A DNA stretch of 64,000 nt from Caulifigura coniformis (lineage in GTDB: Bacteria > Planctomycetota > Planctomycetia > Planctomycetales > Planctomycetaceae). Below are positions 1 through 64,000 of this stretch, piece after piece (position 1 is the stretch's first letter; each line of letters opens with the position of its first letter). The notes under the pieces were generated by a model, which saw only the letters and a program-made list of their open reading frames with translations, ran no database searches and was not told where the DNA came from. Where the stretch lies: contig NZ_CP036271.1 in the NCBI RefSeq assembly GCF_007745175.1, positions 1,446,154 through 1,510,153 of the forward strand. The letters are read 5' to 3'. The position numbers and the translations under genes are program-made.

Positions 1-1
1 G

Positions 2-502
2 CAGGATTTCGTCGATCGCTTTATCGGGCTGTTCGTGCATGTCATCCAGCACACGGCCCATTCTCGAAGCATCCGGCTGACCGGCGATGACGTGGATGAC
101 CTGTGTGGTGAGATCTTTTACGCCATTCTGGCCAACGACTTCGCAGTTCTGCGGAACTTTCGCGGCCAAAGTTCTTTGGCCACATACCTTTCCGTCGTCG
201 CCCGCCGTGTAACGGTGCGGGAACTGATCAAGCGCAGGAAGGCGGAGGCAATGGGGCATGTCAACGCCCATCAAGCCGCCCTGGAGCCCAACGACGCAGA
301 GGGAGAGGAAATCGAAGAGCTGGCCCACCTGATGCACCAGCTCCCCCCGCGTGACGCGGAGGCGCTGCGGAAATACCACCTCGAAGGAAAGACGTACCGC
401 GACATCGGACGCGAACTGGGAGTCGAGGAGAACTCAGTCGGCCCGATGCTGAGCCGCGCCCGGGAACAACTGCGTCGATTGCGCTGGGTGGCATCCGCGT
501 GA
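2..502 (+). CDS. RNA polymerase ECF-type sigma factor, 5' end outside window
   Basis: The reading frame is open to the first bases of the window, and the residues before the first possible GTG (35) already look like sigma region 2 (QDFVDRFIGLFVHVIQHTA), so the true start lies upstream. The visible part carries region 2 (DLCGEIFYAILANDFAVLRNFRG, then a RRVTVRELIKR segment) and a C-terminal region 4 helix-turn-helix (TYRDIGRELGVEENSVGPML). There is no C-terminal extension. Such proteins direct RNA polymerase to a small regulon. The stop codon overlaps the start of the next gene (GTGA), so the two are probably translationally coupled. No anti-sigma gene is recognisable next to it. Confidence 0.85.
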   Translation, partial: QDFVDRFIGLFVHVIQHTAHSRSIRLTGDDVDDLCGEIFYAILANDFAVLRNFRGQSSLATYLSVVARRVTVRELIKRRKAEAMGHVNAHQAALEPNDAEGEEIEELAHLMHQLPPRDAEALRKYHLEGKTYRDIGRELGVEENSVGPMLSRAREQLRRLRWVASA

Positions 503-1758
503 GGCCGGATTGGGCCCAGGAGGACGCTACCGACCGGGCCATTGCGCGCTCCCCGCGCGTGCCAGATCGAGATGTCGGGCAGGGATCGTGGGCTCATCTC
601 GGCCTGAGATTCATCCTGCCGGGCATTCTGCCCCTGCTGGTGATGTGCGGCCCCGTCGCAGGCCAGACCGCATCTCCGACGGTCGTGGTCACCCTGACTC
701 CAGTGGAGGGCCGGCCCGAAAAGCTTGCAGGACGCGTGGTCGTCGAGGACCAGCAGGGGGGCGTGCTTCTCGAAGACGCAGTCGGCCAGTATTGGACGCT
801 TGAGTCCAGGGAGATCGTGTCTCGAATGGCGGGAGACGCGGCCTTCCTGAGGGCCGGGACAAAGGACCTGGCTGAGAATCTGAAAGCGGCCGCGGGCGGG
901 CCTGCGGTCATCGTCGAGACGAAACATTACGTGATCGTGTCACGAGCGAGCCGAGCCTACGCCAATTGGTGCGGATCGCTGCTTGAGCGGTTGAGGAACG
1001 GTTTCCTGGCCTACTGGGACCGCGAAGGCATTGAGCTCGAGCCAGGCGCCCCGCACCTGCCGGTCCTGATCCTGCAGAACAAGGGGCAGTTTCGCGAGTA
1101 TGCCGTGCGGGACGGGGCCTCGGCCGCCGCAGAAACCGCCGGCTATTACTCGGCACGTACGAATCGAATCGTGCTGTACGATCTGACGGCCGACCTGGGT
1201 GGGCGGCCATTGGGAGAAGCGACGCAGCGTGAGGAGATCACGCGGCGGCTGTCGAAGTCGCCGGGGAGCGTGGCGACGGTGGTCCACGAGGCGGTCCACC
1301 AACTGTCGTTCAACTCGGGACTGCAAACGCGTTACGCGGACAACCCGATGTGGGCCAGCGAAGGACTGGCGATGTATTTCGAGACACCGGACCTGGGGGC
1401 CGGAACGCGCTGGACCACAGCGGGCAAAGTCAGTGTCTGGCGACTGGAGGAATTTCGCGGCTCGCTCACGAAGCGGCCGACCAACTCATTCATCTCGCTG
1501 ATCGAGGGGGAAGAGCGATTCCGCGCCCCCGAGCAGATGACCGGGGCGTACGCAGAGAGTTGGGTGCTGGTCCACTTCCTGGCCACGAAGAAACGTGCGA
1601 AGTGGGCCGAATACCTCGGGGTGCTGCGCGCCAAACCGCCACTGATTTTCCAGACGCCGGAGGAACGCCTGGCGGAGTTCCGGAGCGTTTTCGGCGACGA
1701 TCTGGCGGCCCTGGAACGGGAAATGGTGCAGCACGCCGCTGATCTGCGGCGGCGGTAG
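499..1758 (+). CDS. DUF1570 family secreted putative metallopeptidase
   Basis: This 419-residue protein has a gluzincin-like HEAVH motif at residues 263-267, followed by a downstream ASEGLAMYFE segment whose Glu is a plausible third zinc ligand, as in peptidase MA-like and DUF1570 proteins. A hydrophobic stretch (FILPGILPLLVMCGPVAG) ending near GQTAS looks like a signal peptide or membrane anchor, preceded by about 35 polar residues if the overlapping GTG at 499 is used. A GTG at 559 would give a conventional signal peptide. The GTGA overlap with the sigma gene suggests co-expression. Catalytic activity is inferred only from the motif, and the substrate is unknown. Confidence 0.75.
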   Translation: MRPDWAQEDATDRAIARSPRVPDRDVGQGSWAHLGLRFILPGILPLLVMCGPVAGQTASPTVVVTLTPVEGRPEKLAGRVVVEDQQGGVLLEDAVGQYWTLESREIVSRMAGDAAFLRAGTKDLAENLKAAAGGPAVIVETKHYVIVSRASRAYANWCGSLLERLRNGFLAYWDREGIELEPGAPHLPVLILQNKGQFREYAVRDGASAAAETAGYYSARTNRIVLYDLTADLGGRPLGEATQREEITRRLSKSPGSVATVVHEAVHQLSFNSGLQTRYADNPMWASEGLAMYFETPDLGAGTRWTTAGKVSVWRLEEFRGSLTKRPTNSFISLIEGEERFRAPEQMTGAYAESWVLVHFLATKKRAKWAEYLGVLRAKPPLIFQTPEERLAEFRSVFGDDLAALEREMVQHAADLRRR

Positions 1759-1776
1759 CAATCGCGGTGCTGCGGC

Positions 1777-3036
1777 TCAGTGCTTGCCGATGTCGAAGCG
1801 TTTGAGGGTCTGTTCATCGCGGACGAAGAGGCCTCCGGCCGAAAGCGCAGGCAAGGCTCGGATGATGCCGTTGAACGCCCTGAAGCGTGATCTCGGGGTG
1901 AATTTCTCGCGGTTCACATCCGCCAGGATCAGTTCCCCATCCGTCTTGGCGAGAATCAGCTTGCCGTCGGCCTTGATGGGCGTTCCGTAGCCGAAATCGG
2001 GAACGGACCAGAGAACTCGCTTTTCCAGCGAAGCGGCGAGCGGATCAATGCAGCGGAACTCAGCCGGAGGAACGTCATCACGTCCATGGAAGCCATACAG
2101 CAGACCGTCGGCTTCGACAGGCGTGGCATACTGGCTGGCGAGCGTGTCGGTATCCTCCCACACGATTTCGGCGGCGTGGGGCTTGAGGTCGAGGAGCACG
2201 CCACCAATCCCATAGCTGGCAGTCAGGAACAACCGCCCCTCGACCCGTGACGGGAGTGCGCCGTTCACCGTCGGGCCGCGCTGGCCGAACGGAACTTCCC
2301 AGACCAGAGCTCCGGTTGCGGGCTCGAGAGCCACACATTTGAGCCGGGTGATGACGATGGCGAGGTCGCGGTCTCCATCACGGATGAGAATGGGAGCGGA
2401 GTAGCTGGCCTGATCGGCAACCTGTTTCCAGAGGGGGGTGCCGGCCTTGAGGTCGAACCCGACAACCCCGGCTCCGGACTTCGCCCCGCCGACGTTCACA
2501 ATGACGACCTGCCCGGCCACCAGCGGCGAGTTCCCGGCCCCGAAATAGCCTTCCTGACCGCCGAACTCCTGATGCGTGGCGTGTTTCCAGACGAGTTGGC
2601 CGGTGACCGCGTTACGAACGATCAGTAGCCCTTGCGGGCTGAACGTCACCACGTGCCCGTCGGCGACGGTCGGGACGCAGAGGGGGCCGTCACCCGATCC
2701 CACGCCAGGGGTGAAGGAGGTCGGATCGGCCTGTTTCCAGATCGTCTTCCCGGTCGTCGAATCCAGGGCCTCGAGAACATCGAAATCGCCCTGACGATGG
2801 AACAGGTACGCTCGGGGACCCACGACAGCCAGCCCGGCGTAGCCCGGACCAACTTCTTTCTCCCAGGTGACGACAGGTCCCGCGGCCGGCCAGGCATCGG
2901 CCAGTTTTTCGTCGATGGCCGCCCCCGTCCTGTTCGGGCCGAGGATCTGCGGCCAGTCGCCCGCGTGCACGGCCGCGAAGTTCGTGGCCAGGCCGCAGAG
3001 CAGTATCAGGGATGGCCTGAGAACATCGCGCCACAT
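1777..3036 (-). CDS. PQQ-binding-like beta-propeller protein, exported
   Basis: This 419-residue protein has an N-terminal signal peptide (LILLCGLATNFAAVHA) followed by GDWPQILGPNRTG, the usual opening of planctomycete PQQ-like propellers. Repeated blade motifs such as ALDSTTGKTIW, VTGQLVWKH and PATGALVWEV resemble BamB and quinoprotein dehydrogenases. The chosen ATG at 3036 sits seven bases after AGGAGG; a longer in-frame start at 3081 lacks such support. No haem or cofactor-reactive motif is visible, so it is probably a structural or binding propeller rather than a confirmed enzyme. It converges on the DUF1570 gene and is divergent from fdxA. Confidence 0.8.
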   Translation of the reverse strand: MWRDVLRPSLILLCGLATNFAAVHAGDWPQILGPNRTGAAIDEKLADAWPAAGPVVTWEKEVGPGYAGLAVVGPRAYLFHRQGDFDVLEALDSTTGKTIWKQADPTSFTPGVGSGDGPLCVPTVADGHVVTFSPQGLLIVRNAVTGQLVWKHATHQEFGGQEGYFGAGNSPLVAGQVVIVNVGGAKSGAGVVGFDLKAGTPLWKQVADQASYSAPILIRDGDRDLAIVITRLKCVALEPATGALVWEVPFGQRGPTVNGALPSRVEGRLFLTASYGIGGVLLDLKPHAAEIVWEDTDTLASQYATPVEADGLLYGFHGRDDVPPAEFRCIDPLAASLEKRVLWSVPDFGYGTPIKADGKLILAKTDGELILADVNREKFTPRSRFRAFNGIIRALPALSAGGLFVRDEQTLKRFDIGKH

Positions 3037-3394
3037 AGGACCCCTCCTGGGAATGAATGGCCGTTCGGTCGGTGTTCTCATTCAAGCAGGAACTGCGCCT
3101 GGTGGCGACCGAACGACGAGCCGGAGTTGAGCGAAACAGCGAGTGGGCCTCGAAAGTCACCGACTGACATCTGTTCTCAGTTGCGGCAACGCGACGAACG
3201 CTCCTTGACACCCTGTTACAGGCAGCGCTAGCATTTTTCGCACTGCTGCGGCCGACACGTGGTTCGCTGTGGAAGTGGTTGGCGACCAGGACCCGGAAAA
3301 TGGGAGGCCGGTCGCCGGATTTGGTCGAGCAGGATACGGTTCCGGCCGATAGTCGTTTTCGAGGAATCTGGACGCTTCGACTCGAGGAAACACA
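3037..3394. other. Divergent intergenic region before the propeller gene and fdxA
   Basis: No gene is supported in this 358-base stretch. It should hold the promoters of both flanking genes. The only well-formed element I see is the plus-strand promoter at 3205-3234. Confidence 0.5.
3205..3234 (+). promoter_or_regulatory. Probable sigma-70-type promoter of fdxA
   Basis: A perfect TTGACA (3205-3210) is followed after 18 bases by TAGCAT (3229-3234), which matches four of six -10 positions. Transcription would start near 3241 and leave a leader of about 150 bases before fdxA. Confidence 0.45.
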
Positions 3395-3673
3395 ATGGCA
3401 CACGTCGTCGCTGAACCCTGCTTTAATTGCAAATACACAGATTGCGTCGTCGTCTGCCCGGTGGAATGCTTCTACGAGGGTGAAGCCATCCTCTACATCC
3501 ACCCGGATGAGTGCATCGACTGCGAAGCCTGCGTGCCGGAATGCCCGGTGGCTGCGATCTTCCATGAAGACAACCTTCCCGAGGAGTGGAAGCCCTTCAA
3601 GGAACTGAACGCCGAGATGGCGCCGCAGTGCCCGGTGATCACGGAGAAGAAAGAGCCGATGGCCGGGAACTGA
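3395..3673 (+). CDS. fdxA: 7Fe ferredoxin (FdxA type)
   Basis: This 92-residue electron carrier matches the seven-iron ferredoxin family (Azotobacter FdI type). Its cysteines fall at 9, 12, 17, 21, 25, 40, 43, 46 and 50. Cys9, 17 and 50 fit the [3Fe-4S] ligands, and Cys21, 40, 43 and 46 fit the [4Fe-4S] ligands, each one residue later than in Azotobacter. The C-terminal part ([20 protein letters not shown]) is also typical. It is a cytoplasmic low-potential redox protein with no obvious partner next to it. It is expressed alone, between its own promoter and a strong terminator. Confidence 0.93.
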
Positions 3674-3700
3674 TCGCCCAACCTGAAAACGCGCTTACAC

Positions 3701-3741
3701 GCACCCCGGCCGCCCTCAGGCGGCCGGGGTGCTTTTCTGTT
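3701..3741 (+). terminator. Rho-independent terminator of fdxA
   Basis: A perfect 14-bp stem (3701-3714 with 3719-3732) closes a four-base loop CTCA and is followed by TTTTCTGTT. It lies 28 bases after the fdxA stop codon. Confidence 0.9.
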
Positions 3742-3861
3742 GCAGGTTGCTCTACGGACGGCGAACGCTAGGATCAAAGATCGAAAGGCGGACTGCTGCT
3801 GTGTGCGGTGTCGCACGGCCGGGGGAACAGATCGCCGGACTGACCTAGCGAGCCTCGGCCT

Positions 3862-6474
3862 ATGTGGCGGCTGGATCTGCGGCGGGTCTCGGCAAGTGCC
3901 TGGTTCTTCCTCCTGGCGCTGGGATCGAGTTGCTTCCTCGTCCCTGACCATTCTTTCGCCGAAGACTATCGCGACCTTCAGAAGCTGTACCGCGCCGGGG
4001 ACTACCAGAAGTGCGCCGAAACAGCGGTCAAAGTTTCCCAGGACCGGCCGGCCGATGAAGACGTCTGGGCGATCAAGATCCGGACGGAGATGGAACTCGG
4101 CCGCTATGCCGAGGCGCTGACGACGCTGGAGAGCGGACTCCGGGCGTTGCCGATGAGCGTCCGGTTGAGATGGCTGGGGCGGAGCGTCTATCGATTCAAC
4201 GGCAGGTCGGATCGCGCACGGCTGATGGAATCCGAGATCGGGGCCCTGCTGCAGCAGGTGGCCTGGCGGTATGGCGACCTGCAGAGTCAGCTCGTGCTCG
4301 GCGAGTTCTTCCTGTCGCAGAGAGTCGACCCGAAGAAGGTGCTCGACGGCATTTACAACATTCTCAAGAAGCGGGTGCCCAGCGCGGTCGAGCCGGTCAT
4401 CGCCTGCGGTGATCTGGCGCTCGAGAAGCAGGATTTCGCCCTCGCGGCGAAACATTTCGAGCAGGCGCTCAAGATGGACGAGGCGAATCCCGACGTCCAT
4501 TTCGGGCTGGCGCGGGCGTATGCCGAGAGTGAAGGAGACCGGGCGTCGAACGAATTGAAAGCGACGCTGGAACTCAACCCGAACCACGTCCCCGCCCTCC
4601 TGATGATCGCGGACGGGCACATCGACGCCGAGCGCTACGTCGAAGCGGGTGAGGCGCTTGCGCGCGTCGAGTCAATCAACGCAAAACATCCGCTTGCGGC
4701 GGCCTACCGTGCGGTGATCGCTCATCTGCGCAACGAAGCCGACACCGAACGCCGGGCTCGACAGCTCGCGCTCAGCACGTGGACAGAGAATCCGCAGGTG
4801 GATCACCTGATCGGGCGAAAGCTGTCGCACAAATACCGGTTCGCGGAGGCCGCGGCCTGTCAGCGGCGGGCCCTGGAACTGGATCCAACGTTCAACGCGG
4901 CGCGTCTGCAACTCGCGCAAGACCTTCTGCGCCTCGGCCAGGAGGAGGAAGGCTGGAAGCTGGCCAGGGCCGCGTCCGACGATGACGAGTACAACGTCGT
5001 TGCGCACAACCTCGTCGCCCTCGAACAGAACCTGGCCAGATTCCGCACGCTGGAAGAGGACGGCTTTCTTCTCCGGATGGAGGCGCGCGAAGCGGAGATC
5101 TACGGTCCGCGAGTGCTGGACCTGGTGAAGCGGGCAAAGGAAACCCTGGCTGCGAAATACCACGTCGAGCTGCGGCAGCCGATCGTGATCGAAATGTTTC
5201 CCCGGCAGTCGGACTTTGCGATCCGCACGTTCGGGCTGCCGGGAGGGGCGGGCTTCCTGGGTGTCTGCTTCGGAACGGTGATCACGGCGAACAGCCCGGC
5301 TTCGCAGGGGGAGAATCCCTCCTGCTGGGAAGCGACCTTATGGCATGAGTTCTGTCACGTCGTGACGCTCTCGAAGACACGCAACAAGATGCCGCGGTGG
5401 CTCAGCGAAGGGATCTCCGTCTATGAGGAAGGCGTCGAAAACCGTACATGGGGACAGGCGCTGACGCCGCAATACCGGCAGATGCTTCTTGGAGACGACT
5501 TCACTCCGCTCAGCCAGCTGAGCGGAGCGTTCCTGCATGCGCAGTCTCCGCTGCACCTGCAGTTCGCGTATTACGAATCGGCACTGGCCGTGGAGCATCT
5601 CGTGGCCGCGTATGGTCACGAGGCCCTGGTCGCAATTCTGGACGACCTGGGCCAGGGACTGGCAATCAACGATGCGCTGGAACGGCGGTGCGCGGGGCTG
5701 GAGAAACTGGACCGCGAGTTTGCGGAGTTTGCACGGAAGCGGGCTGGCGAACTGGGTCCGATGGCGGACTGGTCAGAGCCCGAGCTTCCCCGCCGGGCCG
5801 ATGAGGCCACGATCAAGACGTGGTTGAAGGATCACCCGTCCAACTACACGGGGCTGTCGCGTCTGGCCCAGGTCCAGATGGCGACGAAATCCTGGGACGC
5901 CGCGATCGCGACGCTCGAGAAAATGCGGTCGCTCTACCCGGAGGACGTGCGCGTCTATTCGCAGCTGGCGACCGTTTATCACGAGCAGGGTCGGAACTCC
6001 GAGGAGTTCGCGGTGTTGAAGCGTCTGGTGGAGCTCACCAACGACGATCTCGACGCCTTCGCGCGGCTGGCCCGGCTTGCAGCACAGTCCGAGGACTGGA
6101 AAACGATGGGAGACATGGCGAACCGCTGGCTGGCCGTGAACCCTCTGCAGCCCGGAGTGCATCGGCTGGCGGCCGACGTGGCCGAGAAGCTGGGCGATAC
6201 GAAACTGGCGATCGGCAGCTACGAATCGCTGCTGGCGCTCGACCCGATCGACCCGGCCGGACTGCACCTGCAGCTGGCGACCGTGCGGGAACGGCAGGGC
6301 GACCTGGCCGCAGCGCGCCGGCATGCCCTACTGGCGCTGGAAGAGACGCCGCGATTCGCTGCGGCCCACGAGCGATTGCGTTCGATCGTCGAAAGACTGA
6401 GGTCCACGCCGGCGGAGGATGCTCCCCCTCCTCCCCCGGTGGCGACTCCGCTGACGATGAGGAGAGCGTCATGA
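3862..6474 (+). CDS. Exported TPR protein with peptidase MA-like domain
   Basis: This 870-residue protein starts with a signal peptide (FFLLALGSSCFLVPDHSFA). TPR-like repeats fill roughly residues 35-400 and 660-840, with blocks such as AAKHFEQALKMDEANPDVHFGLARA and RRALELDPTFNAARLQLAQDL. Between them is a gluzincin-like domain with HEFCH at 495-499 and LSEGIS shortly after. The architecture suggests an envelope protein that binds partners through TPRs and may cut proteins. It is the second HExxH protein within 5 kb. It overlaps the next gene by ATGA and begins the MoxR cluster. The substrate is unknown. Confidence 0.75.
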   Translation: MWRLDLRRVSASAWFFLLALGSSCFLVPDHSFAEDYRDLQKLYRAGDYQKCAETAVKVSQDRPADEDVWAIKIRTEMELGRYAEALTTLESGLRALPMSVRLRWLGRSVYRFNGRSDRARLMESEIGALLQQVAWRYGDLQSQLVLGEFFLSQRVDPKKVLDGIYNILKKRVPSAVEPVIACGDLALEKQDFALAAKHFEQALKMDEANPDVHFGLARAYAESEGDRASNELKATLELNPNHVPALLMIADGHIDAERYVEAGEALARVESINAKHPLAAAYRAVIAHLRNEADTERRARQLALSTWTENPQVDHLIGRKLSHKYRFAEAAACQRRALELDPTFNAARLQLAQDLLRLGQEEEGWKLARAASDDDEYNVVAHNLVALEQNLARFRTLEEDGFLLRMEAREAEIYGPRVLDLVKRAKETLAAKYHVELRQPIVIEMFPRQSDFAIRTFGLPGGAGFLGVCFGTVITANSPASQGENPSCWEATLWHEFCHVVTLSKTRNKMPRWLSEGISVYEEGVENRTWGQALTPQYRQMLLGDDFTPLSQLSGAFLHAQSPLHLQFAYYESALAVEHLVAAYGHEALVAILDDLGQGLAINDALERRCAGLEKLDREFAEFARKRAGELGPMADWSEPELPRRADEATIKTWLKDHPSNYTGLSRLAQVQMATKSWDAAIATLEKMRSLYPEDVRVYSQLATVYHEQGRNSEEFAVLKRLVELTNDDLDAFARLARLAAQSEDWKTMGDMANRWLAVNPLQPGVHRLAADVAEKLGDTKLAIGSYESLLALDPIDPAGLHLQLATVRERQGDLAAARRHALLALEETPRFAAAHERLRSIVERLRSTPAEDAPPPPPVATPLTMRRAS

Positions 6475-7334
6475 ATTCGTCCACCCGGAACTCCCCTGCA
6501 CGCAGTCGCCGGGTCTTGCTGGCACTGGGAGCGATCGTGTTGATGGGGAGCGCTGCGGCCGTGGCGCAATGGGGACGGGGCCGGCGCGGATACGAGAGCG
6601 ATCCGCGGAATGGCGTCCCGACCTGGGAGACCTCCGAACGGTTCAAGCACGACGTGTTCACGTTCGCACGCGTCCGATTCAGTTCGTATGGCGGCCGCGG
6701 TGGATGGGGGGACGGATACGACCGGGGCAAGTGGCGGACCGACTATCCCGACAGCGACCTGAACTTCTCCTACAGGCTGCACCAGCTGACGGCGCTGGAA
6801 ACTGATCCGAACGGCGTGATCCTCGACCTCACCGACGAAAAGCTGTTCGACTATCCGTGGCTGTACATGATCGAGCCGGGGAGCATGGTGCTCAGCGAGG
6901 AGGAGGTAAACGGCCTGCGCAGGTATCTGCTGAACGGCGGATTCCTGATGGTCGACGATTTCTGGGGAACGGACGAATGGGAGCAGTTCTACTCGCAGAT
7001 CAAGCGGGTGTTCCCTGACCGCGAACCGGTCGAGCTGCCGCTCGAGCACGAAATCTTCCACTGCGTGTACGACCTCTCGAAGAAGCCGCAGGTCCCCAGC
7101 ATCCACGCGTGGGAACGGGGCTTCACGTCCGAGCGCGGCTGGGACAGCGAGGAAGTGCACTACAAGGGGATCTTCGACGACAAGGGACGGATGATGGCGA
7201 TCATCTGCCACAACACCGATCTTGGCGACGGCTGGGAGCGTGAAGGAGAGAGCCCGGAATACTTCAAGGAGATGGCGGAGAAGTGGTCGTATCCGCTGGG
7301 GATCAACATCGTGACCTACGCGATGACGCACTGA
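6471..7334 (+). CDS. DUF4159 domain protein, exported
   Basis: This 287-residue protein starts at the ATG that overlaps the previous stop (ATGA). Upstream in-frame codons lie inside the TPR gene and are not used. A signal peptide (VLLALGAIVLMGSAAAVAQ) precedes a DUF4159-like domain, including LNFSYRLHQLTALETDPNG and the segment GGFLMVDDFWGTDEWEQF, an alpha/beta fold reminiscent of glutamine-amidotransferase-like domains. DUF4159 genes are commonly found beside MoxR/DUF58/VWA genes, as here. The biochemical role is not known. Confidence 0.8.
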   Translation: MNSSTRNSPARSRRVLLALGAIVLMGSAAAVAQWGRGRRGYESDPRNGVPTWETSERFKHDVFTFARVRFSSYGGRGGWGDGYDRGKWRTDYPDSDLNFSYRLHQLTALETDPNGVILDLTDEKLFDYPWLYMIEPGSMVLSEEEVNGLRRYLLNGGFLMVDDFWGTDEWEQFYSQIKRVFPDREPVELPLEHEIFHCVYDLSKKPQVPSIHAWERGFTSERGWDSEEVHYKGIFDDKGRMMAIICHNTDLGDGWEREGESPEYFKEMAEKWSYPLGINIVTYAMTH

Positions 7335-7396
7335 AACAGCGGGTGGTTGAGAGTAACAAGAAGAACCTGAACGCCGGACGCTGAACCTGAGGCCTT

Positions 7397-8401
7397 ATGG
7401 ATTATGAATCTGAGAAGCAGGCGGTGGAAATGCTCCGGGCGGGCCGGGCGAAGATTGACGCCGAGCTTTCCAAAGCAATTGTCGGCCAGTCCGACGTGGT
7501 CGAGCAGCTTCTGATCAGCCTGTTCGCCGGTGGGCACTGCCTCATCACCGGCGCTCCCGGACTCGCAAAGACGCTGCTCGTGCGATCGATCGCGCAGATC
7601 TTCCATCTGAAGTTCCAGCGAATCCAGTTCACGCCAGACCTGATGCCGGCGGACATCACCGGAACGGAAATCCTCGACCACGGCGAAGGGGGCCGCCGGC
7701 AGATGCAGTTCGTCCAAGGGCCGATCTTCGGCAACGTGATCCTGGCCGACGAAATCAACCGCACGCCGCCAAAGACACAAGCCGCTTTGCTGGAAGCGAT
7801 GCAGGAACACCAGGTGACGGTGTCGGGCAAGTCGTACCCTCTGGAAGAACCGTTCTTCGTCCTGGCGACACAGAACCCGATCGAGATGGAAGGTACCTAT
7901 CCGCTCCCCGAGGCCCAGCTCGACCGGTTCATGTTCAACGTGTTGATCGACTACCTGCCGGAAGACGACGAAGTCGCGGTCGTGAAGCAGACGACGTCGC
8001 GCAGGCCGGAGAAGATCGAACCGCTGTTCACGGGCGAGGACGTGCAGCGATTTCACGAGATCGTGCAACGAACTCCGATCGCCGAAGACCTGATCCGCTA
8101 CGCCGTCCGTATTTCCTCGGCGACCCGACCGGGCCGGTCGTCATCACCGGCATTCGTGAATGAGTGGGTGAGTTGGGGCGCCGGAACGCGCGCCGCGCAG
8201 TACATCGTGCTGGGAGCGAAAGCGCGGGCGCTCCTGCAGGGGCGGACGCATGTGGCCGCCGAAGACATCCAGCGACTCGTTCATCCCGCGCTCAGGCATC
8301 GCGTGCTCGTCAGCTACCGGGCCGAAGCCGAAGGAGTGACGGTGGACAACGTCATCAGCCGCGTTCTGGAAACCGTGCCAGTGCCCGGGAAGGGACAGTA
8401 A
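7397..8401 (+). CDS. MoxR family AAA+ ATPase
   Basis: This 334-residue cytoplasmic ATPase has Walker A GAPGLAKT at residues 52-59, Walker B ILADEINR around 115-122, the family signature TPDLMPADITGTEI and a sensor segment LATQNPIEMEGTYPLPEAQLDRF. MoxR proteins act as chaperone-like ATPases that assemble or activate complexes, usually with VWA-domain partners encoded next to them. Here DUF58, two VWA-like proteins and DUF4175 follow. The ATG at 7397 follows a TGAGG ribosome-binding site. A 168-base gap with palindromic repeats separates it from the DUF58 gene. Confidence 0.95.
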   Translation: MDYESEKQAVEMLRAGRAKIDAELSKAIVGQSDVVEQLLISLFAGGHCLITGAPGLAKTLLVRSIAQIFHLKFQRIQFTPDLMPADITGTEILDHGEGGRRQMQFVQGPIFGNVILADEINRTPPKTQAALLEAMQEHQVTVSGKSYPLEEPFFVLATQNPIEMEGTYPLPEAQLDRFMFNVLIDYLPEDDEVAVVKQTTSRRPEKIEPLFTGEDVQRFHEIVQRTPIAEDLIRYAVRISSATRPGRSSSPAFVNEWVSWGAGTRAAQYIVLGAKARALLQGRTHVAAEDIQRLVHPALRHRVLVSYRAEAEGVTVDNVISRVLETVPVPGKGQ

Positions 8402-8419
8402 GACGATGTCTCCCCAAGT

Positions 8420-8560
8420 CCTTCTCCCCGCAACGGGCCACCCCTTCGTCTCGCGAGCTGCTGCGGGGAGAAGGTGGTCGACAGGCCGGATGAGGGGACA
8501 CTACGGCGCACATGTCGCTTCGGGCCTGAATCACTCCCGCTCCACGATCAGGGCGTGGGA
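8420..8560. repeat. REP-like palindromic insert between moxR-like and DUF58 genes
   Basis: The 13-bp arm CCTTCTCCCCGCA (8420-8432) is repeated in inverted orientation at 8462-8474. A second, imperfect hairpin made of ACTCCCGCTCCACG and CGTGGGAG follows at about 8532-8560. I see no gene here, although the neighbouring genes in this run are otherwise tightly packed. It looks like decayed, mobile REP/BIME-type sequence and could affect transcript stability or partial termination. Confidence 0.55.
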
Positions 8561-8569
8561 GAGGGTGGA

Positions 8570-9508
8570 ATGAGCGCACGCCCCGCCTTCATCGATCCCG
8601 CCGCGCTGATGCGCATCCGCAACCTGGAGTTGCGGGCGAAGTCAGTCGTCGAAGGGTTCATGAGCGGCCTGCACCGGAGCCCCTACCACGGGTTCTCCGT
8701 CGAGTTCACCGAGTATCGGCAGTACGTTCCGGGAGACGACCTGCGGTACCTCGACTGGAGGAGATTTGCGCGGAGCGACCGGGAGTACATCAAGCGATTC
8801 GAAGATGAAACGAACCTGCGGGCGTGGATGCTGGTGGATCTCAGCCGGTCGATGGGGTTCGGCTCGCTGGCGTACAACAAGGCGGAATACGCCAAGACCG
8901 TCGCAGCCACGCTGGCCTATTTCCTCTCGCTGCAGCGGGATGCCACGGGACTGATTACCTTTGACCAGACGCTCAAGGAATATCTTCCCGCGCGGTTCCG
9001 CCCCGGACATCTGCACCGGCTGATGATGTGCCTGGAGAGATCGACCGCCGGCACGGGAACGGACCTGATCGCCCCGCTCGACCAGGTCGCCCAGATGGCG
9101 TCGAAACGGGGCCTGGTCGTCCTGCTCTCGGACATGCTGGCGCCGGTCGCCGATCTCGAGCGCAACCTGGGTTATGTCCGCTCGCGCGGACACGAAGTCG
9201 CAATCCTGAGAATACTCGATCCGGCAGAACTCGATTTCCCGTTCGATCAGCCCGCCATGTTCCACGACCTGGAGTCCGGGCGTGAGCTGTACGTCGATCC
9301 ACAATCGGCCCGGGCGACCTACCAGGAGAAATTCCGGGCGCACCAGGCTGACCTCCAGCAGGCCTGCGACCGTCAGGGGATCACGCTGTACACCCTCCGG
9401 ACGGACGAACCGGTCGAACGATCTCTGTTCGATCTGCTGAGCGCCCGAATGCGGGGAGGCCGGACGACGCGACGGGCATCCTCCACCGGCGCACGGGGGG
9501 GGCGTTGA
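8570..9508 (+). CDS. DUF58 domain protein
   Basis: This 312-residue protein starts at the ATG at 8570, preceded by GGGAGAGGGTGG; in-frame sequence upstream belongs to the repeat insert. It contains the DUF58 core (VEFTEYRQYVPGDDLRYLDWR) and a VWA-like segment with VDLSRSMGFG. DUF58 proteins are regular partners of MoxR ATPases. Unlike many family members it has no obvious membrane segment, so it is probably soluble. Its stop overlaps the next ATG (TGATG), indicating translational coupling. The function is inferred from association only. Confidence 0.9.
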   Translation: MSARPAFIDPAALMRIRNLELRAKSVVEGFMSGLHRSPYHGFSVEFTEYRQYVPGDDLRYLDWRRFARSDREYIKRFEDETNLRAWMLVDLSRSMGFGSLAYNKAEYAKTVAATLAYFLSLQRDATGLITFDQTLKEYLPARFRPGHLHRLMMCLERSTAGTGTDLIAPLDQVAQMASKRGLVVLLSDMLAPVADLERNLGYVRSRGHEVAILRILDPAELDFPFDQPAMFHDLESGRELYVDPQSARATYQEKFRAHQADLQQACDRQGITLYTLRTDEPVERSLFDLLSARMRGGRTTRRASSTGARGGR

Positions 9509-11598
9509 TGGGCCTGCTCTCGCCCCTCTACCTGCTCGGTCTCACAGCGCTTGCGCTCCCGATCCTGTTTCACCTGGTGCGGCGCACGCCGAAAGGACGA
9601 CAGGACTTCAGCTCGCTGATGTTCCTGCAGCCGACGCCGCCGATCCTGACGCGACGAAGCCGGCTGGATCAGCTGCTCCTCCTGCTACTCAGGCTGGCGG
9701 CGCTGGCCCTGCTCGCCTTCGCGTTCGGGCGTCCGTTCCTGCGGGAATCGGCCACGCTGCCATTCGACGCCGTTCCCGGGCGCCGGCTGGCGCTGCTGGT
9801 CGACACCAGCGCCAGCATGCGACGGGGTGATCTGATGCTCCACGCCAGGCGCGCTGTGGAGAATGTGCTCGACGACCTCGGGCCGGACGATGAATTGTCG
9901 CTGTACGTCTTCGGAGACCGCTGCCGCCGTTTGATTGGGCCTTCCGAGATCGAAGCCTCCGCCGGCTCCGACAAATCGGCCGTGGTGAAGAGCCGTCTGC
10001 CGGAGGTCGTACCTGACTGGACCGCCGGCGACCTGGGGGGCGCCCTCGTGATGGTCGCCGGAGAACTTGACTCGTCCACCGACGTCGACCAGTCGGCCGC
10101 GGATCCCGAGATCATCGTGATCACCGACGCCCAACAGGGAAACCGGATCGAGGCACTGCAGGCATTCGAGTGGCCGCCGCGGGTCCGGGTCAGCGTGCTG
10201 CCCGTGTTGCTCAAGGAGACAACGAACGCCCAGGTGACGCTTCTGGAATCCGTCGACAACGGGCCGGCCGCCGATCCGCGGGTGCGCATTGCGTCGTCGG
10301 CCGATTCGACGAAGGAAGAGTTCAAGGTGCGGTGGGATGCCCCGGGCGTGAGCGCGAACAGCGTCTTCGCCAGCGCCTACGTGCCTCCGGGGCAAAGCCG
10401 CGTCGTGAAACTTCCCCGCCCCGAAGCGAGCGTCACGGCCGATCGGGTTGTCCTTGAAGGAGACGACCAGCAATTCGATAACACCTGGTACGTCGCGCCC
10501 CCCCGCAAAGAAAAGCTCGCACTTCTGTACGTCGGGGACGACGACGTGGCGGACGCTAACGGGCAGCGCTACTACCTCGAACTGGCGATCGCCGGCGACC
10601 CGCTGCGGGAAGTGACGATCACCCGGGTTTCCGCGGCGACCGACCTGGCGGACAGCGAGGCGCGACTGGTGGTGGTGAACGGCGCCCTGCCGAAAGACCT
10701 CGAATCGCCGTTTCATGCTCATGTCGAGGCGGGCGGAGTCGTGCTATTCGCGCCGGCGACGAGGGAACAGGCCGAGGCGGCGCTCGCAGGCTGGAAGGGC
10801 GTCTCGCTTCAGGAGACTCAGGCCCCACGCCGGGAGGGACAGTTCTCACTGCTCGGCCAGATCGATTTCACCCATCCGCTGTTCACGGCGTTCGCGAATC
10901 CGCGCTACAGCGATTTCACCAAGATCCACTTCTGGACGCGGTGGGCGGTGGAGGTCGAGTCAGGCGACGGCCCCACGGTCATCGCCCGCTTTGATGACGG
11001 AAGCCCGGCGGTCATGGAGCGCCGCCTCGGAAAAGGACGGCAGATTTTTCTCGCGGCGTCATGGAGGCCGGATGACAGCCAGCTTGCGCTCTCGAGTAAG
11101 TTCGTGCCGCTGGTTGGAGCCCTGATGGACCTGGCCTACGGACGTTCCGGGAACCTGGCGGGCGTGGCGATCAACGAGCCGGTTCCGCTCACCGAGTGGC
11201 GCGGCTCAAAGGCCGTGGCCGTGATCGCGCCGGAAGGAAAGCGGACTGACCTTGCGGACGGGGCGACAGAGTTCCGCGAGACTTCGCAACCGGGAATCTA
11301 CCGCCTGGTGTATGGCGTCGAGGAGCTTCCGTTCGCGGTGAACATGGCCGCGAGTGAAAGCAACACGGCTCCAATGGACGTCGCCCAGTTGGGACAGCTG
11401 GGAGTAAGGATGGGCGTCGAGAAGACGCGTCTCGAGCGGGCGGAAGCGATTCGCCAGCAGCGCGACGTCGAACTTGAAGCTCGACAGAAGCTATGGCGGT
11501 GGGGGATCATTCTGTTGCTGGGAGTGCTGATCGTGGAAACCTGGTGGGGCGGCGTGCGTTCGCAGGCTCCACTCGCGGCCGTCGAGGTGGGGACATGA
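9508..11598 (+). CDS. BatA/VWA domain membrane protein
   Basis: This 696-residue protein opens with a BatA-type N-terminus: MGLLSPLYLLGLTALALPIL, an HLVRRTPKGR loop, then a second membrane helix. It continues into a VWA domain with a MIDAS-like motif (LLVDTSASM) near residues 91-99. A long periplasm-like middle follows, including a segment resembling a class I amidotransferase fold (LGKGRQIFLAASW), and a final membrane helix (WGIILLLGVLIVETWWGG). The ATG at 9508 overlaps the DUF58 stop. It is likely an inner-membrane partner of the MoxR ATPase. The bound ligand is unknown. Confidence 0.85.
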   Translation: MGLLSPLYLLGLTALALPILFHLVRRTPKGRQDFSSLMFLQPTPPILTRRSRLDQLLLLLLRLAALALLAFAFGRPFLRESATLPFDAVPGRRLALLVDTSASMRRGDLMLHARRAVENVLDDLGPDDELSLYVFGDRCRRLIGPSEIEASAGSDKSAVVKSRLPEVVPDWTAGDLGGALVMVAGELDSSTDVDQSAADPEIIVITDAQQGNRIEALQAFEWPPRVRVSVLPVLLKETTNAQVTLLESVDNGPAADPRVRIASSADSTKEEFKVRWDAPGVSANSVFASAYVPPGQSRVVKLPRPEASVTADRVVLEGDDQQFDNTWYVAPPRKEKLALLYVGDDDVADANGQRYYLELAIAGDPLREVTITRVSAATDLADSEARLVVVNGALPKDLESPFHAHVEAGGVVLFAPATREQAEAALAGWKGVSLQETQAPRREGQFSLLGQIDFTHPLFTAFANPRYSDFTKIHFWTRWAVEVESGDGPTVIARFDDGSPAVMERRLGKGRQIFLAASWRPDDSQLALSSKFVPLVGALMDLAYGRSGNLAGVAINEPVPLTEWRGSKAVAVIAPEGKRTDLADGATEFRETSQPGIYRLVYGVEELPFAVNMAASESNTAPMDVAQLGQLGVRMGVEKTRLERAEAIRQQRDVELEARQKLWRWGIILLLGVLIVETWWGGVRSQAPLAAVEVGT

Positions 11599-14500
11599 TG
11601 CACCGGCGCTTGCACGATGAACTGGCCCAGGTCGCCTCCCGCTACCGCCGCCTTCGGCTGTGGCGGGGCCTGGCGATTGCCTGGCTGGCGGCGGCCGCTG
11701 CAGGCGGCATCGCCTGGGTGCTGAGCCCAATGATGCAGGTCTCCGTTCGCGCCGGGGCGCCGCTGCTCGCGGCCGTCGGGTTCCTGCTGGCTGGCATCAT
11801 GGTCTGGCGGTCGCTCGTCGTCGCCCGCAATCACCTGTGGATCGCGAGGCAGGTCGAGCAGAAATACCCCGAACTGAAAAGCTGCCTGCTCGCCGCGATC
11901 GAACAGGAGTCGGAACCTTCTAGCGGCCGCTTCGGGTATCTGCAGTCGCATGTCATTCACGAGGCGCTCGATCACGCGCGAGCCAGGCCCTGGGCCGACG
12001 TCGTTCCCCGGCGGCGGATCGCCTGGGCCATGGCCTCGTCGGCCTGTTCGCTCGCCATGCTGGTCGCGGCCATCATCGCCCTGGGAACTTCGGCCGGACC
12101 GCAACAGGCACAAGCATCGGTCGGCAAGGCAGGTCGTCCCGATCTCCAGGTCACCGGCCAGTTCGGCGTGAGGATCGAACCGGGGAATACGGAGGTCGAG
12201 CGAGGCTCGAGCCTGCTCGTGCTCGCCCGCATCACCGGCCCCGTTCCGCCGGAAGCGGCGTTGACGGTCCAGCAGTCCGGAAAAGAACCGGCCACGCTCG
12301 CGATGAATCGCAGTCTGGAAGATCCGCTGTTCGGAACGCGCATTCCCGATATCCGTGAGCCGCTCGACTATCGCGTGGAAACGGGCGGCATGCTGAAGGG
12401 GCCGTTCCATGTCGACGTGTTTGAGTATCCGCGTGTCGAAAAGGCTGATGCCGAGCTCGTCTATCCGGCCTTCACGAAACTCGAACCGAAGTTGGTGCAG
12501 GATGTTCGCACCGTGACAGTCGTCGAAGGGACGACCATCCATCTGACGTGCCATCTGAATAAGGCAGTCGCTTCGGCCGTGCTGCTGGAAGGCGAGACCC
12601 CCGCGTTCGAACTGCAGCCGGTCTCCGGAGACAAACCCGCGATGCGGACGACGATTCTGGCCGACCGCTCGCGCAAGCTGGCGCTGAACCTCGTCGACGA
12701 CAAGGGGCGGAAGAACAAGGTCTCGTGGAACTTCACGGTCAACGTCGTTCCGAACAACCCGGTCGTGCTGAAGCCGGTCTTCCCGGGAAGAGACATGGAG
12801 GTGTCGCCGCTTGAGGAAATGGACCTCGCGGCCACGGCCTGGGACGACTTCGGGGTCGAGAAGTTTGGAATCAGCTATTCGCTGGCTGGGAAGGAGCCGG
12901 TCGAACTGGTGCTCGGAGAGCATGGAAAGGCGCGGCACAAGAACGAACTGGCGCACCGTGTGGAACTCGAAACGCTGGGCGCCGCTCCAGACGACCTCCT
13001 GAGCTATCACTGGTGGGCCGAGGACCTCGATTCCTCAGGGCAGGTCCGCCGCGTGGAAGGCGACATGTACTTCGCGGAGGTCCGCAAGTTCGAGGAGATC
13101 TTCCGCGAAGGAGAAGCCCAGGCCCGCGGCCAGCAACAACAACAGCAGCAACAGGGACAAGGGCAGAACGAACAGTCGGCCGAACAGCTCGCGCAGCTGC
13201 AGAAAGAAGTCATCAACGCGACGTGGAAGCTGGTCCGTCGTGAACATCCAGGAAAACTGACGGAGAAATTTCCGGACGATGTGGAAGGCGTGCGTGCCGG
13301 GCAGCTGTCGGCACTCGAGAAGGCCGCGGCGCTCGGTGAGAAGGTCACCGATCCGAAGTCGATGGCGTTCGCCGAGGGCGCAGTCCAGCAGATGGAAGAA
13401 GTCGCCAATCAGCTGACGACCGCGAAGGAGACCTCCGATCCGGCGCCGCTGAAGCCGGCGCTCGCGGCCGCTCAATCGGCCTACCAGAACCTCCTCAAGC
13501 TGCGGGCCCGGGAACACCAGGTCACCCAGCAGCAGCAAAGTCAGTCCTCCTCACGGTCCCAATCACGGTCGCAGCAGCAGCGCCAGCAGATGCGGCAGCT
13601 CGATCTCAAGAAGCAGGACAACCCTTATGAGTCGCAGCGAACGGCCAGCGAGAACCAGCAGGAGACGGCCGAACAGCGGGAAGACCGGCAGGCCCTGAAC
13701 CGCCTGCGCGAACTGGCCCGCCGCCAGCACGACCTCAACGAGCGACTGAAGGAACTGCAGGCCGCCCTCGAAGAGGCGAAGTCGGAGAATGAAAAGGAAG
13801 AACTGCGACGGCAGTTGAAGCGTCTGCAGGAAGAACAGCGACAGGTCGTCCAGGATGCGGACGAGCTGGCTTCCCGCATGGAGCAGCCCGAGAACCAGGA
13901 GCGAATGGCCGAGCAGCGTCAGCAACTCGAGCAGGCGCGCGACCAGGCACAGCGAGCCTCGGAAGCCATCGAGCAGGAGATGGCCGGTCAGGCCGCGGCC
14001 AGCGGAACCCGCGCCGAACAGGAGTTCGAAGATCTGCGGGAAGAGTTCCGAAGGCGATCGTCGAACCGCTTCGCGGAAGACGTGCGTCAACTCTCCGACG
14101 CGGCCAATGAGCTGGATCAGAAGCAGAAAGAAATCGCCCGGCAGATGGGGAGCGAACCCGATCCGGAGCAAGAGGCCGGACCGAAGTCACTGGCCGACAA
14201 CGAGAACAAGGACCAGACAGCCGAGGAACTGGCGCGGCAGCGACAGCGATTGTCGACGCTGCAGGAGCGGATGCGCAAGACGATCGAAGAAGCCGAACAA
14301 GATGAGCCGCTGCTGACGAAGCGTCTGTATGACGCCGTCCGCGACCTGCAGGACCAGAACGTCGAACAGGCCCTGGCAGGGACTGAGCAGTCATTGCGGC
14401 GTGGCTTCAGCGATGACGCGAAGCAGCTGGAACGGGTTGCCTCTCAGGGGATCGAAAAGCTCAACGAGAACATGAAGTCGGCTGCGGAGGCCGTGCTGGG

Positions 14501-15656
14501 CGACGACACGGAAGCCTTGCGTCGGGCCCGCGAGGAACTCCAACGGCTGGCCCAGGAGCTGAATGACGAAATCGCCCGCAACGATCCGAACGGTGAGCCG
14601 CAAAACCAGGGGGAACGACCGGGGCAGAATCCCCAGGGGGCCGAGGGACGGGCCGCACGGCCGGGCGAGCAGGGAACGCAACGAGCGGGAGAATCGCCAA
14701 CAGTTCCTTCGATTCCGGGTTTTAACAACCCTGCCGCCCAACCGCCGCGCGACGGCCAGCCCATGCCGGGCGAAGGCCAGCCGAACCAGGCATCGCAAGG
14801 TCGCCCCGGCGAGCAGCCGAACCAGGACGGCCAACGACCCCAACAGCCAGGCGGCCGCGCGCCGTCGCAGTCCGCCGAACAATCGACGCAGGAGGGGCGA
14901 CAGGGGCGAGGACGTCCACAACAGGGCCAGCTGCCGGGCGAAGGCGAACAACAGGCCGATTCTCCGATGTCGCCTTCGACTCCGATGCAACCGATGGGCG
15001 AGCAACCCGGCCAGCAGCCAGGTGAGCAACCGGGCCAGCAAGGCTCGCCGAGTGGTCAGAGCCAGCGTCCCGGCGGCGGTCAGGGTGCATCACCGCAGCC
15101 CGGACAGTGGCAGGGGGGACTGCCGCAGCCAGGCCAGGGGCCAGGGCAAGATCAGGAGGGCCAGCCTGAACGAGGTGAGCCCCGGGACGGCCAGCGCGGC
15201 CCTGACGGGGGCGATCGTCAGCCCCGCGGCCCCCGTCGACTCGACGGCGATCCCAATGGGGGCGGCTTCACCTCCGGCGGCGGCGAGTTCAATCCGGAAC
15301 CAGCCCGCCCCAGGCGTTCTCCCATCACCGGCGACGACTTCCGTGAATGGTCGGATCGGCTTCGCGACGTCGAAGAAATGGTCAGCGATCCCGAGCTGCG
15401 CGCTGAAGCAGCCCGGATCCGGGAGCGGGCCCGCGGCATCCGCAGCGATGTGAGGCGACATTCCGAACAACCAAAGTGGGATGTGATTCGACGGCAGGTG
15501 GCTGAACCGCTTCTCAGCCTCCGCGACCGCGTGGCCGACGAAGTCGTCCGACGAGCGTCCAGGCAGGCCGTGGTTCCGCTCGACCGCGATCCTGTTCCGC
15601 CCGAGTACGCCGAGAAGACGCGGGCGTACTACGAAAGGCTGGGGACCGGCCGATGA
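11595..15656 (+). CDS. Giant DUF4175-like coiled-coil membrane protein
   Basis: This protein of about 1353 residues has two N-terminal membrane helices (LAIAWLAAAAAGGIAWVL and a second at about 55-70) and a third near residue 150. Beta-rich segments then precede a long charged, Gln/Glu-rich region with strong coiled-coil character (about 520-1000). The C-terminal 250 residues are low complexity with repeated GQPGEQPGQ-like units, and a final conserved block is rich in Arg. The layout resembles DUF4175 proteins found beside MoxR/VWA genes. The start overlaps the previous stop (ATGATG). It is probably a long envelope-spanning scaffold; this role is inferred. Confidence 0.75.
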   Translation: MMHRRLHDELAQVASRYRRLRLWRGLAIAWLAAAAAGGIAWVLSPMMQVSVRAGAPLLAAVGFLLAGIMVWRSLVVARNHLWIARQVEQKYPELKSCLLAAIEQESEPSSGRFGYLQSHVIHEALDHARARPWADVVPRRRIAWAMASSACSLAMLVAAIIALGTSAGPQQAQASVGKAGRPDLQVTGQFGVRIEPGNTEVERGSSLLVLARITGPVPPEAALTVQQSGKEPATLAMNRSLEDPLFGTRIPDIREPLDYRVETGGMLKGPFHVDVFEYPRVEKADAELVYPAFTKLEPKLVQDVRTVTVVEGTTIHLTCHLNKAVASAVLLEGETPAFELQPVSGDKPAMRTTILADRSRKLALNLVDDKGRKNKVSWNFTVNVVPNNPVVLKPVFPGRDMEVSPLEEMDLAATAWDDFGVEKFGISYSLAGKEPVELVLGEHGKARHKNELAHRVELETLGAAPDDLLSYHWWAEDLDSSGQVRRVEGDMYFAEVRKFEEIFREGEAQARGQQQQQQQQGQGQNEQSAEQLAQLQKEVINATWKLVRREHPGKLTEKFPDDVEGVRAGQLSALEKAAALGEKVTDPKSMAFAEGAVQQMEEVANQLTTAKETSDPAPLKPALAAAQSAYQNLLKLRAREHQVTQQQQSQSSSRSQSRSQQQRQQMRQLDLKKQDNPYESQRTASENQQETAEQREDRQALNRLRELARRQHDLNERLKELQAALEEAKSENEKEELRRQLKRLQEEQRQVVQDADELASRMEQPENQERMAEQRQQLEQARDQAQRASEAIEQEMAGQAAASGTRAEQEFEDLREEFRRRSSNRFAEDVRQLSDAANELDQKQKEIARQMGSEPDPEQEAGPKSLADNENKDQTAEELARQRQRLSTLQERMRKTIEEAEQDEPLLTKRLYDAVRDLQDQNVEQALAGTEQSLRRGFSDDAKQLERVASQGIEKLNENMKSAAEAVLGDDTEALRRAREELQRLAQELNDEIARNDPNGEPQNQGERPGQNPQGAEGRAARPGEQGTQRAGESPTVPSIPGFNNPAAQPPRDGQPMPGEGQPNQASQGRPGEQPNQDGQRPQQPGGRAPSQSAEQSTQEGRQGRGRPQQGQLPGEGEQQADSPMSPSTPMQPMGEQPGQQPGEQPGQQGSPSGQSQRPGGGQGASPQPGQWQGGLPQPGQGPGQDQEGQPERGEPRDGQRGPDGGDRQPRGPRRLDGDPNGGGFTSGGGEFNPEPARPRRSPITGDDFREWSDRLRDVEEMVSDPELRAEAARIRERARGIRSDVRRHSEQPKWDVIRRQVAEPLLSLRDRVADEVVRRASRQAVVPLDRDPVPPEYAEKTRAYYERLGTGR

Positions 15657-17998
15657 TGCTGGCGGACATCATCTTCGCAGGCAGGGCGTGGTGGCCCTGG
15701 GCAGTCGGTCTGTCAGTCGTGGCGCTCGTCGCGATTTGGTGGAGCTATCGCGGCACGCTTTCGGTGAGCATCGCCCGCTGGATCGCCCTGGCACTCAAAG
15801 CCGCGGCCATCCTGGCGCTGGCCACCTGCCTCGTCGAGCCGCTCGTCACTGGAACACGCCCCCGTCCGGGGAGCAACCTGTTCCTGGTCGTCGCCGACAA
15901 CAGTCGCAGCCTGCAACTGGCGGGCACTCCCGGGCAGACCCGCGGCGAGCAACTGTCCGCGAAACTGAAGGATGGCCAGGAATGGTCAACTCGGCTCGAG
16001 CAGGATTTCGAACTCCGCCGTTACACCGTCGATTCCACGCTCCATCCCGTCAGCAGCTTCAAGGAGATTCCGTTCGACGGCGAGGCATCCGCGATCTCCG
16101 GCTCGCTGACCGCACTGCGGGAGCGTTTCCGCGATCTGCCCGTCGCGGGCATCCTGTTGCTGACGGACGGCAATGCGACCGACCTGGAATCGAATCCACT
16201 CGATGCCAAAACGCTCCCGCCCGTTTATCCGGTGATGCTGGGCTCCGAGGATGAGCTTCCCGACGTGTCGCTCACGCGCGTCCAGGTCAGCCAGACGAAT
16301 TTCGACGCGGCACCGGTGACGATCCACGCCGAGATCGAAGCCCGGGCCGTCGGCGATCGCAAACTCCTGGTGCGGGTTCTGGGCGAAGATGGCAAGGAAG
16401 TCGAACGCCGCACCGTCAAAACCGAACCTGGAAAGACGCTCGCCGAACGATTCCTCATCAAGCCGGACAAAGTCGGCGTCGTGTTCTACACCGTTAAAGT
16501 CGGGCTGGAAGGTGAAGAGCAGGCTGGAACTCCGGACGCTCCCCAATCGGCCGAGGCTACGCTGGCGAACAACTCGCGACTGGCGATGGTCGATCGCGGA
16601 GGAGGCCCCTACCGCGTGCTGTATGTCTGCGGCCGGCCGAACTGGGAGTTCAAATTCCTTCGGCGGTCGATCGAGGACGATGACGAAGTGAATCTCGTCG
16701 GCCTCGTGCGAATCGCCAAAAAGGAGCCGAAGTTCACGTTCCTGGGACGGGCGGGCGAGCGGACCAATCCGCTGTTCCGCGGCTTTGGCAACAAGGGAGA
16801 TGAGAGTCTCGAGGAATACGACCAGCCGGTGCTGATGCGCGTCACCGACGAACAGGGCGAACTGACGGGGGGCTTCCCGAAATCGGCCGAAGAGCTCTAT
16901 CGCTACCACGCGGTTGTCCTCGATGACATCGAATCGGCATTCTTCTCGCAGGACCAGCTGTCGCTGCTGCAGAAATTCGTCAGTCAGCGGGGTGGCGGAC
17001 TGCTGATGCTCGGAGGCAGTGCGTCGTTCGCGGAAGGAAACTGGCAGTGGACGACGGTGGGGGAAATGCTGCCCGTTTATCTCGATCGCGGCGGACCCGC
17101 GGCCACGGAAGACGTCCGCCTCAAGCTGACTCGCGAAGGCTGGCTGCAGCCATGGGTCCGCGTCCGCTCGACTGAGCCCGAGGAGGAGACGCGTCTCGCC
17201 GGAATGCCGGCCTTCAAATCGCTCAACTCCATCAACTCCATCAAGCCCGGCGCGTCGGTGCTGGCCCAGGTGGAATCGGTGGAGGGACACGTCCATCCCG
17301 CTCTCGTCGTCCAGCAGTTCGGCCTGGGACGGAGCGCGGCCCTGCTCGTGGGCGACCTGTGGCGCTGGCATCTCAAGCGTCCGGAAGGAGCAGTCAGCGA
17401 CCTGGAGAAGTCGTGGCGGCAGACGGTGCGATGGCTGGTTTCTGATGTGCCACGGTCGGTCGACGTCACTGTCCGGCGAACCGCGACCGGATCCGCGCCG
17501 GGCATCGAGCTTGCCACGAAAGTGCGAGACAAGGCGTTCGAGCCCCAGGACAACGCAACTGTCACTGCAACGGTCAGGACGCCCGACGGGAAAGACGTCG
17601 AACTGACGACCGAGAGCAGTGGAAAGACGGCCGGCGAATACCTGACGACGTTCATCCCGCGATCCGCCGGTGCCTATCGGGCCACGGTGGTCGCGAAAGC
17701 GGAAGACGGCAGCGAGATCGGACGGCGGGAAATGGGCTGGACCGTCCAACCGGAGACCGAAGAGTTCAAATCGCTCGCCGCGAACAAGGCGTTCCTGGAG
17801 ACCCTCGCGACCGAATCGGGCGGGGAAATGGTCGAACTCGACCGGCTCGACCGGTTCGTGTCGACATTGCCCAACCGGAAGATCCCGGTCACCGAGTCAT
17901 GGACCTACCCATTCTGGCATCAGTCGGGCGTGTTTACCTTCGTGATGTTCTGCCTGGCGGGAGAATGGCTGCTCAGGCGCTGGAAGGGATTGCCATGA
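15653..17998 (+). CDS. VWA/glutamine amidotransferase-like membrane protein
   Basis: This 781-residue protein has two N-terminal membrane helices (about 10-30 and 40-62), a VWA-like start (NLFLVVADNSRSL) and an amidotransferase-like segment beginning GGPYRVLYVCGRPNWEFKF and continuing to GGGLLMLGGSASFAEG. It ends in a membrane helix (FTFVMFCLAGEWLLRR). The arrangement is typical of the last large membrane protein in planctomycete MoxR clusters. It overlaps both neighbours by ATGA. No catalytic Cys of a true amidotransferase is placed convincingly, so it is more likely a binding domain. Confidence 0.8.
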   Translation: MMLADIIFAGRAWWPWAVGLSVVALVAIWWSYRGTLSVSIARWIALALKAAAILALATCLVEPLVTGTRPRPGSNLFLVVADNSRSLQLAGTPGQTRGEQLSAKLKDGQEWSTRLEQDFELRRYTVDSTLHPVSSFKEIPFDGEASAISGSLTALRERFRDLPVAGILLLTDGNATDLESNPLDAKTLPPVYPVMLGSEDELPDVSLTRVQVSQTNFDAAPVTIHAEIEARAVGDRKLLVRVLGEDGKEVERRTVKTEPGKTLAERFLIKPDKVGVVFYTVKVGLEGEEQAGTPDAPQSAEATLANNSRLAMVDRGGGPYRVLYVCGRPNWEFKFLRRSIEDDDEVNLVGLVRIAKKEPKFTFLGRAGERTNPLFRGFGNKGDESLEEYDQPVLMRVTDEQGELTGGFPKSAEELYRYHAVVLDDIESAFFSQDQLSLLQKFVSQRGGGLLMLGGSASFAEGNWQWTTVGEMLPVYLDRGGPAATEDVRLKLTREGWLQPWVRVRSTEPEEETRLAGMPAFKSLNSINSIKPGASVLAQVESVEGHVHPALVVQQFGLGRSAALLVGDLWRWHLKRPEGAVSDLEKSWRQTVRWLVSDVPRSVDVTVRRTATGSAPGIELATKVRDKAFEPQDNATVTATVRTPDGKDVELTTESSGKTAGEYLTTFIPRSAGAYRATVVAKAEDGSEIGRREMGWTVQPETEEFKSLAANKAFLETLATESGGEMVELDRLDRFVSTLPNRKIPVTESWTYPFWHQSGVFTFVMFCLAGEWLLRRWKGLP

Positions 17999-19032
17999 CG
18001 CTGATCGGCAACCTCGCGGCCAGAATGGCGACGTGCGCGTTCCTGCTGTCGCCCGGCATGGCGGCCTCAAACGCCGCCGAGGCGGCGCCGAAGCAGACGG
18101 TGATTGTCGCCGTCGGGGCAGAAGGCTCCGAGGAGTTTCGTGAGCCGTTCCGAACGTGGGCCGGACGCTGGCGCGCCGCGGCCGAGAAAGGCCAGGCGGA
18201 GTTCCACGTCGTCGGGCTCGATCCGGAATCGGGCGTGAGTGATCGGGACCGCCTGAAAGGGTTGCTCGCGCGTCACGGCGCCGCCTCGCCCGAGCCGCTG
18301 TGGCTGATCCTGATCGGACACGGGACGTTCGACGGCAAGTTGGCCCGCTTCAACCTGCGCGGCCCGGATCTCTCGAGCGGCGAACTGGCCGAGATCGTCA
18401 AGCCGGTCGCCCGGCCTCTTGCCATCGCCGACTGCTCGTCCTCCAGCGCGCCGTTCCTGGCCGAGCTTTCGGGACGCAACCGCGTCATCATCACGGCCAC
18501 GCGCAGCGGTCATGAGTACAACCTGGCGCGGCTGGGGGACTTCCTGTCCGCGTCGATCAACGACCCCGACGGCGACCTCGACAAGGACGGCCAGACATCG
18601 CTGCTGGAGGCGTTTCTCCTGGCGTCGAACCGCGTGCAGGAGTTCTATGCGGCGGAATCGCGACTGGCGACGGAGCACTCCCTCGTCGATGACAACGGGG
18701 ACAAGCTGGGAACGCCCCCTGACTGGTTCAAGGGAACGCGGGCAGTGAAGACGGCCAAAGATGGGACGCCGCCCGACGGCCGGCTGGCGCAGACATTCGT
18801 TCTCGTGCGAAGCGAGGCCGAAGCCAGGCTGTCGCCCGAGCAAAGGGCGCGGCGCGATGAACTCGAACGTCAACTGGCCGACGTCCGCGGGAAAAAGTCG
18901 AGCCTCGCCGAAGACGAGTACCTCGATCTCATCGAGCCGCTGCTGCTGGAACTCGGAACGATCTCCGCGACTGCATTGAAGGACGCGCCAGGCGACGAGG
19001 CACGCCTCACGAAGCCTGCCACGACGCCTTGA
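17995..19032 (+). CDS. Exported caspase/legumain-like (clan CD) putative protease
   Basis: This 345-residue protein has a signal peptide ending near AASNAAEA. The core shows LWLILIGHGTFDG with His109 and, after a beta-strand, LAIADCSSSSAPFLAELSG with Cys147. That order and spacing (strand-HG, then strand-xC-small residues) matches the His/Cys dyad of clan CD peptidases such as caspases and C13 legumains. A later segment (DPDGDLDKDGQTSLLEAFLLA) resembles a calcium-binding loop and is also seen in such proteins. It is the last gene of the MoxR cluster and overlaps the VWA gene by ATGA. Proteolysis is inferred, not shown. Confidence 0.6.
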   Translation: MTLIGNLAARMATCAFLLSPGMAASNAAEAAPKQTVIVAVGAEGSEEFREPFRTWAGRWRAAAEKGQAEFHVVGLDPESGVSDRDRLKGLLARHGAASPEPLWLILIGHGTFDGKLARFNLRGPDLSSGELAEIVKPVARPLAIADCSSSSAPFLAELSGRNRVIITATRSGHEYNLARLGDFLSASINDPDGDLDKDGQTSLLEAFLLASNRVQEFYAAESRLATEHSLVDDNGDKLGTPPDWFKGTRAVKTAKDGTPPDGRLAQTFVLVRSEAEARLSPEQRARRDELERQLADVRGKKSSLAEDEYLDLIEPLLLELGTISATALKDAPGDEARLTKPATTP

Positions 19033-19151
19033 ACCCTCTGCTCAGTCCTCTCCTGGATCGCCCCCGCGACCTCAAACAACGCATCTCCAGCCGCGGTTAT
19101 TCGAGAATCATCGTTGGCAACGAGCATCGTCTGCCCGGGCCAACGTAGCGT

Positions 19152-21140
<1,989 letters not shown>

Positions 21141-21494
21141 CAGTGACCGCAATCAGCAGACAAAGCTCCGGCAGTCGTCGCCGAAGCAGCCCACTGCCGA
21201 ATGGCAGGGGCGAAAGCCGTAAAAAAACGATGAGGGCGACGATCGACGTCTTGTTTCGACTCGGCGCGGGGCGTCTAATTTCGCCTCGAACTCTAGGTGC
21301 TTGTCTCGTTGGTCGCCATCGCTGCCGGCCGGTTTGAGGCAAACTAGCACTTCCGCGATGGCTCTACGCCACGACGGTGAGCTCACCGAACTTGAAAGAA
21401 CGCCCATTGCCCGCCTGTTTTCACAGGCGATGCTGTGTGTTCTGCCGAAAAAGCTGATCACGTCTGGTTCTTCGTTGTCGTTTCGGGGGAAGTC
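21141..21494. other. Intergenic region between helicase and DUF1559 genes
   Basis: No gene is supported in these 354 bases; a 102-codon minus-strand frame has no recognisable domain. A small perfect hairpin (CGCCTG / CAGGCG, 21412-21429) lies in the probable leader of the DUF1559 gene. The promoters of both divergent neighbours must be here, but I cannot place them confidently. Confidence 0.4.
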
Positions 21495-22499
<1,005 letters not shown>

Positions 22500-22540
22500 T
22501 TTCGGAGTTCGCGGCCGATGCGGTCGCGGCATGCTTTCGC

Positions 22541-22579
22541 ATCACGCGGCGCGTTTCAAATGCGCCGCGTGATCTTTTC
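22541..22579 (+). terminator. Rho-independent terminator after DUF1559 gene
   Basis: A perfect 12-bp stem (22541-22552 with 22562-22573) encloses a nine-base loop and is followed by CTTTTCG. It lies 30 bases before the next start codon, so it could act as full or partial termination within a two-gene unit. Confidence 0.75.
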
Positions 22580-22608
22580 GATTCACTTCAGTCGATACGG
22601 ACTTTTCC

Positions 22609-22989
22609 ATGAGGCGGCAGGCGTTTCTGGCGGGTTGCTTCGCGTTATTCCTGGCTGGCTGCGGCAGCGACGGTCCCCAGCTTTGTGAGGTCGTCGGGAC
22701 CGTCACACTTGACGGCGCTCCGATCGAAGGTGTGGAGCTGACGTTCGTTCCGCAGAACGTGCCGGCGACGATGCTATCGTATGGCCGTACCGACGCCGCG
22801 GGCCGCTACGAGCTTGCCTTCACTGCCGCCAAGACGGGAGCCATCCCGGCCACGCACCACGTCCGCGTCGACATACCCGGCGGAAAATCCATGGCGAAAA
22901 TCAACAAGAAGTATCAGCCGGAGGGGACGATCACCAAAGAAGTCAAAGACGGCCATAACGTGATCGACATCGAGCTCTCAAGCCCCTGA
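22609..22989 (+). CDS. Small lipoprotein with carboxypeptidase-regulatory-like fold
   Basis: This 126-residue protein has a short signal ending in the lipobox LAGC, with Cys18 as the lipidated residue. The mature part (VVGTVTLDGAPIEGVELTFVPQN ... GRYELAFT) resembles the single transthyretin-like or carboxypeptidase-regulatory-like beta-sandwich common in planctomycete lipoproteins downstream of DUF1559 genes. It is presumably anchored in the envelope. No enzymatic residue is visible. It may be co-transcribed with the DUF1559 gene if the intervening terminator is leaky. Confidence 0.8.
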   Translation: MRRQAFLAGCFALFLAGCGSDGPQLCEVVGTVTLDGAPIEGVELTFVPQNVPATMLSYGRTDAAGRYELAFTAAKTGAIPATHHVRVDIPGGKSMAKINKKYQPEGTITKEVKDGHNVIDIELSSP

Positions 22990-23000
22990 TCGGCGGACGC

Positions 23001-23549
23001 TCAGAAGAAGTAAGCCGCCGTTGCGACAATCACCATCGCGAGGCCGAGAAGCAACTTGCCGATCGTGCCGAAAACGCGTCCCGTCGCGGCTGCCTTTCCA
23101 ATGGCCACCCGCTCGACCATCGTCCGTCCGAGCTGGCCTTCGCCAATCCACGCGCCGGCGAAGGCGCCGCCCGCGGCGCCAGCGATGGCGCCGATCATCG
23201 ATCCGAACACGGGAATCGGCACACCAAGAAACGCCCCGGTGATGCTTCCGGCGATCGCCCCCAGCATTGAGAACGCCGCTCCGCGCCGTGAGCCTCCCGC
23301 ATTCTTCGCGAGCATGGCCGCAGCGCTCGTCTCCCAGATTTCTCCGAGCACCGCCATTCCCGCGAGCACCCCGACAGTCGTCCAACCCAGCCCGAGAGAG
23401 CCGGTGCTCGGGAAGAACTGACAGGCCAGCGCCGTCAGTGCCACGATTACCCACGTCCCGGGCAGCCCGAACCACGTGCCGACCCACGCCGTCGTGTTGG
23501 CGAAGCAAAGGGCGATGCCGGCGAAGATGTAGAGGGCGGTCGAGGACAT
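23001..23549 (-). CDS. DUF456 family membrane protein
   Basis: This 182-residue integral membrane protein has hydrophobic segments at about 5-25, 28-48, 55-75 and 100-135, the last being Gly/Ala-rich (GAIAGSITGAFLGVPIPVFGSMIGAIAGAAGGAFAG). These Gly-rich repeats and the VGTWFGLPGTWVIV segment are typical of DUF456. A final helix ends the protein (LAMVIVATAAYFF). The function of the family is unknown. It stands alone on the minus strand between two plus-strand genes. Confidence 0.85.
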   Translation of the reverse strand: MSSTALYIFAGIALCFANTTAWVGTWFGLPGTWVIVALTALACQFFPSTGSLGLGWTTVGVLAGMAVLGEIWETSAAAMLAKNAGGSRRGAAFSMLGAIAGSITGAFLGVPIPVFGSMIGAIAGAAGGAFAGAWIGEGQLGRTMVERVAIGKAAATGRVFGTIGKLLLGLAMVIVATAAYFF

Positions 23550-23708
23550 TCGTGGGGCAAGTCGAGGATTTCTGATTATGGAGAACGCTCGCCGGCCGGT
23601 CAGGGTTCATTCCAAAGAAAGTCGGAATTCCACCCTGCTTGCGATGCCGGGGTGGGGTCGGTACGTTCGGCCGTCTGAATTCTGCAGAAATCTCGCTTGA
23701 GGGATCGC

Positions 23709-24641
23709 GTGGCTCTTTCGTTGAACGACATTCACCACGGCGACTGCGTCCAGCTCCTGCAATCGCTGGAACCTGGGTCGATCGACCTCGCCTTCGCCGA
23801 TCCCCCGTTCAACATCGGCTACGACTACGACGTCTACGACGACAGGCAGGAAGCGGCCGCGTATCTCGAGTGGTGCGAAAAATGGATCTCCGGCGTCTAC
23901 CAGGCCCTCAAACCGACGGGCACGTTCTGGCTCGCCATCGGCGATGAATACGCGGCCGAACTCAAGGTCGCGTCCCAGAAGCTCGGGTTCACCTGCCGCA
24001 GCTGGGTCATCTGGTATTACACGTTCGGAGTGAACTGCAAGAACAAGTTCAGCCGCTCCCACGCCCACCTGTTCCACTTCGTCAAAGACGCGAAGTCGTT
24101 CACATTCAACGCCGACGACATCCGGGTCCCCTCCGCACGAATGCTGGTCTACGGCGACGGGCGGGCCAATCCCAGGGGACGACTTCCCGACGATACGTGG
24201 ATCCTCCGCCCGCAGGATCTCCCCGAAGGCTTCGGCGCCTCCGAAGACACCTGGTACTTCCCGCGTGTGGCCGGAACCTTCAAGGAACGGGCCGGATTTC
24301 ACGGCTGCCAGATGCCCGAGCAACTGCTGGGACGCATTGTCCGGGCCTGCTCCAATGCCGGAGAATCGGTTCTCGATCCGTTCTCCGGAAGCGCGACGAC
24401 GCTGGCCGTCGCCAAGAAGCTCGGCCGTCGATTCATCGGATTCGATCTCTCGCCGGAGTACATCGCTCGCGGTCGCGACCGACTCGCGGGAATCAACGCG
24501 GGCGATGAACTCGATGGCGCGCCCGAGCCACTCGTGAGCGCTCCCAGCACGGAAAATGGACGACGCCTGGATGATCCGGAACGCACCAAACGCAAGCGGA
24601 CTGCCAGGAAGTCGGCCACGGAGCAACTCTTCGGCGAATGA
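23709..24641 (+). CDS. Orphan N6-adenine/N4-cytosine DNA methyltransferase
   Basis: This protein of about 310 residues transfers a methyl group from S-adenosylmethionine to DNA. The catalytic motif IV DPPFN is at residues 31-35, and the AdoMet-binding motif I ([10 protein letters not shown]) comes later at about 222-231, followed by [12 protein letters not shown]. This IV-before-I order fits the beta class. The GTG at 23709 follows GAGG at a good distance; a TTG four codons upstream is possible. No restriction endonuclease or specificity gene is adjacent, so it is probably a solitary, CcrM-like or phage-derived enzyme. The Lys/Arg-rich tail may bind DNA. The target sequence is unknown. Confidence 0.9.
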
Positions 24642-24763
24642 GGCCGCCATGCAGTGGATGATCAGGCGGCGCCGGCTTCGCCAGATTGAAAGCCTCCTCG
24701 TTGAATAAACGAGGCGCAGTCAGTGCCACTCGCGCGGCCCATCGTGCAACCAGGGAGAGCGAC

Positions 24764-25939
24764 ATGAATCGACGTGACTTCCTCGCCCTGACGGCCGCCT
24801 TTCCCGCGCTCGCCGGGATGGCGCCCGGAAAGCGTTACCGTGTCGGCGTCATCGGGCATACCGGCCGGGGCAACTACGGGCACGGCCTCGACACGATGTG
24901 GAAGGAAGTTCCAGGCTGCGAGATTGTCGCAGTCGCCGATGCCGATGAAGCAGGGCTGTCCGCTGCGAAAAAGAAACTCGGAGTCGACAACGTCTTTCGC
25001 GACTACCGCGCGATGCTGGCGAAGTCCGCTGTCGACATCGTCGCCGTCGCCCCGCGATTCCTTGAAGAGCACCGCGACATGGCGGTCGCCGCAGCCCAGG
25101 CCGGTGCACGGGGCATCTACATGGAGAAGCCGTTCTGCAGGACCCCGAGCGAGGCGGACGAGATCGTCGCCGCCTGTGCAAAATCGGGAACCCGCTGCGC
25201 TGTGGCCCATCGCAATCGCTGGCATCCCGCGCTTATCCACGCGAAAAAGCTCGTCGACGAAGGGGGCATCGGCCGCGTCCTGGAGGTCCGCTGCCGGGGG
25301 AAGGAAGACGCACGCGGCGGCGGCCTCGACCTATGGGTACTGGGAACGCACGACCTCAACCTGGCAACGTTCTTCACCGGCCCGGCCGTCGCCTGCACGG
25401 CGACAATGCTGAACGCCGGCAAGCCGGCGACGCCGCTGGATGTCGTTCAGGGAGCAGAAGCGTCGGGGCCCCTGGCCGGGAACGAACTTCACGCCCGCTA
25501 CGAAACCGAAAGCGGGATTCCGATTTTCTTCGATTCGATTGCGAAGGCCGGAACGCCCGAAGTCAACTTCGGGCTCCAGATCGTCGGCACGAAAGGGTTC
25601 ATCGACTTCCGGATCGACCTGCCGAAATTCGCCCACGTCGTCTTCGGCAGCCCGACGCTCGCCAGCGACACGCCCCGCGAGTGGACGCCCATCACCAGCG
25701 GGGGCGTTGGAAAGCCGGAGCCCGACGGCACGCTCCACCAGCGTCTGGCCGGCCACATCCTACCAGCACTCGACCTGATCGCCGCCATTGAGGAGAATCG
25801 GCCGCCTCTGTGCAGCGACAAAGATGGTGCAATGACCGTCGAAATGGTCTGTGCGGCGTTCGCATCGCACCGGAACAACTCGGCACGCGTCGCCCTGCCG
25901 CTCGAGAACCGCGATCATCCCCTGGCCGGATGGAAGTAG
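24764..25939 (+). CDS. Tat-exported Gfo/Idh/MocA family oxidoreductase
   Basis: This 391-residue protein opens with a twin-arginine-like signal (MNRRDFLALTAAFPALAG). The NAD(P)-binding Rossmann start is RVGVIGHTGRGNYG, and the catalytic-region motif EKPFCRTPSEADEI is typical of the family, which oxidises or reduces sugar and cyclitol derivatives. The C-terminal half (KFAHVVFGSPTLASDTPREW) is the dimerisation/substrate domain. The ATG at 24764 follows GGGAGAG. Planctomycetes hold many such paralogues, so the substrate cannot be predicted. It is not clearly in an operon. Confidence 0.88.
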   Translation: MNRRDFLALTAAFPALAGMAPGKRYRVGVIGHTGRGNYGHGLDTMWKEVPGCEIVAVADADEAGLSAAKKKLGVDNVFRDYRAMLAKSAVDIVAVAPRFLEEHRDMAVAAAQAGARGIYMEKPFCRTPSEADEIVAACAKSGTRCAVAHRNRWHPALIHAKKLVDEGGIGRVLEVRCRGKEDARGGGLDLWVLGTHDLNLATFFTGPAVACTATMLNAGKPATPLDVVQGAEASGPLAGNELHARYETESGIPIFFDSIAKAGTPEVNFGLQIVGTKGFIDFRIDLPKFAHVVFGSPTLASDTPREWTPITSGGVGKPEPDGTLHQRLAGHILPALDLIAAIEENRPPLCSDKDGAMTVEMVCAAFASHRNNSARVALPLENRDHPLAGWK

Positions 25940-26000
25940 CGTCCTCCTCTTCCCCCACCGCCCCCCGGCCTCTTCCCGACCTTCAGTTCAACACCTCTTT

Positions 26001-26750
26001 TCACCACTCCAGCAGACGCGCCGCCACCTTCTCGGTGTTCTGGTGCGACTCCATGACCTTGCCGTCGGAGACGTGCACCACGCGGTCGGCCATCTTCGAA
26101 ATCACCGCATTGTGAGTGATCACGGCCGTCGTCGTCCCAAGCTCACGGTTCACGCGCTCGATCACTTCGAGCACTACGATCCCGGTATGCACATCCAGCG
26201 CACCGGTCGGCTCGTCACACAGGAGCACCTGCGGCCGTTTCGCAATCGCACGAGCAATGGCGACCCGCTGCTGCTGGCCCCCGGAAAGCTGCGCCGGAAA
26301 ATGATCCATGCGGTCGCCGAGTTCGACCAGTTCCAGCGCCTCTTCCGGGCGCATCGGGTTCTTCGCGATCTCCGTGATCAGGGCGACGTTCTCGAGTGCC
26401 GTGAGGCTCGGAATCAGGTTGTAGAACTGAAACACGAAGCCGACGTGCTCGCGGCGGTAGCGGGTGAGTTCGGCATCGTCGAAGGCGGTCAGCTCGCGGT
26501 CGCCGTAGCGGATCGAGCCGCTGCTGGGGATGTCGAGCCCGCCGAGGATGTTGAGCAGCGTCGACTTGCCGCTTCCGGAAGGACCAAGCAGAACCACGAG
26601 TTCCGCCGGATAGAGCTCCAGATCGACGCCCCGAAGAGCGTGAACCTGGACTTCCCCCATGTCATACACCTTGGTGACACCGCTCGCCTGGAAGACGGGC
26701 GGGCCGGTATGGACGCGGGCGGGGCTGTGATCGGGAACGATGGCGGACAC
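26001..26750 (-). CDS. ABC transporter ATP-binding protein, LolD/MacB-like
   Basis: This protein of about 249 residues contains Walker [10 protein letters not shown], signature [14 protein letters not shown], Walker [12 protein letters not shown] and an H-loop VITHN. The pattern ([26 protein letters not shown]) places it in the MacB/LolD/FtsE group that powers lipoprotein or macrolide export. The start is uncertain: the GTG at 26750 gives a family-like length, while an ATG at 26864 would lie inside a strong palindrome and add a disordered N-terminus. No permease gene is adjacent, so its partner must be elsewhere. Confidence 0.88.
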
Positions 26751-26839
26751 GGGCGTAGAGTCGGAAGACGGGAAGCTCCCCCGGTACTGTAATCCGCGGC
26801 TCTTCACCCGTCCCGGATCACGGGGCCCCAATACCGAAT

Positions 26840-26888
26840 GAGCCCCGGAAGGAGCGACACGCATCTCGTGTCGCCGCTGCCGGGGCTC
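26840..26888 (-). terminator. Two-part palindrome, probable terminator after the YkvA-like gene
   Basis: The outer arms GAGCCCCGG / CCGGGGCTC (26840-26848 and 26880-26888) and inner arms GCGACACG / CGTGTCGC (26854-26861 and 26867-26874) form a 49-base cruciform with one internal loop. It lies directly after the minus-strand YkvA-like stop. The following minus-strand tail is only moderately T-rich, so it may alternatively be a REP-type element. Confidence 0.55.
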
Positions 26889-26906
26889 GAATTCTGATTC
26901 GCGACC

Positions 26907-27254
26907 TCAGCCGACTCGCGTCGCCGTCGTCTCGATCACCGTTCCGTTCACCGTCGTCGCGGCCGCCACGGGGGCTTTGCCGCCGCGCATCGCCTGCCAC
27001 GCCTGGCTCAGTCCGAACCATAGAATCAGGCCGTCATCCAGCCAGCCCAGGATCGGGACGAAATCGGGAACTACATCGACCGGCGAAATCACATAAACCA
27101 TCGCCAACAGGCCGAGGAGCGCGTTCAACTGGGGATTGCGGAGCGACTTTCCGCCTGCCAGGTGCGGCGAAGCGGTCGCCCCCTGCTGACGGTTCATGAA
27201 CCGTCGCAGAATGGAGATCACAAAGCTGCGGAACATGGGCATTTCGGCATTCAT
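26907..27254 (-). CDS. DUF1232 (YkvA-like) membrane protein
   Basis: This 115-residue protein has the DUF1232 core ALLGLLAMVYVISPVDVVPD followed by FVPILGWLDDGLILWFGL. The central motif (YxISPxDxxPD) is diagnostic of the family, whose function is unknown. The core contains one or two membrane-associated helices. The start is uncertain among three nearby Met codons (27254, 27242, 27236). It precedes the ABC ATPase gene on the same strand, separated by a palindrome that probably terminates its transcript. Confidence 0.85.
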   Translation of the reverse strand: MNAEMPMFRSFVISILRRFMNRQQGATASPHLAGGKSLRNPQLNALLGLLAMVYVISPVDVVPDFVPILGWLDDGLILWFGLSQAWQAMRGGKAPVAAATTVNGTVIETTATRVG

Positions 27255-27495
27255 TCAGATCAGGGACGGAGGACCACGCGAACGCTCGCGCATCGGAGTC
27301 AATTATCGCCCGCCACATGACCTGGAAAAGCGGAAACCGGCGCGGATTTTCTGAAATCGTCCCCGGAAAAACGACTGGTCGATCCGGCGATTCTTGCGAC
27401 ATTCGGTGGACGCCATCTCGAGGACGAGCGAATCGGCGGCGTGGTCTGTCGCTGCAGGCGCCGATGCCAACCTTGACCAGCCGGGGAGCAGTTTC

Positions 27496-28341
27496 TTGAG
27501 CACCTTCCAGACGAAAGACGGAACTCGGATCTACTACAAGGACTGGGGGACCGGCCCCGCCGTCGTCTTCAGCCACGGCTGGCCTCTCTCCGCGGATGCC
27601 TGGGACGCCCAGATGTTCTTCCTGGGCCAGAACGGCTACCGCGTCATCGCGCACGACCGCCGCGGACACGGTCGATCACAGCAAACCTGGGACGGAAACG
27701 ACCTCGACACCTATGCCGACGACCTGAATGATCTCGTCCACGCTCTTGATCTGCGGGAAGTGACGCATGTCGGGCATTCGACGGGCGGCGGGGAAGTCGC
27801 GCGGTACATCGCCCGACACGGGACGAGCCGGGTGAATGCCGCCGTGCTCGTCGGGGCGATCCCGCCGTCAATGCTCAAGACGCCGGCCAACCCTGGGGGA
27901 CTGCCTATCGAAGTCTTCGATGACATCCGTGCCAACCTATTGGCCGATCGTTCGCAATTCTTCCGCGACCTCAGCGAGCCGTTCTACGGCGCCAATCGCC
28001 CGGGCTCGAAAGTCTCCCAGGGGCTGCGCGATTCCTTCTGGCGGCAGGGAATGCAGGCAGGGATCAAACCGGCCTACGATTGCATCAAGGCCTTTTCGGA
28101 AACCGACCAGACCGCTGACCTAGCCCGGTTGGACGTGCCAACGCTGATCGTCCACGGCGACGACGACCAGATCGTTCCGATCGGCCCATCAGCGCACGCC
28201 GCAGCAAAGCTGGTCAAGGACGCCATTCTCAAGGTCTACCCCGGTGCATCACATGGCCTGACGGCGACCCATCAGGACCAGGTCAACAACGACCTCCTGG
28301 AATTCCTGAAGAAACACGCCGGGCAAAGCCCGGCTTCATGA
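27496..28341 (+). CDS. Alpha/beta hydrolase, non-haem chloroperoxidase-like
   Basis: This protein of about 281 residues uses a TTG at 27496 preceded by GGGGAG, so that it begins [20 protein letters not shown], the usual opening of this subgroup. The nucleophile elbow is GHSTGG with Ser95. Asp224 (HGDDDQIVP) and His253 ([10 protein letters not shown]) complete a catalytic triad. Related proteins are cofactor-free haloperoxidases and esterases; the natural substrate is usually unknown. A GCCGGGC/GCCCGGC hairpin (28318-28334) overlaps the last codons and could help termination. It stands alone on the plus strand. Confidence 0.9.
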
Positions 28342-28415
28342 ATAGAAGGGCTCGATGAAGAAAACGCGTCTCCCCGGGCTTGTCGATCACGGGAACAGGC
28401 TGGGCCCTTGCGCGT

Positions 28416-30155
28416 TTACTGCGCCTCCTTCACCGGCATCGGCACGCTCGCTGGCAGCGTATAATCGCGCTCCACGGTCGCCCGGACCGCCTCGCGCGAT
28501 TCTTTCGGCGTCACCCCGTCCGTCTGCTCGATCCTTCGTACCTCCGCCCCGAGTGCGACGTCCTTGATGCACTCGGTGAACCACCGCGAGTAATCGCCGC
28601 GGCTCAGGTGGTACATCCACGTGTCGTCGTCGATTCCCTCGGCCAACTGCAGGAACATCATGATGTTCTGGGCACGCAGGTGCATCGTCGAGGCCGGCCC
28701 CGTGAAGTAGAAGCTCCGCTCCTTCGAAAGTTCTCCTTCCACGTACTTGCGGCGATGACGGTGCCGCTCCGTCTTGCTGGGGTAGGCTTTGACCAGTCGG
28801 GCCGGGCCGTCGGAATCGCGTCGCCAGATCAGGACTTCTCCCGACTGTTGCGGCAACTCCCCAATCTCCGGAACCGAGGCGCCGACCGCGGTGGCAAACT
28901 TCTGGATGTTCTCCCGCGCGTTCTTGCCCACCGCCACGATGTACTGGATTCCGTCCAGGATCGAAGGCGGCAACAGATCCGGGTGCACCGTGATCAGAAG
29001 GGTGTTCCGCAGCGTCTCCGGCATCACGGCCTCGGCCGGCTTCCAGTCGGCCGGCATCAGGTGATGAGCTTCGTCGAGAATCACCCAGTGAGGATGCCCG
29101 GTCTTGCTCCGCTTCTGCATCAGGTCCGACATCAGCGTCAGGAAGAACGGCGGCCGGTCCGCAATCTTCATCCCCGTCATGCACACCACGGCGTTTGACA
29201 TCGGATTATCGAGAAGCCGCAGGATCTCGTCCTTTGGAGGAGGCGACTGCGGCCCGCCGAACACCACCGCCCCCTCAAATTTCTCGTAGTCCCCTTCAGG
29301 ATCGATCAGGCAGAACTGGTACCGCTGCTCGATCAGCGACTCCACGATCCGCGTCGCCACTGTCGACTTTCCGCTGGCGGAGGGACCGCAGATCAACACC
29401 CCGTTCGTGTACGGCGGCAGACAGACTTCCTCCTCCCCGCTCTTGCCGACAGGCAGGTAATGCCGCGTGAGCCGCTTGTCGAGATCCGACAGGTCATTGC
29501 GGATCATCCCCGTGATGAGCTGGCTGACTCCTTTCCCATGATCGAGCGTCGTCACGATGTCAGCCGTGTCTTTCACCGCCGGCAGGGCGTTGGAGACCGC
29601 GGCCGAAACTTCGCACATCCGCAGCAGCGCGTGGTCATTCTCCGCGTCGCCGACCGCCACCACGTTATGAGGCGACAGGTTCATCACCTTCAGCGCCGCT
29701 TTGAGTCCCGACGCCTTGTTGACGTTGGCGGGGAGGATCATCACCGCCCCCTTGTTGAAGATCACCTGCATTTCGAGACCCATCTCATGGATCACTTCCA
29801 GGCAGGTCTTCTCATGCGGCTCCCAGGTGGCGACGATCACCCGTCCTACGGAGATCGGGCCCACACCCCGGCTCTTGAGTCGTTCCACAAACTCCGGCTT
29901 GGGGGGATCGGCCAGCGGCCGCTCTTCCTTGGTCGCCGGGCAATACAGCAGTCCCCCGTTCTCGGCAACCACCCACTCGAAGAGATCGAGATCAGGGCAA
30001 ACGGTCTTCAGTTCGGGAAGTTCACGGCCGGTGACCATGATCAGCCGCCGGCCCGAGGCCAGCAGCTTCTTCAGGTGATCCACCGTCTCCGCGTCGACTG
30101 CTCCATGGTGGGCCAGCGTGCCGTCATAGTCGGTGGCGAGAGCGTGATAGCGCAT
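28416..30155 (-). CDS. HAD-IIB phosphatase fused to HerA/FtsK-like ATPase
   Basis: This 579-residue protein combines two modules. Residues 1-230 form a Cof-type HAD hydrolase: nucleophile motif DYDGTLA with Asp9 and Asp11, VTGRE at 41-45, and VGDAENDHALL at 168-178. Residues 245-420 form a P-loop ATPase with Walker A GPSASGKST (257-265) and Walker B WVILDEAHH (357-365), most like HerA/DUF87 proteins. The last 110 residues (SFYFTGPASTMHLRAQNIMM ... GDYSRWFTECIKD) form a further conserved-looking domain. The physiological substrate is unknown. It is cytoplasmic and transcribed alone. Confidence 0.85.
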   Translation of the reverse strand: MRYHALATDYDGTLAHHGAVDAETVDHLKKLLASGRRLIMVTGRELPELKTVCPDLDLFEWVVAENGGLLYCPATKEERPLADPPKPEFVERLKSRGVGPISVGRVIVATWEPHEKTCLEVIHEMGLEMQVIFNKGAVMILPANVNKASGLKAALKVMNLSPHNVVAVGDAENDHALLRMCEVSAAVSNALPAVKDTADIVTTLDHGKGVSQLITGMIRNDLSDLDKRLTRHYLPVGKSGEEEVCLPPYTNGVLICGPSASGKSTVATRIVESLIEQRYQFCLIDPEGDYEKFEGAVVFGGPQSPPPKDEILRLLDNPMSNAVVCMTGMKIADRPPFFLTLMSDLMQKRSKTGHPHWVILDEAHHLMPADWKPAEAVMPETLRNTLLITVHPDLLPPSILDGIQYIVAVGKNARENIQKFATAVGASVPEIGELPQQSGEVLIWRRDSDGPARLVKAYPSKTERHRHRRKYVEGELSKERSFYFTGPASTMHLRAQNIMMFLQLAEGIDDDTWMYHLSRGDYSRWFTECIKDVALGAEVRRIEQTDGVTPKESREAVRATVERDYTLPASVPMPVKEAQ

Positions 30156-30383
30156 GAATCCATCAGGAAAAGCGAGGGTTCGAAGTTGCCCCCCGATTGT
30201 GACGACGATTGGCGAGGGGAACAGGGGGGCGTTGTCCGCCGCCTCCCGGGAACGCCTTCAAAAAACGGACTCCGACCACCAGTTTGGCCCGCCCGGGTGG
30301 TATAGTGCCGTTTCCAGGAGCAGGGCTTCTGCCGCCCTGCTGAATCGGAATCGACGGAAGTGCGTCTGCGGAGGAGTGTCGAC

Positions 30384-31763
30384 ATGCTGACCTTCACTGG
30401 CGATGGCCGCGCCCATACCTGCAACGGCGTCACCCGCCGCGATTTCCTCCAGGTTGGCTCACTCGGGGCCGCCGGGCTGTCGCTCCCTCAGTACCTGCAG
30501 GCGAAGGAACAGGGCCAGTTGAAGAGGCCGGGCGACGACCGCTCGTGCATCATGATCTTCAACCTCGGCGCGCCCAGCCAGCTCGACACCTTCGACATGA
30601 AGCCCGACGCCCCTGCCGAAGTCCGCGGACCGTTCCAGCCGATTTCAACCAGGTCAGGCGAGTTCCAGCTCTCCGAGATCCTCCCGAGGCACGCCGAGGT
30701 CGCGGACCGGTTTTCCATCGTCCGCTCGTGTCATCACACGAGCGCCGCCGTGCACGACGCCGGCTGGCAGGTGATGCAGACGGGACGCATCTTCTCGGGA
30801 GGAGTCAACACTCCGCACGCCGGCTCGGTCGTCAGCTTCCTCAAAGGACGAAAGACCGACCTCCCTCCGTTCGTCCTGCTTCCCGAGCCGATGGGACGCG
30901 GCGGCGGCAACCTCCCGAACGGTCAGGCTGGCGGATTTCTCGGCAAGGCTCAGGACCCCTTCGCCCTGATGGCCGATCCCTCGCTGAAGAACTTCAAGGT
31001 TCCCGACCTCCTCCCCCCGCCCGACATGGCAACGGTCCGGCTCGATCGCCGCCGCAAGATGCGGTCGATCGTCGATGACGCCGTCAAGCAGTTCGAGGCC
31101 TCGGAAAGCGCCGCGCTCCTCGACAGCAACTTCCAGGCGGCATTCCGCCTGATGACGAGCACCCAGGCCCGCGAGGCGTTCGACCTGTCCCAGGAACCGA
31201 CCGACGTCCGCGAACGCTATGGCATGAACCGCTTCGGGCAATGCTGCCTGCTCTCGCGACGACTCATCGAATCAGGAGTGCGGTTCGTCACGATCAACAC
31301 CTTCCTCACCGTCTTCGATGAGATCACCTGGGACATTCACGGCTCGAAGCCCTTCACCTCGATCGCCGGCATGCGCGACATCGTCGCCCCGATGTACGAC
31401 CAGGCCTATTCCGCCCTGATCAGCGACCTCGACCAGCGTGGCATGCTCGATTCAACGCTCGTCTGCAATCTCGCAGAGTTTGGACGCACCCCGCGCGTGA
31501 ACCCCGCCGGCGGTCGCGACCACTGGCCGCAGTGCTACTCGGTCTACTTTGCGGGCGGCGGCGTGAAAGGGGGCCGCGTCATCGGCGCGAGCGATCCGAT
31601 TGCGGCCGTGCCTGCCGATCGCCCGGTTCAACCCGGCGACATCATGGCCACGATCTTCCACAGCCTCGGGCTCGACCCCGAAGGAACACTGCCCGGCCCC
31701 AACGGACGCCCCTTCCCGCTGGTCGACAGCCAGTTCCACCCGATACACGAACTGTTCGCCTGA
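30384..31763 (+). CDS. DUF1501 domain protein, Tat-exported
   Basis: This 459-residue protein starts at the ATG at 30384, eight bases after GAGGAG. A twin-arginine signal (TRRDFLQVGSLGAAGLSLPQ) precedes the DUF1501 core, with SCIMIFNLGAPSQLDTFDMKP near the start and EFGRTPRVNPAGGRDHWPQC towards the end. The fold is related to alkaline phosphatases and sulfatases. DUF1501 proteins are abundant in planctomycetes, often beside cytochrome-c-domain proteins, and their reaction is not established. Here the partner gene is absent, and an Ldh-family gene and a sulfatase follow. Confidence 0.93.
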   Translation: MLTFTGDGRAHTCNGVTRRDFLQVGSLGAAGLSLPQYLQAKEQGQLKRPGDDRSCIMIFNLGAPSQLDTFDMKPDAPAEVRGPFQPISTRSGEFQLSEILPRHAEVADRFSIVRSCHHTSAAVHDAGWQVMQTGRIFSGGVNTPHAGSVVSFLKGRKTDLPPFVLLPEPMGRGGGNLPNGQAGGFLGKAQDPFALMADPSLKNFKVPDLLPPPDMATVRLDRRRKMRSIVDDAVKQFEASESAALLDSNFQAAFRLMTSTQAREAFDLSQEPTDVRERYGMNRFGQCCLLSRRLIESGVRFVTINTFLTVFDEITWDIHGSKPFTSIAGMRDIVAPMYDQAYSALISDLDQRGMLDSTLVCNLAEFGRTPRVNPAGGRDHWPQCYSVYFAGGGVKGGRVIGASDPIAAVPADRPVQPGDIMATIFHSLGLDPEGTLPGPNGRPFPLVDSQFHPIHELFA

Positions 31764-31893
31764 GGGACGGGTTTTCCCGCAGGTCCGCTCCCCAAAGGCG
31801 GCGACGGCGGGCCTTTTGCCCTTTTGCGTCCAGGGCCCGCTCCTAGAATGCGTGCATCCTGCCTCCAGAACTCGATCCCGTCCGAAGATCGCT

Positions 31894-32910
31894 GTGATCC
31901 CAGTCTCCATCGAGTCCGCCCGCGATCTTCTCCTGCGGCTATTCGCTTCCAAGAGCCTCTACAAGTTCGACGCCGAAACGCTCGCGCAGCGATTGATTGA
32001 CGCCGACCTCCGCGGACAGCACTACTACGGAGTCGCTTCCGCCACGAGAATTCTCGATGCGATCGCAGCCGGCGACATCGACCCGCGCGGCCGCCCCATG
32101 CTGGTCCACGAAACCCCCGCCATCGCTGTCTTCGATGGCAGCCGCGCCGCCGGCCCCATCGCTGCCACCAAAGCGATGCAGACCGCCATCGCCAAGGCGA
32201 AGGAAGTCGGCGTCGGCACCGCCGTCGTCGGAAACAGCCAGACCCTCGGCGCCGCATCGATCTTCGCCCTCCTCGCTGCCCGCGAAGGATTGATCGGCTT
32301 CGTCACGTCCAGCACCGGCGGAGCGACCGTGGCCGCCGCAGGCTCTGCGCAACCGGCCGTCGGCAATCATCCACTGTCGTGGGCCATCCCTGTTCCCGGC
32401 CGCAATCCGTTCGTCGTCGATTTCTCCTGCGGCTCGATCAGCTGGAGCGACGTCGAACAGGCCAAACGCCGCGGCGAAGCCCTCCCGCCAGGGGCAGCAC
32501 TCGATGAGAACCAGAATCCCACCTGCGATCCGGCTAGCGCGCACACGCTCCTGCCGATGGGCGGGCCGCGAGGCTTCGGGCTGTCGTTCGTCTGCTCCGT
32601 GCTCACCGGCGGCCTGGCAGGCGGGAAGCTTCCGGTTCGAAAAAAACGGCCGGGAACCGCCGAGGACTCGCAGCACTTCTTCCAGGCCATCGCCCCGGGG
32701 TCTTTCGTCGATCCCGAGCGCCTCGCCAAAGAGCTTTGCTGCTCGATGGATGAAATCCGCCAGCGGTGTTGCGCCGGCGAATCCGGTGCCATGCGGTTTC
32801 CGGGCGATGAAGACGCCGCCCGTGCGGAGCGGATCGAGGCCGACGGAATTCCGCTCGAGGACCACGTCCACGCGGAACTCGGTCAGCGGGTCGCCGGCGG
32901 CTGGAAGTGA
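31894..32910 (+). CDS. Ldh2/malate dehydrogenase-family protein lacking catalytic histidines
   Basis: This protein of about 338 residues matches the type-2 malate/L-lactate dehydrogenase family throughout (ADLRGQHYYGV, VEQAKRRGEALPPGAALDEN, GGPRGFGLSFVCSVLTGGLAGG). However, the usual GHDSHGV motif reads GQHYYGV, the usual NHFG-like motif reads NSQTLG, and GTNP reads GNHP. The histidines normally used for hydride transfer are therefore missing. It may have changed reaction or be a non-catalytic homologue. The GTG at 31894 is inferred from family N-termini; longer in-frame starts exist. The sulfatase gene follows about 100 bases downstream. Confidence 0.75.
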   Translation: MIPVSIESARDLLLRLFASKSLYKFDAETLAQRLIDADLRGQHYYGVASATRILDAIAAGDIDPRGRPMLVHETPAIAVFDGSRAAGPIAATKAMQTAIAKAKEVGVGTAVVGNSQTLGAASIFALLAAREGLIGFVTSSTGGATVAAAGSAQPAVGNHPLSWAIPVPGRNPFVVDFSCGSISWSDVEQAKRRGEALPPGAALDENQNPTCDPASAHTLLPMGGPRGFGLSFVCSVLTGGLAGGKLPVRKKRPGTAEDSQHFFQAIAPGSFVDPERLAKELCCSMDEIRQRCCAGESGAMRFPGDEDAARAERIEADGIPLEDHVHAELGQRVAGGWK

Positions 32911-33016
32911 AACCTTCGATGCCGCAGAATAAACAGCTGACGCTGAGCGTCACATGCGCAGGCGGGGCGACGCAACGGCGCGCGCCCGGTTTCCCCTGAC
33001 CCAAGAGGCTCCCGCC

Positions 33017-34450
33017 ATGTTCCGTGTGCTGACTGCGCTGACACTTTCTCTTCTGCTCGTCGCCCCGGCGGCCAACTCCTTCGCGGCCGACAGGCCCAAC
33101 GTGTTGATGATCGCTGTCGACGATCTCAACCACTGGGTCGGACATCTCGGCCGCAACAAGCAGACGCAGACCCCCAACCTCGATGCCCTCGCGGCCCGGG
33201 GAGTGACCTTCACTCACGCCTATTGTGCAGCGCCCGCGTGTAATCCCTCCCGCGCGGCTCTGATGACCGGCATTCGCCCCTCCACCAGCGGTGTCTATTA
33301 CAACTCGCAGGACTGGCGGCCCCACATTGCTCCGGAAAAAACGCTCAACGCCACCTTCAAAGCGGCCGGATACAACCTCTACGCCAGTGGAAAGATCTAC
33401 CACGGCGGCTACGACCGGAAGACCGAGTGGGACGACTACCTCAAGCCGTCCAGCGATCCCAGGCCAAAACCGGGGCAGAACGACGGAGTCGGCGGCATCA
33501 AGTTCGCCCCGCTCGACTGCAACGATGAAGACCTCGAAGACTGGAAGATCGCCGACTACGCGATCGAGCGGATCGGCCAGACTCATGACAAGCCGTTCTT
33601 CATCGCCTGCGGTTTCCACAAACCGCACATGCCCTGGAACGTTCCGCAGAAGTACTACGACAAGTTCCCGCTCGCCTCGATCGAACTGCCTCCTTACCAG
33701 AAGGATGACCTGAAGGACGTCCCTGCCGAGGGCGTGAAAATGGCCAAGCCCGACGGCGACCACAGGCAGATGGTCGAATCGGGGCGCTGGAAGGAAGCAG
33801 TGCAGGCCTATCTGGCGACGATCAACTACCTGGACATGAACGTCGGCCGGGTGATCGCCGCGCTCGACAAAAGCCCGTACAGGGACAACACGATTATCGT
33901 CCTCTGGGGAGACCACGGCTGGCATCTGGGCGAGAAAGACCACTGGCGCAAGTTCGCCTTGTGGGAAGAAGCCTGCCGCATGCCGTTCATCTGGGTGGCC
34001 CCCGGCGTCACGAAGGCCGGCGGGGTCTGCTCCAGCCCGGTCGACCTCATGAGCGTCTACCCGACTCTCTGCGAACTCGCCTCGATCACAAAGCCGGAAC
34101 ACGTCGAAGGCGTCAGCGTGAAGCCGCTCCTCAGCGACCCGAAGGCCCGCTGGGAACATGTCGCGCTGACGACGCATGGTTTCAAGAATCACTCCATTCG
34201 CACGGAAGCCTGGCGCTACATCCAGTACGTTGATGGCAGCGAAGAGCTGTACGACCACCTGAAAGGCGACGACTTCGAGTGGACGAACGTCGTGGGTGAC
34301 ACGCACAACACCAGGGCGAAAATCGCCTTGGCGGCCAACCTTCCGCAGACGAACGCTGAAGGCGTCGCGGCCAGCGGATCGCCCAATGGCGGTGGCGGCG
34401 GGAAACGCCAGGGGCAGCGGCGCGCGAAGAAGGCCGCCGCGAACGATTGA
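33017..34450 (+). CDS. Secreted sulfatase, iduronate-2-sulfatase-like
   Basis: This 477-residue enzyme has a signal peptide (LTALTLSLLLVAPAANSFAA) followed by DRPNVLMIAVDDLNHWVG, where Asp35 and Asp36 are expected calcium ligands. The sulfatase signature CNPSR places the formylglycine-forming cysteine at residue 75. Later motifs (FFIACGFHKPHMPWNVP, LWGDHGWHLGEKDHWRKF) are typical of iduronate-2-sulfatase-like enzymes that remove sulfate esters from polysaccharides. Activity requires a formylglycine-generating enzyme that is not in this window. The C-terminus is a Gly/Arg-rich tail. The substrate is probably an algal or other sulfated glycan. Confidence 0.92.
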   Translation: MFRVLTALTLSLLLVAPAANSFAADRPNVLMIAVDDLNHWVGHLGRNKQTQTPNLDALAARGVTFTHAYCAAPACNPSRAALMTGIRPSTSGVYYNSQDWRPHIAPEKTLNATFKAAGYNLYASGKIYHGGYDRKTEWDDYLKPSSDPRPKPGQNDGVGGIKFAPLDCNDEDLEDWKIADYAIERIGQTHDKPFFIACGFHKPHMPWNVPQKYYDKFPLASIELPPYQKDDLKDVPAEGVKMAKPDGDHRQMVESGRWKEAVQAYLATINYLDMNVGRVIAALDKSPYRDNTIIVLWGDHGWHLGEKDHWRKFALWEEACRMPFIWVAPGVTKAGGVCSSPVDLMSVYPTLCELASITKPEHVEGVSVKPLLSDPKARWEHVALTTHGFKNHSIRTEAWRYIQYVDGSEELYDHLKGDDFEWTNVVGDTHNTRAKIALAANLPQTNAEGVAASGSPNGGGGGKRQGQRRAKKAAAND

Positions 34451-34482
34451 GGCCGGGAATCTGAAGGAACCACGGAATCGGA

Positions 34483-35115
34483 ATGGGACGCCCCGAAGCC
34501 GATCTCTCCATGACCGCGGTCACTTCGAAACCAGCCACTCGACCAGTCTCCGGCGTCTGGGGTTTGATCGCGCTGGCGGGCGTCGTAGTGGCGACGCTCG
34601 TCGCGGCGGAGTCTCCTGCCGCCCTCACACGGACCACGATCCATCTCGCGCTCGTTGAGTACGCCGCCGCGCTCTGGATGATGACGAGTCTCTCCGCCGA
34701 CGACTGGCGCGCAACGACTTCGCCAGGCATCGCGGTCCGCTGGCTGTGGACCTGGGCCTGCGTCACGTTCCTCGTCCACGTCGCCTGCGCGTTCCATCTC
34801 GTGCACCGCTGGTCGCACGCCCATGCGTTCGAAGCAACGCGGCAGGAGGGAGGCTTCGGCGAAGGCCTCTACGTCAACTACCTCTTCATGATGCTTTGGA
34901 TCGGAGACGTCCTCTGGTGGTGGATCTCTCCTGACAACTATGCCGTCCGATCACGTTGGATCGGCCGAACCCTGCATGCATTCATGCTGTTCATCGCGTT
35001 CAACGCAACCATCGTTTTCGAGGTCGGTCTCGTCCGCTTGGCAGGCGCGGCGGCGTTGATGGCGCTGGCCGCGCGATGGCTCGTAATCGCGAAACGCGCG
35101 CAGCCCGATCAGTGA
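34483..35115 (+). CDS. Polytopic membrane protein of unknown function
   Basis: This 210-residue protein has about five or six hydrophobic segments, including LIALAGVVVATLVAAE, IHLALVEYAAALWMM, WACVTFLVHVACAFHLVHRWSH and LHAFMLFIAFNATIVFEVG. An HLVHRWSHAHAFE segment holds several histidines in or near the membrane, which could bind a metal or haem, but no known family motif is recognised. The ATG at 34483 is used; a second Met at 34510 is also possible. It follows the sulfatase gene closely and may be co-transcribed with it. Confidence 0.6.
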   Translation: MGRPEADLSMTAVTSKPATRPVSGVWGLIALAGVVVATLVAAESPAALTRTTIHLALVEYAAALWMMTSLSADDWRATTSPGIAVRWLWTWACVTFLVHVACAFHLVHRWSHAHAFEATRQEGGFGEGLYVNYLFMMLWIGDVLWWWISPDNYAVRSRWIGRTLHAFMLFIAFNATIVFEVGLVRLAGAAALMALAARWLVIAKRAQPDQ

Positions 35116-35149
35116 TCTCGATGTTTACTGCAACGATCATCGGACGTGA

Positions 35150-35185
35150 TTGTCGACCTCGGGCAGGCACGATATAAACCTGCCC
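35150..35185 (+). promoter_or_regulatory. Promoter with palindromic operator around its -10 box
   Basis: TTGTCG (35150-35155) is separated by exactly 17 bases from TATAAA (35173-35178). A perfect 7-bp inverted repeat, GGGCAGG (35161-35167) and CCTGCCC (35179-35185) with an 11-base spacer, brackets the -10 box. Such a placement fits a dimeric repressor site that would block RNA polymerase. The downstream gene starts at 35205, leaving a leader of about 20 bases. Confidence 0.6.
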
Positions 35186-35204
35186 AGAGAAGAGGTGGTC
35201 GTGG

Positions 35205-35447
35205 ATGGCCACCGTTCAAGCCAGCGAAGAACGCAGGCGTTCACACAGACGGAGCGAGATTGTGGAACCGCTTGAGATCGAACTGGAAGTTGGAGAGACT
35301 CTGATCCTCGGCGACCACAGACTCACGCTGCTCGAAATCGACGGCGAACTCGTTGCGGTCCGAGTCGAATCTCCCGACGACTTCTACTTCGACCCGACGG
35401 CCATCGGCGACGTCCATCCGCGCACCCGGACTTTCACACGCAGCTGA
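35205..35447 (+). CDS. CsrA-like small protein
   Basis: This 80-residue protein has a central segment, LEIELEVGETLILGDHRLTL then LEIDGELVAVRVESPDDFY, that aligns with the CsrA/RsmA fold (VGE..IGD...VL...G..V..GI.AP). The N-terminal extension of about 22 Arg/Glu-rich residues is not present in CsrA. The positions equal to CsrA Arg6, Arg7 and Arg44, used for RNA binding, appear to be Leu, Glu and Pro, so classical RNA binding is doubtful. It starts at the ATG at 35205, after AGAGGTGG. It is preceded by a strong promoter with a palindrome. The family assignment is inference from pattern. Confidence 0.55.
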   Translation: MATVQASEERRRSHRRSEIVEPLEIELEVGETLILGDHRLTLLEIDGELVAVRVESPDDFYFDPTAIGDVHPRTRTFTRS

Positions 35448-35454
35448 AGGCGTC

Positions 35455-36672
35455 TTACGACGGCCAGTCGTCCGGGATCGACGTCAGCGTCACAAGATCG
35501 TCATCTGCATCGGCGACCGTGCTGGAATCGATGATTCGCACCGCCGCAGGGGCCACGGGCGGTGCTGGCTTCTGGGGGGCAACCTGACGCGGCGCCACCG
35601 GAGCGATCGGCATGGGCTGCCTGGGCACGGCATTCCGGCCAGTCGGCATCCGCAGGAAGAAGTCTGGAATCTCTGAAGGTAACGCCCCCCCGGTTGGCAA
35701 CGTCGGCGTCAGGGTCGTCGCCATGTCCTGCAGCTCGGCAGCCGTCGCGAGCGGCGCTTCGATTTCGGCCTTCGATTTCGGCACGGCAGCTGCCGGCTTC
35801 GCGGTCGCCGCAGTCGGAGCAGGTGCGGGGGCGACAGGAGCAGCCGGCGGAGTTGGAGCAGCAACGGGCGTCTCAGGCTCAGCGTGCGGAGCAGGCGACG
35901 ATTTGAAGATCTCGGGGAACGCCTGGACCGGCAGGGCCGCCTCAGACGGGGCTGCCGGCAGTTCGTCCACCGGAGACTGGCCGATCAGGGCGTCGATCTC
36001 ATCGGTCTGCGTCAACGCCGATGCAACCGCGGTCGTCTGTGACAGCGAGACGGTGGAAGCAGGTGCATCACTGTTCAGGACGCCTGCAGCTTCCTCTTCA
36101 GCAATGGTCGGATCGCCCGTAACAGGCAGGTCCATCCGCGAATCGAACTCATCCCCCCACACGTTCTCGACCCCAAGTTCGGGGTCCGAGACGTCACCGT
36201 CGTCGCCGCTGAAGGCCGGAGGAGGAACAACCAGCATCGCCTCGTCGAATTCGTCGCTCGCCAGGTCGCTGGCATTGCCCGGATCGATGAACACCGGCAG
36301 TGCGTCGTCCGAATTCTCCGGCGGTGCGGGAACGGGAGTGCCATTCACAATCGCGGCCACCGCGAGCGCGTCGGTGTCCAGGGCGGGTGCGTCTTCGGAA
36401 GGTTCGACCGTCTGGACGGGCGTCTCAATCACGACCGGCGCAGCAGTAGCGGCCAGTGCCTGCATCGAAGCGAACTTGAACAGGCAGTAGGAAAGCAGGC
36501 CGCCAATGAAACAGATCGCCACGGCAACGCCGCTCGCGATGCTCCCCATCAGCAGGTCCCCCTCCTGGAAACCATTGAAGGCGAGGAATCCGCCAGCGGC
36601 CGTCGCCAGCAGTGTTGCGGCCGACGCAACCCATCCGCCGAGCCGGATCACTTTCGAATCACGCAGATTCAT
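35455..36672 (-). CDS. Membrane protein with Pro/Ala-rich acidic domain
   Basis: This 405-residue protein has two N-terminal membrane helices (WVASAATLLATAAGGFLAF and GSIASGVAVAICFIGGLLSYCLF). A long, probably disordered acidic and Ala/Pro-rich region follows, with an APVAPAPAPTAATAKPAAAVPKSK-type stretch and no folded domain I recognise. The ATG at 36672 follows GAGGTG and is preferred over a GTG at 36684. It converges on the CsrA-like gene with only seven bases between stops. It may tether proteins at the membrane; this is a guess from composition. Confidence 0.65.
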   Translation of the reverse strand: MNLRDSKVIRLGGWVASAATLLATAAGGFLAFNGFQEGDLLMGSIASGVAVAICFIGGLLSYCLFKFASMQALAATAAPVVIETPVQTVEPSEDAPALDTDALAVAAIVNGTPVPAPPENSDDALPVFIDPGNASDLASDEFDEAMLVVPPPAFSGDDGDVSDPELGVENVWGDEFDSRMDLPVTGDPTIAEEEAAGVLNSDAPASTVSLSQTTAVASALTQTDEIDALIGQSPVDELPAAPSEAALPVQAFPEIFKSSPAPHAEPETPVAAPTPPAAPVAPAPAPTAATAKPAAAVPKSKAEIEAPLATAAELQDMATTLTPTLPTGGALPSEIPDFFLRMPTGRNAVPRQPMPIAPVAPRQVAPQKPAPPVAPAAVRIIDSSTVADADDDLVTLTSIPDDWPS

Positions 36673-37204
36673 GCGAGGAATCACCTCGGTTCGAGCCCCC
36701 CTCGTGACGGGGACGACTCGAACTCACGTCGGACAAACTTACGGAAGACAAGCCAGTTCACGCAGCCATCGACCCGAAGCAGGACGCCTCAAACCGCCAG
36801 AACGTTCCCGCACTCAAGCCACTTCAGGGCCAGAAAACTGGCCCGGCTGTACCACCGAAGCCGGATTCACTCCGACCGGCCCACAACCCCTTCCCGTTCA
36901 ACAGTCCATCCAAGTGGGGACATTCAACGAATACCCCCTCGCCCGAATATACCTCCTCATGCAGAGGGAGGTTCTACGCAACTCCAGATTATGATAGAGA
37001 TTTCGGCGTTCCACCGCGAGACACGCCTCAACGACCCTCACAACCCGATCCTCCGCGGCGACGACGCCCGCGCCGGCATCGCCCCGCGAAGATTTCACAC
37101 AATCCACGGACAGTTCAGGGGATACAACCCCGCTCGCCACGCGGGACCGTGGCCCGACCGCCTGGCGTCTCACTCGGCCCGTCCTGCCGGCTCCCCCCTT
37201 CGTC
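36673..37204. other. Gene-free region before the GTPase gene
   Basis: No coding sequence is supported in these 532 bases. A long plus-strand frame running from about 36991 has no recognisable domain and an Arg/Pro-rich composition typical of an out-of-frame reading. A short palindrome, ACCTCC/GGAGGT, lies at 36951-36972. Divergent promoters are expected but not clear. Confidence 0.4.
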
Positions 37205-38191
37205 ATGCCCGCCAACCTGACTCCCCAGTATCAGAAAGCCGAGGCGGCCTACCGCCGCACCCAGTCTGCAGACGAACGAGTGACCTGCCTGGAACGCATG
37301 CTCCAGCTCATCCCCAGGCACAAGGGAACCGAACGGCTTCAGGCCGACCTGAAAACGCGATTGAAGGAAGCCCGCCAAGAGGCGCACGCGGAAAAGTCGG
37401 CCCCGAGGTCGACTCGCACGTACCGCATTCCCCGCCAGGGCGCTGGAACCGTCATCCTGATCGGCGCCCCCAACTCGGGAAAAAGCCTGCTCCTTCAGGA
37501 GCTCACCAGCGCCCGACCGGAGGTCGCCGCCTATCCCTTTACCACGCGCGAGCCCCTGCCCGGCATGATGCAATGGGACGACGTCGACGTTCAGCTTGTC
37601 GACACGCCACCGGTGACCGCCGGACATATCGAGCCATACCTGACCAGTTTCGTCAGGGCTGCGGACGCCGTCGTGCTCTGCGTCGATGGATCGAACGATG
37701 ACTCCCCGCAGGAAGCCTGCGATGTCATTTCCCAGCTCGCGAACCGCAAGACCCGCCTCGCGACGGCGACCGGCTTCGATGAGGACGACATGACCATCGT
37801 CAACGTCCGCTCCCTCGTCGCCGTCACTCGTGCAGGCGATCCCGACGCGGCCGTGCGGCTCGACATGTTCCGCGAATCGAGTGGTTCCAACCTCGAAGCC
37901 CTGCTCGTGGAATGTGACGCCCCGGCGACGCTCGACCCTCTCCGGGAGGCCATCTACCGCATGCTGTGTGTCATGCGCCTCTACACCAAGCGCCCCGGAA
38001 CTCCCCCCGAGATGGATCACCCGTTCACGCTCCCTCCGGGATCGACCGTCGAAGACCTGGCCGAGCGGGTTCACCACGACCTGGCCGCCCGACTCACCCA
38101 TGCCCGCGTCTGGGGAGCTGCCGGCGAGGGCATCGTGGTGGGCCGGGGTCACGTGCTCCACGAGGGCGACCTTGTCGAGTTGCACGGATGA
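37205..38191 (+). CDS. DRG/Obg-like GTPase with TGS domain
   Basis: This 328-residue protein has an N-terminal helical segment (about 1-70), then a G domain with G1 GAPNSGKS (87-94), a G2-like PFTTREP segment (around 111-117) and G3 DTPP (133-136). The C-terminal 70 residues form a TGS domain (HPFTLPPGSTVEDLAERVHHDL ... GHVLHEGDLVELH). This matches the DRG subfamily of translation-associated GTPases. The expected G4 motif NKxD appears instead as TRAGD (208-212), so guanine specificity may be altered. It is cytoplasmic. An FHA gene follows 144 bases downstream. Confidence 0.8.
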   Translation: MPANLTPQYQKAEAAYRRTQSADERVTCLERMLQLIPRHKGTERLQADLKTRLKEARQEAHAEKSAPRSTRTYRIPRQGAGTVILIGAPNSGKSLLLQELTSARPEVAAYPFTTREPLPGMMQWDDVDVQLVDTPPVTAGHIEPYLTSFVRAADAVVLCVDGSNDDSPQEACDVISQLANRKTRLATATGFDEDDMTIVNVRSLVAVTRAGDPDAAVRLDMFRESSGSNLEALLVECDAPATLDPLREAIYRMLCVMRLYTKRPGTPPEMDHPFTLPPGSTVEDLAERVHHDLAARLTHARVWGAAGEGIVVGRGHVLHEGDLVELHG

Positions 38192-38335
38192 AAGGGCTTC
38201 GACGCCGACTGTTGTAATGATCTGCACATCCCGCCTCCCCCCATCTTCCGCATCCCATGGCCCCAGGCGAACTTCGCGTTGACTTCCCCGCAAAAGCCCC
38301 GGAAAATCCCATGACCTCGTGACTGCGGAGAGCGG

Positions 38336-38767
38336 ATGATTGCCACCCTGATTCCACTCGATGGATCGCCGCCGATTCACATCGTGCGGGACGTCACCGT
38401 CGTCGGACGGAAACAGGGACTGTGCGACCTGATCTTCGACCACGAGAGCATCTCAAAAATGCACTGCGTGATCGCCCGCACCGATGGCCTCCTGTTCTTC
38501 CGCGACCTCGGCAGCACCAACGGCACCCGCGTGAACGGCCAGCGCGTAGTTCGCGGAGCCCTCCTGCCCAATGACGAACTGGCGTTCGCCGCCCTCAAAT
38601 TTCGCGTCCACCTGGGCCCCGGAGAGATCGAAGCCCGCCCGGAAGAACGGACGGAAATGTTCGACGTCTTCCCGAAACAGTCGGTTGAAGGCCCCTTTGG
38701 ACACGACAAGACCCGCGACAGCAGCCGGGATCACGAGATCCTCGCCGACTCCCGCGTCGGCGACTGA
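38336..38767 (+). CDS. FHA domain protein
   Basis: This 143-residue protein is almost entirely one FHA domain, a phosphothreonine-binding module. The conserved residues are Gly-Arg (VVGRKQG, 23-29), Ser and His in SISKMHC (38-44), and Asn in DLGSTNGTRVNG (57-68). A C-terminal tail of about 45 residues is charged (RPEERTEMFDVFPKQ). It probably recruits a phosphorylated partner of a Hanks-type kinase; none is encoded here. It follows the GTPase gene on the same strand and could share its transcript. Confidence 0.9.
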   Translation: MIATLIPLDGSPPIHIVRDVTVVGRKQGLCDLIFDHESISKMHCVIARTDGLLFFRDLGSTNGTRVNGQRVVRGALLPNDELAFAALKFRVHLGPGEIEARPEERTEMFDVFPKQSVEGPFGHDKTRDSSRDHEILADSRVGD

Positions 38768-39115
38768 GCCCCCCGCAACCCGAAATCAGGCCCGGAACAC
38801 CAAACGCCAATTGCAAATTCCGGCCTGTCCCTCTCAAATTCCCACCGAGCCGGACTCTCGTAGTGGGGTGGCCGGGGCTGGACGAAGCGCAGCGAAGCAG
38901 GCCCCGGTTCAAGCGTGACCGAGATCTCGTTTCCTGAGGGACTCTTCCACCAGGAACTGGCGCCTTCGAGTTGATCCTCGTCACCCACCCGTTCCGGCTC
39001 GCAACCGGGGTTTCGCCGACAATCGGCCCCAACCCCGGCCGCCCATCCGTGTCTGCGTGATGGGATTTCAGCTCAGATTCAGATTGACACTTTGCGGTCG
39101 AGGGGAGTCGGAACG
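38768..39115. other. Intergenic region upstream of aspS with a palindrome
   Basis: No gene is supported in these 348 bases. A G/C-rich hairpin (about 38871-38880 with 38898-38908) is built from CCGGGGC-type arms around a GAAGCGCAGCGAAGC loop. It may terminate the FHA transcript or be a REP-type repeat. Confidence 0.45.
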
Positions 39116-40894
<1,779 letters not shown>

Positions 40895-40931
40895 TTCGAT
40901 TCGGTGAACCGCTCGGCCGATCGTCGCGTTT

Positions 40932-41106
40932 GAAAGTTCACCACAGAGACACAGAGCCAGGGAGAAGCGGGAGATCGCGGCCAAAGCGTTGCTGCCGCCG
41001 AACTGAATTCACGACATTCAGAGAATCGCGAGTTCAAATCCGAGCCAGTCATGACAGCGGCGATCTCCCTCTTCTCTGCGTTCTCCGTGTCTCCGCGGTG
41101 AACTTC
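40932..41106. repeat. Long imperfect inverted repeat, REP-like
   Basis: The left arm (40932-40978, containing GTTCACCACAGAGACACAG) and right arm (41060-41106) are about 47 bases each and largely complementary, with about ten mismatches and an 81-base spacer. No reading frame is supported. Similar ACCACAGAGACACAG-type palindromes are dispersed in planctomycete genomes (from memory). It lies just before the start of the next gene and could influence its expression. Confidence 0.7.
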
Positions 41107-41127
41107 TTCAACTGAGAGCGAGCCACC

Positions 41128-41901
41128 GTGCCAGGACTCGTCCGCGAACTGATTGGCCCCATCATCGAGCCGGTTGTCCGGCCGATCATGCGGCCCATCA
41201 CGCGGCTGCTCGTGGGCTTCATCGCGGTTCCCATCTTCCGGCTCTTCCGTCGCAAGGTCGTCCGGGTTCAGGACCTCAACGCCGAGCTCGAGAAGGACAT
41301 CGACCAGTGGTTCCGCGCCTCCATCCTCCTGCTCTTTGCCACGAAGAACATGGAGATGACGCTGTTCCAGGGGTGGATCGAGAATGAGGTCCACTTCAAG
41401 GGCGAGGCCATCGAGATCTCCTGGATCACGCTCGGCCTCCGCATCATGTTGGCCATCGGCGTGATCGAGGCGATGCCCGATCAGATGCTCTTCTCGCTGA
41501 TTCACCCCGGCCTGAGGCGAGTAAAGCCTGATCGCTCCAAAGGACTCTTGCGGGGCCTGTGGAAGCAGTGGAAGAACATTCTCCTCGGCTTGACCTGCCA
41601 GCACCTCAACCGCTCATCGCCCGTCTTCGCGATCCTCTCCACAATCCTCCCCGATCGCCTCGGCTGGATCTTCTTCACCCTGGCCGTCACTCAGTATCTC
41701 ATCATCGGCCTCGTCACCTCCCGCGACAAAGCCCTCGATGTCCTCAACCAGTTCGACCGCCGCATCGCCGAGCAGCGCAAGGACCTCATCGAAGAGCTGC
41801 AGATCGCCCACGACAACCCGGACCACGCTCCCGGCATCGACCAGCCCCACGATGACGTCGTCCCGGCCCCTGTATCCGGAGCGGGAACATCAGCCCGTTG
41901 A
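41128..41901 (+). CDS. Membrane-associated protein of unknown function
   Basis: This 257-residue protein begins at a GTG ([20 protein letters not shown]). It contains hydrophobic stretches near 75-95 ([19 protein letters not shown]) and 175-197 ([20 protein letters not shown]), plus an amphipathic N-terminus rich in Val-Arg-Pro. The C-terminal quarter is acidic and probably flexible ([18 protein letters not shown]). I recognise no family. It sits between aspS and dapF on the same strand, but the repeat and intergenic spacing make an operon uncertain. Confidence 0.6.
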
Positions 41902-42064
41902 ACACGCGCGAGCGGGTCGGAGAGTCGCCATCCCACCCAGGCGCCCACTCGCCCCAGCCTGCCTGGATTCCTCGACACAATTGCTTTTTCCTTCATTCAA
42001 TCTTCAAATTGCGAAACGCCGGCAGCGCTCAACGCCCGTCGGCTTCTGGAGAAACGGTGCGGCG

Positions 42065-42898
42065 ATGAAGTTCACGAAGATGCATGGCGCGGGGAACGAC
42101 TACGTGTACGTCAACGCGTTCACGGAAAAACTCCCTTCCGACCTCGGTGAACTCGCCCGAAAAATGGCCGACCGGCACTTCGGCATCGGCGGCGACGGAA
42201 TGATCCTCATCTGCCCGTCCGAGCGCGCCGATGCCCGTATGCGGATGTTCAATCTCGACGGCTCCGAAGGCGAGATGTGCGGCAACGGCGTCCGCTGCGT
42301 CGGCAAATATGTCTACGACCACGGCATCGCCACGAAGGAAACGGTTACGATCGAGACCGGCCGCGGCGTGCTTACGCTGCAGCTCTTCCCGGAGAATGGC
42401 AAAGTCGCCCGCGTCCGGGTCAACATGGGCAAGCCGATCTTCAACCCCATCGAGATCCCCACCACGCTCACCGGCGAGCCGCCGAAGAGGCAGCCGGTCC
42501 AGGTTGCCGGGCGGACGGTCGAAGTCACCGCGATCTCCATGGGCAACCCGCATGGCGTCGTGTTCGTCGACGAGCCCACCGACGAGTGGGTTCTCTCGAT
42601 CGGCCCGAAGCTGGAAACGCATCCCGTCTTCCCTCGCCGGGCGAACATCGAGTTTGTGAAGGTGCTCTCCCGCACCGAGTTCCAGATGCGCGTCTGGGAG
42701 CGCGGCAGCGGGGAGACCTGGGCCTGCGGCACCGGCGCGTGCGCCTCGGCGGTCGCGGGAATGATCAACGGCCTGTTCGATCGGAAGGTCCTCGCCCACC
42801 TGCGGGGCGGCGATCTGGAAATCGAATGGGCCGACAGCGGTGAAGTGTTCATGACTGGCCCGGCCGCGGAAGTCTTCAGCGGCGAATGGCCCGAGTAA
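42065..42898 (+). CDS. dapF: Diaminopimelate epimerase
   Basis: This 277-residue enzyme interconverts LL- and meso-diaminopimelate in lysine and peptidoglycan precursor synthesis. The two catalytic cysteines are visible: Cys72 in EMCGNGVRC and Cys221 in [10 protein letters not shown]. The N-terminal motif [12 protein letters not shown] and the GGDGMILI segment are typical. The ATG at 42065 gives the family N-terminus exactly; the longer upstream frame is not used. It is probably cytoplasmic and PLP-independent. Together with lysC in this window it supports a DAP-type pathway. Confidence 0.97.
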
Positions 42899-42952
42899 GC
42901 GTCCTTCAGCAGTTTGAGAATCTGTAGACCCGGCGACGAAGGAGCGTCCGAT

Positions 42953-43801
42953 ATGCTCGCATTCCAGGAAGGTGACGGTTCGCGGGAGCCTGCCCCGAAC
43001 TCCTCCACGCAGACTTCGGATTCCACGGTGGAACTCCCCTGCTTCACCGGGAATCCCGAGGCCCCCTGCCCCTCCCCCGCGACGGAGCCGCCCCCATCCC
43101 GGCCAGCGGAAGAGGACGAGCACGCGGAACTCCGCGTCTCCCTGATAGGCGAAGCGACTGTCGATTCGCCGGATGACCTGGTGATCGGATGTGACGACGA
43201 CGCGGTCGACGATCACGACGCGCCGCTGCAGGCCCTGCTCCCGCTGCTTCAGCGTTCGGAACCGCTCACCTGGGTTTTCGCCGGCGCCCGCATCGCAGGC
43301 GACGTCTCCATGAGCGCCGGGCGACTCGTCGGCGAGTGGTTTGCCGAGGAATGGCGGGCCGAATCAGGCCGGGCGACCGACCTGGTGATTGATGCAACCT
43401 GGCCCGCCAGCACGCTCTCGGTCCTGAAGACGCACCTCAAGACGCGCATCGTCCGGCATCGACCGGATGTCGCCGTCCTCTTCCTCGATCGATCGGACTC
43501 ATCCGGCGGCGTCGAGCAGTTGCCCCAGTTCGAACGCCGGATGGTGGCCGTCCTCAGCGTCCTCTCGGAGATCGGCGCCCTGGCCGTCGTGGTCCAGCCT
43601 CCGCTGCGACAGGACGACAACGATATCGATGCCGAAATCTACTTCGAGGCCATTTCCGGCATCGCCCGCGAACGGAGCCTCCCCCACCTCGTGCTGCCGG
43701 AGGACGGCACGCCCTCCCTGCGCAAGGGCCCCGATGCCCAGGCACGCAACGCCGCGCTTTTCTTCTGCCGGGAAGTCATGCGCAGCCTGACAGATTCCTG
43801 A
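42953..43801 (+). CDS. Degenerate SGNH/GDSL hydrolase-like protein
   Basis: This 282-residue protein has a Pro/Ser-rich N-terminal extension of about 60 residues. From about residue 100 it resembles a GDSL/SGNH esterase: LTWVFAGARIAG corresponds to block I (GDSIT), a middle VIDATWPAS strand follows, and RPDVAVLFLDRSDSSGG corresponds to the block III GTND region. The nucleophile Ser (GARIA, 111-115) and the block III Asn (DRSD, 179-182) are both replaced, and the terminal D..H motif is not evident. It is therefore probably a non-catalytic homologue. It starts after GAAGGAG between dapF and the sugar-phosphate isomerase. Confidence 0.6.
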   Translation: MLAFQEGDGSREPAPNSSTQTSDSTVELPCFTGNPEAPCPSPATEPPPSRPAEEDEHAELRVSLIGEATVDSPDDLVIGCDDDAVDDHDAPLQALLPLLQRSEPLTWVFAGARIAGDVSMSAGRLVGEWFAEEWRAESGRATDLVIDATWPASTLSVLKTHLKTRIVRHRPDVAVLFLDRSDSSGGVEQLPQFERRMVAVLSVLSEIGALAVVVQPPLRQDDNDIDAEIYFEAISGIARERSLPHLVLPEDGTPSLRKGPDAQARNAALFFCREVMRSLTDS

Positions 43802-43914
43802 CCCGGTTTCCGCATCTCTGCGACTTCCCGGACAGCACTCCACAAGTTCTGACGCAGACATGTGTTGCGGCGGAATCCGGGAGAAGGGATTCCCCTCCCC
43901 TGGCGGAGTTCCGA

Positions 43915-43944
43915 TTGACCGTTTTTGCCTGCCGGCCATAGACT
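43915..43944 (+). promoter_or_regulatory. Possible promoter upstream of the sugar-phosphate isomerase
   Basis: TTGACC (43915-43920) and TAGACT (43939-43944) are separated by 18 bases. They match five and four of six consensus positions, with an expected start near 43951. Confidence 0.4.
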
Positions 43945-44003
43945 TCGCCCCCTCGTCACGATGACGGGCAACGCGTTTGAGTTTGAGCGAAGGATCGCCG
44001 CCC

Positions 44004-45017
44004 ATGGCCGCTCTGGCCGAGTCAATCGTTCCGTATTCGCAGTTCGATCAACTGCGCGAAGCGCGGGAGATCATTCGGCTCGAAGCCAACGCTCTCCTGG
44101 ACGTCTCGCAGCGTCTGGATACCGGATTCTGTGACGCCGTCGAGTCGGTCCTCGCCTGTCGCGGAGCCGTCATCGTCACCGGCATGGGCAAGGCCGGTCT
44201 CATCGGGCAGAAACTCGTCGCCACCCTCTCCTCCACCGGCACCCGCGCCCACTTCCTGCATCCGGCAGAGGCCGTGCACGGCGACCTCGGCTGCATCCAC
44301 ACCGACGACGTCGTCCTCGCGCTCTCGAACAGCGGCGAGACGGAGGAAATCACCCGCATCCTCCCGTTCATCGCCTCGCAGCGCCTCCCCCTGATCGCGA
44401 TCACCGCCACCGAACACAGCACGCTGGCCGCTCAGGCGACCGCACTCATTACGCTCGGTCGGCTTCGCGAGGCTGGCCCCCATGGCCTGGCCCCGTCGAC
44501 GACCACGACCGCCATGCTCGCCGTCGGAGACGCCCTCGCCCTCGTCGTCAGCCGCCTCAAGGGATTGACCCCTCAGCGCTTCGCAACGCTCCACCCCGCC
44601 GGCAGCCTGGGCCGCAAGCTCAAGTGCGTCGTCGACACCATGCGTCCGATCGAACAGGTCCGCGTGGCATCATCTTCAGCCACGGTGCGGGAGGCGTTCA
44701 CTTCGCAGTCACAGCCCGGACGTCGCAGCGGCGCGCTGCTGCTCGTCGACGAAGACGGCCGCCTGGATGGACTGTTCACCGACAGCGATCTCGCGCGTCT
44801 GCTCGAACACCGTCGCGACGATGCACTCGACCAGCCGATCCGCGACGTGATGACCCGCACTCCGATGACGATCGCCTGCACTGGCTCCCTGGCAGACGTC
44901 GTCGACCTGCTCTCCATCCGCAAGATCAGCGAACTGCCGGTCGTCGATGCGGAAGGACGGCCCGCGGGGCTGATTGACATCACCGACGTCATCGGCTGGA
45001 CGCCGGTGGCGGGGTAA
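44004..45017 (+). CDS. kdsD: D-arabinose-5-phosphate isomerase (KpsF/GutQ/KdsD family)
   Basis: This 337-residue enzyme interconverts ribulose 5-phosphate and arabinose 5-phosphate, the first step of Kdo synthesis for lipopolysaccharide. The SIS domain shows VTGMGKAGLIGQKLVATLSS, then EAVHGDLG and ALSNSGETEEI. Two CBS domains occupy the C-terminal 130 residues (PIEQVRVASSSATVREAF and VMTRTPMTIACTGSLADVV). The ATG at 44004 follows GAAGGA. The next gene, 30 bases downstream, resembles OstA/LptA, consistent with a lipopolysaccharide role. CBS domains may confer nucleotide regulation. The exact paralogue type (KdsD, KpsF or GutQ) is not resolvable by eye. Confidence 0.9.
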   Translation: MAALAESIVPYSQFDQLREAREIIRLEANALLDVSQRLDTGFCDAVESVLACRGAVIVTGMGKAGLIGQKLVATLSSTGTRAHFLHPAEAVHGDLGCIHTDDVVLALSNSGETEEITRILPFIASQRLPLIAITATEHSTLAAQATALITLGRLREAGPHGLAPSTTTTAMLAVGDALALVVSRLKGLTPQRFATLHPAGSLGRKLKCVVDTMRPIEQVRVASSSATVREAFTSQSQPGRRSGALLLVDEDGRLDGLFTDSDLARLLEHRRDDALDQPIRDVMTRTPMTIACTGSLADVVDLLSIRKISELPVVDAEGRPAGLIDITDVIGWTPVAG

Positions 45018-45047
45018 GCCGAAAGGCCGCGGCCACAGCTCGTCAAA

Positions 45048-48000
45048 ATGAACCGCCTCACCCTGACCCTGCTGACCACGCTGGCGCTCTTCTGCGTCTA
45101 TCGCGTGTATGCCGTGGTCCTCGGCCCGATGACCCGCACGCAGGTCATGCCCGTGGCCCCGCCCGTCGCGAGGATCACCGGAAGCGGTCACGCATCCCAC
45201 TCGGCCCGCAACGCGGCTCGTCAGTTCCTCGCGCAGCAGCCCTGGGCCGAGAACGCCAAATTCACCTGGGAGCAACTCGACCAGAAATTCATCTACTTCA
45301 ACGAGATTGGTCCCGTCGAAGGCAAAGGGCAGGTCGAGAACCGCAACCAGTACCGGTTCCGCCCGTTCGCCATGATCGTGCAGAATCCTTCGCGCCCCGA
45401 CGATCCGCCGACCGTCCTCGCCGCCGATGAAGCCCGGGTCACGTTCCGAGACAAGATCGAGCAGTTCGGCACGGGCGACTCCGGAAACAACCGCATCATC
45501 GGGGCGGAACTCGACACTGGCGTCATGCTCACCGGCCCGAATGGACTGATCCTCCGCGGACGCAACTTCGTGTTCTCGGAAACCACCCGCAGCCTGTACA
45601 GCGACGAACCGCTGCAGTTCGGGTTCGGTCCCACGTCGCGCTCGAAAAGCCGCTTCCTCTGCGACGCCGAAGGCATCGCGATCACACTGGAAGCGGGAAA
45701 CAGCGACATCCTCGGCAAGGATCTCCCCCGCATCGCCGACTTCGAGCACCTCACGCTCCGAAGGAACGTCAATTTCCAGATCGACTATGAAAGCCGTGGC
45801 AAGCTGACGCCCGTCCGGGTGACGAGTGCCGGCTCGTTCGAATTCAACCGCGAAACGTCCAAGGCCAGCTTCGACAACGACGTCAAGGTCGTGCAGCGCA
45901 CCTCCAACGAGGACGAAGCCCCGCTCCACAACAGGCTGACCTGCGAGCGTCTCGAGTTGCTCTTTGACGCACCTCCCCCCGCCATCGCGCCTCCCGCGGA
46001 CAACGCCTCGAAAGCCAAACGCAATCGCAAGCAGGAACTCTGGGACGAAAAGGTCCGATCGATTGCCGGCATGACGCTGCACTTCGTCGTGGCCCTGTCC
46101 CGACCTCGGTCGGATGAGGAGGCGGGACGCGTGCAGTTCGTCTCCGAAGAGAATTCGCTCACCGCCAGCATGGAACAGGCGACGTTCGACGCACAGCAGG
46201 GAGTACTGTTCATCTCGGATCCGGAGAAGAGTGTCATCGAACGACACGATCCCGACAAAGGGACCGTGACGCGACTGCTGACGCGGCGAATGCTGATCGG
46301 GCTCGAGCTCGTGGACGACCAGCCGGCCCCCGATTCGAAGAGCGGCATCCCGCCAGTCCGTCGAAAGTTCGGCGCGCTCGACTGGGTCAAGTGCGAGGGG
46401 CTCGGGCGCATGCTGCATATCGACGAGGCCACCGGCCAGTCCCTCTTCGATGCCCACTGGACTGAAAAGCTCAATCTGACTCCCGATGTGAATTCGGCCG
46501 ACAGCAGAACCGCCCCCCGACTGCTGAAGTTGGAGGGTAAGGCCAAAGTCGTTCACGGCCTCGATCAATGGCTCCGCGCCGACACGCTCACACTGACCCT
46601 CCCGCCGGAGATCTTTCAAAACCTCGATGCGAACGCGAACGACGACCACCGTCTGACGTCGCTCCCGGTTCGTCGGGCCGTCGCCAAAGGAAACGTCGAG
46701 TTCGGCGGCCTCGAAGCGACCGGAGTGACCAACTCCCTCGATGTCCTGATTGTCGAAGGCAAACCGCCCGTGGTCGCCCGGCAGCCCTCCTCACGCCAGC
46801 CTGGCCAGAAGGGACACCGAAAAACTCCGACGACAACTCCCCCCTGGGAACTCCAGCGCTGCGACCGGATCGAAGCCGAAGTCGTTTTCGACCCCGAATT
46901 GCAGGAAGCGGGTCTCCGGACGGCGACCGTGCACGGCCCCTTCGAGATCCATCGTCCAGAACTCGTCAAAGGAGCGACCGACGAAACCAATGGCCGCGTC
47001 AGGATCGGCGGCCAGAAGATGATGATCTCCAACGAGGGCGATGATCGTCAGATCGTCGCACTGGTCGGCAGGATGCACGGCGGCAAGTGTGTCGAACGGG
47101 CTCGGATCCATTCCGGAGCCGCCTCTCTCGAAGGCGACCAGATTCAGTTCGATCGCGCGCGATCAACCATGAATGTCACAGGGCGGACGGAGGTCACCTG
47201 GCCCGTGCAGGGAGACCTCACCGGGAAGCAGCTGGCGACCTCGATGCTGATGACGGTCGGTTGTGCAGAGGGCCTGGCCTTCAATGGACAGGACGCAACG
47301 TTCTCGCGGAACGTCGTCGTCCGCATGGAAGACGAAAGCCGGATGTCGTGCGACGTCCTGGTGGTCGGGCTCGATCGCCCCTGGTCGTTCAACAGCATGG
47401 GCAGCAAGGCGACGCGCCCTGAAGTCAGCGTCATCCGCAGCCCGGGCCGCGTCAGCGTCAACATGGTCGAATGGCAAAAATCGTCCCTGGCGCGGATCGT
47501 CGAAGCCGAACTCGGCTCCTTCGAGGTCCATCCCCGGGAGGGGAACGGCCAGTTCCGCGGAAGCGGTCCCGGCACAATGAGACAGTGGCAGCGCGGATCG
47601 TTTCATTTCCGAGTGACTCCCGAAGCCTCGGCCAGCGCGAATCGCCCGGCAGCCTCCACCGAACTTCCCTGGAACTTCGTCCAGCTCGACTTCCAGGGGC
47701 AGGTCACCGGGAACGTCCGGCAGAGGTTCGCCACGTTCGAGGATCGCGTAAAGGCGATCTACGCCCCAGTCAGCCAGGCCGGAACCCCTTTCAAACGCCA
47801 CGAACTCTCCGGCAACACAGAGTCAGCCAAACGAGCGGTCTGGGTCGGCTGCGATCAGCTCAATGTCTCGCTGACCGAGCAGAAGCCGGAAGCCCCCAAC
47901 GGCTTCATCACCCTCAACGCCCAGGGCCGGGTCGAGCTCGAGTCGCAGAAGGTCCAGGCGAACGCCTACCAGATCAGTTTCGAAGAGGAGAAAGATATCT

Positions 48001-48155
48001 TCGAACTCCGAGGACGTGGCGAGGAAATGGCCAGCATCTACTTTGACAGCGGACCGGAGCGAGGCCGCATCCCCGGCCGCGTCATCCAGTTCAACCTGAA
48101 AACCGGCACTCCCAAGATCGTCGAGGCGGGAACCGTCACCAGCGGCAGCCGGTAG
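45048..48155 (+). CDS. Giant OstA/LptA-LptC-like protein
   Basis: This 1035-residue protein has one N-terminal membrane helix (LTLLTTLALFCVYRVYAVVL) and then only beta-rich sequence. Repeated segments such as GNVEFGGLEATGVTNSLDV, ARVTFRDKIEQFG, NRLTCERLELLFD and GRVELESQKVQANAYQIS resemble the OstA/LptA beta-jellyroll that carries lipopolysaccharide across the periplasm. It is several times longer than E. coli LptA. It lies immediately downstream of the kdsD-type gene and is probably cotranscribed. A bridge for lipid transport is plausible but inferred. Confidence 0.65.
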   Translation: MNRLTLTLLTTLALFCVYRVYAVVLGPMTRTQVMPVAPPVARITGSGHASHSARNAARQFLAQQPWAENAKFTWEQLDQKFIYFNEIGPVEGKGQVENRNQYRFRPFAMIVQNPSRPDDPPTVLAADEARVTFRDKIEQFGTGDSGNNRIIGAELDTGVMLTGPNGLILRGRNFVFSETTRSLYSDEPLQFGFGPTSRSKSRFLCDAEGIAITLEAGNSDILGKDLPRIADFEHLTLRRNVNFQIDYESRGKLTPVRVTSAGSFEFNRETSKASFDNDVKVVQRTSNEDEAPLHNRLTCERLELLFDAPPPAIAPPADNASKAKRNRKQELWDEKVRSIAGMTLHFVVALSRPRSDEEAGRVQFVSEENSLTASMEQATFDAQQGVLFISDPEKSVIERHDPDKGTVTRLLTRRMLIGLELVDDQPAPDSKSGIPPVRRKFGALDWVKCEGLGRMLHIDEATGQSLFDAHWTEKLNLTPDVNSADSRTAPRLLKLEGKAKVVHGLDQWLRADTLTLTLPPEIFQNLDANANDDHRLTSLPVRRAVAKGNVEFGGLEATGVTNSLDVLIVEGKPPVVARQPSSRQPGQKGHRKTPTTTPPWELQRCDRIEAEVVFDPELQEAGLRTATVHGPFEIHRPELVKGATDETNGRVRIGGQKMMISNEGDDRQIVALVGRMHGGKCVERARIHSGAASLEGDQIQFDRARSTMNVTGRTEVTWPVQGDLTGKQLATSMLMTVGCAEGLAFNGQDATFSRNVVVRMEDESRMSCDVLVVGLDRPWSFNSMGSKATRPEVSVIRSPGRVSVNMVEWQKSSLARIVEAELGSFEVHPREGNGQFRGSGPGTMRQWQRGSFHFRVTPEASASANRPAASTELPWNFVQLDFQGQVTGNVRQRFATFEDRVKAIYAPVSQAGTPFKRHELSGNTESAKRAVWVGCDQLNVSLTEQKPEAPNGFITLNAQGRVELESQKVQANAYQISFEEEKDIFELRGRGEEMASIYFDSGPERGRIPGRVIQFNLKTGTPKIVEAGTVTSGSR

Positions 48156-48174
48156 TCAACCCGCCCCGCGGCCA

Positions 48175-49860
48175 TCACAGCTGGTTCCGGTCGTACTGCC
48201 GCGCCAGGAACAGCGCAAAATACTTGATGAATCCCTCGTCAAACTCGAGCCGGGTCCGCACGCCGCTTTCCGTCGGCCGCGTATACACCTTGAATGCGTC
48301 ATTCGTCGCGCCGAATGCCTGGTCGGCCAGTTCGTGGCGCGTCACGTCGAACCGGTTATCCTGATTCGGCGTCAGCGATTGCCACGCCGCACGCCGCAGG
48401 ATCACGACAAGCGGGTCCGATTGTCCGCCAGGCGCCGGCCCGCTCGTCAGCACCCGGTCCATCGTGTCCCGCAACGTGTCAAAGGCTTTGTCGGCTCCGA
48501 ACGAGAACCAGAACGCTTCCTGCCCCGCGCCGCACCAGAACGCCGGTACGCCGCCAAAGAACTTTACGTCCTCCTTGTCCTTGGGGCCGAAGCGGTTGAA
48601 CGCCACCCCCTGGTGCGAATCGAGGTTGGTCTCGATCAGGACATCGTTCTTCTCTTCCTCTGCAATCTGCTGCAGCACATTGACGAGCGCCGGCGCTGCC
48701 GCACTCGCCCCCTGCAACTTCACCCCACCGACGACAACGAACTTCCCCGGCTCCGGAACCGCGACCTGCACGAACCCGTCGATGTGCCCCGCGGCGACCG
48801 TCGCGGCCGCAACGTCACACAGCGTGTTCGCACCGCTCGAATCCCGGTTCTTCGCGGTCAACTCTTCCGTCATCTTGATTCGCGCCGCCTCGACAAGCTC
48901 CGCCGAGTTCTGACGCTCCCGCTTATTCATCCGCCACGACAGCGACACCGTCAGCGGCTTGCCCGTGTCCTGCTGCGCGATATGGAAGAAGCTCGGCCGG
49001 CCCGCCAGATCCTTCAGCGACTTCGCGTAGTCGCTGTCGGGTTTCGCAATGATCGTCAGTTCGAGCACCCCCTTTCGCAACTGCTCATTGCCGTCCCAGC
49101 CGATGGTGATCTCATCGACCTGCGTGAGCAGTTCCTCGAGCGCCTGCATCGTTCCCTGGGCGTTGGCCTTCCGGAACCGGTACTCGCCTTCCCCCTCCCC
49201 GTCACGCCTCTGCATCTCGGCTTCGGTGGTCGTCCGCAGAAACGTCACGAACACGTCCCGCAAAAGCGGCGGGACGCTGTTCACGCGCAGCGAGAGCGCC
49301 ACGTCGTACCGCGAAGTCAGCGTCTCGCTGATCTTGATCGGGTCGGGCAGTCTCTCGTCGATCAGGATTTCGCTCGGAGTCATGTACATCAGCCCATCCG
49401 TGAACAGGGCAATCTGCTTTCCCTGTCCTGTCGGCATCTTCACCTCGTAGCGGTTCTCGCCCACCTTCTCGAAATCCATCCGCCCGAGCGCCGCCGTCTT
49501 GATGAACTCGTCCGCGCTCGAGGCCGGCATGTACAGCACCGGCATTGGCCTGGGAGGCAGGCCAGGCTCGAGAAACATCATCACCCCCACCGGCTTCGTC
49601 CGGTCGACCCCTTTCAGGTCGTTCGCATTTCCGGCCAGGATCGACATGTAGAAGTCGTAAACGTCCGGACGGTCGATCGACCGGAACATGAACTCCGTGT
49701 CTTTCAGCAATCGCTCGACGCTCGCGATATTCAGAACTGCGAACGGCACTGGAGGAGCCGTCTCGACCGGCGGCGCAGCTGCGTCCTGGGCCCTCGCGTC
49801 CAGGGCGAAGATCGCCAACCCGACACAGACGCACGTCGACAACACAATGCGGCGCAACAT
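48175..49860 (-). CDS. Exported protein of unknown function
   Basis: This 561-residue protein starts at the ATG at 49860, after AAGGA, and has a signal peptide (IVLSTCVCVGLAIFALDARAQ). The mature part is soluble and of mixed alpha/beta character, with no zinc-binding, Ser-hydrolase or haem motif visible. Segments such as PRPMPVLYMPASSADEFIKT and NDVLIETNLDSHQGVAFNRF look like a planctomycete family of secreted proteins of unknown role. A long upstream reading frame to 50013 lacks a signal-like start and is not used. It converges on the OstA-like gene. Confidence 0.65.
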   Translation of the reverse strand: MLRRIVLSTCVCVGLAIFALDARAQDAAAPPVETAPPVPFAVLNIASVERLLKDTEFMFRSIDRPDVYDFYMSILAGNANDLKGVDRTKPVGVMMFLEPGLPPRPMPVLYMPASSADEFIKTAALGRMDFEKVGENRYEVKMPTGQGKQIALFTDGLMYMTPSEILIDERLPDPIKISETLTSRYDVALSLRVNSVPPLLRDVFVTFLRTTTEAEMQRRDGEGEGEYRFRKANAQGTMQALEELLTQVDEITIGWDGNEQLRKGVLELTIIAKPDSDYAKSLKDLAGRPSFFHIAQQDTGKPLTVSLSWRMNKRERQNSAELVEAARIKMTEELTAKNRDSSGANTLCDVAAATVAAGHIDGFVQVAVPEPGKFVVVGGVKLQGASAAAPALVNVLQQIAEEEKNDVLIETNLDSHQGVAFNRFGPKDKEDVKFFGGVPAFWCGAGQEAFWFSFGADKAFDTLRDTMDRVLTSGPAPGGQSDPLVVILRRAAWQSLTPNQDNRFDVTRHELADQAFGATNDAFKVYTRPTESGVRTRLEFDEGFIKYFALFLARQYDRNQL

Positions 49861-50442
49861 GTCTCGAATCCTTGTGACCAGGTCGACGACCGTCGCTGCT
49901 ACGGAAACGCAGGCGGCTTCGGCGACCTCAGAGCAGGCCGAACGGACGTTCATCGTACCTGTCGGCCGATGGGAAGGCATCTCCCGCCCCATCCGAATGC
50001 CGCCAGCTCGCATGCCTGCCCGTTGCTTACGTTGCCGACGGGCGGATCGATCAAATGAATCTCACGTAAAATCAGGGCGAGAACGGTCTTGTCTCGCCCG
50101 TGGGCCGATGGAAGAATACGAAGGCCGCCGGGAACGCGCCTCGATCCCGGAGGGCCGGAAGTGAACTGTGAAACACGGGCGGCGATATGATCTCGCCGCT
50201 CACAACGAACGGAGCGAACCTCACCTTTGAGACGCTTGTCACATTCAGGCACTGTCGCCGGTGACCCGTTGACGTTCGTCCCGCACAAGGCTGCGGGTTC
50301 GACAGTCAGCGGGTTTGTCGTTTTCAGGTTCTGAAAAAAACGAAGCACTCTCCGGGAACACAGTTTGCGGATTGGTTATGACAACGCCCACGAGCGGCCG
50401 GGTGGTCCGGCAGCGGATGGCGTGTCCAACGGAGACGATTGA
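49861..50442. other. Divergent intergenic region upstream of rsfS
   Basis: No coding sequence is supported in these 582 bases; a 132-codon minus-strand frame has no domain and atypical composition. A perfect 8-bp hairpin, GGGCGAGA/TCTCGCCC (50075-50099), is followed on the minus strand by TTTTAC, so it could end a short minus-strand RNA. Promoters for both flanking genes should lie here. Confidence 0.4.
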
Positions 50443-50856
50443 ATGATGCCAGTCGTGTCGCCTACCGGGTCAGTTTCTCGATCACGCAGCAAAGCGCCCG
50501 ATCGTCGGGCGGCAATCGCGCGGAGTCGCGAACTGGCAATTCTCAGTGCGCGATCGTGTGACGACTTCCGGGGCAAGGACACACTTGTGCTGGATGTCTC
50601 CCACATCACGCCGCTCTTCGATTACTTCGTCATCACCACCGGCACCAACCCCCGCCAGATCCGGGCCATCGCCGATGGCGTCGAGGCCACGATGAAAGAG
50701 CATGGCTCCCCCCGCCAGAGTGTCGATGGCCGCGACTCGGGCAACTGGATCGTCCAGGACTATGGCGACGTCGTCCTGCACGTCTTCACCCCCGAGGGAC
50801 GCAGCCAGTACGATCTCGAAGGTCTCTGGGGCGACGCCAAACGCGTCGACTGGTAA
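50443..50856 (+). CDS. rsfS: Ribosomal silencing factor RsfS
   Basis: This 137-residue protein belongs to the RsfS/Iojap family that binds ribosomal protein L14 and blocks subunit joining during nutrient limitation. The core is typical: KDTLVLDVSHITPLFDYFVI then TGTNPRQIRAIADGVE, and the end matches too (WIVQDYGDVVLHVFTP then YDLEGLWGDAKRV). The N-terminal 30 residues are basic and Ser/Arg-rich, longer than in E. coli, and the true start may be internal. It has no neighbouring nadD, its usual partner; nadB lies just downstream on the other strand. Confidence 0.93.
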   Translation: MMPVVSPTGSVSRSRSKAPDRRAAIARSRELAILSARSCDDFRGKDTLVLDVSHITPLFDYFVITTGTNPRQIRAIADGVEATMKEHGSPRQSVDGRDSGNWIVQDYGDVVLHVFTPEGRSQYDLEGLWGDAKRVDW

Positions 50857-50993
50857 TTGATCAAAGGCCCTCATCCGCACGGCCGGCACGCCACAAGCGT
50901 GTCGACTGCCGCGGGAGAGGGTAGGAAATGAAGCGCGATCGACTGCTTCGCGGGGCCACTCCCGCAGGCAGTTCGTGTGAAGGCGTCGCCCTC

Positions 50994-52607
50994 TCAGGGC
51001 GCCTGGATCGCCACATGCTTCCCCTGTCCCGGCGTCGTGTGCGGGAAGTCATCCCTGAAATGGACGCCGCGACTTTCTTCCCGCGCGATCGCCGATCCGA
51101 TCATCAGCCGCGCCGTCAGCAGCATGTTCTGCAGTTCCCACCCTTCGACCGTGCGCAGTTCGCGGGCCGAAACGTAGCGGTCCCAGAATTCCACCTGGCT
51201 GGCCGCCTGTTTCAGGTCCTCCGCGTTCCGGCGGATGCCGACGTTCCGTCCCATCAGGCTCGTCAGGGCGTTGCGCAGGTCCTCGAGGTTCAACTCATCG
51301 TCGTTGGGGAGTTCGCTTGCCCAGTCCGACTGCAACGGCAGGGCCGTGAAGCTATCGGGAATCTTCGCTGCTGCCGCCGAAGCTCCGCGTCCGCAGTGTA
51401 ATCCATAGAACAGCCCTTCCAGCAGGCTGTTCGACGCCAGCCGGTTGGCGCCATGCAGGCCGCTCGAAGTTGCTTCCCCCGCGGCCCACAGCCCGGGGAC
51501 CGTCGTGCGTCCTTCGAGATCCACCGTCACGCCGCCGATCATGTAGTGAGCACCTGGCCGGACGGGAATCAGATCCCGCTTGAGATCGAGCCCGAACTCG
51601 CGGCAGAGCTGCCCGATATGCGGGAATCGCTCTCTGATCAGTTCCTGCGGCAGGTGTCTGAGATCGAGATAAACGCAAGGATGCCGCGTCTTGTCCATCT
51701 GGCTGGTGATCGCCCGGGACACGATATCTCGCGGAGCCAGTTCCCAGCGGGCGTCGTAGTCCCCCATGAACCGGTAGGCATTGGCGTCGACGAGATAGCC
51801 CCCTTCGCCGCGGGCTGCCTCCGTAATCAAATGCCGTGAGCTGCCTGCGATGTACAGCACCGTCGGGTGGAACTGCATCAGCTCCATGTCCCGCAGTTGA
51901 GCCCCGGCCCGATAGGCGACCGCGTGCCCGTCGCCCGTCGCGATGCTCGGATTCGTCGTCTCGCGATACAGCCGCCCCGCGCCGCCCGTGCACAGGATCG
52001 TCTGCTTCGCCCAGACGAACGTCTTGCCGTGTTCTTCATTCCACACGAGCGCCCCGCGACACGCTCCCTCATGGGTCAGCAGGTCGATGGTGAACGTCTT
52101 CTCCCACACTTCGACGCCCCGCGTCCCGCGGATCCGGTCGATGAGGGCCCGCATCACTTCCTTGCCCGTCGCGTCCCCCAGAGCATGCGCAACACGGGCG
52201 TGGCTGTGCCCCCCTTCCATCGTCAGCGCCAGCCGGCCGTTCTCCTGGTCGAACAGCGCCCCGAACGACTCCAACTCCCGGATCAGTTCCGGCGCGGCCG
52301 CGACGACCGCCTCGACCACATCAGGATCGCACAGGCCCGCCCCGGCCGTGATCGTGTCAGCCGCGTGATTCCGGATGTCGTCCCCCGGATCAAGCACCCC
52401 CGCGATCCCCCCCTGCGCCCAGGCACTGTTCGACAGATCCGCCCGGTCTTTGCTGACGACAACCACCCGCAACTTCGGATCGACAGCCAGCGCCGCACGC
52501 ACGCCGGCAATCCCCGATCCCAGAATCAGGACGTCGGCGAACATGTGCGGAATCCGCTTGGGATCAAACCGCACGAGATAGCGGCGTCGGGGAGCAATCT
52601 GAAGCAT
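50994..52607 (-). CDS. nadB: L-aspartate oxidase
   Basis: This 537-residue FAD enzyme oxidises L-aspartate to iminoaspartate for NAD synthesis. The FAD-binding start is DVLILGSGIAGVRAALAV, the second flavin segment is DLSNSAWAQGGIAGVLDPGDD, and the active-site region includes GGHSHARVAHALGDATGKE and EAARGEGGYLVDANAYRFM. The C-terminal fumarate-reductase-like helical domain has SARELRTVEGWELQNML. Starting at 52607 keeps a conserved-looking RYLVRFDPKRIPH leader; a shorter ATG lies just before FADVLILG. nadA and nadC are not in the window. Confidence 0.95.
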   Translation of the reverse strand: MLQIAPRRRYLVRFDPKRIPHMFADVLILGSGIAGVRAALAVDPKLRVVVVSKDRADLSNSAWAQGGIAGVLDPGDDIRNHAADTITAGAGLCDPDVVEAVVAAAPELIRELESFGALFDQENGRLALTMEGGHSHARVAHALGDATGKEVMRALIDRIRGTRGVEVWEKTFTIDLLTHEGACRGALVWNEEHGKTFVWAKQTILCTGGAGRLYRETTNPSIATGDGHAVAYRAGAQLRDMELMQFHPTVLYIAGSSRHLITEAARGEGGYLVDANAYRFMGDYDARWELAPRDIVSRAITSQMDKTRHPCVYLDLRHLPQELIRERFPHIGQLCREFGLDLKRDLIPVRPGAHYMIGGVTVDLEGRTTVPGLWAAGEATSSGLHGANRLASNSLLEGLFYGLHCGRGASAAAAKIPDSFTALPLQSDWASELPNDDELNLEDLRNALTSLMGRNVGIRRNAEDLKQAASQVEFWDRYVSARELRTVEGWELQNMLLTARLMIGSAIAREESRGVHFRDDFPHTTPGQGKHVAIQAP

Positions 52608-52688
52608 GAGCGCGGCACGGTCCGAACACGAAGGTCATCAGCCCAGATAGTAGAGCCGCACGCCGGCGCATCGAAGGGCAAGCGGGTC

Positions 52689-54185
52689 TCAACCTCCACC
52701 CTCAAGGATCGTCCGGATCCTCAGCCCCACCAGAACAGTGAGAACCGACAGGACCGTCGCGCCGACGAGGACCAGCAAGACGGGCAAGCCCTGCATCTCC
52801 CCGCCCAGGAGGCCAGTTCCGGCAAGACCAGCGACGACGAGGGGAACGGAACCGCAGGCAACGCCATCCAGTGGATTGCTCTGGATCGAACGAAGACACA
52901 CAACGGCAAACGACAGCCCTGCCGCCGGGAGAACGAGTAGTGCAACGAGCGCGTAGCAGGCCGGTCGCGTGATGAGATCCATAATGAACCGGTCGACCTG
53001 ATCGCTGGCCAGGATCATTCCTGCAGTGAGCATTGCGGTCGCAGGAGTGAGGTCCGGCAGTCGGCCCACAAGCTTTCTGCAGGCCAGTTGCGTCGTGGAG
53101 AAAGGAGTCAGTCGGAGCGAGTCCCAGGTCTGCTCGTGCCATTCGCGTCCGAGCATCTGGATGGCCGCTTCACACACCGCAGCGATCGCGAGAATCAACG
53201 CAGTGACCAGGCAGGCGATCCCCGCTGGACATCCCGACACAGCCGACAGCAGTAATCCGACGACCGGGCCGATAAGGAAGGTCGTTCCCAGAAACCACGG
53301 CCAGCCCCAGGTTGCAGCGTGGAATTCCTTCCAGACCACCGGCGCCCGCCAGACGCGCGCTCGATGCCGTGGGCCAATGCCTTTCGACGCCCAAACCCAG
53401 TGTGGCCCCGCGGAGGACGACTCAACCTCCATCGTCCCGCGGCGACCGAACGCGATGCACGATGCGCAGAACAGAACGACCGCAAAGCAGCCCGCCGCCA
53501 GGCTCCACAGAAGAGTCGCTTTCAGAGCATTGAACCTCGGCCTGAGAATCAGTTCCAGGCCCCTTGAACCGAGAATCGGGTCGATGGTCTCGAAAAAGTG
53601 GGGAACAATGGTGTAAAGCCCGACGGTCAGCATCACGACGAGCGTCAGACGAATGGGGCGCACAAAACAGGCGGCACAGAACGTCGCCAGTTGAGTCACC
53701 ACCACCAGGTGCGTTCCGAGCACGGTGACCGACGCGATCACCTGTTCCGGCGCCAGACCGCCGAAGGCGATGCAGAGAAACCAGAAGGGAACGGTCGTGG
53801 TGCAGGCGATCAGCACCACCAAAGTGCGGGCGACGCAACTGGCCAGAAGAAACGTCCCGCTGTCGATTCCCGTCAGGAGCAGCAGGCTGATTGTCCCCTG
53901 GGACCGCTCCCTCGCGATGGTCAATGGAATCCAGGCGCCGAACAGTGTGGCGAGGAGCACCAGCCATTGCGCCAGCCCCTCGAAGATGGCGCGGCCGAGC
54001 CGATCGGGAGAACGCGGAGCGGCGATGACGGACGCCACGACCAGCAAGAGGACCGGGAAACACGCCGCGGCCAGCCGAATCAGGTGGGCACTCAAAAGCC
54101 GCGTATCCGCGGCAAAAACCTGGCCGAGCAACGCCCACGACTGCACCAGCCTCGCCGCAACGCCATTCCTGATCGTTGGTGACAT
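52689..54185 (-). CDS. ABC-2-type multi-pass membrane protein
   Basis: This 498-residue protein has about ten or eleven hydrophobic helices, such as LAAACFPVLLLVVASVIAAP, WLVLLATLFGAWIPLTIA and LTLVVMLTVGLYTIVPHFF. The early ARERSQGTISLLLLTGI segment resembles the loop common in ABC-2 export permeases of the NatB/ABC-2 type. No ATP-binding gene is adjacent. It may be an ABC permease whose ATPase is encoded elsewhere, or a permease-derived protein. Transcription is in the same direction as nadB. Confidence 0.7.
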   Translation of the reverse strand: MSPTIRNGVAARLVQSWALLGQVFAADTRLLSAHLIRLAAACFPVLLLVVASVIAAPRSPDRLGRAIFEGLAQWLVLLATLFGAWIPLTIARERSQGTISLLLLTGIDSGTFLLASCVARTLVVLIACTTTVPFWFLCIAFGGLAPEQVIASVTVLGTHLVVVTQLATFCAACFVRPIRLTLVVMLTVGLYTIVPHFFETIDPILGSRGLELILRPRFNALKATLLWSLAAGCFAVVLFCASCIAFGRRGTMEVESSSAGPHWVWASKGIGPRHRARVWRAPVVWKEFHAATWGWPWFLGTTFLIGPVVGLLLSAVSGCPAGIACLVTALILAIAAVCEAAIQMLGREWHEQTWDSLRLTPFSTTQLACRKLVGRLPDLTPATAMLTAGMILASDQVDRFIMDLITRPACYALVALLVLPAAGLSFAVVCLRSIQSNPLDGVACGSVPLVVAGLAGTGLLGGEMQGLPVLLVLVGATVLSVLTVLVGLRIRTILEGGG

Positions 54186-54272
54186 TCGAACGTCCGTTCC
54201 GCCGCAGCCGGTCGATCGTGACCGGCCAGGCCGTACAGACTACGTCGAAGGTCTCTCAGTTTGATGGATCAA

Positions 54273-57200
54273 TCACCGCAGCGATTCGAGGTAAGCCACC
54301 AGGTCCGCCGCCTCCTGCAGCGTCAGGTCTTTCAACAGCCCTTCCGGCATGATCGAGGCCCGCTGCGGCTTGAGTTCCTCGACCTCTTTCACGGCGAACT
54401 CGTGGACGTCTCCTTTCGCGTCGCGCAGCGTCAGAGCGTTTGCATTCCGTTCCGCCAGCACGCCGCTCAGCACGCGCCCATCCACCGTCTGTACGGCGTA
54501 CATCGCGAACTTCGGGTCCACGACGGAGGACGGATTGAGCAGGCTGTCGAGAAGCTCGTCCCGCCGGCGGCGCTGCCCGATCTGCGTCAGCTCCGGACCG
54601 ACCACTCCGCCTTCGTTTCCGATTCTGTGACACACGCGGCAGTTCAGGGTCTTCGAGGTCTGGTACAGCTCGCGCCCGCGAGCTGGATCACCCGTCAGGT
54701 TCAGGACCAGGCGCGGCCGGGGGACCGTTCCAACCCGATCGGCCGGCGGCGCCGGCAGGTGCGCGGCGAACAGGTTCCGGATGTCTGGATCGCTCTGCTC
54801 GCCGATCAGCGCGACCACGTCCTCCGCCAGCTCACCGCGAAGTCGCCCCCGGTCGAGCACGCGAGCCAGGTAGAGCGTTCCCCCCAGGTCGTTCAGAATC
54901 GGAGCCAGCAGGCCGCGACGCGCCTCGCGCCCCTGCATCTTCGCCGTCGCCGACAGGACCGCGTTGTACATGAACTCGTCCCCGCCCGGCTCTTTCGACA
55001 TCAACCGGATCCACGCTTCGATCAGCAACAGCCCCTGCTGATCAACAAGCTCTGAGGCCAGGTGTGGCATCCGGCCTCGGCCACAGGTCGCCATCCGCAG
55101 GAACAACACGCTGCGATACGGATTCCCGGGCCAGACGATCTTCGCATTCTTGAGCCCCAGCTCTCCTTTCGTCGGAACCTCATCGAGCAACTTCGTGCGT
55201 TCCACGGGAATCCCGGCCCGCAGGTCAATCTGGGCCGTTCCTCCGCCGCCGAAGCGGTGACAATGAGCGCAGTTTGCATCGAGATACGATCTCGCCCGAT
55301 GCTCAATCGAGTGACTTTCATCGAAGGGCGGAACCAGCACCGACTCCTCGTCCCAGCGGGACTGGTTCTTCGGCGGAGCCTTCGCCGGTTCCTGCCGGAC
55401 GAGAAGCCCCGATTGCTCGAACTGGTCGAGTCGATTGCCGGCTTCCCCCGCCAGCGGCGTGAGCAACTGGCTGCTGTTGAATGCCAGCATCGATTCGGCC
55501 CACGGCGTGTGGCACGTCATGCACTGGCTGCGGCTGGAGAACGTCCAGTGCAATACGCGACCTCCCCCGGGGGCCCGCGCGTCCTTCACGGCAAAGATCG
55601 CCTCATCCCCCTCTTCCGGAACGAGCGAGGCCTCCGACTGCGCATCATTCCAGCGATAGGTGTATCCCAGCCACTGGGCGCCGTCGAAATGCAGAAGCTG
55701 CGTTTCGATCCGCCTCGGCCGTTCCCCCGTCCCCTCGTCCGGAAGCGAGATCGTCTTCACCAGCACCGAGTCCTTGGGAAACTCGAAATGACGTCGGAAC
55801 ATGGAACCCGGCGTCTGCTTCGCAACCCGATGCCCGCGAATCACGCCGTCATTCGGCACAGCCACGAACCGCTCCGCCGTGGCCCCGTCCATCCACTGCT
55901 CCGCCGCGATCTTCAGCGGGACGATCCCGGCTGCGACTTCGTGCTTCTCCACCGATGCAAACAGGCCCGTCTCCGAGAGGGTCCGCGGGAAAGGCCTCGT
56001 CCCGCGCTCTGCCGCGTCGTTCCGCTCGAGTGTGTGAATCGTTCCCGCGTCGTAGTCGAGGATCACGAGTTCGCCGTCATGATCCTGTCCGAAGTCGATG
56101 ATCCGGATCGAAGGGGCCGACAGGTCCATCAGTTCCAGCGACTTCGCATCGGACGCATCATTCCGTTCTGGCGGAACCAGCGACCAGATGCGATGCGTCT
56201 CCCAGTCACCGAACACGTACTTCCCGACCAGTTCGGGAAACTTCTTTCCGCGATAGACGAAGCCCCCGGTGATGCTGGCGGCAGCCGTGTGAGGCAACGC
56301 CAGCAGCGGCGGCGTGACCGGCTGCGGACCCGCCGGCAGATCGACGCGAACCGGCTGAGGCCCTTCGGTAACGCTCCAGCCATAGTTTGCCCCGCGCTCC
56401 ACGCGGTACACCATCTCCCACAGCTCCCACCCGATGTCGCCGACCCACAGCGCCCCCGTGGCTCGATCGAAGCTCATTTTCCATGGGTTGCGCAGTCCAT
56501 AGGCCCAGATCTCCGGCCGCACGCCCGGCACATCGACGAACGGGTTGTCCTTCGGAACCAGGTAGTTCCTGCCTGGCTCCTTCTCATCCACGTTGATCCG
56601 CAGGATGCAGGACAACAGGTCGCTGTTGTCCTGCCCCGTGTTTCGTTGGTCCGGTGGACTCGCTTCGCCGCCGTCGCCGGTGGAGATGTAGAGGCAGCCG
56701 TCCGGACCGAATTCGAGACACGCCCCGTTGTGCCCCCCCTCGTGGAACGTGATCACCAGTTCTTCCGACTGGAGATCGATCTTCGGGATCTCCCCCGGAG
56801 TCACCTGGAAGCACGAGACGCGCGTGCCGTCTTCCAGGTGCACGCCCGGTTTCGGCGGGACGACCGTGTACGCCAGGTACACCCGCCCGTTCTCGGCAAA
56901 CTTCGGATGGAACGCGACGCCGTAGATGTAGGTGACCCGCAGCTTCTCGCCCTCTTTGCCCGTCATCGGCAGATCGCGGTTGAAATCGGCGATCAGGTCC
57001 GCCCGGCCGCCATCCTCCGTCGGAGTGACGACGTACAGCTTCGCCTCCGGCTCGGAAACCCACCACCGTGGATCGCCCGGCGGCATTTCGATGGTCACCG
57101 GGTTCCGGAACTGCACGTTCGGAAACATCCGGACGCTCTTGTACTTCGGGGGAGGCTCGGGAGACCCGGTCACAAACGGAGTCGTCCACGGAATTCGCGG

Positions 57201-57302
57201 GGCCGGCTTCGCGACCTCTCCGGCCTGCGCCCGCCAGGCGAAGCACAGCCACACGACCGGAAACGCGACCAGGAACCAGCTCGTCCGTCTGTTCGGGCTC
57301 AC
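54273..57302 (-). CDS. PQQ-type sugar dehydrogenase fused to c-type haem domain
   Basis: This 1009-residue exported protein starts at a GTG (57302) after GAGG and has a signal peptide (WFLVAFPVVWLCFAWRAQA). The first half is a beta-propeller of the glucose/sorbosone dehydrogenase type (YIYGVAFHPKFAENGRVYLA, then FHEGGHNGACLEFGPDGCLY and RNPWKMSFDRATGALWVGDIG). The second half contains three CxxCH haem-binding motifs: CMTCH at 594-598, CAHCH at 678-682 and CRVCH at 888-892. The last is in a planctomycete haem-binding domain near the C-terminus. It probably oxidises a sugar or alcohol and passes electrons through its own haems. Confidence 0.88.
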   Translation of the reverse strand: MSPNRRTSWFLVAFPVVWLCFAWRAQAGEVAKPAPRIPWTTPFVTGSPEPPPKYKSVRMFPNVQFRNPVTIEMPPGDPRWWVSEPEAKLYVVTPTEDGGRADLIADFNRDLPMTGKEGEKLRVTYIYGVAFHPKFAENGRVYLAYTVVPPKPGVHLEDGTRVSCFQVTPGEIPKIDLQSEELVITFHEGGHNGACLEFGPDGCLYISTGDGGEASPPDQRNTGQDNSDLLSCILRINVDEKEPGRNYLVPKDNPFVDVPGVRPEIWAYGLRNPWKMSFDRATGALWVGDIGWELWEMVYRVERGANYGWSVTEGPQPVRVDLPAGPQPVTPPLLALPHTAAASITGGFVYRGKKFPELVGKYVFGDWETHRIWSLVPPERNDASDAKSLELMDLSAPSIRIIDFGQDHDGELVILDYDAGTIHTLERNDAAERGTRPFPRTLSETGLFASVEKHEVAAGIVPLKIAAEQWMDGATAERFVAVPNDGVIRGHRVAKQTPGSMFRRHFEFPKDSVLVKTISLPDEGTGERPRRIETQLLHFDGAQWLGYTYRWNDAQSEASLVPEEGDEAIFAVKDARAPGGGRVLHWTFSSRSQCMTCHTPWAESMLAFNSSQLLTPLAGEAGNRLDQFEQSGLLVRQEPAKAPPKNQSRWDEESVLVPPFDESHSIEHRARSYLDANCAHCHRFGGGGTAQIDLRAGIPVERTKLLDEVPTKGELGLKNAKIVWPGNPYRSVLFLRMATCGRGRMPHLASELVDQQGLLLIEAWIRLMSKEPGGDEFMYNAVLSATAKMQGREARRGLLAPILNDLGGTLYLARVLDRGRLRGELAEDVVALIGEQSDPDIRNLFAAHLPAPPADRVGTVPRPRLVLNLTGDPARGRELYQTSKTLNCRVCHRIGNEGGVVGPELTQIGQRRRRDELLDSLLNPSSVVDPKFAMYAVQTVDGRVLSGVLAERNANALTLRDAKGDVHEFAVKEVEELKPQRASIMPEGLLKDLTLQEAADLVAYLESLR

Positions 57303-57400
57303 GCGGCAACCTCGGATCGCGGCGGTGATGGTGAATCTCCGGCCACTAATGTAACGGCTCGACGAAGCGGGAGTAGATGGCCGGGAGCGGTCCAGGGCGC

Positions 57401-57512
57401 GTCACTTTTTCACAATTCGGTCATCTCTCGTCACCGCAAGTCATTTGGCGGCAATGGCACAACCCAACGATGAATTGGCCCATCTTGAAGAAGTGACCAG
57501 CCCTGCGGGGAG
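57401..57512. repeat. Palindromic repeat, copy A
   Basis: The copy begins GTCACTTTTTC (57401-57411) and contains GAAGAAGTGAC (57487-57497), its near-perfect inverted complement. An inner CCGCAA...GGCGG hairpin lies near 57434-57451. It is about 85% identical by eye to copy B. Confidence 0.75.
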
Positions 57513-57815
57513 TTCGCAGTCTCGGGCGGTGATTGGGAAATCTGCGGAGGTATTCGACGCCGAGGGGGCGAGGAGGGCGCGTTGTGTGGGTGGTACTGTA
57601 CTCCTCGCCCTATTTCTTCCCCCTGAAGTCTTGCGGAGGGATCGGGAGAGCGTGGGTGGTGCGGACATGGAGCCGGCCGGGCCGGGGTGTGTGACGACAG
57701 GTTGACGGTGGTTGTGTTCATGGGTTCCTCCATCATGACGGGGGCGGTTGCGCGGGGGGGCCCGGTACTCGGTACCTCGGAAGTGCGTTGGCGGGTGGGG
57801 ATTGGGGCGGGACGA

Positions 57816-57924
57816 GTCACTTTTTCCAAGTCGGTCGTCTCTCGTCACCGCAAGGCATTTTGCGGCAACGACGCCCGCCAACGACGAATTGGCCCATTCT
57901 GAAAAGGTGACCAGCCGTGGGGAG
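57816..57924. repeat. Palindromic repeat, copy B
   Basis: It has the same layout as copy A: GTCACTTTTTC (57816-57826), an inner CCGCAA/TTGCGG stem near 57848-57865, and GAAAAGGTGAC (57901-57911). The ends are inverted and the copies are in direct orientation. Confidence 0.75.
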
Positions 57925-58481
57925 CGGTACGGTCAGTCCCCCTCGCGGCGGCATTGGGCACGGCGGTCGTGGGACGGTGCCGATCCGCGCGCAACCGGTC
58001 ACGGAAGGTGGAGGGAACAATGAACACGATCACCTGCAGCCATCACACTTCGACTCCTGATGCACCGGTAACACCAGTCCGGACGCACTGACACCGTCCT
58101 TCCCATGGGGGAAAGGGGGAAGAGGGGCCAGAAGGATGCACCACTCATCAGCGCGCGCCTTGCCGCCTCGCTCTCGGAGCAGCCGCGATACGCCTTTCCC
58201 GCCTCTTCCCTGTCGGCTCATCCGCTACGGCCGGCAGACTCCGTTTCGCAAGCCGCGATTTCTGCCGGATTCGGCAATCGGTGATTTGACATCCTGTCGA
58301 TCCTTTGGGCAGGGACACGGAATGCTTGCCGATGCGTGGCCGCCCTTGGGAGGGCGCGGCCGCGACGAGAGATCGGAAGTTGTCCCGGGAACGGCCGCCA
58401 GGCGGCTGTCCGGCACTCAAGGATGAGCGCGCCCCGCAGCCATGAGAGCTGCGGTTGACTCGTATCAACGGAGTTGCCGCG

Positions 58482-59078
58482 ATGAAGTCGTCTCTTCAAG
58501 GGTGTCTTGCCATCGCTCTGTGTGTTGCCAGCTGCGGGTGCGGCGGCGCCCAGGCCCGCGCCTGGCGCGGTCCTCGCCTTCGCGCCGGTTATCCGGGAGC
58601 GAACAGCTCGATCTATACGCCGCCGGTCGAACCGCCGCGTGAACCGGCCCCCGTCTTTGAGCAGCCGCAGGATCAGATCGCGCCTCCGGTCCGCCCGGGA
58701 GACCTGGAACCCGCGCCCACGCCCGCAATCCGGCTCGAGGCCGAATTGCCCGCCCCTCCATCCGAGTCGGAGGAGTCGGTCCAGTTCATGCTCCCGGTCC
58801 CCCCGTCGCGGATGCCGAATGCCCTCGATCCTGTCGACTCCCGCCCGCTGCTCGAGCAATCGTCGGCCGAGAGGCCGATCCGTCGCGACTCCGGTGAGAT
58901 GCTGGGAGAAGGCAAGATTGCCAGCGCGATGCGCGGCCATTCGACCTACACTGCCAGCCACGCCGGACGGTCCGCCGTCCGCCTGATGCGGATCGAGTCG
59001 GACACCTTCGAACAGGCGCCGATGGGGATGATGCAGGTCGAGTACGTGCCGCTTCTCGCCCCCGTGCCGCCCCTCTGA
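58482..59078 (+). CDS. Proline-rich lipoprotein-like protein
   Basis: This 198-residue protein starts at the ATG at 58482 after GGAG, with a signal (SLQGCLAIALCVASCGCGG) that holds a lipobox-like VASC. The mature part is Pro/Glu-rich and low complexity in its first half (PPVEPPREPAPVFEQPQDQI), then more charged, with no recognisable domain. It is probably an envelope-exposed, flexible protein. It converges with the DUF4185-like gene, with 13 bases between stops. No function can be assigned. Confidence 0.6.
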   Translation: MKSSLQGCLAIALCVASCGCGGAQARAWRGPRLRAGYPGANSSIYTPPVEPPREPAPVFEQPQDQIAPPVRPGDLEPAPTPAIRLEAELPAPPSESEESVQFMLPVPPSRMPNALDPVDSRPLLEQSSAERPIRRDSGEMLGEGKIASAMRGHSTYTASHAGRSAVRLMRIESDTFEQAPMGMMQVEYVPLLAPVPPL

Positions 59079-59091
59079 GTGCAACCGGGGA

Positions 59092-60306
59092 CTATTCGGC
59101 CGCGGCGCCGTTCGTCGCCGGAACGACTTTGGCCACCTCGCCGACCGATTCGGGCGGATGGGCATCCCGCACCCCCACCGTCACAAACGTCGGCCAGTAC
59201 AGACGGGCGTCGGTCGCGACCTGCCAGGTGTCGATCGAAGACGTCAGGTAGCTCAGGACCAGTTCTCCGTCTGACGAGAGCGTCGGGTGGGCCTTGCCGG
59301 CGTAGCAAAACAGCTTCGAATCAGCCGCAGCGTCCCGGCAGGTGTGCAGGATCTCGATGTTCGACCATGGCCCGCGCGGCGAAGGCGCAGTGCGGGCAAC
59401 GATCCGGTTCGAAACATCACAGTCGGTGTACACCATCAGGTAGCGGTTCAGCCCCGGCATGTGGGCGATTGAAATGTCGCCCGCCATGTAGTCGGCGATC
59501 TTGTCCGGACGGAAGAAGTCCCGAGTCCATCGGCCTCGGCTGAGGAAGCGCCACTCCGACATCTCGGCAACGCGGTCCAGCGGAACTCGGGCCAGCACCA
59601 GGTGACGATCCTGCGATTGCAGGCGGGAAGCGTCATCGATGCCGTAGACGTAGAGATACTTCCCTTCAATGACGACGCCGCTGCCGAACGTCAGATCGCG
59701 CCGACGGGTGTACAGGCTGAACGGAACCTTGACCTGCTCGATACACCAGTCGCGCGGATCATCCAGCGGATTCTCCACGATCGCGAGCCACTGCCCGAGC
59801 GGCGAATGGTCGGGCCGTTTCGGGTCCACCGCATCGCCGACCTGCGACATGAACAGGTACAGGCGGCCGTTGAGCATCGTGCCCGCCTGGAACCAGAACC
59901 AGCCGCGCCCGTCCAGCGGGCTGATGAGATCGACGGGTTTGCCTTTGTCATTCTCGCGGATCACGAAATCGCAGGGACCATCCGCCCTGCACTGGACCGC
60001 CGCCGAATTATGCACGATCCGGGCCTTCGTCCGGCGACCATCTTTCAGGGCGCCGACCCAGGTATCGCCGAAAAGCCAGAGCGTGCTGCCGTTGCCAAGG
60101 TCGACCGACTGGGCGCCGTCGCCGCCAATCCAGCCTTGTTGCGGACGAAAGGCCGCGTTCAGCTCCGGGGCGCTGCGAGAGACATCGAATTCGAGGCCAA
60201 TCTCACGCGAATCGTCCTCAGCAACCGCAGGCCCGCCACACACAGCCAGCAACACAATTCCCGCTGCGCAGGCCATGACCCGCGAAGCAAAAGCAATCCT
60301 TGACAT
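59092..60306 (-). CDS. DUF4185-like exported beta-propeller
   Basis: This 404-residue protein has a signal peptide (ACAAGIVLLAVCGGPAVAE). The mature part contains WIGGDGAQSVDLGNGSTLWLF followed by GDTWVGALKDG, and later FGSGVVIEGKYLYVYGIDD and GDISIAHMPGLNRYLMVYTD. This order resembles DUF4185 and related glycoside-hydrolase-like propellers that bind or cleave glycans. No catalytic residues can be assigned safely. It is divergent from lysC and probably shares an intergenic promoter region with it. Confidence 0.75.
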   Translation of the reverse strand: MSRIAFASRVMACAAGIVLLAVCGGPAVAEDDSREIGLEFDVSRSAPELNAAFRPQQGWIGGDGAQSVDLGNGSTLWLFGDTWVGALKDGRRTKARIVHNSAAVQCRADGPCDFVIRENDKGKPVDLISPLDGRGWFWFQAGTMLNGRLYLFMSQVGDAVDPKRPDHSPLGQWLAIVENPLDDPRDWCIEQVKVPFSLYTRRRDLTFGSGVVIEGKYLYVYGIDDASRLQSQDRHLVLARVPLDRVAEMSEWRFLSRGRWTRDFFRPDKIADYMAGDISIAHMPGLNRYLMVYTDCDVSNRIVARTAPSPRGPWSNIEILHTCRDAAADSKLFCYAGKAHPTLSSDGELVLSYLTSSIDTWQVATDARLYWPTFVTVGVRDAHPPESVGEVAKVVPATNGAAAE

Positions 60307-60615
60307 CGTTCCTCAATCCAGAGTGGTGCGCACGGCTTCGTCGAGAGGCATTCCCGTCGTGCGCGAGCTCAACAGGCTGAGCGGCCTGCGAGCCATCCGG
60401 GGCGTCGTGCCCCAAAAGGTAGGAATCCTTCGTGAGGAGATTGCAATCAGCGTGCCTGTTTTCAGTGAAGGGCGTCCGGGAAACCCCTGCCGACCGTTCA
60501 TAAGGTGGCATTTCCCGTTCGCAACTCTATAAGTGGTCTCATCTGGCCGCGTTGGACGGCCTTTCAGAAGAGTTTTTCGCGTTCTTGTTCGCGGCGCGTC
60601 CCGGAGTGGTTTTCG
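60307..60615 (+). promoter_or_regulatory. Divergent promoter region between DUF4185-like gene and lysC
   Basis: These 309 bases hold no gene. On the plus strand GTGGCA (60505-60510) and TATAAG (60528-60533) are spaced by 17 bases, a moderate match that would start transcription near 60540 and leave about 75 bases of lysC leader. I see no lysine riboswitch-like structure. Confidence 0.4.
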
Positions 60616-62409
60616 GTGTCGATCATTGTTCAGAAATTCGGCGGCACCAGCGTCGCCACTGCGCAGAAGATTCTCGCGGCCGCCCGCCGGGCCGTCGCGA
60701 CCAAACGTGCCGGCCACCAGGTGGTGATGGTCGTTTCCGCGCGCGGCCACAAGACGGACGAACTGGTCGACCTGGCGGCGGAAATTACCGATTCGCCCCC
60801 GCCGCGCGAGATGGACATGCTCCTCTCCACCGGCGAGCAGGAATCCGTGGCCCTCGTCGCCATGGCTATCCAGACGCTCGGCGAAAAAGCGGTCAGCCTC
60901 ACCGGCGGACAGATCGGAATCCAGACGGACACCTCGTACACCAAGGCCCGTATCCGCAATATCTCCACCGACCGCATGCGGCGCTGCCTCGATGAGGGGG
61001 CCATCGTCGTCGCCGCCGGATTTCAAGGGGTCGACGACGACCTGAACATCACCACCCTCGGCCGCGGAGGCAGCGACACCACAGCCACCGCCCTCGCCGC
61101 CGTCCTCCGTGCCGCGGAATGCGAGATCTACACCGACGTCGAAGGGGTCTTTACGACTGACCCCCGGCTCGTGAAGGACGCCCGCAAGGTGGGAAGAATC
61201 TCCTACGACGAGATGCTCGAGATGGCGAGCCTCGGGGCGGGAGTCATGCATTCGCGGTCGATCGAGTTCGCCAAGAAATTCGCCGTTCCGCTCCGCGTGA
61301 GGCCGGCCTATTCGGACGGCGCCGGCACCCTGATTGCCCCGGAAGGGGATGAGGACCAGCGTGTCGTCAGCGGGCTGGCGCTCGCCAGGAACGAAGCCCG
61401 CGTCAGTCTCGTCGGCATTCCTGATCGGCCGGGTACGATGGCGATCGTCTTCGCCAACATGGCCGCCCGGAAGATCCCGATCGACATGGTGGTGCAGAAC
61501 GTCGCCCAGGGGGGGACGGCCGAGGTCTCATTCACGGTCCCCCAATCGGACCTCGCCGAAACGTTGACAGCTGCCGAGGACGCCGTGAAGGGGCTCGGCG
61601 CGGGCCGCGTCGAAAGCGGCACGGCAGTGGCCAAGCTGTCGATCGTCGGCGTGGGAATGCGGACGCACAGCGGAGTCGCGGCCCACATGTTCCAGTCGCT
61701 GGCGGACGCGGGCGTGAACATCCAGATGATCACGACCAGCGAAATCAAGATCTCGACACTCGTCTCCCGCGACCAGTGCGAGGAGGCCCTCCGCAAAGTT
61801 CACGCGGCCTTCAAGCTCGATAAACCGACGAACGAGCCTCCGGCCGTGGGAGTCCGGCAGAAGCCGGCCGGGAACGGCGACGCATCCAGCCAGAAGCGGC
61901 TTCTCCACGAAGTCGTCAGCAAGCTTGCCGCGATGGAAGACATCGTGGTGAGCGAAGTGCTGCTCGATGAATCCCAGGCCCGGGTGACGATCAGCGAGAT
62001 TCCTGACAGCCCCGGCATTTCGGCCCAGCTCTTTTCCGCCGTCGCCGATGGCGACGTGATGGTCGACATGATCGTCCAGAACCAGAGCCACAGCGGTCGG
62101 GCCCGGGTCTCGCTCACCGTGGATCGCGCCGATCTCGAACGCTGCCTGCTGCTGGTTCGGGAAGTCGTCTCGCAGTGGCCGGAGGCAACGCTGACATACG
62201 ATCCGGAGATTGCGACGCTCTCCGTCGTCGGCATTGGCCTGCGGACTCATACCGGCGTGGGAGAACGCATGTTCCGGGCGCTGGCAGACGCCAGCATCAA
62301 CATCCAGCTGATCAACACCAGTGAAATGCGGATGAGCGCGGTCGTCGCGCGATCAGAAGGCAAGAAGGCGCACGAAGCGCTGCTCAAAGCCTTCAGTCTG
62401 AATTCCTGA
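60616..62409 (+). CDS. lysC: Aspartate kinase with duplicated ACT region
   Basis: This protein of about 597 residues phosphorylates aspartate, the first step to lysine, diaminopimelate, threonine and methionine. The kinase domain starts [16 protein letters not shown] at the chosen GTG (60616). Single-copy aspartate kinases are near 400-450 residues. Here the extra length is a second ACT-containing region: [20 protein letters not shown] and [20 protein letters not shown] are clear duplicates, each followed by a [14 protein letters not shown] segment. Similar four-ACT forms are known in cyanobacteria. They probably give altered feedback control by lysine or threonine. Confidence 0.93.
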
Positions 62410-62540
62410 GGGATCGCTGGCCGAGGCCGATGGGCGCCGCGCGTTCACTGCTCCAGGACTCGCCTCGAGACGCACGAACACTGTGCGGCATGACGCTCCG
62501 GATAAGCTCCGTGACGCCATGCCACGCGTGAACCCCTTGC

Positions 62541-63899
62541 CTAGTTCGAGAGCGCCTCGGCGACGTCCGTCCGGTAAGCCGTCAGCGCCGGCAGGAAGCC
62601 GACCAGCGTTGCCATGGCGACCATGATCGGCACGATCACGAACTCCATCGGGTCGAAATAGGCGGGGTTGATCACCAGCCCGCTGCGTGCGGCGACAAGT
62701 GGCCCCCCGAGTACCACCAGGCCATGCCCCAGGAGGATTCCCAGGAGCCCTCCCCCGACGCACAGGAGCAGCGACTCGACGAGCACGATTGAAAACACCG
62801 TCTGACGCCGCGCGCCGAGCGCCCGCATGATGCCGATCTCGCGACGCCGGTCGGCCATCGAGTTGTAGATGCTCACGAAGATCCCGATGCCGGAGACGGC
62901 GATAATCAGGGCCGTCAGCACGATGACCGCCAGCCGCACATTCGCCAGCAGGCCGTCCATGAGCCGCCTCATCACCATCACCGGATTGGCCGCGTCGGCC
63001 CGGTAACCTTTCCGGAGGAACGTCTGCAGGCTCATTGCGTTCGCTCCGCGTTGCGGCAGGTCGTCCCCTCCCTTGCAGATGACGACAATGGACGTGATCT
63101 GCCGCTGCACATCGGGCACGACGCCGCCGGGGTGGTAATGGACGCCCCGAGCGCGGGCATCTGCCTCTGCAGCCAGTTCCTTCGCATACTTCTGCTGAAG
63201 GATTGCGAGGTCGTCCCCGAAGAACGCGGACTCCGACTGGATCGCTTCGACAAGCGGCTTCTCGTGTCCGCCCAGCGAAAGAAAGCCTTCCAGGTTCACA
63301 AACACGCTGCGGTCGTTCGGAGTGTTCGTGACGTCCAGCACGCCGGTGATCTTGAAGCGTTCGTCATGCACGTGGTCGTCCTGACCGCCGTGGATCATGC
63401 GGAACTCGTCCCCAACGCCCCAATTGTTTTTTCGGGCGACTTCACTGCCGATCACCGCCTCCCACGCTCCGGACATCACGCGGCCGTCGCCCATCATGCG
63501 GAACCGCTTGCCGTCACCACCATAGGGAGTCGTCAGGTATTCGGTGGTCGTTCCGACGATCGGAAACTGACCGACCTCAGTTTCGTCCCCCAGCGCGATT
63601 GGAATCGCTTTCTCCACTTCCGGACGCTTCAGGATCTCCTGATAGAAGCGCCACGGGAGGTTCTCGATCGGTCGGTCGATTCGGTAGATCGTGCTCAGGA
63701 TCAGCTGGAAATGACTGCCGCGCGGCCCGATGACGAGGTCATAGCCCGTCCCCGTCTGGTTGAACATGTTGCTGATGACGCCGTTGATGATCAGCACGGC
63801 GACCATCAACGCGACACCCAGCGCCACGCTGAGTGCGGTGAGCAGCGATGAAAGCGACCGCTGACGCAGGCTCTTGAATGCAATCGAGAACAGGTTCAT
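62541..63899 (-). CDS. FtsX/MacB-type ABC transporter permease
   Basis: This 452-residue protein has one N-terminal helix (LLTALSVALGVALMVAVLII), a large extracytoplasmic domain of about 270 residues, and three C-terminal helices (VRLAVIVLTALIIAVSGIGIF, TVFSIVLVESLLLCVGGGLLG and a last one near IVPIMVAMATLVGFLPALTAY). The DRRREIGIMRALGA motif is the FtsX/MacB coupling signature. Such permeases export lipoproteins, peptides or drugs or act as mechanotransmitters. Its ATG overlaps the stop of the upstream ATPase gene (ATGA), forming one transporter operon. Confidence 0.92.
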   Translation of the reverse strand: MNLFSIAFKSLRQRSLSSLLTALSVALGVALMVAVLIINGVISNMFNQTGTGYDLVIGPRGSHFQLILSTIYRIDRPIENLPWRFYQEILKRPEVEKAIPIALGDETEVGQFPIVGTTTEYLTTPYGGDGKRFRMMGDGRVMSGAWEAVIGSEVARKNNWGVGDEFRMIHGGQDDHVHDERFKITGVLDVTNTPNDRSVFVNLEGFLSLGGHEKPLVEAIQSESAFFGDDLAILQQKYAKELAAEADARARGVHYHPGGVVPDVQRQITSIVVICKGGDDLPQRGANAMSLQTFLRKGYRADAANPVMVMRRLMDGLLANVRLAVIVLTALIIAVSGIGIFVSIYNSMADRRREIGIMRALGARRQTVFSIVLVESLLLCVGGGLLGILLGHGLVVLGGPLVAARSGLVINPAYFDPMEFVIVPIMVAMATLVGFLPALTAYRTDVAEALSN

Positions 63900-64000
63900 T
63901 CCACGGCCCCCGGCTTGTTGAATTCGGCCAGGCGTTCGACGCGCGGGAACTGCGCGGCCGCCTCGGGCGAATGGGTGACCAGGAGCAGCGACACGTTCAG
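63896..64000 (-). CDS. ABC transporter ATP-binding protein, C-terminal end only
   Basis: Only the last 34 residues are present (LNVSLLLVTHSPEAAAQFPR and 14 more). LLLVTHSPEAA is the H-loop region of an ABC ATPase of the MacB/LolD type. The stop overlaps the start of the permease gene, so the two are translationally coupled. The rest lies beyond the window. Confidence 0.8.
   Translation of the reverse strand: MNVSLLLVTHSPEAAAQFPRVERLAEFNKPGAVE

Follow-up and report, generated by a model that had tools for sequence, protein, structure and literature searches.

A conserved acidic relative of CsrA in Planctomycetaceae as a candidate modulator of CsrA

The window, a 64,000-nucleotide stretch of Caulifigura coniformis DNA, encodes a 61-aa protein that belongs to a conserved acidic family in the Planctomycetaceae, and profile comparisons indicate that this family, which we describe as one of a new type, is related to CsrA. 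CsrA is a global post-transcriptional regulator. The explanation we consider best, and put forward tentatively, is that the family protein is a CsrA-derived modulator of CsrA that has lost RNA binding and is itself under CsrA control. A more specific version, in which the acidic protein would act as an antagonist, disarming CsrA by mimicking RNA or by forming mixed dimers, its own translation being repressed by CsrA, is possible and is offered with greater reserve. The elements of the locus are collected in Table 1.

Table 1. Features of the gene for the acidic CsrA-related protein and its upstream region
Feature	Position in the window	Strand	Basis
Promoter-like element TTGTCG-N17-TATAAA	35150..35178	+	Exact in the sequence; near-equal spacing and GTG distance in congener G001
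Inverted repeat GGGCAGG-N11-CCTGCCC with 7-bp arms on either side of the -10 box, probably due to chance	35161..35185		Sequence
Probable 5' leader, with GGA at 35203 and 35251	35186..35261	+	Start of transcription deduced from the position of the -10 box
Ribosome-binding site ACGGAG, an ANGGA motif of the CsrA type	35249..35254	+	Ends seven bases before the GTG
Acidic CsrA-related protein, 61 aa, GTG start, stop codon included	35262..35447	+	Sequence, relatives

The earlier note on this DNA had read a longer open reading frame of 80 aa, beginning at ATG 35205 and ending with the stop codon at 35447. The start codon is most likely the GTG at 35262, and ATG 35205 is less likely, because most relatives begin at that alignment point and a GGAG site usually precedes that start (34 of 44 genera; the ten without one include genus g57, of the Gimesia type). 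The gene of the congener G001 points the same way, since both of its in-frame upstream ATGs, at -93 and -282 from the GTG, lie upstream of its inferred -10 box at -87. Against Pfam the window ORF matched no family, the CsrA (PF02599) and FliW (PF02623) models included, and it is not among the nine CsrA matches of its own 6.76-Mb genome. Because neither the Pfam CsrA model nor the RNA-binding residues were found in it, the protein is not classed as a CsrA. Convergent with the gene is a coding sequence for a 409-aa Pro/Ala-rich protein without a Pfam match (35455-36684, minus strand). Elsewhere in the window, a 579-aa protein (28416-30155, minus strand) has an N-terminal HAD phosphatase part by Pfam and, in a C-terminal part without a Pfam match at 1e-5, a Walker-type motif, GPSASGKST.

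A first contig scan with the window protein as query detected no relative, and the protein alone matched in 9 of 59 genomes, its own included. With a nine-row profile, matches at E 0.001 or better were found in 142 of the 170 genomes of the same taxonomic family, representing 48 of 58 genera. The phylum sample gave matches in 54 of 393 genomes; 12 of these lie outside the Planctomycetaceae, all at 2.3e-4 or worse. The rows that we read number 97, for 95 distinct genes in 44 genera; they cover the weakest matches in part, and some of those may be CsrA. By the starts chosen, members are 50 to 94 aa long (median 59), mostly with one per genome. They share a core, E.EL.VGD..IGD..VTV.DI.GDEV.F.ID, which in most is preceded immediately by GTG or ATG. 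Within seven genera, pN/pS ranges from 0.11 to 0.49 (uncorrected, and from pairs that are not independent), and the family is under purifying selection. Conservation and pN/pS together rule out a chance ORF or pseudogene.

Several profile comparisons bear on the relation to CsrA. CsrA chains in the PDB were matched by the nine-row profile at E 1.8e-5 and by a 27-row profile at 1.5e-5; in the latter search the first row that is not CsrA is a riboflavin synthase at 0.0068. Searched singly against Pfam, 6 of 27 members hit CsrA (best 4.5e-4), more than hit any other family, alongside weak matches of barrel type; against NCBIfam, five of the 27 hit CsrA (best 1e-4) and three hit riboflavin synthase (best 0.0013). 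In the genome itself, the nine-row profile gave a single match at E 0.001 and picked up none of the nine CsrAs. Aligned with eight of these by hhalign, 44 members (one per genus) gave a probability of 94.1 and a score of 38.5, and 100 column-shuffled decoys gave at most 3.1 and 15.8. Earlier profile-profile comparisons with the same eight had given probabilities of 89 and 94; adding 17 more csrA genes, themselves found through the family profile, gave 95.7. The most telling evidence, in our view, comes from what the profile picks up at its margin. Twenty weak matches, namely 19 of the 20 phylum-sample matches at 2.3e-4 or worse (all except G152:C105) plus one from the same-family search, were read by eye, and 17 proved to be plain csrA, one a degenerate csrA-like gene and two something else. 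Homology of the family to CsrA thus appears fairly firm on profile evidence.

The degenerate gene (L176, genome G118, around 301-381 on the plus strand) begins MLHVTCG and has no strand-1 Arg. Its genome also has a family member, and it may be a CsrA that has lost RNA binding independently, or an intermediate in such a loss.

The aligned part of the family corresponds to CsrA strands 2 to 4. Strand 1 is present but acidic, and no counterpart of strand 5, which carries Arg44 in CsrA, is recognizable by eye. In the 61-aa form, the positions of CsrA Arg6, Arg7 and Arg44 are occupied by Leu8, Glu9 and Pro45, and that of Leu4 by Ile6; the genome's own CsrAs (eight of the nine aligned) all have L4, R6 and R44. 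These assignments come from alignments that cover the core and were extended by hand into strand 1 and the C terminus, and in strand 1 the alignment may be off in register. The earlier note had described the protein as CsrA-like, changed at these three arginines and with the VGE..IGD core kept. The profile searches, together with relatives that share the losses, bear out this description, except that the core, although kept, is one residue shorter.

Structure prediction divides between two members. An AlphaFold monomer model of the window protein, from 10 sequences, has a pLDDT of 67; the first 14 rows returned by Foldseek are CsrA/RsmA/RsmE (E 0.012 to 0.18), as are the first seven returned by VIA (Z 3.5-5.0, against 2.9 for the next). 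From the same ten sequences, the monomer model of member L107 reaches a pLDDT of 83 and matches barrels of the KOW, SH3, MscS and EF-P types, with no CsrA among the 50 rows listed. For neither model does any Foldseek match reach E 0.001. The resemblance to CsrA therefore holds for the window model and not for that of L107. One could take the L107 model at face value and suppose that the family is a small SH3/KOW-like beta-barrel unrelated to CsrA, its middle three strands alike by convergence; the weak matches of some members to KOW or barrel families in Pfam, and the riboflavin synthase matches in the PDB and NCBIfam searches, would suit such a barrel. We regard this as improbable. The weak genome-wide matches of the profile are mostly csrA, the hhalign match to the genome's own CsrAs is controlled by decoys, and the window model does match CsrA. 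Moreover, since CsrA is a strand-exchanging dimer, the AlphaFold runs, being of monomers and on 10 sequences, may have closed the sheet artificially; no monomer model can display a strand-exchanged dimer.

A CsrA relative might still bind RNA, through other residues or within a mixed dimer of altered specificity. Published accounts of the CsrA family leave room for such dimers: an earlier review called them plausible but undemonstrated (PMC7366521), and two-hybrid assays have since been reported to pair plasmid RsmQ with RsmA and with RsmE (PMC9928087). The composition of the family makes RNA binding very unlikely. Its median pI is 4.05, the floor of the program used, and its median net charge is -8 over a 39-aa core (96 rows), where the genome's own CsrAs carry -1 to +3 over their first 48 aa (n = 8); the positions of Arg6, Arg7 and Arg44 are, as described above, lost.

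If the family protein probably no longer contacts RNA, its own mRNA may nonetheless be a CsrA target. At the window gene an ANGGA motif overlaps the ribosome-binding site, a mark of CsrA-regulated mRNAs. Across the 34 genera with a GGAG site, the site reads CANGGAG in 18, against 14 of 121 background GGAG sites (p 1.2e-6), and ANGGAG in 22, against 30 of 121 (p 2.5e-5). AAGGAG, the stronger Shine-Dalgarno sequence, is not enriched (2 of 34 against 12 of 121). The first member of each genus was taken, and the background sites come from the same loci, with starts assigned by a crude ORF caller; when the member was chosen at random, ANGGAG was found in 21 to 25 of the 34 genera, with a worst p of 8.6e-5. 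All these p-values are post hoc, because visual inspection of the same data had drawn attention to the motif before the seven patterns were tried. In the window the triplet before GGAG is G-A-C, so that the site is ANGGAG and not CANGGAG. The published CsrA consensus is RUACARGGAUGU by SELEX and ANGGAN by NMR, and the same source treats ACA/GGA sites and the parts played by L4 and R44 (PMC7652899). CANGGAG is close to this consensus, and the family pattern fits it.

Other signs of CsrA control in the leaders are sparser. A hairpin presenting the site is significant (p<0.05) in 3 of 34 genera (g24, g34 and g59), against 2.5% of the 121 background sites, and the hairpin ranks differ from background at p 0.04 in a corrected test. 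The window shows no significant hairpin at its ribosome-binding site (p 0.34). A universal CsrA hairpin can be set aside: a first test, which had used a different GGA in some members, gave a Fisher p of 0.46, and the corrected one found hairpins in few genera. Extra ANGGA motifs in the leaders are weakly in excess (0.42 per leader as compared with 0.21, p 0.03; 18 where shuffled sequences give 8.4).

Genus g57 stands apart, with AAAGG in place of GGAG and no GGA there. At its loci (for example L109 near 2983; L113 and L114 near 2974) the leader is TATGAAAGGCTCATA or similar; it might fold into a hairpin whose loop holds the Shine-Dalgarno AAAGG, and it contains no GGA motif. Control in this genus may differ.

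At first inspection, the promoter itself offers another control point. The earlier note had pointed out a TTGTCG-N17-TATAAA promoter, a perfect 7-bp inverted repeat with the -10 box inside it, and from these had supposed tight repression. Promoter-like element and repeat are both present as described; the -10 box lies within the 11-nt spacer of the repeat and in neither arm. The congener has TTGCCG-N17-TATAAC, with 81 nt from the -10 box to the GTG as compared with 83 nt in the window, which lends some support to the promoter call, and a strict consensus scan of the region returned no sigma-70 site. That a perfect repeat exists and flanks the -10 box is what speaks for a transcriptional repressor that binds it and keeps the promoter off. 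We find this barely credible. Perfect repeats of this kind (arms of at least 7, spacer 3-20) occur at 1.67 per kb and in 13% of random 90-bp stretches of the window, and since they are so common the palindrome is unremarkable. Genome-wide, its near-matches within two mismatches (79 places) do not exceed those of a backward control pattern (88). The congener, in which conservation was looked at, shares the promoter spacing but has no such palindrome in the 260 bases upstream of its gene, so a palindrome-binding repressor is unsupported, and with it the tight repression once proposed. On these counts the palindrome is rejected as an operator, and the ribosome-binding site with its ANGGA motif of the CsrA type is the more likely point of control.

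The surroundings of the gene could hint at a different partner. In 13 of 41 loci a GlnD gene lies upstream of it and a P-II gene beyond that; phosphomannose isomerase is encoded nearby in 16 and a STAS-domain protein in 11. At least one of these neighbors is present at 22 of the 41 loci and none at the other 19, among them those of the window and the congener (neighbors were counted by sequence clusters, with Pfam identities checked at one locus, L097). A recurrent block runs amtB, P-II (glnK), glnD, manA, the family gene, STAS and an HtrA-type protease (L097:1456-9963, with part of it at 21 other loci). The pieces of the block common to 22 of 41 loci support orthology across genera. No operon need be assumed, since a leader of its own precedes the gene and the neighboring gene is often on the opposite strand. 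With so many relatives following amtB-glnK-glnD or adjoining manA and the STAS-domain gene, the CsrA-derived fold might serve some partner other than CsrA, for instance in ammonium/nitrogen signaling. This seems to us rather unlikely, given that 19 loci have no such neighbors and that, in the genome of the window itself, the gene is separated from the GlnD-domain matches by about 330 and 720 kb.

CsrA was found in all 170 Planctomycetaceae genomes, in 3 to 17 copies each, and in all 118 genomes of the class sample; there are 9 copies in the genome analyzed here, up to 17 in a g57 genome and 3 to 7 in the genomes of family f3 in the class sample. FliW (PF02623) was found in none of the 170 Planctomycetaceae genomes, this one included, and in 166 of the 393 genomes of the phylum sample. 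With 3 to 17 CsrA genes and no detected FliW, the question therefore arises of how Planctomycetaceae restrain CsrA. The FliW matches include no genome from families f3, f4 and f6, which belong to the same class, so the gap extends beyond the genomes that have the acidic family gene. The idea that the family replaced FliW thus fits only partly, the absence of FliW being wider than the family. A search of the genome for a CsrB-type sRNA (RF00018) gave no match, a result of little weight, as of 14 control genomes E. coli alone matched.

Under the modulator explanation that we prefer, the family would derive from the CsrA fold, with strands 2 to 4 kept and the basic and RNA-contacting residues lost. 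Its protein would no longer bind RNA and would instead modulate the several true CsrAs of the cell, most likely as an antagonist. It might do so by entering mixed dimers with CsrA that are defective in RNA binding, or by presenting an acidic surface to CsrA in competition with RNA. The ribosome-binding site of its mRNA would probably be bound by CsrA, and CsrA, when free, would in this way turn off its own modulator in a feedback loop. A regulator's own fold would then have been turned into its regulator, and the family would serve as a node through which the many CsrA paralogues of the Planctomycetaceae, in whose 170 genomes FliW was not found, are controlled. A conserved CsrA relative whose RNA binding is probably lost is a directly testable candidate for the restraint of CsrA.

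Among known systems, CsrA/RsmA (PF02599) shares with the family a profile similarity over strands 2 to 4, including VGE..IGD..TV..I.G, and a similar size, and one of the two predicted family models appears to superpose on CsrA chains. The family protein differs in having no Arg6, Arg7 or Arg44, in its strong acidity, in the want of a clear strand 5 and in having one residue fewer between strands 2 and 3, and the Pfam model misses the window ORF. Legionella CsrR, which is said in a title to be a paralogue and direct target of CsrA, would resemble the family in being a paralogue that is itself a CsrA target. FliW (PF02623) and CesT are not known to be related to CsrA; they have in common with the family the proposed role alone, that of a protein restraining CsrA, whereas the family protein is CsrA-related and the window ORF has no match to the FliW model. 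These two are the protein antagonists of CsrA named in excerpts of reviews (PMC7652899, PMC7366521), and neither a CsrA-derived antagonist nor the acidic family was found in titles and abstract openings of the open literature searched. Plasmid RsmQ is reported to be a CsrA-family paralogue that forms mixed dimers (PMC9928087), as the acidic protein may; it keeps its RNA-binding site and binds GGA/ACGGA, whereas the acidic family has lost that site.
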